From contig JAITPW010000018.1 in the NCBI GenBank assembly GCA_031289255.1, forward strand, positions 1 through 42,354: a stretch of 42,354 bases of DNA, in the 5' to 3' direction. This document shows positions 1 to 42,354 of this stretch, in pieces. How positions within the stretch are numbered: position 1 is the first letter of the stretch; each line of letters starts with the position of its first letter. The DNA comes from Bacilli bacterium (lineage in GTDB: Bacteria; Bacillota_I; Bacilli_A; JAJDGJ01). Both the position numbers and the translations under genes were made by a program. Under the pieces are notes generated by a model. It was not told the DNA's origin, made no database searches, and saw only the letters and a list, made by a program, of their open reading frames with translations.

Positions 1-50
1 ATAAATGCTTCTTTAGTCATATTTTATACATTACTATATTTTTTATTTAA

Positions 51-78
51 AAAAAAATAACTTATTAAGTTATTTTTT
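51..78 (-). terminator. Intrinsic terminator of the DUF1846 gene
   Basis: Inverted repeat AATAACTT/AAGTTATT with an A-run on + (T-run on -), just after the stop at 81. Confidence 0.6.
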
Positions 79-80
79 AA

Positions 81-1565
81 TTATTTATGATATAGTTTTT
101 TATTTTGATATATTGGTTCACAAGTAAGATTAATTTTTAATTTTCGAAGGACATTACGATCTACTTCTGAAAGAATAACACTACTATGAGCTTCACATTG
201 GGATAATTGAGATAACTGTTGCATAGCTTGATAAGAAATAGGATTCGTCGTTGCCGAGATCGCCAAAGCAATTAATACTTCATCAGTGTGTAAACGAGGA
301 TTACTATTACCAAGATTATCAACCTTTAAACTTTGAATTGGTTCGATTATTTTAGGAGTAATTAATAAGATATTTTCATCAATACCAGCTAATTCCTTTA
401 AAGCATTTAATAAACATGCAGCAGTAGCTCCTAATAAAGCACTTGTCTTACCGGTAAGGATTTTACCATTTGCTAGTTCGATGGCACAAGCAGGAGCATT
501 AGTAGCTTCAGCTTTATCTAAACACGCTTTAACGCATTTACGATCATCTACTGATATATCAGCCTGTGACATAATAATTTCAATTTTTTCGACCATAGTT
601 TGATCAGCTAAGCCTTTTTTTAAATCCTCTTTTGTTAAAAAGTAACGTCTAATTATTTCATTATAACTAGCTTCTTTAGCTGCTTCATCATCAATAATAG
701 CATATCCTGCCATATTAACTCCCATATCAGTTGGTGATTGATATGGTGAATGGCCCGCTATTTTATCAAACATTGTTTTTAATAATGGAAAAATTTCAAC
801 ATCTCGATTATAGTTAACAGTTGTTTTCCCATAAGCTTCTAAATGAAAAGGGTCAATCATATTGATATCATGTAAATCAGCCGTTGCTGCTTCATAAGCT
901 AAATTAACTGGATGTTTTAAAGGAAGATTCCAAATGGGAAAAGTCTCGTATTTTGCATAACCAGCATTAACATTTCTTTTATGTTCATGATATAACTGTG
1001 ATAAACAAGTAGCCATCTTCCCTGAACCAGGTCCTGGTGCTGTAATAACAATTAAAGGTTTTTGAGTTTCAATATAATCATTTCTTCCAAAGCCTTCTTC
1101 ACTAACAATATGGTTTATTTGAGCAGGATAACCTTGAATAGGATAATGATAGTAAACTTTTACGCCAAGTCTTTCTAGTTTTTCTGAAAAAGCTCGAGCT
1201 GATGGTTGGTCAGCAAAATGGGTGATAACAACGCTCCCTACGAATAAGTCGCTCGCTCTAAAGGCATCAATTAACCGTAAAGTATCATCATCATAAGTAA
1301 TGCCCAAATCTCTTCTTACTTTATTTTGTTCAATATCATTGGCATTTATCGCAATGACAATTTCGACTTGTTCCTTCAGTGTTAACAACATTCTTAATTT
1401 ACTATCAGGTAAAAATCCTGGTAATACCCGTGAAGCATGATGATCATCAAATAACTTCCCACCGAACTCTAAATATAACTTATTATCAAAATTAGAGATT
1501 CTTTCTAAAATATGCTTTGATTGCAACTCCAAATATTTATTATTATCAAAAGCTAGTTTTCTCAT
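81..1565 (-). CDS. DUF1846 (UPF0371) family protein
   Basis: 494 aa ORF; characteristic N-terminus (MRKLAFDNNKYLELQSKHILERI...LYLEFGGKLFDDHHASRVLPGF) and overall length. Confidence 0.9.
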   Translation of the reverse strand: MRKLAFDNNKYLELQSKHILERISNFDNKLYLEFGGKLFDDHHASRVLPGFLPDSKLRMLLTLKEQVEIVIAINANDIEQNKVRRDLGITYDDDTLRLIDAFRASDLFVGSVVITHFADQPSARAFSEKLERLGVKVYYHYPIQGYPAQINHIVSEEGFGRNDYIETQKPLIVITAPGPGSGKMATCLSQLYHEHKRNVNAGYAKYETFPIWNLPLKHPVNLAYEAATADLHDINMIDPFHLEAYGKTTVNYNRDVEIFPLLKTMFDKIAGHSPYQSPTDMGVNMAGYAIIDDEAAKEASYNEIIRRYFLTKEDLKKGLADQTMVEKIEIIMSQADISVDDRKCVKACLDKAEATNAPACAIELANGKILTGKTSALLGATAACLLNALKELAGIDENILLITPKIIEPIQSLKVDNLGNSNPRLHTDEVLIALAISATTNPISYQAMQQLSQLSQCEAHSSVILSEVDRNVLRKLKINLTCEPIYQNKKLYHK

Positions 1566-1703
1566 TTTTATTATCCTTCCTTACACAAACTTCTTAAATT
1601 ATATCACATAATAATAATGACAAAAAGTCTTTACTTTTTAATATAATTATATAAACTTATTAAAATTCACAATCTTCTTAATCTTCACTAAAAATTCTTT
1701 TTT

Positions 1704-1731
1704 TTCACATTGAATCACTTATTACTATAAT
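1704..1731 (+). promoter_or_regulatory. Candidate sigma-A promoter (TTCACA-N16-TATAAT)
   Basis: TTCACA at 1704-1709 and TATAAT at 1726-1731, upstream of a structured non-coding stretch. Confidence 0.45.
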
Positions 1732-1737
1732 ATAAAA

Positions 1738-1900
1738 TAAAGAAGATGTTAAATGTTGTTATTTATTTAATTAATTAATAAACAACATCTTTCATTATTA
1801 ATCTGGAGCTTAAAATATTCTTAATAAGTTATGAAAATAACTTTAAACAACTAGTAGTTTTTCAATCTAGTTAAAAACACCACGACATGTGGTGTTTTTT
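1738..1900 (+). ncRNA. Candidate structured small RNA
   Basis: Promoter-like element followed by successive hairpins (1753-1788; 1826-1843 with GAAA loop; 1845-1860) and a terminator-like hairpin with T6 (1876-1900); no ORF. Confidence 0.35.
1873..1900. terminator. Bidirectional intrinsic terminator
   Basis: AACACCAC-GACAT-GTGGTGTT hairpin flanked by A-run and T-run; just downstream of the minus-strand VWA gene. Confidence 0.75.
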
Positions 1901-1912
1901 AGTCCAAATTAC

Positions 1913-3595
1913 TTAATAATTACGATTATTAAAAAGATAATTACTTGAAATAAAGATGATCGATAATATTAATAAAGTACTAAAGGTTACTAAAGTATCA
2001 TTTCCAGTTGGTGGGGTGATAACTTTATTTTCTTTTTCATCTTGTTCCTTACTTGAATCATTATTATCATCAATATCTATTTCCTTAGTATCCGTACAAT
2101 TGCTTCCCTTACTACTTAATAATACTGCAGGATTATTAATTTTCAAAGCTTTAGTAAAATCTAATACTCCATCTAGTTTTTCAACTGAACTCATGTAATT
2201 AATTTGAGCCATCTTACTGGTATAAAGTTCATTATCATTTTTTAATAAACAAACATCTTTATTATACTTAACCCCCATCGTTAATTGTAATAACTCATAA
2301 CGACTAGCTGTAGCATTAATATGCCATTTAATTGTATGATTAGCAGCATACTCTAAGACATAAGGATAAACACCATTATCATCTGGATCTCCAAATCCAA
2401 TATGACTATCATCAATTTTAACACTTGGTATTTCTATCCCATCATCAAGAATAGTATATGATCCTTCAACAATATCAAAATCATCACTAAGTTCATCAGT
2501 AATTACACCTGAGCCGATTAAATCAAATATTTCACTAGCAATATCATCAAAAGCCTTTTCAGCAGTCATTCCACTATCCAAATCATAACGATCACCAATA
2601 TCTTCAAACCACTCTTTAAAAGCATCAGAGGCATAGCGAGCTGTTGAATTAGCACTACTATAAGCTTTGGTAACACCAATCAAACGATAACCTTTATCAT
2701 TAGCTTCATTAAGAAGATTACCGCTTAAATAAATACTTTTTTCAAACATACTTGGCATATCTGGTAAAACAAAATCAGCCGCCTTTCTTAATCCAGCAAT
2801 TTGAGCAGCGCTTAAAGCTCCGACATTACCATCAAATGAGTATTCTCCAACTTCGCCACCAATTTTAGTTAAATAATCATCATCAGAAAGAACACCATTT
2901 AATAAAATTTTATTATTTATTAAATCACTTATTTTAGCCTTATCTGAAACATAATTATAACCATATTTGCTTGTGATATCAAAATTACCACGATAAGCAG
3001 CTTTAATACCATCATCACTAGAAAATCTTACTAATCCTTCACCATTACCAGCATCAGTCAAATAACCACCAAAATCACTAGCAACAATCAAAAACTTATA
3101 ATTATCAGGTACACTCGTATCAGCTTCTAACCATTGCATACCACGAAGAATTCCACCATATAAATTAGTCCCTGATCCTGAATAATTCACAATAGCATCT
3201 TTGATCGTCTCTTCCGTTGAATTATTTAAGTTCAATAAGCCATTTGTACCATCATGAACATTGGCATTATACCAGACAACCCCAACTTTAAAGCTAACTC
3301 CTTTTTTAGCATTCATCGTATCAATAAGCTTGGCAGTAGCCGCTTTTAAGCCAGCTAAATCACTCACACTAGACTTATCAATCACAATAACAACATCAGC
3401 CTCTTTAACAATTTCACCTTGTGTTGAAGGTAAAGAAAATGTTAAATCATATTCTCCTTTACTATTCTTAGTAACCGTTTTGGATATTGAAATATCATTA
3501 CCTTTTAATTCACTAACAGCACGTAGTTGTTGTTGAACTACAACGCCAATAAATAAAGATAATAATAAGATCAATAACCCAACTTTCTTTTTCAT
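1913..3595 (-). CDS. Secreted VWA-domain surface protein with C-terminal sorting-like signal
   Basis: N-terminal signal peptide (MKKKVGLLILLLSLFIGVVV), VWA-like start (DVVIVIDKSSVSDL), C-terminal TPPTGN + hydrophobic segment + short polar tail (NNRNY). Confidence 0.75.
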   Translation of the reverse strand: MKKKVGLLILLLSLFIGVVVQQQLRAVSELKGNDISISKTVTKNSKGEYDLTFSLPSTQGEIVKEADVVIVIDKSSVSDLAGLKAATAKLIDTMNAKKGVSFKVGVVWYNANVHDGTNGLLNLNNSTEETIKDAIVNYSGSGTNLYGGILRGMQWLEADTSVPDNYKFLIVASDFGGYLTDAGNGEGLVRFSSDDGIKAAYRGNFDITSKYGYNYVSDKAKISDLINNKILLNGVLSDDDYLTKIGGEVGEYSFDGNVGALSAAQIAGLRKAADFVLPDMPSMFEKSIYLSGNLLNEANDKGYRLIGVTKAYSSANSTARYASDAFKEWFEDIGDRYDLDSGMTAEKAFDDIASEIFDLIGSGVITDELSDDFDIVEGSYTILDDGIEIPSVKIDDSHIGFGDPDDNGVYPYVLEYAANHTIKWHINATASRYELLQLTMGVKYNKDVCLLKNDNELYTSKMAQINYMSSVEKLDGVLDFTKALKINNPAVLLSSKGSNCTDTKEIDIDDNNDSSKEQDEKENKVITPPTGNDTLVTFSTLLILSIIFISSNYLFNNRNY

Positions 3596-3799
3596 ACATT
3601 TCCTCCTTTTAGAATATTGGGTATATTATAACATTTTTTAATAATATGTATAGTATAAACTTCACAAATTCTTCACAAATGTATGTATATTTTTTTCGTC
3701 TTACTTGTTAGCTTTAAAACAAGACCTCTTAATTAAATATTATAGACAAAAAAAAATAAAATAATATAATAAGTTTATCTTAAATAAAGGAGTCTTATT

Positions 3800-4525
3800 A
3801 TGAAAAAAAATATTTTTATTGGGTTAATATTAATTGCTATTGCTAGTTTAATAATTTTATCAGAACTTAATTATATTGTCGTTGGCAATTTCTGGTGGAT
3901 CTTTATCAATGTTGTTTTAGGAGCTATTGCACTAAGCAGTTTAATTCGTTTACATTTTGTTTTAGCTTTTGTTAGTGGTGGTATCGTTCTTAATAATATT
4001 CTAATTATCAATCATTTAAATCATCTAGGGATTTGGATGTTATTATTAGTTACTATCTTATTAGGTATTGGATTTAATATCATTTTTAAGAATATTAAAC
4101 GTGATAAATGGATTAAACATACCTTTTATTATAAAAAAAATCTAAGTGATTTTCATAAACATAAAAATGAATACCAATATAATAACCATAATAATATTAA
4201 GTATACTAACAATTTTGGGAGTACAACTAAATTTATTAAAGCTAATAATCTAGAATATATTCTACTAGAAAATAATTTAGGGTCACTAATTGTTTATTTT
4301 GATGGTAGTACTTTAAGTTCACAAGGAACAAAAATTGATGTTAATTGTGAACTAGGTAATATTAAAATATATATTCCTAAAGAATATTATGTCGTATGTC
4401 ATATTGAAGCTGTACTAGGAAGTGTTTCCTTACCAATTCAAGTTTTAAAAAATAAAGATATTAGTAATACTATCACCTTATCAGGAAGGGTAAGCTTAGG
4501 TACCGTTGATATTATTAGAAGCTAA
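3800..4525 (+). CDS. LiaF-like membrane protein (cell wall-active antibiotics response domain)
   Basis: N-terminal TM helices followed by a C-terminal LENNLGSLIVYFDG...LGNIKIYIPKEY...LGSVSLP beta-repeat domain typical of the LiaF C-terminus. Confidence 0.7.
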   Translation: MKKNIFIGLILIAIASLIILSELNYIVVGNFWWIFINVVLGAIALSSLIRLHFVLAFVSGGIVLNNILIINHLNHLGIWMLLLVTILLGIGFNIIFKNIKRDKWIKHTFYYKKNLSDFHKHKNEYQYNNHNNIKYTNNFGSTTKFIKANNLEYILLENNLGSLIVYFDGSTLSSQGTKIDVNCELGNIKIYIPKEYYVVCHIEAVLGSVSLPIQVLKNKDISNTITLSGRVSLGTVDIIRS

Positions 4526-4551
4526 AAAAGACCATACGGTCTTTTTTTAAC
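4523..4551. terminator. Bidirectional terminator between convergent genes
   Basis: AAAAAAGACC-ATAC-GGTCTTTTTTT hairpin. Confidence 0.85.
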
Positions 4552-4942
4552 GATTTAAATCTTCTTTTATTTTAGTTGTTGAAATACCTTCAGTACGAGG
4601 CATATAAATTACTTCACAGTAATCTTTTAGGAAATCAAATTCTCCAACCCAATCATCACCAATGACAAACTTATCAATTTCTAATAGTTGAACATCATGA
4701 GTTTTTTGTTCCCAAGAATCTTCTGGTATTACTAAATCAACATATCTGATTGATTCAAGCATCATTTTACGTTCCTCATATGAATGGTAAGCTCTCTTAC
4801 CTTTACCAGCATTAAACTCATCAGTCGATAATGCTACCACAAGATAATCACCTAATGATTTAGCTCTTTTTAACAATCTAATATGTCCCCAATGTAATAA
4901 ATCATAAGTTCCATAAGTAATTACTCTGTTAAATTTTTTCAT
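4547..4942 (-). CDS. tagD: Glycerol-3-phosphate cytidylyltransferase
   Basis: Nucleotidyltransferase motifs GTYDLLHWGHIRLLKRAK and EGISTTKIKEDL; 131 aa. Confidence 0.93.
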   Translation of the reverse strand: MKKFNRVITYGTYDLLHWGHIRLLKRAKSLGDYLVVALSTDEFNAGKGKRAYHSYEERKMMLESIRYVDLVIPEDSWEQKTHDVQLLEIDKFVIGDDWVGEFDFLKDYCEVIYMPRTEGISTTKIKEDLNR

Positions 4943-4952
4943 AATGAACCTC

Positions 4953-5717
4953 CTATTTTTTTAATTCAATCACGATTTTAACACCATCATCTTCATTAAC
5001 GATGTTAGTTTTTACTAAAACACCGGTTTGTTCGACTAAAGAAATAGCTTTTTTGATGGTATTTATTTCTAAACGATAATCAACTTTTGATATTATTTTC
5101 TTATGAACAGGCTTGTTTTGTTGAATTAATTCATTAATATATTTCTCTGTTGTTTGCACATTCATTTTATCAGCTAATATCTTTTGATAAACATTTTTTC
5201 TTACTTTAAGATCACTAATTTTTAATAAAGCTCGTCCATGTCTTTCTGTTAAATTCTTATCAAGAATACTTTCTTGAATTTTAGGATCAAGTCCTAATAA
5301 TCTAATCTTATTAGCAATAGTACTTTGTGATTTTCCTAAAGTATCAGCTAGTTCTTGTTGAGTCATTTGATAATCTTCTAATAATTGAATATAAGCGCTA
5401 GCTTCTTCAATTGAACTTAAATCTTCTCGTTGGATATTTTCGATTATCGCCATGCGATTTGAGCGCATAACATCGACGTCCTGGATAATCGCATCAATAC
5501 GATCATAATTAAGATATTTAATCGCTCTTAGACGTCTTTCACCAGCCACTAATTCATAGTAATTATCTAATGCTCTAAGTATTATCGGTTGAATTAAACC
5601 ATTTTCTTTTATTGATTGAGCTAATTCTTTGATACTTTGTTCATTAAAATACTTCCGAGGTTGATTAGGATTAATTCTAATATCAACAACCCTAACACTC
5701 TCAACCATTTTATTCAT
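4953..5717 (-). CDS. ParB/Spo0J/Noc family DNA-binding protein
   Basis: ParB N-terminal motifs (INPNQPRKYF, LVAGERRLRA, ENIQREDLSSIEEA) and HTH; lies next to rsmG-mnmG. Confidence 0.9.
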   Translation of the reverse strand: MNKMVESVRVVDIRINPNQPRKYFNEQSIKELAQSIKENGLIQPIILRALDNYYELVAGERRLRAIKYLNYDRIDAIIQDVDVMRSNRMAIIENIQREDLSSIEEASAYIQLLEDYQMTQQELADTLGKSQSTIANKIRLLGLDPKIQESILDKNLTERHGRALLKISDLKVRKNVYQKILADKMNVQTTEKYINELIQQNKPVHKKIISKVDYRLEINTIKKAISLVEQTGVLVKTNIVNEDDGVKIVIELKK

Positions 5718-5727
5718 TCACTCACTC

Positions 5728-6432
5728 CTACAAAGGATTATTCTTAATTTTAGAAAAGTTCCTTGGATATTTATTTTTAGTCTTCTTTATTTTATCATAT
5801 TTTATTATATAACGAACATCATTATCACTAATTAAATGATACTTTTGATAATCAGCTAAGGTAATCCCTAATTCATTATTACCACTAGTTGCTTCTTTAA
5901 TTTCTTCTAAAGCATTACGTCCTTTTAAGACGATTAATACCCCATTAATTTTAAGCAATGGTACACATAATTCATTAAGAATATTTAAACGAGCAACAGC
6001 CCGTGCCATAACCACATCATAGTATTCTCGATGATCAAGGACCCATTCTTCAGCACGCATACCAATGGCCTTAACATTCTTTAATTCTAAAGTTTTGATT
6101 AGTTCATCTAAGAAGATTATTCTTTTCTTTAAACTATCAACTATCGTTATTTTAAGTTCTGGAAACACTATTTTTAAAGGAATACTTGGAAAACCCGCAC
6201 CAGCTCCAATATCACAGATATTTTGGTCATGAAAATCCATACTCATTGCTGCTAAAATACTATCATAAAAATGTTTCTCATAAACATCTTCCTTTTTAGT
6301 AAGAGCTGTCAGATTCATTTTCTGATTCCATTCAACAAGTAAATGATAATACTTTTCAAACTGTTCTAGTTGATATGAATTTAAGATGATTCCGATTTTA
6401 GATAATTCTTTTTCAAAAGTATTAACATCCAT
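5728..6432 (-). CDS. rsmG: 16S rRNA (guanine527-N7)-methyltransferase
   Basis: GidB motifs (KHFYDSILAA, DIGAGAGFPSIPLKI, ARAVARLNIL); adjacent to mnmG. Confidence 0.95.
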   Translation of the reverse strand: MDVNTFEKELSKIGIILNSYQLEQFEKYYHLLVEWNQKMNLTALTKKEDVYEKHFYDSILAAMSMDFHDQNICDIGAGAGFPSIPLKIVFPELKITIVDSLKKRIIFLDELIKTLELKNVKAIGMRAEEWVLDHREYYDVVMARAVARLNILNELCVPLLKINGVLIVLKGRNALEEIKEATSGNNELGITLADYQKYHLISDNDVRYIIKYDKIKKTKNKYPRNFSKIKNNPL

Positions 6433-8305
6433 GATAATGACCTGCTTTCAAATAAATAAGGAGATTTTGAATATCAGCAGGATTAACTCCTGAAATACGA
6501 CTAGCTTGACCGATTGATTTTGGTCTAACTAGATTAAATTTCTGAATAGCTTCTAAGGCTAGATTAGGAACATCTTCAAAAATAATACTACTTGGTATTT
6601 TTTTATTTTCAAGTTCAATAAATTTATCAGCTTGCATGATTGCTTTCTTAATATAACCCTCATATTTTATCGCAATCTCTAGTTTATTAATCGTATCATC
6701 ATCATACTTATCAATATTAAGATAATTTTTAAATAATTCTATTTTTATTTCTGGTCTTTTTAATAATGCTAAGGCATTAATCCCCTCTTTAATCAAAGCA
6801 TACTCTTTATCTTTTAATAAGTCATTAATATGATGTTGGGGATTTAGTTTTAAATTACTTAATTCTAAGCTTAATTGTTGAAGTTTTTCTTCTTTATTTA
6901 GATAGTTCTGATATGCTTCTTCAGATACTAGACCAGCCTGATAACCAATTGTTCTTAATCTTTGGGTAGCATTATCACTTCTTAATAATAAACGATATTC
7001 TGCTCGTGAAGTCAACATACGATATGGTTCATTGGTTCCTTTAGTAACTAAATCATCGATCATAACGCCAATATAAGCCTGACTTCTTAAGAGAACAATC
7101 TCTTCTTTATTTTGAAAAGCTAGCGCCGCATTAATACCCGCTAATAAGCCTTGACCAGCCGCTTCTTCATAACCACTAGTCCCATTAATTTGACCTGCAA
7201 AATATAAACCTTTAACGATCTTACTTTCTAAAGTTGGATATAACTGTAAGGGATTTATAGCATCATATTCAATCGCATAAGCATATTTTATAATCTGAGC
7301 TTTTTCTAATCCTATTATGCTATGAATCATTTTTTCTTGTAAATCATGAGGCATTGAAGTTGAAAAACCTTGAACATAAATAGTATTTAAATATTTAGAT
7401 TCCGGTTCAAGGAATATTTGATGAGTATCTTTATCATTAAAGCGGACAATCTTATCCTCAATTGAAGGGCAATAACGTGGTCCCATGCCGCGGACTACAC
7501 CAGAATACATACTTGATTGACTAAGATTATTTTCAATAATATGCTTAGTTTCTAAAGAAGTATGAGTTAAATAACAAGGAGTCTGTTTGTCAATTGTTAT
7601 ATAATCATCAATAACAGTCCTTTCACTAAAACCAATCTTTTTATCAGTGCCTGGTTCTTCTTTAACCATATCATAATTAATCGAATCGATGGCTATACGA
7701 GGTGGAGTTCCCGTTTTTAATCTTTGTAATTCAAAGCCTGCTTTAACTAAGGCTTCTGATAAACCAGTTATACTCTTAAAATCATCAGGTCCTTTTGCCA
7801 CTTCATTAGCACCAACCATTTGAATACTATTTAAATAAGTACCAGCAGTAATAATGACTTTCTGAGCATAATAAGACTGTTTATTATCATCAATTACTCC
7901 TTGGATAAGATCGTTATCAATTATTAAATCAACAATATTAGTTTCTATAATACGAAGATTATCTTGTTCTAAACAAACTTTTTGCATAAATTGCGGATAT
8001 GCAACTTTATCAACTTGGGCTCTTAAAGCTTGAACAGCCGGTCCCTTAGTCGTATTTAACATTTTCATTTGGAGATAGGTACAATCAGTAGTATAACCCA
8101 TCTGTCCTCCTAAGGCATCTATTTCTTTAACAATAATTCCTTTAGCTGGACCGCCAATACTAGTATTACATGGAAGATGACCAATAGAATTATAATTCGA
8201 TGTGATAAGAGCAGTCTTTAGACCCATTCGTGAACTTGCTAGAGCAGCTTCAATACCAGCATGTCCACCACCAACAACAATAATATTATAATTATTTTCG
8301 CTCAT
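6422..8305 (-). CDS. mnmG: tRNA uridine-5-carboxymethylaminomethyl modification enzyme
   Basis: FAD-binding VVGGGHAGIEAALASSRMG, NTSIGGPAKG, TSRAEYRLLLRSDNA; 627 aa. Confidence 0.97.
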   Translation of the reverse strand: MSENNYNIIVVGGGHAGIEAALASSRMGLKTALITSNYNSIGHLPCNTSIGGPAKGIIVKEIDALGGQMGYTTDCTYLQMKMLNTTKGPAVQALRAQVDKVAYPQFMQKVCLEQDNLRIIETNIVDLIIDNDLIQGVIDDNKQSYYAQKVIITAGTYLNSIQMVGANEVAKGPDDFKSITGLSEALVKAGFELQRLKTGTPPRIAIDSINYDMVKEEPGTDKKIGFSERTVIDDYITIDKQTPCYLTHTSLETKHIIENNLSQSSMYSGVVRGMGPRYCPSIEDKIVRFNDKDTHQIFLEPESKYLNTIYVQGFSTSMPHDLQEKMIHSIIGLEKAQIIKYAYAIEYDAINPLQLYPTLESKIVKGLYFAGQINGTSGYEEAAGQGLLAGINAALAFQNKEEIVLLRSQAYIGVMIDDLVTKGTNEPYRMLTSRAEYRLLLRSDNATQRLRTIGYQAGLVSEEAYQNYLNKEEKLQQLSLELSNLKLNPQHHINDLLKDKEYALIKEGINALALLKRPEIKIELFKNYLNIDKYDDDTINKLEIAIKYEGYIKKAIMQADKFIELENKKIPSSIIFEDVPNLALEAIQKFNLVRPKSIGQASRISGVNPADIQNLLIYLKAGHYHGC

Positions 8306-8322
8306 TAATATCTTCTCCTTTA

Positions 8323-8353
8323 TAAAAAATAACTAGATCCAAAATCTAGTTAT
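8323..8353 (-). terminator. Intrinsic-terminator-like hairpin in the mnmG 5' region
   Basis: Perfect 10-bp stem ATAACTAGAT-TTTGG-ATCTAGTTAT followed by a T-run on -, directly before the mnmG ribosome-binding site. Confidence 0.6.
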
Positions 8354-8423
8354 AATTATTTTAGTCCTTCTATTATATCAAAAATTATTCATTTTTCAAA
8401 ATAAAATAGCTGATGATATAAAA

Positions 8424-8450
8424 AACTACTCCCTTAAGGAGCAGTTTCTA
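8424..8450 (-). terminator. Intrinsic terminator of the AGCS symporter gene
   Basis: AAACTGCTCC-TTAA-GGGAGTAGTTTTTT hairpin on the minus strand. Confidence 0.8.
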
Positions 8451-8463
8451 TTAATAATTATTT

Positions 8464-10062
8464 TTAATTAGTATGACCATGCCAGAATGTAACACCTTCA
8501 AATGCTTTTTGTTCTTCTTCAGTTAAAGAATCAACATTAAAGTATTCATTATCTGTTCCAGCTTTTTCTCTTCTTTCAAAGTCTCTAAAGCATATAATTG
8601 CCGGTTTCGCAATTATTAAGATACCAATTACGTTAATCCATGCCATTGCCGCAACCCCAATATCAGCCATTGCCCAAGCAGCAGCATTTGAAGAAACAGC
8701 GAATACACCAGTTACAGCAAGATATAATATTTTTAAAATCCATGTAGCTATTTTACGAGCTTGTGGAGTTTTCTTTTCAAGTAAGATATTAATATCTGAT
8801 TCTGCATAATAGTATAAAGCCATTAAAGTTGTAAAGGCAAAGAAGAATAATGCAATTGCAACGAATTTACCACCAAAACCATTAATTAAAGTATTAAAAG
8901 CTTGAGGAGTATACATTGAAATTGACTCAGCACTACCTGTAAAATCAACACCGTTAATATTAGAGAATAAGGTATTTCCATAACCTTCATAAACTTGGAA
9001 GACACCATTAGTTGCTCCAGCACCAGTATTGAATACTTGGAAAGTTCCAGTCATCAAAATCGCAAAAGCAGTAGCCGAACAAACAAATAGTGTATCAAAA
9101 TATACTGAGAATGCTTGAACTAAACCTTGTTTTGCAGGATGACTAACTTCAGCAGCGGCTGCAACATGGGGTGCTGTACCTTGACCAGCTTCATTAGAGA
9201 ATACACCACGTTTAACCCCCCAAAGGATTGCCCATCCAAGAGATCCACCTAAAGCAGCATTTAATCCAAAGGCTGAACTAAAGATATCACCAATAACATG
9301 AGGTAAATTACCAATGTTAACAATAACAATAATTAAAGCAGCAGCAATATAGATACCACTCATAAATGGTACAACAAATTCAGCAACTTTTGCAATTGAT
9401 TTTGTTCCACCAATGATAATTAAAGCAAGTAATACAACTGTGATAACTGCTGGAATCCAAGTATCAACTCCGAAGTTTTCAGCAACTGCAGTTGCTATCG
9501 CATTTGATTGGATACCAGGTAATGCGATACCACAACCGATAACACATGCAAAGATGAAGACAACAGCTAACCCATTTAAACCTCTTTTTCTGAAGTACAT
9601 AGCAGGTGAACCACGGAATTCGCCATCGATTTCCTCTTTATAAAGTTGTGCTAAACATGCTTCAACAAAAGCTGAACCAGATCCTAAGAATGCGATCATC
9701 CACATCCAGAAAACTGCTCCAGGTCCACCATAAGCGATTGCAGTAGCAACCCCAACGATATTACCGGTACCAACACGTCCTGCAACTGCCATCGCAAATG
9801 CTTGGAATGAAGATACACCACGTTCAGATGAACCTCCACCAAATAGTAAAGTTACCATTTTTTTAACTTTACGTACTTGTGGAAACGCCATACGAATACT
9901 AAAGTAAATACCAGTACATACTAATAATATTACAAGTGGCGGAGACCAAAGTAATCCAGCTAATGCTCCAAGAATTGTATCTAAGCTTCCTGATGAGAAA
10001 GCCGAACCCATTCCTGTAAAAGCATCAATGGTTTGGTCAATAAATATTTGAATAACACCCAT
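8464..10062 (-). CDS. Alanine/glycine:cation symporter (AGCS) family protein
   Basis: AGCS motifs GRVGTGNIVGVATAIAYGGPGAVFWMW and GVFSNEAGQGTAPHVAAAA; multiple TM helices. Confidence 0.95.
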   Translation of the reverse strand: MGVIQIFIDQTIDAFTGMGSAFSSGSLDTILGALAGLLWSPPLVILLVCTGIYFSIRMAFPQVRKVKKMVTLLFGGGSSERGVSSFQAFAMAVAGRVGTGNIVGVATAIAYGGPGAVFWMWMIAFLGSGSAFVEACLAQLYKEEIDGEFRGSPAMYFRKRGLNGLAVVFIFACVIGCGIALPGIQSNAIATAVAENFGVDTWIPAVITVVLLALIIIGGTKSIAKVAEFVVPFMSGIYIAAALIIVIVNIGNLPHVIGDIFSSAFGLNAALGGSLGWAILWGVKRGVFSNEAGQGTAPHVAAAAEVSHPAKQGLVQAFSVYFDTLFVCSATAFAILMTGTFQVFNTGAGATNGVFQVYEGYGNTLFSNINGVDFTGSAESISMYTPQAFNTLINGFGGKFVAIALFFFAFTTLMALYYYAESDINILLEKKTPQARKIATWILKILYLAVTGVFAVSSNAAAWAMADIGVAAMAWINVIGILIIAKPAIICFRDFERREKAGTDNEYFNVDSLTEEEQKAFEGVTFWHGHTN

Positions 10063-10296
10063 GATTATTCCTCCTTAAAACTAAATTTTAGAATGAACTC
10101 ATTATAAACCCAAATCAAAAAATATAAGATACAAATAAACAAATAATGTTCATAAGTTGGTATATTTTAGATAAATTATAATTTAAATTTAGTTTATTTT
10201 AATATAAATAGGCTTATGTTACTTTCTAATTAAGGTATTTCTCTTACTTGTATATGTCAAAATTATAAATATCATAAATTAAGAGATATTTTGATT

Positions 10297-10325
10297 AAAA
10301 AAAAGGGCTAGTTCTTACTAGTCCT
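10297..10325 (-). terminator. Intrinsic terminator
   Basis: GGACTAG-loop-CTAGCCC imperfect stem followed by T8 on -. Confidence 0.7.
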
Positions 10326-11181
10326 AAATCCATTCGGAAATATAATTATTGTTATTTAAGGCAAAAGTTTTATTATTAAAGGACTTCACCATCATAAATA
10401 ATTCTTTTTTAGTAATTTTGAAGTTTATCAAATCAGTACTAAACTCATAATATTCAGCCTCTATATTATTAAGTAAAGCTAGTAAATCAGTTGCTGAATA
10501 GTAAGCACATTCATTAATAAGGGCTTTTTGATGATCTATTTTATAGAAAGCATAAGCTTTTTGTGAACATACAATTGTTAGATTATCAATCTCATTCATT
10601 ATAATAAGATTTCTAAAATAAGGTAAATCTCTTACTTTAAAACCATTAAGATTTAAGGTATAAGCTTGATAAATCTTTAAGAGATCCTTTTCATCAGGCT
10701 TAATTAATGAACTAGTTTCATAAAGAACAAGGTCTTTTTTAGTTAAAGATACGATATTTTTATAATAAGCATTTTGAAAGCCAAATGGTCGATAGAGATC
10801 CCAATTATATGCTTGGAGAATCATAAAATCCTGTTTTAAAATATCTCGAGCATAATTAAGAGCATAATTTAATAAAGATTTCATATAACCTTGATGACGA
10901 TCCTTAATAAAAGTAGCAACTCCAACTACAAAACTAACTTCTATTTGTTTTTCTTGATAAATTAATTGGTGTTGATTTAATTGTAATGAACATCTTATTT
11001 CATGATCTTCTATTAAGACAAAGGTATTAGATAAATTGAAATTATAAGCAAAATAATAATCAATACTCTCTTTACTATCATGTTCTAAGAAACATTCATA
11101 CCATAGTTTTTTAAGAACTTCTAAATCTTGATGATGAGCTTTTCTAATGTTCATCATTGCGCCTAATACTATATTTTTCAA
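10324..11181 (-). CDS. GNAT family N-acetyltransferase
   Basis: MNIRKAHHQDLEVLKKLWYECF start, VGVATFIKDRHQGYMKSLLNYAL acetyl-CoA-site-like motif. Confidence 0.75.
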   Translation of the reverse strand: MKNIVLGAMMNIRKAHHQDLEVLKKLWYECFLEHDSKESIDYYFAYNFNLSNTFVLIEDHEIRCSLQLNQHQLIYQEKQIEVSFVVGVATFIKDRHQGYMKSLLNYALNYARDILKQDFMILQAYNWDLYRPFGFQNAYYKNIVSLTKKDLVLYETSSLIKPDEKDLLKIYQAYTLNLNGFKVRDLPYFRNLIIMNEIDNLTIVCSQKAYAFYKIDHQKALINECAYYSATDLLALLNNIEAEYYEFSTDLINFKITKKELFMMVKSFNNKTFALNNNNYISEWI

Positions 11182-12052
11182 CTAAATATTCAGGTTGATA
11201 AGATAATTTAGATTTTCTTAAGTTTTCTTCACCAACATCATCTTCGGTATTAATAAATTCAAGATCATCAAAGAAATTACTAACTAATTGTTTTCTAATA
11301 AAAGGATAAAGGCCCACAATATGAGGGTTAGCTTTTTCAACGTTGACAACCGCTGTGGTATCATTTAACTGCGTTCCAAAGGAAAAAGCTTCTAATTCAT
11401 TATCAATATAAATAGCTAGACCTTCACAACTTAATTTATCAAAATTATTTAAGACATCAATCGTTCCTTTAACTTCTTGATCAATATACATATCTCTTTC
11501 TAATTTTGTTTCATCCCATTTTTTAGTGAATTGAATACAATCTTGAGCAACTTGTTTGTTTTCACTAATGATCTTTATTTCATAACGACCTTCATAATTC
11601 TTTAAGAAATTATTTAAATGATTTCTTTTCTTTTGTAGTTTCTTACCACTATAAGTCATCAATTTTTGAGCACTATATAAATAATCATAAGAGTCTCTAG
11701 TTAGTTCATAACTAAAAAAAGAGCCATATTTTTCTTCAATTCTTTTTTGTACTTTTCTAACACAGTTATGAATTAGAAAAGGTCGATTATGTTCTTGAAA
11801 ATAATTTATTAAATAATCAATCGCTTTATCAATCTTGTCAATTGAACAAAGTGGATTTAATGAAAAATATTCTCCTTCTAGATTACAGAAAATAATTATG
11901 AAATGATTTTCAATATCTTCATACATTGACAATTCAAACATATCTCGCCACATATACATATTAGTAAAAGATAAATTATGATCTTTGTAATCAAGGTTTA
12001 ACACTTGTTTTTCAATTGTATCTTTTAATGTTAAATTAAATTTTTCTATCAT
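11144..12052 (-). CDS. DUF2156 domain protein (GNAT-like, LysX/MprF C-terminal-like)
   Basis: FTNMYMWRD, KRNHLNNFLKNY, INTEDDVGEENLRKSKLSYQPEYLVEKY motifs. Confidence 0.8.
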   Translation of the reverse strand: MIEKFNLTLKDTIEKQVLNLDYKDHNLSFTNMYMWRDMFELSMYEDIENHFIIIFCNLEGEYFSLNPLCSIDKIDKAIDYLINYFQEHNRPFLIHNCVRKVQKRIEEKYGSFFSYELTRDSYDYLYSAQKLMTYSGKKLQKKRNHLNNFLKNYEGRYEIKIISENKQVAQDCIQFTKKWDETKLERDMYIDQEVKGTIDVLNNFDKLSCEGLAIYIDNELEAFSFGTQLNDTTAVVNVEKANPHIVGLYPFIRKQLVSNFFDDLEFINTEDDVGEENLRKSKLSYQPEYLVEKYSIRRNDEH

Positions 12053-12108
12053 TTTATCACCCTTTAAATTATAGCATTATTATAAAAAATTTATTTTTAT
12101 ATGCTTTA

Positions 12109-12957
12109 TTATCGAGGCATTACTTGAACACCAACGGCATTTAAACCAGTGTGAACAGCAATAACACTACCTAAACTATATTCTTTAATGGATAGTTTAG
12201 GATTAATTTTTAACATTTCATCTCTTAAGCACTTAGCAAGTTCATGACCTTCAAAGTGAGCTACACAAAAGTGATATTGTTCAGCATCAATATTATCTAA
12301 TGCTAAATGAGCCATTTTCTTAATTGCTTTTTTCGATGATCTAATTTTTTCAACAACATCAATCTTACCTTGCTGTTGAATATCTAATTCTAAGACTGGT
12401 TTTATTTTAAGCATGCTTCCTAAAGCAGCCGCTGTTTTGGTAAGTCTTCCCCCTCGGCTTAAATGAAATAAATCATCGGCAACTAAATAAGTCTTCGCCT
12501 TACTAATATCTTCATTGACAATAGCTAAAGCATCTTCAATATTAAGTCCTTCTTTTTCAATTAATCTTCTTACTTTTAATAAAGGTTTACTTTGTAAGAT
12601 ACCAACGCAACAAGAATCGATAGGATATATTTTAAATTTTAAGGTATGGGCAATACTAACAACATTGTTTAAAGTATTGGATAAACCTGAACCCATAGCA
12701 CTAAAGATGGCACAATCATAGCCCTCTTTTTTTAATTTTTTGACATAATCTTCTATTTCCATAGGGCTTGGTTGCGAAGTAGAAATAGCTTTTTTATTAG
12801 TAATGGAATAGATAAGATAATTTAAATCTAAATTACGTCCTTCAAGATAATCATTATTTTCAATAATACAATGAAGGGGCACAAACATAAAGCCATAATC
12901 ATTAGCTTCATTTTCGCTTAAAAAACTGGAACTATCTATCATATATGCTATTTTCAT
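12109..12957 (-). CDS. DegV family fatty-acid-binding-like protein
   Basis: KIAYMIDSSSFLS, ISTSQPSP, LSRGGRLTKTAAALGSMLKIKPVLEL. Confidence 0.92.
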   Translation of the reverse strand: MKIAYMIDSSSFLSENEANDYGFMFVPLHCIIENNDYLEGRNLDLNYLIYSITNKKAISTSQPSPMEIEDYVKKLKKEGYDCAIFSAMGSGLSNTLNNVVSIAHTLKFKIYPIDSCCVGILQSKPLLKVRRLIEKEGLNIEDALAIVNEDISKAKTYLVADDLFHLSRGGRLTKTAAALGSMLKIKPVLELDIQQQGKIDVVEKIRSSKKAIKKMAHLALDNIDAEQYHFCVAHFEGHELAKCLRDEMLKINPKLSIKEYSLGSVIAVHTGLNAVGVQVMPR

Positions 12958-12960
12958 TTA

Positions 12961-14028
12961 TTAACGACCTCTAATCATTTTTATAATATTACTACTAACC
13001 CATAAAATAGGGCGATATTTTTTGGAAATCATACTTGTTTTTTCGACGAATAACTCGATGGCCATAAAGGCAATAATTAATAATATAAAAGCTATTTTTT
13101 TATTTATTAAGTAAACATAAGCTACTTGTGAAAAATAAAAAGTTACTCCATAAATGACCAAGACTGTCTTAGTATGAGATAATCCAATCTTATACATTAA
13201 AGTATGATGTAAATGTTCTTTATCTGGCGACATTATTTTAACCCCTTTAAGTTTACGCCTAATAATGGATAAAAATGTGTCTAATATTGGTATAGCAAGA
13301 ATAAAAATAGCTGGACCAAGTGTTAAAAAAGCAGAACTCTTAAATCCTAATAATGAAATACTAGCAATCATAAAACCAATAAAAAGCGAGCCGGTATCAC
13401 CCATAAATATTAAGGCCGGATGAAAATTAAAGAAGAGAAAACCTAGGATAGCTGCTAATAAAATAATTGCTATAATAACAATATCAGAACGATCTTGCAT
13501 ATAAGAGAGCATCGCAAAGGTAGCTAGAATTATCGAGGTAACCCCAGCACATAAGCCATCCATACCATCTATTAAATTAACGGCGTTCGTTATCCCGATA
13601 ATCCAAATAATTGTTACTAAAGTTGAAAGAATACCAAAATCAATATTAATTCCACCTGGTAAATGAATATTAGTAAGTCTTATTTGTCCATAAAAGATAA
13701 TAACTAATGTTGCCAAAATTTGAAAAGCTAATTTATTAAGAGCTTTTAATTCAACTAAATCATCGATAATACCACATAATCCAATAATAAAACCACCGAT
13801 TAATAGGGCCATTATTTGTTGGTCACCTTTGACAAATAAGGCCGTACCAATAAAGAAAGCTGAATAAATAGCCAGTCCTCCCATCCGTGGGGTAATCTTC
13901 TTATGGATATGACGAGCTCCTGGCCAAGCGACAATATATAAATGCATGCTTACTTTAGCGACTAGTGGTGTTAAAATAAGCGATATCATAATCGTTACAA
14001 AAAAGACTAATAAATATGTTAATTCCAT
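12961..14028 (-). CDS. tagO: Undecaprenyl-phosphate GlcNAc-1-phosphate transferase (MraY/WecA/TagO family)
   Basis: KITPRMGGLAIY, GIIDDLVELKALNKL, NAVNLIDGMDGLCAG, MGDTGSLFIGF, HLHHTL. Confidence 0.88.
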   Translation of the reverse strand: MELTYLLVFFVTIMISLILTPLVAKVSMHLYIVAWPGARHIHKKITPRMGGLAIYSAFFIGTALFVKGDQQIMALLIGGFIIGLCGIIDDLVELKALNKLAFQILATLVIIFYGQIRLTNIHLPGGINIDFGILSTLVTIIWIIGITNAVNLIDGMDGLCAGVTSIILATFAMLSYMQDRSDIVIIAIILLAAILGFLFFNFHPALIFMGDTGSLFIGFMIASISLLGFKSSAFLTLGPAIFILAIPILDTFLSIIRRKLKGVKIMSPDKEHLHHTLMYKIGLSHTKTVLVIYGVTFYFSQVAYVYLINKKIAFILLIIAFMAIELFVEKTSMISKKYRPILWVSSNIIKMIRGR

Positions 14029-14039
14029 GACAGACCTCC

Positions 14040-14639
14040 TTATTCAAAATAAGTATCTTTATTATTAAGCAATACATCTAAAGCAATTTGGTATTCTTCT
14101 TGCGAAATCTTCCATGAAAATGGTGGTAATTCATTTAAATCATAAAAATTAACTTCATCAGTTTCATAAGCTGTTTCTGGTTTACCACCAATTATTTCTC
14201 CTTCAAATATAATACTATATTCACATATACTAGTAGCTTTGTCTTGATGTTTATTATGATCAAAAATACCGAGAACTCTTTTTATTCTAACATCATAACC
14301 ACTTTCCTGTAATACTTCTTTAATAGCTGTTTCTTGGGGACTATCATATAAATCACACCATCCTCCTGGAAGGGCATATTTATGATCAACTACTTCTCTA
14401 ACTAGTAGAATTTTATTATTCTCAATAATCATAACCCGAGCTGAAACACTAGGGGTTGGATAGATGTCTTTTATAAAATAGTTATCATTTTCTAAAGCAG
14501 TATTGGTATATTGTTCAAGCATTTTTTTAGTAAGATATTGAATTTCTAAGTAATTATCTAAAGCATAAGGATCAGTTGAAAAAGTTAAGCCTATTTTCGC
14601 AATGCCTTGCATTTTTATTAAGTATTCTAAATATTTCAT
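14040..14639 (-). CDS. NUDIX hydrolase with N-terminal NUDIX-associated domain
   Basis: Nudix box GWCDLYDSPQETAIKEVLQESGYDV. Confidence 0.92.
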   Translation of the reverse strand: MKYLEYLIKMQGIAKIGLTFSTDPYALDNYLEIQYLTKKMLEQYTNTALENDNYFIKDIYPTPSVSARVMIIENNKILLVREVVDHKYALPGGWCDLYDSPQETAIKEVLQESGYDVRIKRVLGIFDHNKHQDKATSICEYSIIFEGEIIGGKPETAYETDEVNFYDLNELPPFSWKISQEEYQIALDVLLNNKDTYFE

Positions 14640-14641
14640 AA

Positions 14642-16231
14642 TTAGTTATTAAAAGCATCTGGTAAATCGTTTTCTAATAAAACATAACAATCGGGTTGCT
14701 TTATTCTTTCTAAAGTATTAAAAGCATCAAAAATCCGATTAACAATATACACATATTTCATATTATAACCAGATTCGACTAAACCTTCATAAATAGCTTT
14801 AGTTTGGTTACGCCCTACTAATATAATACGATCACAACGATCTTTAAAATATAAGCCAAACTCTTTATTATAATAATCCTGTTTAGTTCCTAGATCAATT
14901 AATCCTGGGGTAATACAAATTCTTAAGCCAGGCATTTTAGCCAGAACATCTAATGTTTTTTTACTAGAGACAGGATTAGAATTAAAAGCATTATCGATAA
15001 TAGTATAATCTTTTTGTTTTTTAACTTCTAAGCGATGAGGCGTATACTCAAGCTGTTTAATCGCAATTATCAACTCTTTGATACTGATATGATAATGAAG
15101 ACCGATGGCGATACCAGCTAAAATATTATAAATATTATGAATACCTAATAATCTTGTTTCAAAATGAACTAATTCATCATTTATTAAGACATCAAAATTA
15201 CTACCATCTTTACTATAATTAATATTTAATGCTTGATAATCAGCTTCATTTTCAATACCATACCAAATCTGCTTAGCACGGGACTTAATAGGATAATTAC
15301 TGATATATGGTTCATCTTTATTTAAAATAACTAAGCCATCCTCATTCATTAATTCAACCATCTTCATTTTCTCATTAATAATATTTTCTTGCGTTTTAAA
15401 AGTACCTAAATGTTGTTCTCCAATCGAAGTAACAATACCAATTTGTGGTTCTACAAAATGAAATAATTCACTTATATCCCCAACTTTATCAGCACCCATT
15501 TCACAAATAAAAATATCATGAATTGGTTGTAAATTATTATTAATAGTTATTGATATCCCTTGTGGCGTATTATAACTAGCTGGTGTTACCAGACAATAAT
15601 ATTTTTTTGATAATATTTCATAGATAATATTTTTACTACTAGTTTTTCCATAACTACCAGTTATTCCAATCTTTGATAATGAAGGGATATTATTTAATTT
15701 CGTTTTAGCTTGTCTTAAAAAGCGATTCTTAAAAATAGTCTCTAAAGGATTATTAATAAGACTTACTAAGCTAATAAGATGCATTTGATATAAATGAAAT
15801 AAAGCTAGTAGAACAATAAAAATCTTAAAATAATTACCTACTAAAAAATATTCTCCTATTAAAAATAAGACACTAATAATACCATAGGTGAATAACTGTC
15901 TTTTGACACGATTAGTATAAACTAGTGGTTTAATATAAGTTTTATATTTATTTTTATTAGCCATATTAATAGTAAAAATGACCAGTATTGTTAGCATAAT
16001 AAAGATTTGAATTTCACGATGAGGAATAATAAATAAAGAAATGATTATTAATAACCAACTAATCATTATTGCTAGAGGATAAGTTTTAGTAACATTACTT
16101 TTCTGCCATTGATAGAAACGGGTTATTTCATAACGATTCTGTTGAAACATATGAATACCTTTTAAAGCAAAACGCACTACGATATATTCATATACAATCA
16201 TTGTTATGATTAATAAAATATCATCAATCAT
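14642..16231 (-). CDS. MurF-like Mur ligase with N-terminal membrane segment
   Basis: GITGSYGKTSSKN P-loop, EMGADKVGDI, DNAFNSNPVSSKKTLDVL; several N-terminal TM helices. Confidence 0.88.
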   Translation of the reverse strand: MIDDILLIITMIVYEYIVVRFALKGIHMFQQNRYEITRFYQWQKSNVTKTYPLAIMISWLLIIISLFIIPHREIQIFIMLTILVIFTINMANKNKYKTYIKPLVYTNRVKRQLFTYGIISVLFLIGEYFLVGNYFKIFIVLLALFHLYQMHLISLVSLINNPLETIFKNRFLRQAKTKLNNIPSLSKIGITGSYGKTSSKNIIYEILSKKYYCLVTPASYNTPQGISITINNNLQPIHDIFICEMGADKVGDISELFHFVEPQIGIVTSIGEQHLGTFKTQENIINEKMKMVELMNEDGLVILNKDEPYISNYPIKSRAKQIWYGIENEADYQALNINYSKDGSNFDVLINDELVHFETRLLGIHNIYNILAGIAIGLHYHISIKELIIAIKQLEYTPHRLEVKKQKDYTIIDNAFNSNPVSSKKTLDVLAKMPGLRICITPGLIDLGTKQDYYNKEFGLYFKDRCDRIILVGRNQTKAIYEGLVESGYNMKYVYIVNRIFDAFNTLERIKQPDCYVLLENDLPDAFNN

Positions 16232-16985
16232 TAATTATCCCCTCCTTTAAAAAATTATTAGTATCTCTACTAAAATCATCATTTCTTTCTAAATAGGCAT
16301 AATGAGATGCCCCATCATAAATAATTAATTTACTTTGTTTTATCTCTTTATTCAGAACTTCTCCCATCCATATTGGCGTAGCATCATCTTCACTACCAAA
16401 TATTAATAATACTGGTACTTTAATATTATTTAAATAAGGTTGAGCATCTTCATTAATAGCATTCTTAAGAACCTCTTTCATCATTGGACTACTATTACGA
16501 TAATCCTCTGAACCACTATTTTCAATATATTCATTTACATAATGTTTAATAAAGGGAAAGTTTTTAAAATTTCTAAAAAATTTAAATAAGTAAATTCTAA
16601 AATAGTATAAGATATTCTTCTTACTTTTAAGACCAGCTGCTCCTGTTAAAATCATTCGATCAACATTTTCATTAAAAGCAGCATATTTAAGAGCAATTCG
16701 ACACCCAAAAGAATGACCAATGATAATTGGATTAATTATCTTATTAATTTCAATAAAATTTTTTAAAAACTCAACATAATCACTAACAGTATAAGGATAT
16801 GATGGTTCATCACTATAACCAAAACCAGGTAAATCAATATTATAAACTAAATAAGAATTACTTAGATTATTAACAATCGAATACATCATCTCTAAATTTT
16901 GTCCCCAACCATGCATTAAGATTACTGGTTGTCCTTGTCCACTTTTTTCATAATTAACTACCATATTATCTATAATTATTTCCAT
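16224..16985 (-). CDS. Alpha/beta hydrolase
   Basis: ILMHGWGQN oxyanion motif, GHSFGCRIAL nucleophile elbow, GSEDDATP, SHYAYLE. Confidence 0.92.
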   Translation of the reverse strand: MEIIIDNMVVNYEKSGQGQPVILMHGWGQNLEMMYSIVNNLSNSYLVYNIDLPGFGYSDEPSYPYTVSDYVEFLKNFIEINKIINPIIIGHSFGCRIALKYAAFNENVDRMILTGAAGLKSKKNILYYFRIYLFKFFRNFKNFPFIKHYVNEYIENSGSEDYRNSSPMMKEVLKNAINEDAQPYLNNIKVPVLLIFGSEDDATPIWMGEVLNKEIKQSKLIIYDGASHYAYLERNDDFSRDTNNFLKEGIIND

Positions 16986-17083
16986 AATATCATCCCTTTA
17001 TTTTGCTTAATAATTATACCATAATCAACGGTAACTTCAAACTAAGCAATATTATCACAATCATAGAAAATAATATCGATAAT

Positions 17084-17119
17084 AAAAAAAATCGTTAACT
17101 TAAGAACTTAAATTAGCGA
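17084..17119 (-). terminator. Intrinsic terminator downstream of the tail-anchored protein gene
   Basis: Imperfect stem TCGCTAA...TTAACGA followed by T8 on -. Confidence 0.6.
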
Positions 17120-17139
17120 CTATTTATAATAATATTATT

Positions 17140-18321
17140 CTAAAAATTTAAGAATGTTTTAGCAATTAGAAATCCAACAACAATAATTAAAATAACAAGA
17201 ACAATCGAAAATAAAATATCTAAGACTTTAGATTTAGGTTTTTCCTTATTATTAGTTATCTCTTCATTTTTTAAAGCTGCAATATCATCCTTAGAAAAAC
17301 TAATACGACTATTTTCATCTAAAGCAATTGATAAAGTATCTGATATATCGGTTTTACGATCATGCGTTTTACTAAGTTTTTCAATACCTGAAGCAAAACT
17401 TTCATTGGCTTCATCTTTTTTAACTTTAAATAAATCATTATCTATACTTAATGGTGGTAGTGGTTCTTGTTCAACAACGACCTCTGTGGGTGTATTATCT
17501 AATAGCGAGAACACTTCTTCTTGAGGTTTTACTAAAATATCTTTTGATTCATCAAGTAATGCTAATTGGGAATCCAATTCACTCATAATTAAATCATTAG
17601 TATTTTCGATAATCACTTCATCATGTTTAACTTCTTCTTCAATAGGATTATCAATTGTTTCATTATAGTTCTTAGCATTATTAATGGCTTTTAAAAATAA
17701 CTTATCTTGTAAAGTAAAATCAGTAGCTTCAATAGGATCAACAGTTTCGACAGCTGGTTGACTGGCAATTTGTTCACGTAAAGGATTAGTTAAAATAACA
17801 TTATTATTACTAATTCCACGTGCTATTTCTTCTTGCGTGGGAATATCATCTTGATAAGTAGCATTCTCTTGAAAAATTGGTTGTGATCCTAAGAGAATCT
17901 CATTTTCTTCAAGTTCAACTAGCTCTGGTTTACTAGGTTTATGAACATGATTATTCAGACTATTACCACGAAGATTTTCATATAATTTACGAGCATTTTC
18001 TTCAAAGCTATAGGTACGATTATGATAACTATCTTCATATTTATGATCTTCTTTAATAATTTGGGCTTGAGCTATTTCTTCTTTAAGTTTTTCAACATTA
18101 ACACTTTCTTGATTTTGAACTCGTTCTTTAATTTCATCAACTGTTGCTACATAAGAAAAAGAACGATTACTATTTTCAACTTTTTTCTCTTCGTTCACTT
18201 TATTAAAATAGGCTAATGCATCATTTACTGTCCGAGCATGTTTATTAGTATCTTCATTTATTTCTAATATTTTTTGATATTCTTCATCACTTTTAACTCG
18301 ACTTCTCATTATAATCGCCAC
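17140..18321 (-). CDS. Hypothetical acidic protein with single C-terminal TM helix
   Basis: 393 aa, long low-complexity acidic region, C-terminal KVLDILFSIVLVILIIVVGFLIAKTFLNF; 15 nt downstream of whiA. Confidence 0.75.
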   Translation of the reverse strand: MAIIMRSRVKSDEEYQKILEINEDTNKHARTVNDALAYFNKVNEEKKVENSNRSFSYVATVDEIKERVQNQESVNVEKLKEEIAQAQIIKEDHKYEDSYHNRTYSFEENARKLYENLRGNSLNNHVHKPSKPELVELEENEILLGSQPIFQENATYQDDIPTQEEIARGISNNNVILTNPLREQIASQPAVETVDPIEATDFTLQDKLFLKAINNAKNYNETIDNPIEEEVKHDEVIIENTNDLIMSELDSQLALLDESKDILVKPQEEVFSLLDNTPTEVVVEQEPLPPLSIDNDLFKVKKDEANESFASGIEKLSKTHDRKTDISDTLSIALDENSRISFSKDDIAALKNEEITNNKEKPKSKVLDILFSIVLVILIIVVGFLIAKTFLNF

Positions 18322-18336
18322 CTTTATTCACTTGAT

Positions 18337-19290
18337 TTACTTTATTTTTAATGCGATATCTTTTAATTTCTTTAGTCGATGATTAATTGCTGAACGACTA
18401 ATTTTAATTTGATATTCTTTTTCATATAAGGATACTAATTCACTTAAGCTAGCATCACTATATTTTAATCTTAAATTAGCAATATTTCTTAAACCAATAT
18501 CTAATCTTTTTAAATGATTAATGGTTATTAATTTATTAATAGCCTCAATCTGTTCATTTGCTGCTTTTTGAACTTTCTGTTCATTAGCAACATCCATATT
18601 ATTCATTCGATTAATTGAATTCACAAAATCTCTTTGCATTCTAATATCTTCAAAATTAAACATTGAAGTTGTTGCTTGTAGATAGTTTAAAAAATCGACG
18701 ATTTCTCGTGCTGATTTAATATAAAGAACATAATTACTTCTTCGTTTAATGATCTTAAAATTAATACTTAACGCATATTTACCTTTATTAACTAAATCAA
18801 TTAATCTTTTTAAATCTTCTAAATATGCTAAGTCACTTGATTGTATTTCTAAATGATAATTAGCTTTACTAGGTGAATTAACTGATCCAGCCGCTACAAA
18901 ACTACCAGCGATATAAGCCTTAGCCCAATTAGCATTTTGAAAGTAACAAAGATCAATTTTACTTTTAAAGGCCAAGCCATCCATTAATTTTAAATCTTCT
19001 AAAATAGCAAGTGTATTATTAAAAATCCTTATTGTATAATAATGAGTCTTATTAAGCTTCATATTTTTTTGAACAATTATCTGTGGTTTCTCATGATAGA
19101 TATCATTTAAAAAACGATAAATTTTCTTAATAATTGTCGCATTTTGAAACGAAATATCAACACTTAAGCCCTTATTACTGATATTCAGGCTACTATTCAT
19201 TTTAATTATAGCACTTATGAAGGCTTTTTTACAACCTAAATCATATTCTTGTTCACAAAGCTCTATTTTTACTTCTCTAGAAAAAGACAT
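18337..19290 (-). CDS. whiA: DNA-binding protein WhiA
   Basis: MSFSREVKIELCE start, LAYLEDLKRLI, RMNNMDVANEQK, SRSAINHRLKKL; next to yvcK-rapZ. Confidence 0.95.
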   Translation of the reverse strand: MSFSREVKIELCEQEYDLGCKKAFISAIIKMNSSLNISNKGLSVDISFQNATIIKKIYRFLNDIYHEKPQIIVQKNMKLNKTHYYTIRIFNNTLAILEDLKLMDGLAFKSKIDLCYFQNANWAKAYIAGSFVAAGSVNSPSKANYHLEIQSSDLAYLEDLKRLIDLVNKGKYALSINFKIIKRRSNYVLYIKSAREIVDFLNYLQATTSMFNFEDIRMQRDFVNSINRMNNMDVANEQKVQKAANEQIEAINKLITINHLKRLDIGLRNIANLRLKYSDASLSELVSLYEKEYQIKISRSAINHRLKKLKDIALKIK

Positions 19291-20243
19291 TTTATCTCCT
19301 CATTAAAAAATTTATTTATTTTCATTGGATCATGAATAACTTTACCGTTTTTGACAATCGCAATATCATATAAAAACACTTCGATATCTTGGGTGATTCT
19401 CGCAGTATCTAAGCGGACTGGGTATGCCTTTTTTAAAGCATACTTACTTATTATTTTACTAGATAATTCTTTATTATTCGCAATGACATAATCGATACCA
19501 TTAAACCCTAAATGGGCATTAATGGCCTTAATATACATGCTTAATGGGTAATTATCAGTTTCCCCTGGTTGCGACATTAAGTTCGCAAAGAAGATTTTCA
19601 AAGCCTTACTTTCTTTGATAATAGCCTTTATTTCAGGAATAATTAAATTTGGTAATAAACTAGTGTACAGACTACCAATACTGTAAATAATAACATCCGC
19701 TTCTTTAAGAGCCTCAATCGCTTCACAAGCAGCTTTAGTTTCATTTAAATAAGCAATTTTCTTAATTCTTTTATTACTTTGACCAATCATTTTTTCTCCA
19801 ATAATTTCGCTATTATCGAAATATGTTGCTTTAATATCAACCACATCATTAGTGATGGGAATAATTTTACCATTCACTTTAAAGATATCTGATAATTGAT
19901 GCATCGTATCAACTAGGTTTAAATGGGAAGATTGTAAGGCTCCTGCAATCACAATATTACCTAAAGAATGATCCTTTAAAAAACCCTTATCAAAACGATA
20001 ATCTAGTAACGATGATAATTGTTCAGGAGTATCTGCTAATGCTACTAAAACATTACGAATATCTCCTAAAGCTGGAATATTCAATTCTTCTTTTAAGACA
20101 CCACTACTGCCCCCATTATCAGCAACACTTACAATACAAGTTAAATCAATATAATCCAAATCTTTTATTCCTTTTACAAAATGAGATAACCCACTCCCAC
20201 CACCAAGACAAACAACATTAATTTTTTTACTTTTCAAGATCAC
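19269..20243 (-). CDS. yvcK: Gluconeogenesis factor YvcK/CofD family
   Basis: VVCLGGGSGLSHFVKGI, VADNGGSSGVLKEE, PALGDIRNVLVAL, SLGNIVIAG. Confidence 0.95.
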   Translation of the reverse strand: MILKSKKINVVCLGGGSGLSHFVKGIKDLDYIDLTCIVSVADNGGSSGVLKEELNIPALGDIRNVLVALADTPEQLSSLLDYRFDKGFLKDHSLGNIVIAGALQSSHLNLVDTMHQLSDIFKVNGKIIPITNDVVDIKATYFDNSEIIGEKMIGQSNKRIKKIAYLNETKAACEAIEALKEADVIIYSIGSLYTSLLPNLIIPEIKAIIKESKALKIFFANLMSQPGETDNYPLSMYIKAINAHLGFNGIDYVIANNKELSSKIISKYALKKAYPVRLDTARITQDIEVFLYDIAIVKNGKVIHDPMKINKFFNEEIKCLFLEK

Positions 20244-21081
20244 GATGTTCCTTTATAACTTGATAATCTTCATTAAAATAATTATACAAATAATTAACAA
20301 GGCTTACTGAACGGTGTTTACCACCAGTACAGCCAATGCCTATTACTAAATATGAACGATTTGTTGCTTGTTGGTTTTTAATGCAATATTTTAATAATGG
20401 TAATAAATAAGTTAATAAGTCTTTGGTATTACTTTGTGATAAAACAAAATCATATACTAAATCATTATTACCATCTAAATTCTTTAATTCCTCATTATAA
20501 TAAGGGTTTTCGATAAATCTGACATCAAAAGCATAATCTAAATCCTGGGGGATACCATGTTTATAACCATAAGATACAAAACATAATCGAAAAGGTGCAT
20601 CTAGTTTTTGATCAATAACTTTACCTAAATAATTTTTTAATTGCTTAGCCCTTAACTTTGAGGTGTCAATGACTAAATCAGCTTTATTACGCATAATCAT
20701 CAGATTATCTCGTTCCCGATCGATCGACTCAAAAAGCGTATCATACTGATTAATGAAAGGATGTTGTTTTCTGGTCAGTTGAAAGCGTCTTTGTAGTGTT
20801 TCATTATCAACATCTAAATATAGTATTTTTAAAGTTAACCATTCATAAGAACGTAGACTAACAATTAAATCAAGCATTTTATTCGCATCAATATTAGAAT
20901 TAATCGCGATAGCATAATGTTGATAATATTCTTTTTCATTTAATATTTTTAAGGTTCCACCAATCATTTCACTTGGCAGATTATCAATACAATAATAACC
21001 AGCACATTCAAAATAATCCATGGCGATGGTTTTCCCAGCACCACTTATCCCACAAACAATTAATAATTCTTTAGTACTCAT
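20227..21081 (-). CDS. rapZ: RNase adapter protein RapZ
   Basis: GISGAGKTIAMDYFECAGYYCIDNLP, SYGYKHGIPQDLDYAFDVRFIENPYY, GIGCTGGKHRSV. Confidence 0.96.
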   Translation of the reverse strand: MSTKELLIVCGISGAGKTIAMDYFECAGYYCIDNLPSEMIGGTLKILNEKEYYQHYAIAINSNIDANKMLDLIVSLRSYEWLTLKILYLDVDNETLQRRFQLTRKQHPFINQYDTLFESIDRERDNLMIMRNKADLVIDTSKLRAKQLKNYLGKVIDQKLDAPFRLCFVSYGYKHGIPQDLDYAFDVRFIENPYYNEELKNLDGNNDLVYDFVLSQSNTKDLLTYLLPLLKYCIKNQQATNRSYLVIGIGCTGGKHRSVSLVNYLYNYFNEDYQVIKEHRDLEK

Positions 21082-21105
21082 CCTTTAGCACCCCCATATA
21101 GCTAA

Positions 21106-21131
21106 AAAGAGTGGTAAGCCACTCTTTTATC
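21106..21131 (-). terminator. rplS terminator
   Basis: AAAGAGTGG-CTTA-CCACTCTTTTT hairpin at the 3' end of the CDS. Confidence 0.8.
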
Positions 21132-21483
21132 TTTTTTCTTTAATTCTTGCTGATTTACCAGAACGTTGTCTTAAATAGAATAGCTTATTACGTCTAACTT
21201 TACCACGACGAATAACTTCAATTTTTTCAACACGAGGTGAATGTAATGGAAAAGTTCTTTCAACACCAACACCACTAGAAATTTTTCTAACAGTATAAGT
21301 TGCTCCAACTCCGCCACCTTGACGTTTAATTACAACCCCTTCAAATACTTGGACACGTTCACGATTACCTTCGACAATTTTAACATGAACTCGAATAGTA
21401 TCTCCTGAAGAAAAATCAGGAAGATCCGATTTCAATTGTCTTTTAGTAATATCATTAACAATTCCTAAATTCATTTCAATCAC
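21127..21483 (-). CDS. rplS: 50S ribosomal protein L19
   Basis: [61 protein letters not shown]. Confidence 0.98.
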
Positions 21484-21490
21484 TCCTACA

Positions 21491-21545
21491 AAATATCACT
21501 CTGTGATTAGCATCTAACCAGCGCACAAAGTTTTGCCTAATTAAA
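21491..21545 (-). promoter_or_regulatory. Candidate L19 leader RNA
   Basis: Tandem hairpins GGTTAG-ATG-CTAATC and ATCAC-AGA-GTGAT just upstream of the rplS RBS, resembling the Bacillota L19 leader. Confidence 0.55.
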
Positions 21546-21830
21546 TAAGCTTTATCATTATACCATTGATCTTAAATAAAAATCAATATATCAATCAATA
21601 ATATATTACGTTCATTCTGATTGTTTGTTTAACTTAATTGCATATATATGCTTTTTAACTAAGCATAAAATGATTAATTTTACTATTTTAAAATATTAAC
21701 AATTTTCTTTTTTGGTAAAGCTTAATATCATTATATAAATTTAAGATTGGTGTTAATATCAAATCCTATTGTTGATAAAATTATAAATTATTTTTATTTA
21801 TATTATAAAAAATAATTTATATGAAAAATC

Positions 21831-21859
21831 TTGTACTTTTTGTGAATATTATTTATAAT
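21831..21859 (+). promoter_or_regulatory. Sigma-A-type promoter of the sstT-like gene
   Basis: TTGTAC-N17-TATAAT, about 30 nt upstream of an AAGGAG RBS and the CDS at 21892. Confidence 0.65.
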
Positions 21860-21891
21860 AAAATATATTATTTTAAAAAGGAGTATTTTAA

Positions 21892-23136
21892 ATGAAGAAT
21901 TTATTAAAAGTTTATACTGATACTAGTTTAATTATTAGAATTATTATCGGTATGATCCTTGGGTTATTATTAGCCCTTTGCATTCCTAATCTTGAGTTTA
22001 TTGCAATTTTAGGTTCTATTTTTGTTGGAGCATTAAAAGCTACTGCTCCAATGTTAGTATTCTTCCTTGTTATGGCTGCCATATCACACCATAAACAAGG
22101 ACAAAAAACAAATATGAAAACTATTATTTTCTTATATGTTTTTAGTACTTTCTTAGCTGCTGGAGTAGCTGTTTGTGTAAGTTTTCTTTTCCCAACTACT
22201 TTAGTATTAACAAGTGCTGCCCAAGATGTAGCACCTCCTAGTGGTATTGGTGAAGTTATTAAAACTTTAATGATGAACATTGTTGATAATCCTGTTAATG
22301 CTTTAGTAAAAGCTAATTATATCGGAATATTATTTTGGTCATTATTAATCGGTTTTGCTTTTAAAGGGTTTGCGAGTGATAACACTAAAGATGTTGTTGA
22401 GAATATTTCAAATGCTTTTGGAACAATTGTTAGATGGATTATTAACTGTGCTCCATTTGGAATTTTAGGTTTAATGTATCAAACTGTTTCTGAAACAGGA
22501 TTAGATGCTTTATTTGGTTATGGAAGATTAATTTTAATCTTAGTTGGAACAATGTTGTTTATTGCTTTAGTTGTTAATCCTATTTTAGTATTTATCAATA
22601 TTCGTAAAAATCCTTATCCATTAGTATTAAAATGTTTAAAGGATTCAGGAATTACAGCTTTCTTTACTCGTAGTTCTGCAGCTAATATCCCTGTTAATAT
22701 GGAATTATGTGAAGAATTAGAATTAGATAAAGATACTTATTCAGTATCAATTCCTTTAGGTGCTACTATTAATATGGCTGGTGCTTCAGTAACGATTACT
22801 ATTCTATCTTTAGCTGCTGCTTATACTTTAGGGGTTCATGTTGATGCTCCTACAGCTATTATCTTATCGGTTTTAGCTGCTGTATCAGCTTGTGGAGCTT
22901 CTGGTGTATCAGGTGGCTCATTATTATTAATTCCTTTAGCATGTTCTTTATTTGGTGTTTCTAATGATGTTGCAATGCAAGTTGTCGGTGTTGGTTTCAT
23001 CATTGGTGTTGTCCAAGATTCATGTGAAACAGCTTTAAATTCATCTTCAGATGCTTTATTTACAGCTACTGCTGAATTTGCGAAAAGAAGAAAAGAAGGT
23101 CTACCAATCGTCTTTAATTGGAAGAAAAAGAAATAA
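21892..23136 (+). CDS. sstT: Serine/threonine:Na+ symporter, dicarboxylate/amino acid:cation symporter family
   Basis: [45 protein letters not shown]; multiple TM. Confidence 0.9.
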
Positions 23137-23150
23137 ATAAAACTAAATAT

Positions 23151-23187
23151 TAAAAAGTTAGCTCAGCGATGAACTAACTTTTTTTAT
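23151..23187. terminator. Bidirectional terminator between convergent genes
   Basis: AAAAAGTTAG-loop-CTAACTTTTTTT. Confidence 0.85.
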
Positions 23188-25015
23188 TAATAACTTTATT
23201 ATTGTACTTATAAGAAGTTGGTGCAATAAACTTATTATTAAAGTAATTACTCTTAATAATTTTATCACTGATCTTAAAAGATTGCTTTAAATGTTTAATC
23301 ATAGCTTCATCAAGTTGATCGCCTTTGATATTACCATAATTATCAATGACATAAGCTTTGTTGTGTTCTAATAAGTTATTACCCATGATGCTGTCTTGAT
23401 ATTCTTCTTTATTAATTCCTACCAATGATAAAATGGTTGGCATAATATCAACTTCGCCACCAATCTTATTAATAGTAATTTGTTTTTTTAGACTAGGATT
23501 ATAAATAATAACCGGTATTTTATTATCATTATTATATTTATCATAATCTTGATATTGTTTACTAAGAATAGTTTTATTATTATATTTATGTAAACCTTCA
23601 TGGTCACCATAAATGATTATAATTGTATTAGAAAGCTGATTATTTTGTTCAAGTTTATCAATAAATTTTCCAATCGCTTCATCAGTATAATGAATAGCCT
23701 GAAAATAGCGACCAATACTCGTTTTATTAAACGCCTCATCTAATTTTAAATATTGCATATCCTCAGGTATTTTAAAGGGGGTATGTGATGTTTCAGTAAC
23801 TGTAAATAAATAATATTTATCATTAAAAGTACTAATTAAATCAGCAACTTCTGTTAAGTGAGCCTCATCTCTTAATCCCATAAAGAAAAGATCTTCTTCC
23901 TTATAATTGAGACCATCAATATCAATGAGTTGATTAAACCCAAGATTAGGTAAATAGTTTTCTTTATTCCAGAAATAACTTTTACCACTATGAATAGCTG
24001 TTGAATAGTAGTTATGTTTTTGTAAAATGACTGGTAAACTAAGATAATGAGTATTTGCATATAACATACTATAAGCACCATTTCGTAATGGATAAAAAGA
24101 AGTATTGACTAGAAAATCAGCATCACTACTATTACCTTCATTCACTTGTTCAATAATATTATTAAAATAATAACTATTATTAAGTAAACGATTTAAATGA
24201 GGAGTTATCTCTTGATTATCAATTTTTTTATTAATGACAAAATTTTCAAGGCTCTCTACTTGTAAGAAAATAATATTTTTATCTTTAAAGATCCCAAAAT
24301 CATCGACTATTCCTTTATTTTCATTTTTTATTTTAAACCAATCATTAATAGCTTGTTTATCATTTTTATTTAAAACATTATGATGAGCATCATTAATATA
24401 CAAAGAAAAATCATAATAATGATAACCGATAATTGATAATTTAGCTCCGGTCTCTATTTTAGTAGCTTTAGGACTAAAAATAGTAGGATAATTTAATAAG
24501 ATAACATAACACCCTAAGACATATCCGATCATTAAAGCTTTATCTATTAATCCTTTATTCTCTTCTTGTTCAATATTCTTAAACAATTTTCTTGATAATA
24601 ATATCAATATAATAGGATCAATAAATATTAATAAATCACTAAATTTAATTAAGGCGAATACTGAACTACCAATAACGCCAAATATTCGATATTGAGCTAT
24701 ACTATAAAAACTTAAATATGATTCAAAACCTCTAAAATATAAAACGTCGCCATACATTAAGATACTTAGAATAACATCTAAAATAATTAATATCTTGAGA
24801 CTTGTTTTATTATTAAAAATTAAAGCTATTGAAAAAAAAGAGAAGGCACTAAATAAATAAGATAATAAATAAGTATTGATGTTAAAATTAGTATCTCTTA
24901 TGATAAGGTCCTCTTCATTATAAATAAGCAATGTAAAACAGATTAACTTAATAAAAACGATAAATGCTAGTACCCCATAAATCACATTTATTTTACTAAA
25001 TACTTTTTTTAACAT
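23174..25015 (-). CDS. LTA synthase family (sulfatase-fold) membrane protein
   Basis: N-terminal TM helices; NIIFLQVESLENFVI, EGNSSDADFL, SGKSYFWNKENY, IIIYGDHEGLHKY. Confidence 0.92.
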   Translation of the reverse strand: MLKKVFSKINVIYGVLAFIVFIKLICFTLLIYNEEDLIIRDTNFNINTYLLSYLFSAFSFFSIALIFNNKTSLKILIILDVILSILMYGDVLYFRGFESYLSFYSIAQYRIFGVIGSSVFALIKFSDLLIFIDPIILILLSRKLFKNIEQEENKGLIDKALMIGYVLGCYVILLNYPTIFSPKATKIETGAKLSIIGYHYYDFSLYINDAHHNVLNKNDKQAINDWFKIKNENKGIVDDFGIFKDKNIIFLQVESLENFVINKKIDNQEITPHLNRLLNNSYYFNNIIEQVNEGNSSDADFLVNTSFYPLRNGAYSMLYANTHYLSLPVILQKHNYYSTAIHSGKSYFWNKENYLPNLGFNQLIDIDGLNYKEEDLFFMGLRDEAHLTEVADLISTFNDKYYLFTVTETSHTPFKIPEDMQYLKLDEAFNKTSIGRYFQAIHYTDEAIGKFIDKLEQNNQLSNTIIIIYGDHEGLHKYNNKTILSKQYQDYDKYNNDNKIPVIIYNPSLKKQITINKIGGEVDIMPTILSLVGINKEEYQDSIMGNNLLEHNKAYVIDNYGNIKGDQLDEAMIKHLKQSFKISDKIIKSNYFNNKFIAPTSYKYNNKVINKKS

Positions 25016-25066
25016 TTAATAACCTTCTTTATCATGTTATAAAGTATTCTTCATATTATTTCTCAA

Positions 25067-25534
25067 TTACTTGTTAAGTGTTTTTAAAATATTTTCTTTA
25101 CCGATAATTACTTCTTTATTATTATTATCATCATAGCTAAGCGCATAGATAGAACTATCTACATTATCATGTTTAATACGATATTGTTTAAACTCATGCA
25201 TATCCTGATAATCACCCTCAATAATAGCATCAATCATATTATCTCTAACATAACCAAGTTCCGCAAAAGCATCAGCAACAATTTCACTATTACCAATATC
25301 TAAAGAATCAATATAATGTTTTCTTAAAAGAATCTCTAAAAATTCTAAACCAACTCCATAGTTATTCGCATATTCATAACCATAATAAGCATTATTAATA
25401 TCATCACTGTGCGAGTGATTATAAGCAATAATCTCAATATCAATGTTTCGTTCTTTTTTTAACATAATAATTTCTTTAATTAATTCATAACTCTCATTAT
25501 TTAAAAAATCCATATACAATTTAATTTTCATCAA
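25067..25534 (-). CDS. DsbA/FrnE-like thioredoxin-fold protein lacking cysteines
   Basis: KIKLYMDFLNNESYELIKE resembles DsbA/FrnE beta1-alpha1; all-alpha region and SEIVADAFAELGYVRDNMIDAIIEGDYQDMHEFKQY as in the FrnE C-terminus; no Cys in 155 aa. Confidence 0.5.
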   Translation of the reverse strand: MMKIKLYMDFLNNESYELIKEIIMLKKERNIDIEIIAYNHSHSDDINNAYYGYEYANNYGVGLEFLEILLRKHYIDSLDIGNSEIVADAFAELGYVRDNMIDAIIEGDYQDMHEFKQYRIKHDNVDSSIYALSYDDNNNKEVIIGKENILKTLNK

Positions 25535-25708
25535 AAATACTCCCTTTATATTATATTATCGAAATAATATTTATTTTCTACTTAATTATTTTAACATATT
25601 TATTTACCTTTTTCAGTTATTTTATCCAATACGTCTAAATAACTCATTAATAATGATTTTTTCACAACATATTGTCTTGATTATGTTAAAATTATTAGGA
25701 CTAAAGGA

Positions 25709-26386
25709 ATGATATTTATGCTTAAAATAATTACCAATTTTATTGATAATCACTATTATCTTGTTTTTATATTCTTTCTTATTATTTTCTTTATTATCTT
25801 ATTTATTATCAAGAAAATATATCGATATCATCATGGTTTATTTGGTGAAGGTAACATTTATAAAAGATTAAGAAAATTATATAGTAATTATGATTACCCT
25901 TATCTTAAACATATTATTTTAAACTATAATAAGAAAAGTTATGCTTTTTATGATGCCATTGTTTTTGGTGATTATTATATTTATATCTTAGAAATTAAAA
26001 ATCATCATCATACTTTAAAGATTGATCCTATCGATTATTGGTCATTTATGGAACATCATCATGAAATTACCATCATGAACCCATTCTATGAGTTAGAAAT
26101 AAAAAAACATATTCTAAGAAGATATTTAGAAGTAGAACAAGCTCGTATTATTGAAATAACTATCATCAATGATAAAACTAAAACAGTTGGTAATCATGGA
26201 CCAAATCACTTAATAAAAAGTACTCAACTACAATCTTTAATTAAGCATTATGAAAATAATCCTGCTCTAAGTAAAATGAATGCTCATTACATTGAGAAAA
26301 TCGGTAATAACCTTCTTGATGTCAATCAAAAAAAGAAGAAGCATCAAGTTATCAATAATATTAAAAATCAACGTACAAAGAGGTGA
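25709..26386 (+). CDS. Membrane-anchored NERD-domain protein
   Basis: N-terminal TM helix; GEGNIYKRLRKL...AFYDAIVFGDYYIYILEIKNHHHTLK (NERD core). Confidence 0.75.
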   Translation: MIFMLKIITNFIDNHYYLVFIFFLIIFFIILFIIKKIYRYHHGLFGEGNIYKRLRKLYSNYDYPYLKHIILNYNKKSYAFYDAIVFGDYYIYILEIKNHHHTLKIDPIDYWSFMEHHHEITIMNPFYELEIKKHILRRYLEVEQARIIEITIINDKTKTVGNHGPNHLIKSTQLQSLIKHYENNPALSKMNAHYIEKIGNNLLDVNQKKKKHQVINNIKNQRTKR

Positions 26387-26391
26387 GTATC

Positions 26392-27039
26392 ATGAAATAC
26401 AGTGCTATTATCCTTGCAGCTGGCCAAGGTAAAAGAATGAACTTAGGTTTTAATAAAATGTTTCATATCATCAATCATAAAACTATTATCGAACATAGTG
26501 TTAATACTTTTAATAAAATTAATGATATTAATCAACTAATTATTGTCGTTAATGAAAATGAACTAACCCAGATGAAAACAATCCTTAAAGACTATCCAGT
26601 TGAATTTGTTTTGGGAGGTCAAGAACGTTTTCAGAGCGTTTATAATGCTTTAGAACAAGTTAATAATGATTATGTTTTAATTCATGATGGTGCTCGTTGT
26701 TTTGTGAGTATTGATTTAATAGAACGTATTATTAATGGCTTTGGTTCTAATGAAGAAGCTCTCTGTCTTGGCGTCATGAGTAAAGATACGATTCATTATC
26801 TTGATGATAATAACTACCTTAGTAAAACAATTGATCGGAGACATCTTTATTTAGCACAAACACCACAAGGTTTTAAGACTAAACTTCTTAAAGAAGCTTA
26901 TCAAAACTATTTTAATAGCAATACTAATATGAGTATTACTGATGATGCGATGTTAGTTAAAGAATTTACTAATACTAAAGTTAAAATAATTGAATCTGAA
27001 TATTATAATAAAAAGATAACAACTAGCGATGATTGCTAG
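26392..27039 (+). CDS. ispD: 2-C-methyl-D-erythritol 4-phosphate cytidylyltransferase
   Basis: MKYSAIILAAGQGKRMNLGFNKMF, VLIHDGARCFV, LAQTPQGFKTKLL, TDDAMLVKEF; start chosen at 26392 after a GAGGTG RBS (ORF track starts at 26383). Confidence 0.93.
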   Translation: MKYSAIILAAGQGKRMNLGFNKMFHIINHKTIIEHSVNTFNKINDINQLIIVVNENELTQMKTILKDYPVEFVLGGQERFQSVYNALEQVNNDYVLIHDGARCFVSIDLIERIINGFGSNEEALCLGVMSKDTIHYLDDNNYLSKTIDRRHLYLAQTPQGFKTKLLKEAYQNYFNSNTNMSITDDAMLVKEFTNTKVKIIESEYYNKKITTSDDC

Positions 27040-27050
27040 TTGTTATTTTT
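27019..27050. terminator. Bidirectional terminator between convergent genes
   Basis: AACAACTAGC-GATGATT-GCTAGTTGTT-ATTTTT. Confidence 0.8.
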
Positions 27051-27312
27051 ATCCAATAATATTAAAGTCATTAACGATTAAGAATAGTGATAAATCTTCT
27101 TCATTAGTTCTAAATTCAAAAGAAGCACTAATTAATACGTACATGCCCATCTCAAAATGTTCTATAATTTTTTCACCAATTTCCTCAGGGAAGAAGATCA
27201 TTATTTCTAACTCTTGTTCACGATCATTAGTAATCATCAATAATGAAGAATAGTAATCATCTTCAAATTCTAGTTCCTTAACAATACTTCCTAACAATGT
27301 CATTTGTTTCAT
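27049..27312 (-). CDS. Small OB-fold/SSB-like protein (paralogue B)
   Basis: 87 aa, MKQMTLLGSIVKE... with SSB-like strand pattern; similar to the ORF at 27343. Confidence 0.55.
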   Translation of the reverse strand: MKQMTLLGSIVKELEFEDDYYSSLLMITNDREQELEIMIFFPEEIGEKIIEHFEMGMYVLISASFEFRTNEEDLSLFLIVNDFNIIG

Positions 27313-27342
27313 TTTTATTATTCCTTCCTATGCAACCATTTA

Positions 27343-27645
27343 CTAATTAACTAGTTTTAATGAATCACTTGCGCTATTCAATAGGGTTAGTTCATTAACA
27401 AATATTAAAAAAGATAAAACATCTTCTTCACAATAAAAATCTAAAGTTCCACTGACAAGAATAACATCCCGTACCTTAAGCCCACAATTTTCAATAATAT
27501 GCTTAACATATTTTTCTTCAAATACTAAATTAATATTAAATTCTTCTTTATAGGCATTAATTAGCTGTACTGCTGATTGGGCAAGCCCATCATCATTAAA
27601 AACAATCTCTTCGATAATTCGTCCCATTACTACCATTTGTTTCAT
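27343..27645 (-). CDS. Small OB-fold/SSB-like protein (paralogue A)
   Basis: 100 aa, MKQMVVMGRIIEE...VRDVILVSGTLDFYCEEDVLSFLIFVNELTLL; SSB-like pattern; 13 nt after uvrB. Confidence 0.55.
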   Translation of the reverse strand: MKQMVVMGRIIEEIVFNDDGLAQSAVQLINAYKEEFNINLVFEEKYVKHIIENCGLKVRDVILVSGTLDFYCEEDVLSFLIFVNELTLLNSASDSLKLVN

Positions 27646-27658
27646 ATTCTAGTCTCCT

Positions 27659-29635
27659 CTACTCCTCTTTTATTTCAATTATTAAATCTCTTAGACGAGC
27701 TGCTTCTTCAAAATCTAGATTTTTAGCAGCTAAATTCATCTCATCTTTTAAAGTATCAATAATACGATCCTTTTCTAGTTTAGTAAGTTTCTTCTTCTTC
27801 TTAAGATAATTATCTATTTCATTAAGAACTTCTTTGCTATGAATATTATCTCTAATATCTTTAATAATAGTATGAGGGATAATCCCATGTTCTTTGTTGT
27901 AAGCTTCTTGAATTTGACGTCGTCGATTAGTTTCACTAATGGCATATTCCATGCTTTTAGTTAGCCGATCAGCATACATGATAACTCGTCCATGTTCATT
28001 ACGAGCGGCTCGACCAATAATCTGAATCAATGATTTATTCGAACGTAAAAAACCTTCTTTATCAGCATCAAGGATACATATTAAACTAACTTCTGGTAAA
28101 TCTAAGCCTTCTCTTAATAAGTTGATGCCCACTAAAACATCATATTTACCATTTCTTAAATCATTGATAATTTCTATTCTTTCTAAACTTTTAATCTCAT
28201 GATTTAAATGAGCAACCTTAATATTTTTTTCTTTTAAATAATCCGTTAATTCTTTAGCCATTCTAACTGTTAATGTCGTAATTAGCGTTCGTTCCTTATT
28301 CTTTATTTGCTTGTTAATATTATTAACTATATCAATAATTTGATTTAAACTTGGTTTTATTTCAACAACAGGATCTAATAAACCAGTTGGTCTAATAATT
28401 TGTTCGACAACCTGATTATCTACTTTTTCTAGTTCATAATCACCTGGCGTGGCTGAAACATATATTTTTTGATTGGTTAAACCCATAAATTCATCAAAAC
28501 GTAAGGGGCGATTATCTAGAGCACTCTTTAAGCGAAAACCATAATCAACTAAAGTTTGTTTACGAGCCCGATCACCATTAAACATTCCTCTTATTTGTGG
28601 AAGCATCGCATGAGATTCATCAACAACTACTAAAAAATCATTTTTAAAAAAATCTAATAATGTATAAGGCCTTTCGCCTTCACTTCTTAAATCAATATGA
28701 GCCGAGTAATTTTCAATACCAGGACACATCCCAAATTCCTTAAGTAATTCAATATCATGAGTACAACGTTGTTCAAGACGTTGTTTTTCTAATAACTTAC
28801 TATTATCTTCAAAATATTTTAAACGCTCTTTTAATTCTTGTTCAATCCTTTTAACTGCCATTCGCATTCTTTCATGACTAGTGGCATAATCATCAGCTGG
28901 ATAAATCCGTAAGACATTATAATTTTCTAAGCGATGATTATTTAAAAAATCCATTTTAGAAATATTATCAATTTCATCACCAAAAAATTCAATTCGATAG
29001 TAAAAAGAATCATCCCAACCTGGAAAAATATCGATAACATCACCTCTAACTCGAAAACATTTGCCTTTAGCTTCAATATCATTTCTTTGATATTGACGGT
29101 CAACTAAATTACTAATAAATTCTCTTCTCGTAATGTCCATACCTTTTCTAATGGTAAATATCATTCTTTCATATTCACGAGGATCACTGGCCCCATAAAT
29201 ACAAGCAACACTAGCAACGACAATCGTATCATTTCTTTCTAAACAAGAATTTAAAGCACTAGCACGTAGCATTTCAATCTCTGAATTAGACTTAGTCGTT
29301 TTATCAATATAAGTATCACTACCTGGTAAATAGGCTTCTGGTTGATAAAAATCAAAATAACTAATAAAATATTCAACGCGATTATGTGGAAAAAATTCCT
29401 TTAATTCACTATATAATTGACCAGCTAAAGTCTTATTATGAGCCAAGACTAACACTGGTTTATCAATATTCTTAATAACATTTGCGACTGTAAAGGTTTT
29501 ACCTGTTCCGGTGGCCCCTAATAACACTTGATCAGTCTTTCCTTCAAGAACACCAGCTGTTAATTCACTAATAGCTTTAATTTGATCACCTTGCGGTTTA
29601 AAATTGGAAACTAATTGATACGCCATCTTTATCAT
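27659..29635 (-). CDS. uvrB: Excinuclease ABC subunit B
   Basis: LLGATGTGKTFTVANVI, SYFDFYQPEAYLPGSDTYIDK, YVSATPGDYEL, C-terminal UVR motif. Confidence 0.97.
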   Translation of the reverse strand: MIKMAYQLVSNFKPQGDQIKAISELTAGVLEGKTDQVLLGATGTGKTFTVANVIKNIDKPVLVLAHNKTLAGQLYSELKEFFPHNRVEYFISYFDFYQPEAYLPGSDTYIDKTTKSNSEIEMLRASALNSCLERNDTIVVASVACIYGASDPREYERMIFTIRKGMDITRREFISNLVDRQYQRNDIEAKGKCFRVRGDVIDIFPGWDDSFYYRIEFFGDEIDNISKMDFLNNHRLENYNVLRIYPADDYATSHERMRMAVKRIEQELKERLKYFEDNSKLLEKQRLEQRCTHDIELLKEFGMCPGIENYSAHIDLRSEGERPYTLLDFFKNDFLVVVDESHAMLPQIRGMFNGDRARKQTLVDYGFRLKSALDNRPLRFDEFMGLTNQKIYVSATPGDYELEKVDNQVVEQIIRPTGLLDPVVEIKPSLNQIIDIVNNINKQIKNKERTLITTLTVRMAKELTDYLKEKNIKVAHLNHEIKSLERIEIINDLRNGKYDVLVGINLLREGLDLPEVSLICILDADKEGFLRSNKSLIQIIGRAARNEHGRVIMYADRLTKSMEYAISETNRRRQIQEAYNKEHGIIPHTIIKDIRDNIHSKEVLNEIDNYLKKKKKLTKLEKDRIIDTLKDEMNLAAKNLDFEEAARLRDLIIEIKEE

Positions 29636-29723
29636 CCCTAATTTAATAACTGTAATAATTATAACATATCAGCAATTTTAATCATTATCTTCGCTTGTGA
29701 ACTTTAATATTATTTCAAGATAC

Positions 29724-29748
29724 TAAAAAAGTGCCTAAGCACTTTTAA
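29724..29748 (-). terminator. Terminator of the GT2-yfhO-gtrA/yfhO operon
   Basis: AAAAGTGC-TTAG-GCACTTTTTT hairpin on -. Confidence 0.8.
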
Positions 29749-32221
29749 TAATCTTCTTTCTTGTAATAATTCTAATCATAAAGGTACCAACTAATAAACC
29801 AAACCCACTTAGACTTAAGATAACTCCTTGTTTTAAACCAGGCATTTCATAATCAATACTTAATTTATGTTGACCCTTTTTAAGTTTAGCTCCTAAGAAA
29901 AAACCATTTACTTTTTCTTTATTTATTACTTTACCATTATCTTTGATGATAAAACCTTTATCATAGAAAATTGATGTTCCTAAATAACCATTTTGAGCAA
30001 GATTTAAAGTAAAATTATAATTCTTATTATAGTTAACTTTAACAGCAGTCGGTTCAATATAATTAAATAGGGCCTTATTAATATCATCATATGAAATATA
30101 ATGAATTTTAAAATTAGAATATTGATTTAAATCATTATTCACAAATATTCTAAGAAGAGGAACTTCTTTATTAAGATCTAATAATAAATCAAATTCCCTT
30201 ATCTCTTTTTCGCCATAATGATTAACTGCTCTGACATAAGTATTATCATTATTCGCCACTATTAAGGTCCTACCAATATCCTTATTAAGGACCTGACCGG
30301 TAATATAAAACATTCCCTTACCTAGATATTGTTGTGGTATTTTCATTTCATAAATTTTACCTTTTGGTATTTTATTTTTATGTTTTTTATTCTTTTTATA
30401 ATTTATTTTAAAATCTTTAAATGGTATTTCCTTAATAAGATGAGGAACAATTTTATTTTTTATTTCCGGATACTTATTATCGTTAATCATGAATTCACTA
30501 CTAAACTTAAAAATACGATCTTGTTTTGATATTTTATTAATATCAGCTTTAGTAATATCCTCATCTAAAACCCCATAAATAACCGGTCTAGTATCAATAT
30601 TTTCATCATCAATACCAATAATTGATCTTAATAAAGAATTTTTTAGAATTGTAATATTAACTAATCTATTCCCAAATTGATTTCTTTCCACATTTAAATA
30701 ATCAGTATAAAATGAAATATAATTATTATTTACGAGTGAAGTGTATACTAAAGGATTATAACTATTGATACCTTTCGCAAAATTAGTGCTTAATGCTTCA
30801 CGATATAACCCATTAGCTTCATATTTAGATATAACATGGCCACTACGATCACGATCTCTTAAGATAAATTTATTAAAGCGATCTTTACTTATAAAATAAG
30901 TATTATTAAGAATTGCCATTATACTAATTAAAAGACATAATAATAGTACAAAAGATGTTTTTTTCTTAATTTTCATATTATTATTAATAAGTTTAATAAA
31001 GATTATTTGTAGTAATATAAAGATGCCAATAAAAATAAATTGAGTGGGTACGCTTCTTGTTCCAACGCCACCACGGAGATAATCGGCAATCTCTCTTAAA
31101 TTAAAAAGAGTTGATGAAATAATAATAATCGATATTATTATTGGTATATTAATTCGCTGATAAGTATTTTGTTCAAGAGCTATCCCAAAAGTAAGCATGA
31201 TAATTGGTAAAAAGGCCATCCAAACTTTAGGATCAACATAAAGAAAGGCATTATATAATAAATTTAGAGGTTCACAGATAAAAGAAATCATAATGAATAA
31301 GCCTAAATATAATAGTAATTTATTCTTATAATTAAATAAGCATAAAATAATCGTAAAAATACTAATGATTCCTAAGCCAAGATGAGAAGCATAAAGAACA
31401 GTTTCCAGAATCCATTGCTTATGATATATTTTAAGTCCTAAAACCATATCTGATCTTCCCCCACTAAGAATGATCTGTAATTGAGGATAGATAGCAATCA
31501 TGCTTAGGAGTATAACAATAACATAACAAATAAAAAGTTTACCATATTTTTTAAACATTTCCTTATTACTAAGATAATGTTGTTGTTTTGATAATAAGAA
31601 TAGGAAAAATACTTGAATAAAACCAGTTACGACCATATAGAAAAAATTAATAAACATAATCATCGTACAAGTAAAAATTAGTAGTCCATAACGATCTTTA
31701 TTGACAATATTATAAATGCTTAATAAAGATAAGACAAAATATGGTATCACATATAAAAACATCGTATGTACCGTAATATGATAGGTTAAAACTGGACTAA
31801 ATGAAATAAGAATACTAAGACTTAAGCCTATTAAATCACTATTAATAAATTTACTGGCAAGTATTCGAAAACTTAAAAATGTTAAGACAATAGTAAAATA
31901 TAAGTTTATCTGGATAATCATCATAGTTGGTATTTTAAGAAAGACTAATATCATAATATAAGGATTGGTAAAGCCATGATAAAACATTGTTGCTGCATTG
32001 ATACTACCACCATAATTAAAGACAATCTGTGGAAAGAGCTGTCCTGTTTTAAGATAAGACTCTCTAATATAATCAATAAAGCGAATATGTTGATCAAGGA
32101 AATCACCACCAACTCGTCCAAAAATATAATTACTTAGATTTAATAAAACTAAAAGCAATAATAAAATAATCATAAATATTAAAGTTTCATTTACTATTTT
32201 ATTTTTTAATATTTTCTTCAT
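29735..32221 (-). CDS. YfhO-like polytopic membrane glycosyltransferase
   Basis: GGDFLDQHIRFIDYIRESYLKTGQLFPQIVFNYGG...YHGFTNPYIMI; C-terminal YLGTSIFYDKGFIIKDNGK...GKHKLSIDYEMPG-type module typical of YfhO. Confidence 0.85.
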   Translation of the reverse strand: MKKILKNKIVNETLIFMIILLLLLVLLNLSNYIFGRVGGDFLDQHIRFIDYIRESYLKTGQLFPQIVFNYGGSINAATMFYHGFTNPYIMILVFLKIPTMMIIQINLYFTIVLTFLSFRILASKFINSDLIGLSLSILISFSPVLTYHITVHTMFLYVIPYFVLSLLSIYNIVNKDRYGLLIFTCTMIMFINFFYMVVTGFIQVFFLFLLSKQQHYLSNKEMFKKYGKLFICYVIVILLSMIAIYPQLQIILSGGRSDMVLGLKIYHKQWILETVLYASHLGLGIISIFTIILCLFNYKNKLLLYLGLFIMISFICEPLNLLYNAFLYVDPKVWMAFLPIIMLTFGIALEQNTYQRINIPIIISIIIISSTLFNLREIADYLRGGVGTRSVPTQFIFIGIFILLQIIFIKLINNNMKIKKKTSFVLLLCLLISIMAILNNTYFISKDRFNKFILRDRDRSGHVISKYEANGLYREALSTNFAKGINSYNPLVYTSLVNNNYISFYTDYLNVERNQFGNRLVNITILKNSLLRSIIGIDDENIDTRPVIYGVLDEDITKADINKISKQDRIFKFSSEFMINDNKYPEIKNKIVPHLIKEIPFKDFKINYKKNKKHKNKIPKGKIYEMKIPQQYLGKGMFYITGQVLNKDIGRTLIVANNDNTYVRAVNHYGEKEIREFDLLLDLNKEVPLLRIFVNNDLNQYSNFKIHYISYDDINKALFNYIEPTAVKVNYNKNYNFTLNLAQNGYLGTSIFYDKGFIIKDNGKVINKEKVNGFFLGAKLKKGQHKLSIDYEMPGLKQGVILSLSGFGLLVGTFMIRIITRKKIIKSA

Positions 32222-32231
32222 AATATTCTCC

Positions 32232-35027
32232 TTATTTATTAATATTTTTTCTGAATATCAATAAGTTTATTAGATAAGTAACTGGTATTAGTAATAACAT
32301 AACCACTAATGAAGCTACTGATTTATTTAATATATGCCATTCGATTAATGCTAATGTCCCGATACTGCTCATAATTAAATTAGGAAGGAAGGTTAATGGA
32401 AAAGCGATAAAGGTTTTTAAATTAGGTTTAGTCTTAAAGGTATAAATACTAGTAATGAAATAAGAAACAAAAGCGCTATAAATAAAGGCGATACCATGAG
32501 CCAATAAATAAGGAAATAACATCAATAATAATGTATATGCAATAAAGTAATTTATGGTATTAAAAGCTCCAACAATCACAAAACGAAAGAATGAGCGATT
32601 TAATACTTTAATCTCATCAATCATAATAAATCCTAAAAAGAATAACCCTATTATTGAAATACCAACTCCTAGTTTAAAACCAGGTATATGATATTCTATT
32701 ACTAAATGATGAACTCCTTTATTAAGCTTAGCCCCTAGAAAATACTTATTGACTACTTCTTTATTAATAACTTGACCATTATCTTTTATAGTAAAACCTT
32801 TATCATCAAATATTGACGTTCCTAAATAGCCATCATCTTTCATATTAAGCGTAAATGAATATGAATGATTATACTTAACATGATTATTAGTCGAAGCAAT
32901 GGTAGGCATCTGTATTTTCTGGATATCATCATAATCAATAAATTTAATTTTATAACCATTATAGATATTGCTAGTCCCTTTTACTTCAACTTTAAGTTTT
33001 GTCATTTTCTCATTACTATTAATGATAATAATACCATTACGAACTGCTTTTTCTTGATAAGCATTGACTCCTCTAAAATAAATACGATGATTATTAATAA
33101 GCCAAGATGAACGAGTTAGTGGTTTATTAATAGCTTTTGTTTCAATGATGAAAAGGCCTTTCTTTTGATATTGCTTGGGAATATCAATTGTAAATTTTTC
33201 AGTATCACTATCTTTAATTAATTTATTACTTTGTACGACATCATAAATAGGTAATTTTTGATATTTAAATTTATTATTACTGTCTTTAGTAAAAAAAGCT
33301 TGGTTTAAAGCTACTAAAGTATCAAACTTATCATAATCTTTTAAATTATCAAGATTATAAGTATTATGATGACTTACTCCATAAATAAAAGGGCGACTTG
33401 TTGGCATTTGGTAATGATTATCGCGACTATAATATTCATCAATTCCTAAAAAATTACTAACTAAATAATTATCAACCATATTATCTTTAATCCAGCGATT
33501 AAATAAACTAGGTTCTGTTAAAATAAATTCATTATAGAATTTAATAAAATTATTATTCATACTCGAAGCATACATGGTAGGAGCATAATTATTGATAGCT
33601 CTTATTTTATTACTAGTCGTATTAGTATAATGAAAATCATTTATTTTATTTTTATCAATAAAACTATTAATATGATGTCTTTTAGTAATGGTATATTTAT
33701 CATAATTTTTATTAGTAATAAAACTAATACTATAAGCACAAGTAAAAAAAGCACAGCTTACTAATATTGAACTAACCACTAATTTTCTTTTTTGGAAATC
33801 TGGTCGAATTAATATTAATAATAATATTGTTTGTAGTATTACCGCTATTTGAAAATCATAAGCGGTAAAACGTTTTTGATAAAGTCCTTTTTGAAAATGA
33901 AAAATTACTAATGTTAGTAAACAACTGCTTATTATGAGAAGATGTTTCTTTTTTATGGTCTTATCATCCAAAATTAAACCTAGCAATAATAAAATAATTG
34001 GTACAAGAAAAATATATATTTTATTATGAGTATATTGAAATAAATTAAAGAGATAATTAAAATATTCACAAATCAATATTAGTAAAGAAGAGGTTCCTAA
34101 AAATAAAGTAAACTTATTTTTGTAATTAATAATAGTTGTTAGTAAAACAAAGAGACCAATCATTCCTAGACCTATACTATTAGTATCAGAAGTTAAACTT
34201 GATAAAAAATTACGATGAATTAAATGTAAGTGAGGTATTATTTTGTCGACTCGATCACCATTAAATAAAGCTAGTGCTTGTGGTATAAAAACCATCATTC
34301 CCATCATAATACCAATAAGGTAACTAGTAATGATCTTTTTAAAAATAATAATTCTTTCTTTTTTATTAAGTTTTTCTCTAAAATAAATATTACCAATTAA
34401 AAAGATCATTTGGATCAAACCTATTATTAAAGCAAAGAAGAAATTAGTATAAAATATTAAAGCAATTAAAATAATAAAATGCCATTTCGTATGATATTTA
34501 ATAATATTTAAAATACTAATTAATGAGAATATAAATAAAGGATAATAATAAGTAAACATCAGATGTAATCCTAAGTGATTTAGTAACGATGGTGATAAAG
34601 CTCCTAAAATACTAATGACAATAACGTATTCTCTTTTTATATAATACTTTCTTAAAAGAATATTCATTCCTAAAAAAGTACTGACTACGATAATAATCTG
34701 CATTATTTTAAGCCAATGAAAAGTACTAATAAAAGGGAATAAATAAGATATCATGATTAAGGGATTATACATCCCATGGTAGTATAAATTCGCAAAATTC
34801 TGTCCTCCTCCGTAATTCATACTAAGTTGAGGAAATAAATCATGAGTAACTTTAAAGTTATGACGTAGATAATCAATGAAGCGAACATGTTGTTCGGTAA
34901 AATCACCATAACTTCTTCCGATTGAAGCATGAATTAAGCTCATTAAGCCCATAAAAGCTAAACAACAACCTAAAAAGATGAGCGTTTCAATAATGATATT
35001 TTTATTTTTGATAAGGACCTGTCTCAT
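32232..35027 (-). CDS. YfhO-like membrane glycosyltransferase fused to a C-terminal GtrA-like flippase domain
   Basis: YfhO features (YGDFTEQHVRFIDYLR, YHGMYNPLIMISYLF, YLGTSIFDDKGFTIKDNG) followed by FFRFVIVGAFNTINYFIAYTLLLMLFPYLLAHGIAFIYSAFVSYFITSIYTFK (GtrA). Confidence 0.87.
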   Translation of the reverse strand: MRQVLIKNKNIIIETLIFLGCCLAFMGLMSLIHASIGRSYGDFTEQHVRFIDYLRHNFKVTHDLFPQLSMNYGGGQNFANLYYHGMYNPLIMISYLFPFISTFHWLKIMQIIIVVSTFLGMNILLRKYYIKREYVIVISILGALSPSLLNHLGLHLMFTYYYPLFIFSLISILNIIKYHTKWHFIILIALIFYTNFFFALIIGLIQMIFLIGNIYFREKLNKKERIIIFKKIITSYLIGIMMGMMVFIPQALALFNGDRVDKIIPHLHLIHRNFLSSLTSDTNSIGLGMIGLFVLLTTIINYKNKFTLFLGTSSLLILICEYFNYLFNLFQYTHNKIYIFLVPIILLLLGLILDDKTIKKKHLLIISSCLLTLVIFHFQKGLYQKRFTAYDFQIAVILQTILLLILIRPDFQKRKLVVSSILVSCAFFTCAYSISFITNKNYDKYTITKRHHINSFIDKNKINDFHYTNTTSNKIRAINNYAPTMYASSMNNNFIKFYNEFILTEPSLFNRWIKDNMVDNYLVSNFLGIDEYYSRDNHYQMPTSRPFIYGVSHHNTYNLDNLKDYDKFDTLVALNQAFFTKDSNNKFKYQKLPIYDVVQSNKLIKDSDTEKFTIDIPKQYQKKGLFIIETKAINKPLTRSSWLINNHRIYFRGVNAYQEKAVRNGIIIINSNEKMTKLKVEVKGTSNIYNGYKIKFIDYDDIQKIQMPTIASTNNHVKYNHSYSFTLNMKDDGYLGTSIFDDKGFTIKDNGQVINKEVVNKYFLGAKLNKGVHHLVIEYHIPGFKLGVGISIIGLFFLGFIMIDEIKVLNRSFFRFVIVGAFNTINYFIAYTLLLMLFPYLLAHGIAFIYSAFVSYFITSIYTFKTKPNLKTFIAFPLTFLPNLIMSSIGTLALIEWHILNKSVASLVVMLLLIPVTYLINLLIFRKNINK

Positions 35028-35965
35028 TATAAATCGTCCTTATTATTATCAAAGAAGTCATTTACAATATAATTAGGACGATTTTTAACTTCGTTATATA
35101 TTAATCCCAAATAATAGCCAATTATACCTAATATTAATAAAACAATACCGAACATAAATAACATAATGACAATTATTGAAGCATAACCTGGTGCACTAAC
35201 TCCCTTAATAAAGGTACTTAAAATAATATAAAGCATATAAATAAAACCAACTAGTGAAACAATAATCCCTAATCTGGTCGATATTCGTAAAGGGATATCA
35301 GAATGAATAGCAATTGATTTAAAAGCATAATTAAATAACTTATTAATATTTGAAAAATCACTACTTCCTGCTACTCTTTGTTCAATATCAACGGGAATAA
35401 TCTTATAATTATAACCAATAAAACCAGTTAATCCTTTAAAGAAACGTTCTCTTTCACGCATTGAACAAATAACATCAATAACTTCACGATCCATTATTTG
35501 GAAATCTAAAGCATCATTTAATATCTTATAATCACTAATAGCATTATAAACATCATAATACTTACTTGCTAATGAGCTTTTTATGCCTCGTTCTCTTTTA
35601 CTTTTATAAGTTAAAACTAGTTTATTTCCCTCTAACCATAATTCAATCAAGATTTTAATATATCTTATTGGTATTTGAAGATCAGCATCAATTACAACAG
35701 CGGCATCTCCTTGACAATAATCCATTCCTGCTAAAACGGCTGCTTCTTTTCCGAAATTTCTTGAAAAATCAATTGCTTTAATACGATCATCACTAGTCAT
35801 AAGTGCTTTAATTTTATTAATCGTTTGATCTTGTGAACCATCATTAATAAAGATAATTTCTAAAATGACATTAATTTCAAATAATTCATGATTAATAGCT
35901 TTAATAAACTCATTAATATTAGCTTCTTCATTGTGACAAGGCACAATAATACTCACTTTCTTCAT
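35027..35965 (-). CDS. GT2 family polyprenyl-phosphate glycosyltransferase (GtrB/CsbB type)
   Basis: VSIIVPCHNEEANINEF, INDGSQDQT, DADLQIP, two C-terminal TM helices. Confidence 0.93.
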   Translation of the reverse strand: MKKVSIIVPCHNEEANINEFIKAINHELFEINVILEIIFINDGSQDQTINKIKALMTSDDRIKAIDFSRNFGKEAAVLAGMDYCQGDAAVVIDADLQIPIRYIKILIELWLEGNKLVLTYKSKRERGIKSSLASKYYDVYNAISDYKILNDALDFQIMDREVIDVICSMRERERFFKGLTGFIGYNYKIIPVDIEQRVAGSSDFSNINKLFNYAFKSIAIHSDIPLRISTRLGIIVSLVGFIYMLYIILSTFIKGVSAPGYASIIVIMLFMFGIVLLILGIIGYYLGLIYNEVKNRPNYIVNDFFDNNKDDL

Positions 35966-36116
35966 ATATTTCTCTCCTTTAAGTACAATAAAAATATTGT
36001 AACTTAGTTCTAACTACTATCTATAATATCACTATTAATGAAAAAAGTAACTATTTTTGTCAAAAAGTGACAAAATTGTAATGTTTCTTATCAATAATAT
36101 TAATGAAAGAAATATA

Positions 36117-36156
36117 AAAAAGACTATCTTATTTTATTAAGAAGTCCTTTTATAAT
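36117..36156 (-). terminator. Terminator-like hairpin downstream of the relic cassette
   Basis: AAAGGACTTCTTAAT...AAGATAGTCTTTTTT on -, between the relic (36188-36366) and the intact GT2 start. Confidence 0.55.
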
Positions 36157-36187
36157 ATTATTAATGATATATTATTGCTTATAAAGG

Positions 36188-36366
36188 TCATAATTTAGTA
36201 TTATTTTCTAAATGAGATAATTCTTGGTGATTATTTTTAAAAATAACTAAATTTATTAAATAAGTAATTGGTATTATTAAAATCATTACTACTAGTGAAG
36301 CTATATTTTTACTTAATAAACCTGTTCTTGTTTATTATGACAAGATACGATAATACTAATTATCAT
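36188..36366 (-). pseudogene. Relic of a second GT2...GtrA cassette fused by internal deletion
   Basis: Minus strand begins MIISIIVSCHNKQEQ (cf. MKKVSIIVPCHNEEAN of the GT2), then in another frame GLLSKNIASLVVMILIIPITYLINLVIFKNN... (cf. NKSVASLVVMLLLIPVTYLINLLIFRKN of the GtrA domain), ending at TGA. Confidence 0.8.
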
Positions 36367-36493
36367 TAAGCATTCCCTCTTTTCCCTAAATATTCTTATT
36401 ACCATAATAACATTATTTTATACAAAACAATTAATATTCTCAATAAATTATTTTAATACCATCATCTTTTTATTCTTAAGATATCATTATTTA

Positions 36494-36527
36494 TAAAAAA
36501 GCTACTTGTTTAACCAAGTAGCTTTTC
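36494..36527 (-). terminator. Glutathione peroxidase gene terminator
   Basis: AAAAGCTACTTG-GTTAAA-CAAGTAGCTTTTTT. Confidence 0.85.
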
Positions 36528-37055
36528 AATATCTTTACTAATCATATCAGGAGTATAGGTTGGGGCATATCGTGCTATTACTTGCCCTTGAGCATCGATT
36601 AAGAATTTAGTAAAATTCCATTTAATATCATTTTTATCAAAATAAGGATTAAATTCTTTTACCTTATTCTTAAATTCGGTATATCCTTCATTTTCTAATT
36701 CTTCACCAGCAACCTCTTTTAAATATTTAAAAAGCGGATGAGCTTCTTCACCATTAACACTTAATTTCTCAAATCGAGGAAAAGTTGTCTGATAATTTAA
36801 TGAACAAAATTCATTAATTTCATCCATTGTTCCTGGTGCTTGTTCTAAAAATTGATTACAAGGAAAATCTAAGACCTCTACATTCTTATTTTCATATTTC
36901 TTATACAAAGCTTCTAATGCCTCATATTGGTTGGTTAGACCACATTGGGTAGCTGTATTCACAATTAATAAGACTTTCCCCTCATATTCTTGTAAACTTA
37001 TTTCTTTACCTTGATCATTATTAACTTTAAAATCATAGATATTCATATTATTCAT
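36510..37055 (-). CDS. Glutathione peroxidase family protein
   Basis: VLLIVNTATQCGLTNQYEALE, LDFPCNQFLEQAPG, IKWNFTKFLID. Confidence 0.95.
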   Translation of the reverse strand: MNNMNIYDFKVNNDQGKEISLQEYEGKVLLIVNTATQCGLTNQYEALEALYKKYENKNVEVLDFPCNQFLEQAPGTMDEINEFCSLNYQTTFPRFEKLSVNGEEAHPLFKYLKEVAGEELENEGYTEFKNKVKEFNPYFDKNDIKWNFTKFLIDAQGQVIARYAPTYTPDMISKDIEKLLG

Positions 37056-37235
37056 CCTTTCATATTACTATCTTCATTTTAACTTTACTAATATATTTGT
37101 TCAAAATATATGCATTATTTTATTTAATAAACATCCTCCTATTTACTAAAAATGATAAGTATTGACTATTAATTCACATCATGAATATTTAGTTTAAGCC
37201 TTAATTATGCTATAATTTTCAAGAGAGGTGAAATC

Positions 37236-38597
37236 ATGAAAATAAATGCAATTATCTTAGCTGCTGGCCGTGGTACGAGAATGAAATCGAACTTACCTAA
37301 AGTAATTCATAAAATATTAGATAAACCAATGATTATGCATGTTATTGATAATCTCCGTCAAGCTGAAGTAAATAATATTATATCAGTTGTTGGTTATCAA
37401 GCTGAACTAGTAAAAGCTGTTGTTAAAGAAGAATCTCGCTTTGTTTTACAGAATGAACAACTAGGTACTGGACATGCCATCATGATGTGTTCTGAAATTC
37501 TAAAAGATAAAGATGGTATTACTATTGTCATCTGTGGTGATACACCATTAATTAGTTCATCTACTATTAAAGAACTAATTGATTATCATATCAGAAACGA
37601 TAATCATGCGACCATCTTAACTGGAGAATTAGAAGATACCTTGTCTTATGGAAAAATTATCCGTGATAACGATAATAATGTTGTTAAAATTGTCGAATTT
37701 AAAGATGCTAAAGAAGAATATCAAAATATCAAAGAGTTTAATACTGGTACTTATATTTTTAATAATAAATTACTATTTAATTTAATAGATATGTTAGATA
37801 ATAATAATTCCCAAAAAGAATATTATCTAACCGATATTATTGAAATTATGGCTAATCAAAAATATAAAGTTGATGGTTGTATCTTAAAAGATTTAAAAGA
37901 AACTATCGGTATTAATGATCGAGCGACCTTAGCCTATGCTCAAAGAGTCCTATCAAGTCGTATTAATCGTCGATTAATGGATAATGGAATTACCATTATT
38001 GATCCACGAACTACTTATATTGGACCAGATGTCTGCATTGAAATTGATACTATTATCAAACCAAATACGCATATTTATGGTAATACTAAAATAGGTGAAA
38101 AATGCATCATTGGACCAAATGTAGAATTAAATAATAGTATCGTTTTAAATGATACGGAAATAACTAATGCTCACATTGATGATTGTACCATTAAGAGTCA
38201 TGTCAAAGTCGGTCCATATGCTCGCTTGCGACAAAATTGTATCATTGAAGATGATGTGAAAATTGGTAACTTTGTGGAAATGAAAAAAACAATCTTTGGT
38301 AACCGTTCTAAATCTGCTCATCTATCATATTTAGGTGATGCGATTATTGGTGAAGATGTTAATATTGGTTGTGGAACCATAACCGTTAATTACGATGGTA
38401 AAAGAAAACATCAAACTGTTATTGAAGATAATGTTTTTATCGGCTGTAATGCGAATTTAATTGCACCAATCAAAATTGAAAGTGATGCGATTATCGCTGC
38501 TGGAACAACCATTACCAATGATGTTCCTAAAGAATCACTGGCTATTGGAAGAGTTAGACAAGAAATAAAAGAAGATTTTGGGAATAAATTTAAATAG
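37236..38597 (+). CDS. glmU: Bifunctional N-acetylglucosamine-1-phosphate uridyltransferase/glucosamine-1-phosphate acetyltransferase
   Basis: [20 protein letters not shown], left-handed beta-helix hexapeptides, [27 protein letters not shown]. Confidence 0.97.
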
Positions 38598-38608
38598 GGG
38601 GAATAGAA

Positions 38609-39562
38609 ATGTTAAATAACACTGTTATCTTTTCATTGACGAGATCATTAAAATTAACAGATAAAATTTGTGAAAAATTAGGGCTTAAGAAAGGTGAATG
38701 TAAAGTCAAAAACTTTGCGGATGGTGAAACATTAATTGAATTAGGGACATCAGTACGTGGTAAAAGTGTCTATGTTGTGCAATCAACTTGTGCTCCAACT
38801 AATGATTCAGTAATGGAATTACTAATTATGATTGATGCCTTAAGAAGAGCTAGTGCTAAAACAATCAACTTAGTTGTTCCATATTATGGTTATGCTCGTC
38901 AAGATCGTAAAGCTAAACCACGTCAACCCATTACATCACGCTTAGTTGCTGATATGATTCAAGTTGCTGGGGCTGATCGTATTATTACACTGGATTTACA
39001 TGCATCGCAAATTCAAGGTTTCTTTACGATCCCAATCGATGATATCTATGCATTACCTTTACTAGCCAGTAATTATAAAGATCTTGATAATAAAAATTTA
39101 GTAGTTGTTTCTCCTGATCATGGTGGTGTGGCTCGAGCACGGGCTTTAGCCAAAATTCTTGATTGTCCGATTGCAATTATCGATAAGAGACGTCCTGAAG
39201 CTAATGCCGTTGAAGTAATGCATATAATTGGTGAAGTTAAAGGTAAAATAGCAATTATGATTGATGATATGATTGATACAGCTGGAACAATCTGTGCTGG
39301 AGCTAAAGCTGTTAAAGACCTAGGAGCAACAAACGTCTTTGCTTGTTGTACCCATCCTGTTTTATCAAATCCAGCTATTACAAGAATTCAAGAATCAGTT
39401 ATTGAAGAATTAGTAACAACTGATACTATTGAACTTAGTGAAGAAAAACAAATAGATAAAATAAAAGTAGTTAGTGTTTGTAATATTATTTCAACTGTTA
39501 TTGATCATATTGAAAATGTTAAATCAGTTAGTGAAGCTGTCCAACTTGAATTAAAACAATAA
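38609..39562 (+). CDS. prs: Ribose-phosphate pyrophosphokinase
   Basis: [57 protein letters not shown]. Confidence 0.97.
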
Positions 39563-40122
39563 TGAAATTAATAGTAGGATTAGGTAATCCTGGTAAAGAA
39601 TACGAAAACACTCGTCACAACATGGGCTTTATGGCTCTTGATTTATTACTAGCTCAGTATCATATTGAACTAAATAAAAGAAAATTTAATGGCTTATATT
39701 ATCAAGGGGAAATAAATAATGAAAAGATCATCATTTTAAAACCCCAAACCTATATGAACTTAAGTGGCGAATGTGTTAGTCAATTTAGCAATTTTTTTAA
39801 GATACCAATCGAGAATATTATTATAATTTATGATGATATGGATACTTTAATAGGCAAAATAAGAATTCGTTCGCAAGGTAGTAGTGGTGGTCAAAAAGGG
39901 ATTCAAAACATTATTAACCATCTCCACACCACTAATATTAATCGAATTAGAGTTGGTATTGGTACTAATACCATGAATAACATTAGAGATTATGTTCTTT
40001 CAAAAATATCAATATCTGAAAGTAATCTGATTAACGAAGCTCTTGAACTTGCCAAAGATGCTTCCATCGATTTTATAACAAACGATATTGATAAAGTAAT
40101 GAATAAGTTTAATAAAAAATAA
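39562..40122 (+). CDS. pth: Peptidyl-tRNA hydrolase
   Basis: [58 protein letters not shown]. Confidence 0.97.
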   Translation: MKLIVGLGNPGKEYENTRHNMGFMALDLLLAQYHIELNKRKFNGLYYQGEINNEKIIILKPQTYMNLSGECVSQFSNFFKIPIENIIIIYDDMDTLIGKIRIRSQGSSGGQKGIQNIINHLHTTNINRIRVGIGTNTMNNIRDYVLSKISISESNLINEALELAKDASIDFITNDIDKVMNKFNKK

Positions 40123-40168
40123 AAAACTATTTAGCGAATCATCGAGATTCACGAGCTAGTTTTTTTAT
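40117..40168 (+). terminator. Terminator of the glmU-prs-pth cluster
   Basis: AAAAAACTA...TAGTTTTTTT stem with inner GAATC/GATTC hairpin. Confidence 0.65.
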
Positions 40169-40362
40169 TTATTTATGAAGTTTTAATCCAAAAACCTGAT
40201 ACATTAGTAACTAATCTGTTTGTGAAAAATAATATATTCTTAAAGCATAATTATAAGCTCTCAATCATATTAAGTGATATCTATAATTACTTCTAATAGA
40301 CAATTCAAAAACTTATATTACATCATTGTTAAAATATCGATTCCCTTTCTAAAAAGCTAAAT

Positions 40363-40485
40363 CTAAATTAAACTAGCTCCACCATCACCTACAAAAATTG
40401 TCACAGTTATCCATTCAACCTTATCAGAAGCTAAATAAACAACTCCATGAGATACTTTGTATAAAATAACGATAAAACTCAAAAT
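40363..40485 (-). pseudogene. C-terminal remnant of a short-chain dehydrogenase/reductase gene
   Basis: Minus-strand open segment KVSHGVVYLASDKVEWITVTIFVGDGGASLI* matches the SDR C-terminal signature (YLASD...W.TG..F.VDGG); no start codon or Rossmann N-terminus. Confidence 0.75.
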
Positions 40486-40507
40486 CTATTATTAATTACT
40501 ATTTAAT

Positions 40508-40528
40508 AAAAAAAATCCTTACGTGGAT
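40508..40528 (-). terminator. tracrRNA intrinsic terminator
   Basis: ATCC-ACGTAA-GGAT hairpin followed by T8 on -. Confidence 0.8.
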
Positions 40529-40633
40529 CATCCGTATCCTGAAGTGGATAAAACTTGCGACACACTCTTAATAAAAGAGGGTCTTAATACAAAGTGCTGC
40601 AAACCTTGTATAATGACAACACCCTTGCGGGTT
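40508..40633 (-). ncRNA. tracrRNA (type II CRISPR)
   Basis: Anti-repeat (40586-40619) pairs with the crRNA repeat with one C-C mismatch plus G-U wobbles; followed by hairpins CTCTT/AAGAG, ATCC/GGAT, ATCC/GGAT and T8; consensus promoter upstream. Confidence 0.92.
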
Positions 40634-40639
40634 AACTTT

Positions 40640-40669
40640 ATTATACATTATTTTAATAATTTCTGTCAA
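40640..40669 (-). promoter_or_regulatory. Consensus sigma-A promoter of the tracrRNA
   Basis: Minus strand TTGACA (40664-40669)-N18-TATAAT (40640-40645); the -35 and part of the spacer lie in the 3' end of the csn2-like CDS. Confidence 0.88.
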
Positions 40670-41537
40670 TAATTTTTTTCATTTTAAGCTCTATTAATTG
40701 GTTCTTATTTATGATCTTTTCTACTTCTTCATCATAATAAAATCGTTTACAATCATCAATACTAATATCCTCAAATTCAGCAACCATTTTCAACTTAATA
40801 AAATCATCTCTGAAAGAATTAATCTTATTATCATTTAAGAATAAAATATTGATATTATTATTATTAGTAAATATTTTTGAACCAGTAAAAAATATTAAAC
40901 AATTTTCAGTCACCCCTAAATCAATCAATTGATTCAAAACACTTTGAGAGTTCCTATCATCTAATCCAAGAAATAATTCATCAATAATTAAAACAGTTTT
41001 TACTTTATTTCTTTTTATTTCATTTAGTATTAGATTAAAATATTTCGTTCTTTTTACACTAAAAGATGTTATAGATAGTTCATTATCATTAATTGTAAAA
41101 AAAGAATTCTTATTTATTAATTTATCAAAATCAAAGCTAACTTTAAGTTGTATTCCAGCAATCGTCTCAATATTACTAATGATACAATCATTAATAATTA
41201 CATTTAATTCACTTGTTAAATTATTTAATTTGATTAAGGTATCTTCTTCTAATGTATCTAAAGCAAAATCTAAAGAATTTTTAATTAAAGATTTACTATT
41301 TAAATTTTTTTCATTTTCCATAGTATCTAAATCACCAATATAATAAATAATAAAATCATCTTTATTTATAATTTCACCATTATAAATAAAACTTTTTTTC
41401 ATTATACCACTAAATCCATTATTAATAATATTAGAAAATAAAGTTTTACCAGAATTATTATAAGAAAAAAAATAATTTATTTTTGATGTTTCAAAACTTT
41501 GTTCACCAAATTCATTCGTATTAAAAATAATATTCAT
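40653..41537 (-). CDS. Csn2-like P-loop ATPase-fold protein of a type II CRISPR locus
   Basis: NYFFSYNNSGKTLFSNII (Walker A-like), KTVLIIDELFLGLDD (Walker B-like), helical insertion like Csn2; next to a CRISPR array and tracrRNA. Start placed at 41537 (AAGGAG RBS, MNIIFN...); the 41594 start in the ORF track falls inside the terminal CRISPR repeat. Confidence 0.7.
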   Translation of the reverse strand: MNIIFNTNEFGEQSFETSKINYFFSYNNSGKTLFSNIINNGFSGIMKKSFIYNGEIINKDDFIIYYIGDLDTMENEKNLNSKSLIKNSLDFALDTLEEDTLIKLNNLTSELNVIINDCIISNIETIAGIQLKVSFDFDKLINKNSFFTINDNELSITSFSVKRTKYFNLILNEIKRNKVKTVLIIDELFLGLDDRNSQSVLNQLIDLGVTENCLIFFTGSKIFTNNNNINILFLNDNKINSFRDDFIKLKMVAEFEDISIDDCKRFYYDEEVEKIINKNQLIELKMKKIIDRNY

Positions 41538-41585
41538 TCCATCTCTCTCCTTATTAATTCCTATATTATTATTATAATCAAATAT

Positions 41586-42354
41586 TGATATCATTATACA
41601 AAATTTGCAGCAGTCCGTATCGCTTTATGATATATCTATTTGGAAATATGCGATTGTCATTATACAAAATTTGCAGCAGTCCGTATCTCGGAGTTTTAAT
41701 TAGAATATTAAAATCAAGATTGTCATTATACAAAATTTGCAGCAGTCCGTATCTCATCCTACTAATACTCATAATAATAATACGATTGTCATTATACAAA
41801 ATTTGCAGCAGTCCGTATCATAACAGGGTCATATAACTCATTATTATCTGATTGTCATTATACAAAATTTGCAGCAGTCCGTATCCTAACGAGCTAGATT
41901 GGATGGAGGAGATTGGATTGTCATTATACAAAATTTGCAGCAGTCCGTATCCTAGATAATATTTTATTATCCTTTAGATTAGATTGTCATTATACAAAAT
42001 TTGCAGCAGTCCGTATCTGACCACCTATGTTACTTATGATTATAGTGGATTGTCATTATACAAAATTTGCAGCAGTCCGTATCGTTGGGTTCTCTATTAT
42101 TTTATAAATTTCTGATTGTCATTATACAAAATTTGCAGCAGTCCGTATCTAAATCTGCACTTTGATAAAAGAACTTTCCGATTGTCATTATACAAAATTT
42201 GCAGCAGTCCGTATCGATATGATTATGGCTTTGTCAGACGAAAAAGATTGTCATTATACAAAATTTGCAGCAGTCCGTATCCGTTGTTAAGCAATCTGAA
42301 AAATGGAGGTTGATTGTCATTATACAAAATTTGCAGCAGTCCGTATCGTGCCAC
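41586..42354 (-). CRISPR. Type II CRISPR array, 12 repeats / 11 complete spacers, truncated by the window edge
   Basis: 36-bp repeat (crRNA sense) GATACGGACTGCTGCAAATTTTGTATAATGACAATC starting (on +) at 41586 (degenerate), 41652, 41718, 41784, 41850, 41916, 41982, 42048, 42114, 42180, 42246, 42312; all spacers 30 nt; strict 66-bp period; strand from tracrRNA complementarity and degenerate terminal repeat. Confidence 0.98.

Follow-up and report, generated by a model that had tools for sequence, protein, structure and literature searches.

A tracrRNA gene beyond csn2 in a type II CRISPR-Cas locus of a Bacilli bacterium

The stretch of DNA analysed here (the window, 42,354 nt), which represents the whole contig C52 of a Bacilli genome and ends within a CRISPR array, contains on the minus strand, at 40508..40633, an element that is almost certainly the tracrRNA gene of a complete, csn2-containing type II CRISPR-Cas locus. 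This identification is based on the energy and uniqueness of its pairing with the CRISPR repeat, on a perfect promoter, and on intact cas9, cas1 and cas2 genes located by the same repeat. It is further supported by an identical gene order in the related loci L039/L059, by the first rank of the cognate repeat for each of the 12 tracrRNAs compared, and by the presence of an RNase III gene in the genome. The original prediction, which had read the element as a functional tracrRNA and the locus as type II, agrees with both the intact cas9 accompanied by the same repeat and the cognate pairing in relatives. The element is ordinary in kind, and the gene order around it is unusual.

The gene is about 126 nt long, with a G+C content of 39% versus 28% for the window. 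Its putative promoter, TTGACA-18-TATAAT, occupies 40640..40669 on the minus strand, in line with the promoter originally proposed; it matches the consensus at 12/12 positions, is the only such match reported by a promoter scan of positions 40300-42354, and places the predicted transcription start at about 40633. The gene had also been described as embedded in the csn2-like gene, which has to be corrected: the csn2 stop codon is at 40653 and the whole RNA is encoded downstream of it, so that the overlap is confined to the -35 hexamer and a part of the promoter spacer within the last codons of csn2, with the -10 hexamer lying downstream. Between the transcription start and the anti-repeat, the expected hairpin ACCC-GCAA-GGGT was located at 40621..40632 (minus strand). 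It is followed on the same strand by the anti-repeat GTTGTCATTATACAAGGTTTGCAGCACTTTGTATT (40586..40620), by a nexus-like hairpin GACCCTCTT-ttatt-AAGAGTGTGTC (40559..40583), identified by cofolding and by comparison with L059, and by two small 3' hairpins (TATCC/GGATA and ATCC/GGAT), likewise seen in the cofold, which together with a T8 run span 40508..40550. The nexus-like element of L059 has other bases and shares with the window the GTGTGTC of the 3' side. The later hairpins and the T8 terminator of the original prediction are in place, the T8 run at 40515..40508 being preceded by stems of 4-5 bp; as an intrinsic terminator this arrangement is weak, and a strict terminator scan returned none at the tracrRNA 3' end, where the stem is below its threshold. 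No tracrRNA family from Rfam matched here, and the identity of the gene therefore rests on pairing. The 3' tail of the RNA (40526-40540, minus strand) holds GATACGGA, which equals nt 1-8 of the repeat and could pair with the lower-stem anti-repeat within the same RNA. Such a tail is absent from the L059 tracrRNA, and its match to the repeat is possibly a coincidence.

Folding of the crRNA repeat with the element, suggested originally as a check, was performed using the repeat sequence GATACGGACTGCTGCAAATTTTGTATAATGACAATC. The anti-repeat (40620..40586) lies opposite 35 of the 36 repeat positions and forms 28 Watson-Crick and 6 G-U pairs, leaving a single C-C mismatch at repeat position 9. The energy of this duplex is -44.8 kcal/mol (cofold), versus -24.2 kcal/mol for the strongest repeat duplex formed elsewhere in the window (outside the array and the tracrRNA) and a background for 40-nt windows with a mean of -8.1 and a standard deviation of 3.2. 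The duplex consists of an 8-bp lower stem and a long upper stem, separated by the 1x1 C-C mismatch where a bulge would be usual. The pairing details proposed from the window were reproduced in this folding: pairing over about 34 nt was claimed and 34 of 35 positions are paired, G-U pairs result from each of the substitutions (AA to GG, CC to TT, C to T at the last position), and no mismatch other than the one predicted is left. Given its proximity to the array and its 85% match to the repeat over 33 nt, the element might also be an inverted repeat copy that has strayed or decayed and is devoid of function. We give this reading hardly any credence, since of its six deviations from the repeat five still pair as G-U, the perfect promoter is at the right distance, and nexus-like and T-run elements follow downstream; moreover, the element of L059, found at the same place after csn2, has a quite different sequence that fits the L059 repeat.

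The array itself (41586..42354, minus strand) comprises 12 repeats of 36 nt with 30-nt spacers and runs past the window end. The repeat nearest to csn2 (41586-41621) is degenerate; it therefore marks the leader-distal end of the array, and the crRNA strand is minus. In the genome, the repeat was found on two contigs only, C52 and C70. The latter (L003, 10,365 bp) opens with the same repeat (array part L003:8-241), and a 59-nt leader separates these first repeats from cas2. All three genes on C70 are intact and encoded on the minus strand: cas9 (1372 aa; L003 5653..1535; TIGR01865, 3e-134, with RuvC_III above the cut-off), cas1 (L003 1535..618; TIGR03639, 2e-70), and cas2 (L003 631..299; TIGR01573, 7e-23). 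The original concern that the genome might lack cas9 is ruled out by these genes beside the same repeats. We infer that C52 and C70 adjoin, the assembly breaking inside the array, which gives the locus order cas9-cas1-cas2-array-csn2-tracrRNA on one strand. The same order is present on a single contig in an Erysipelotrichaceae MAG (L039/L059), whose Cas9 (41-43% identical) is the closest among those from complete loci. No second anti-repeat was detected on C70, including the region upstream of cas9, which is the usual tracrRNA site in most of the relatives; location of the tracrRNA beyond csn2 is common to two species, that of the window and that of L059.

The csn2 gene (40653..41594, minus strand) most likely starts at the ATG at 41537, after AAGGAGAG. 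The call of a csn2-like gene proved right: the product matches the PADLOC model PDLC01597 (E = 1.6e-15), as do all 7 members of the Cas9 clade described below in which it was recognized, and its best PDB folds are 3zth and 6qxf, taken as support only because the AlphaFold model is of low confidence (pLDDT 57). The window Csn2 is a large one, with a Walker A-like motif (NNSGKT) and a Walker B-like one. In an alignment of the large Csn2 proteins of the window and its relatives, the Walker A-like motif GxxNSGK[TS] is kept (SYNNSGKT in the window), together with a Walker B-like ID[DE]. The Csn2 proteins studied so far are not known to possess an intact P-loop, and these P-loop-like motifs make ATP binding by large Csn2s a question worth asking.

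Several further observations concern the array and the cas9 contig. The hexamer TATAAT occurs in every repeat of the window (41586-42354), 7 nt ahead of the spacer in crRNA orientation, as though each repeat might initiate a transcript at its spacer, and invites comparison with Neisseria repeats; it is not kept in the repeats of relatives, and a repeat-internal promoter is not claimed. The search with the spacers gave no good phage match and no convincing protospacer, and the window's repeat is absent from the viral contigs searched. One candidate on a viral contig (L165:4266-4285), matching the third leader-side spacer at 25 of 30 positions with the last 20 nt exact, is about what a 20-base seed would yield by chance and was set aside as probably fortuitous. 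On the cas9 contig, a cobalamin riboswitch (L003:7389-7320; Rfam, 43.4 bits) lies upstream of a gene for a 397-aa secreted-looking protein (L003 7180..5987).

For the comparative analysis, Cas9 relatives were drawn from whole genomes and from named genomes, and for each relative the repeat was derived and the tracrRNA was then located by pairing. Single-protein scans of genome contigs and viral contigs yielded no relatives; an alignment query succeeded in finding them. Every repeat was folded against every tracrRNA in 12 loci, a comparison with tracrRNAs of related Cas9s that had been proposed at the outset. The cognate repeat ranks first for 12/12 tracrRNAs, the cognate duplexes having energies of -33 to -47 kcal/mol versus -8 to -31 kcal/mol for foreign repeats. 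Because its own repeat is the best partner of the tracrRNA in every locus, repeat and anti-repeat have co-evolved, and decayed anti-repeats in relatives, named originally as a possible objection, are ruled out. The 12-locus result provides strong support, far above that of the wobble argument made within the window, for the view that repeat:anti-repeat pairing has been kept by selection.

In the proposed mode of action, a housekeeping promoter located where csn2 ends would drive synthesis of the RNA of about 126 nt, and the pre-crRNA would be transcribed off the same strand, beginning at the leader beside cas2 and running towards csn2. The anti-repeat and each pre-crRNA repeat would form a duplex of about 35 bp, which RNase III would cut; Cas9 would then load the crRNA:tracrRNA pair, keeping the lower stem, the nexus and the 3' hairpins, and cut matching DNA, with new spacers presumably added by Cas1, Cas2 and Csn2. 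Regulatory Cas9-bound RNAs are also known in type II systems (scaRNA, PMC6199352; the natural single guide tracr-L, PMC11417352), and an RNA of this kind would repress genes instead of, or besides, serving as a tracrRNA. Folding back of the tail motif GATACGGA on the lower-stem anti-repeat would be compatible with such a role, which we nevertheless regard as very unlikely: the single strong promoter sets the transcription start immediately ahead of the anti-repeat, so that an upstream guide would not fit, the anti-repeat fits the repeat almost perfectly, and no other tracrRNA was found on C52 or C70. Nor was the upstream crRNA-repeat mimic with a guide to Pcas that distinguishes tracr-L detected, the best match to the lower-stem anti-repeat in the 400 nt upstream having an energy of -12.2 kcal/mol.

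One part of the tracrRNA gene, the hairpin ahead of the anti-repeat, gains its weight in the window from the relatives only, as the window's own hairpin of 4 bp with a GNRA loop has p = 0.59 alone. In most of the relatives, hairpins of differing sequence are located directly between the promoter and the anti-repeat: GATGCGTGTA-gaga-TATACGCATC in L059, AGAGCCGA-agtgtc-TCGGCTCT in L062, TGCCCTT-gtcgg-AAGGGCA in L065, and TCAAGG-gacg-CCTTGA in L066 (Dielma). They were tested using dinucleotide shuffles, a score cut-off of at least 15, and a comparison of the exact position with 14 shifted positions. At the exact position, 10 of the 12 clade loci (L059, L061-L066, L068, L045 and L143) reach the cut-off, versus 0-4 of 12 at the shifted ones, with anti-repeat 5' ends set by hand; the combined Fisher p value for the 12 loci is 4.7e-12, and all of these loci except L143 are those that had suggested the pattern. 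L143, retrieved only after that, possesses a perfect 10-bp hairpin (p 0.0005). At the same position, 10 of the 11 other clade loci have a hairpin stronger than that of the window, and L043 has none. The other 56 scanned loci, mostly II-C, gave no overall signal (p 0.067), though a Bacilli II-C lineage among the loci studied (L052, L056, L058, L158, L159) does carry the hairpin. No significant 5' hairpin was found in the Spy-type II-A loci tested except L149, where it is placed further upstream, and the Neisseria tracrRNAs in the control set are without it.

In each locus the palindrome is at or just past the transcription start, where it might serve as a protein-binding operator of the promoter rather than as an RNA hairpin. 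This interpretation appears unlikely, as the stems (6-10 bp among the loci scoring at least 15), the loops (3-11) and the sequence vary by locus and the position relative to the anti-repeat is fixed, whereas an operator would conserve sequence and spacing. An RNA hairpin at this position would be confined to the primary transcript, and protection against a 5' exonuclease would thus be its simplest role: it would most likely shield the 5' end of the primary transcript until pairing, RNase J being the 5' exonuclease expected in this group, and would be discarded with the end trimmed by RNase III. As a tentative proposal, which we hold to be possible rather than probable, the tracrRNAs of the csn2-bearing Cas9 clade and of the separate Bacilli II-C lineage would have an undescribed module: a hairpin of unconserved sequence and fixed position, maintained through compensatory changes and lost on RNase III cleavage. 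Its role would be to shield the primary transcript or to define where the repeat duplex ends, and the window's locus would add a rearranged gene order in which tracrRNA and csn2 come after the array. The clade-wide hairpin may be new, in that no published description of a tracrRNA 5' hairpin was found in a literature search that did not reach the main tracrRNA surveys. Section 13 of a mollicute survey (PMC6882279) sets out the tracrRNA plan as lower stem, bulge, upper stem, nexus and terminator, with no mention of a hairpin ahead of the anti-repeat.

In the Cas9 tree, which was built without the S. aureus and S. thermophilus CRISPR1 Cas9s, the Cas9 of the window's locus forms a clade with those of L059 and L060 (support 100/100), which is nested in a 15-member Bacilli clade (100/99). 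The latter joins the Neisseria-type II-C group, with strong branch support, before the other sampled II-C and Spy-type groups. Spy-type II-A Cas9s, including that of the genus mate G001 (L145), are far off in the tree. The best PDB match of the window's Cas9 is 9ar4 (243 bits). At least 7 members of the 15-member clade have csn2. By gene content the locus is II-A, and by the Cas9 tree it is outside the Spy-type II-A group sampled; since csn2 is present but Cas9 groups with the Neisseria-type II-C proteins, the locus was filed as type II with csn2. The different, Spy-type Cas9 of G001 (about 1487 aa; contig C10, L145) is accompanied by its own array and tracrRNA, and its presence in a genus mate indicates exchange of Cas9 systems among members of the genus.

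An undescribed Cas9 system from a Bacilli lineage with small genomes is now fully annotated, and the Cas9, repeat, tracrRNA and strand needed for testing its PAM and activity are known. A csn2-bearing clade beside the Neisseria-type Cas9s bears on the distinction between II-A and II-C, and the recurrent 5' hairpin, if confirmed, would represent an extra module in the standard tracrRNA plan.

In common with the type II-A systems of S. pyogenes and mollicutes (PMC6882279, PMC3936727), the window's tracrRNA has a promoter, an anti-repeat against a 36-nt repeat, G-U pairing at the lower-stem start, the AA junction, the nexus and the T-run; at the level of the locus, csn2 is present and the array is read in the direction of the cas genes. 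Unlike these II-A systems, the window has csn2 downstream of the array and the tracrRNA beyond csn2 as the last gene of the locus, and its duplex contains a 1x1 mismatch only and no bulge; its Cas9 is also far from the Spy type of S. pyogenes. The FrCas9 locus of Faecalibaculum rodentium (Erysipelotrichaceae; PMC8931148), compared at the level of the locus, similarly contains cas1, cas2, csn2 and cas9 with a tracrRNA, and its crRNA is read in the cas direction. Its 71-nt tracrRNA is located upstream of cas9 and runs opposite to the cas genes, an arrangement shared by most of the relatives found, whereas in the window and L059 the tracrRNA follows csn2. Finally, the Cas9 clade of the window joins the II-C group that contains Neisseria, but II-C systems are without csn2, and the window's locus has it.
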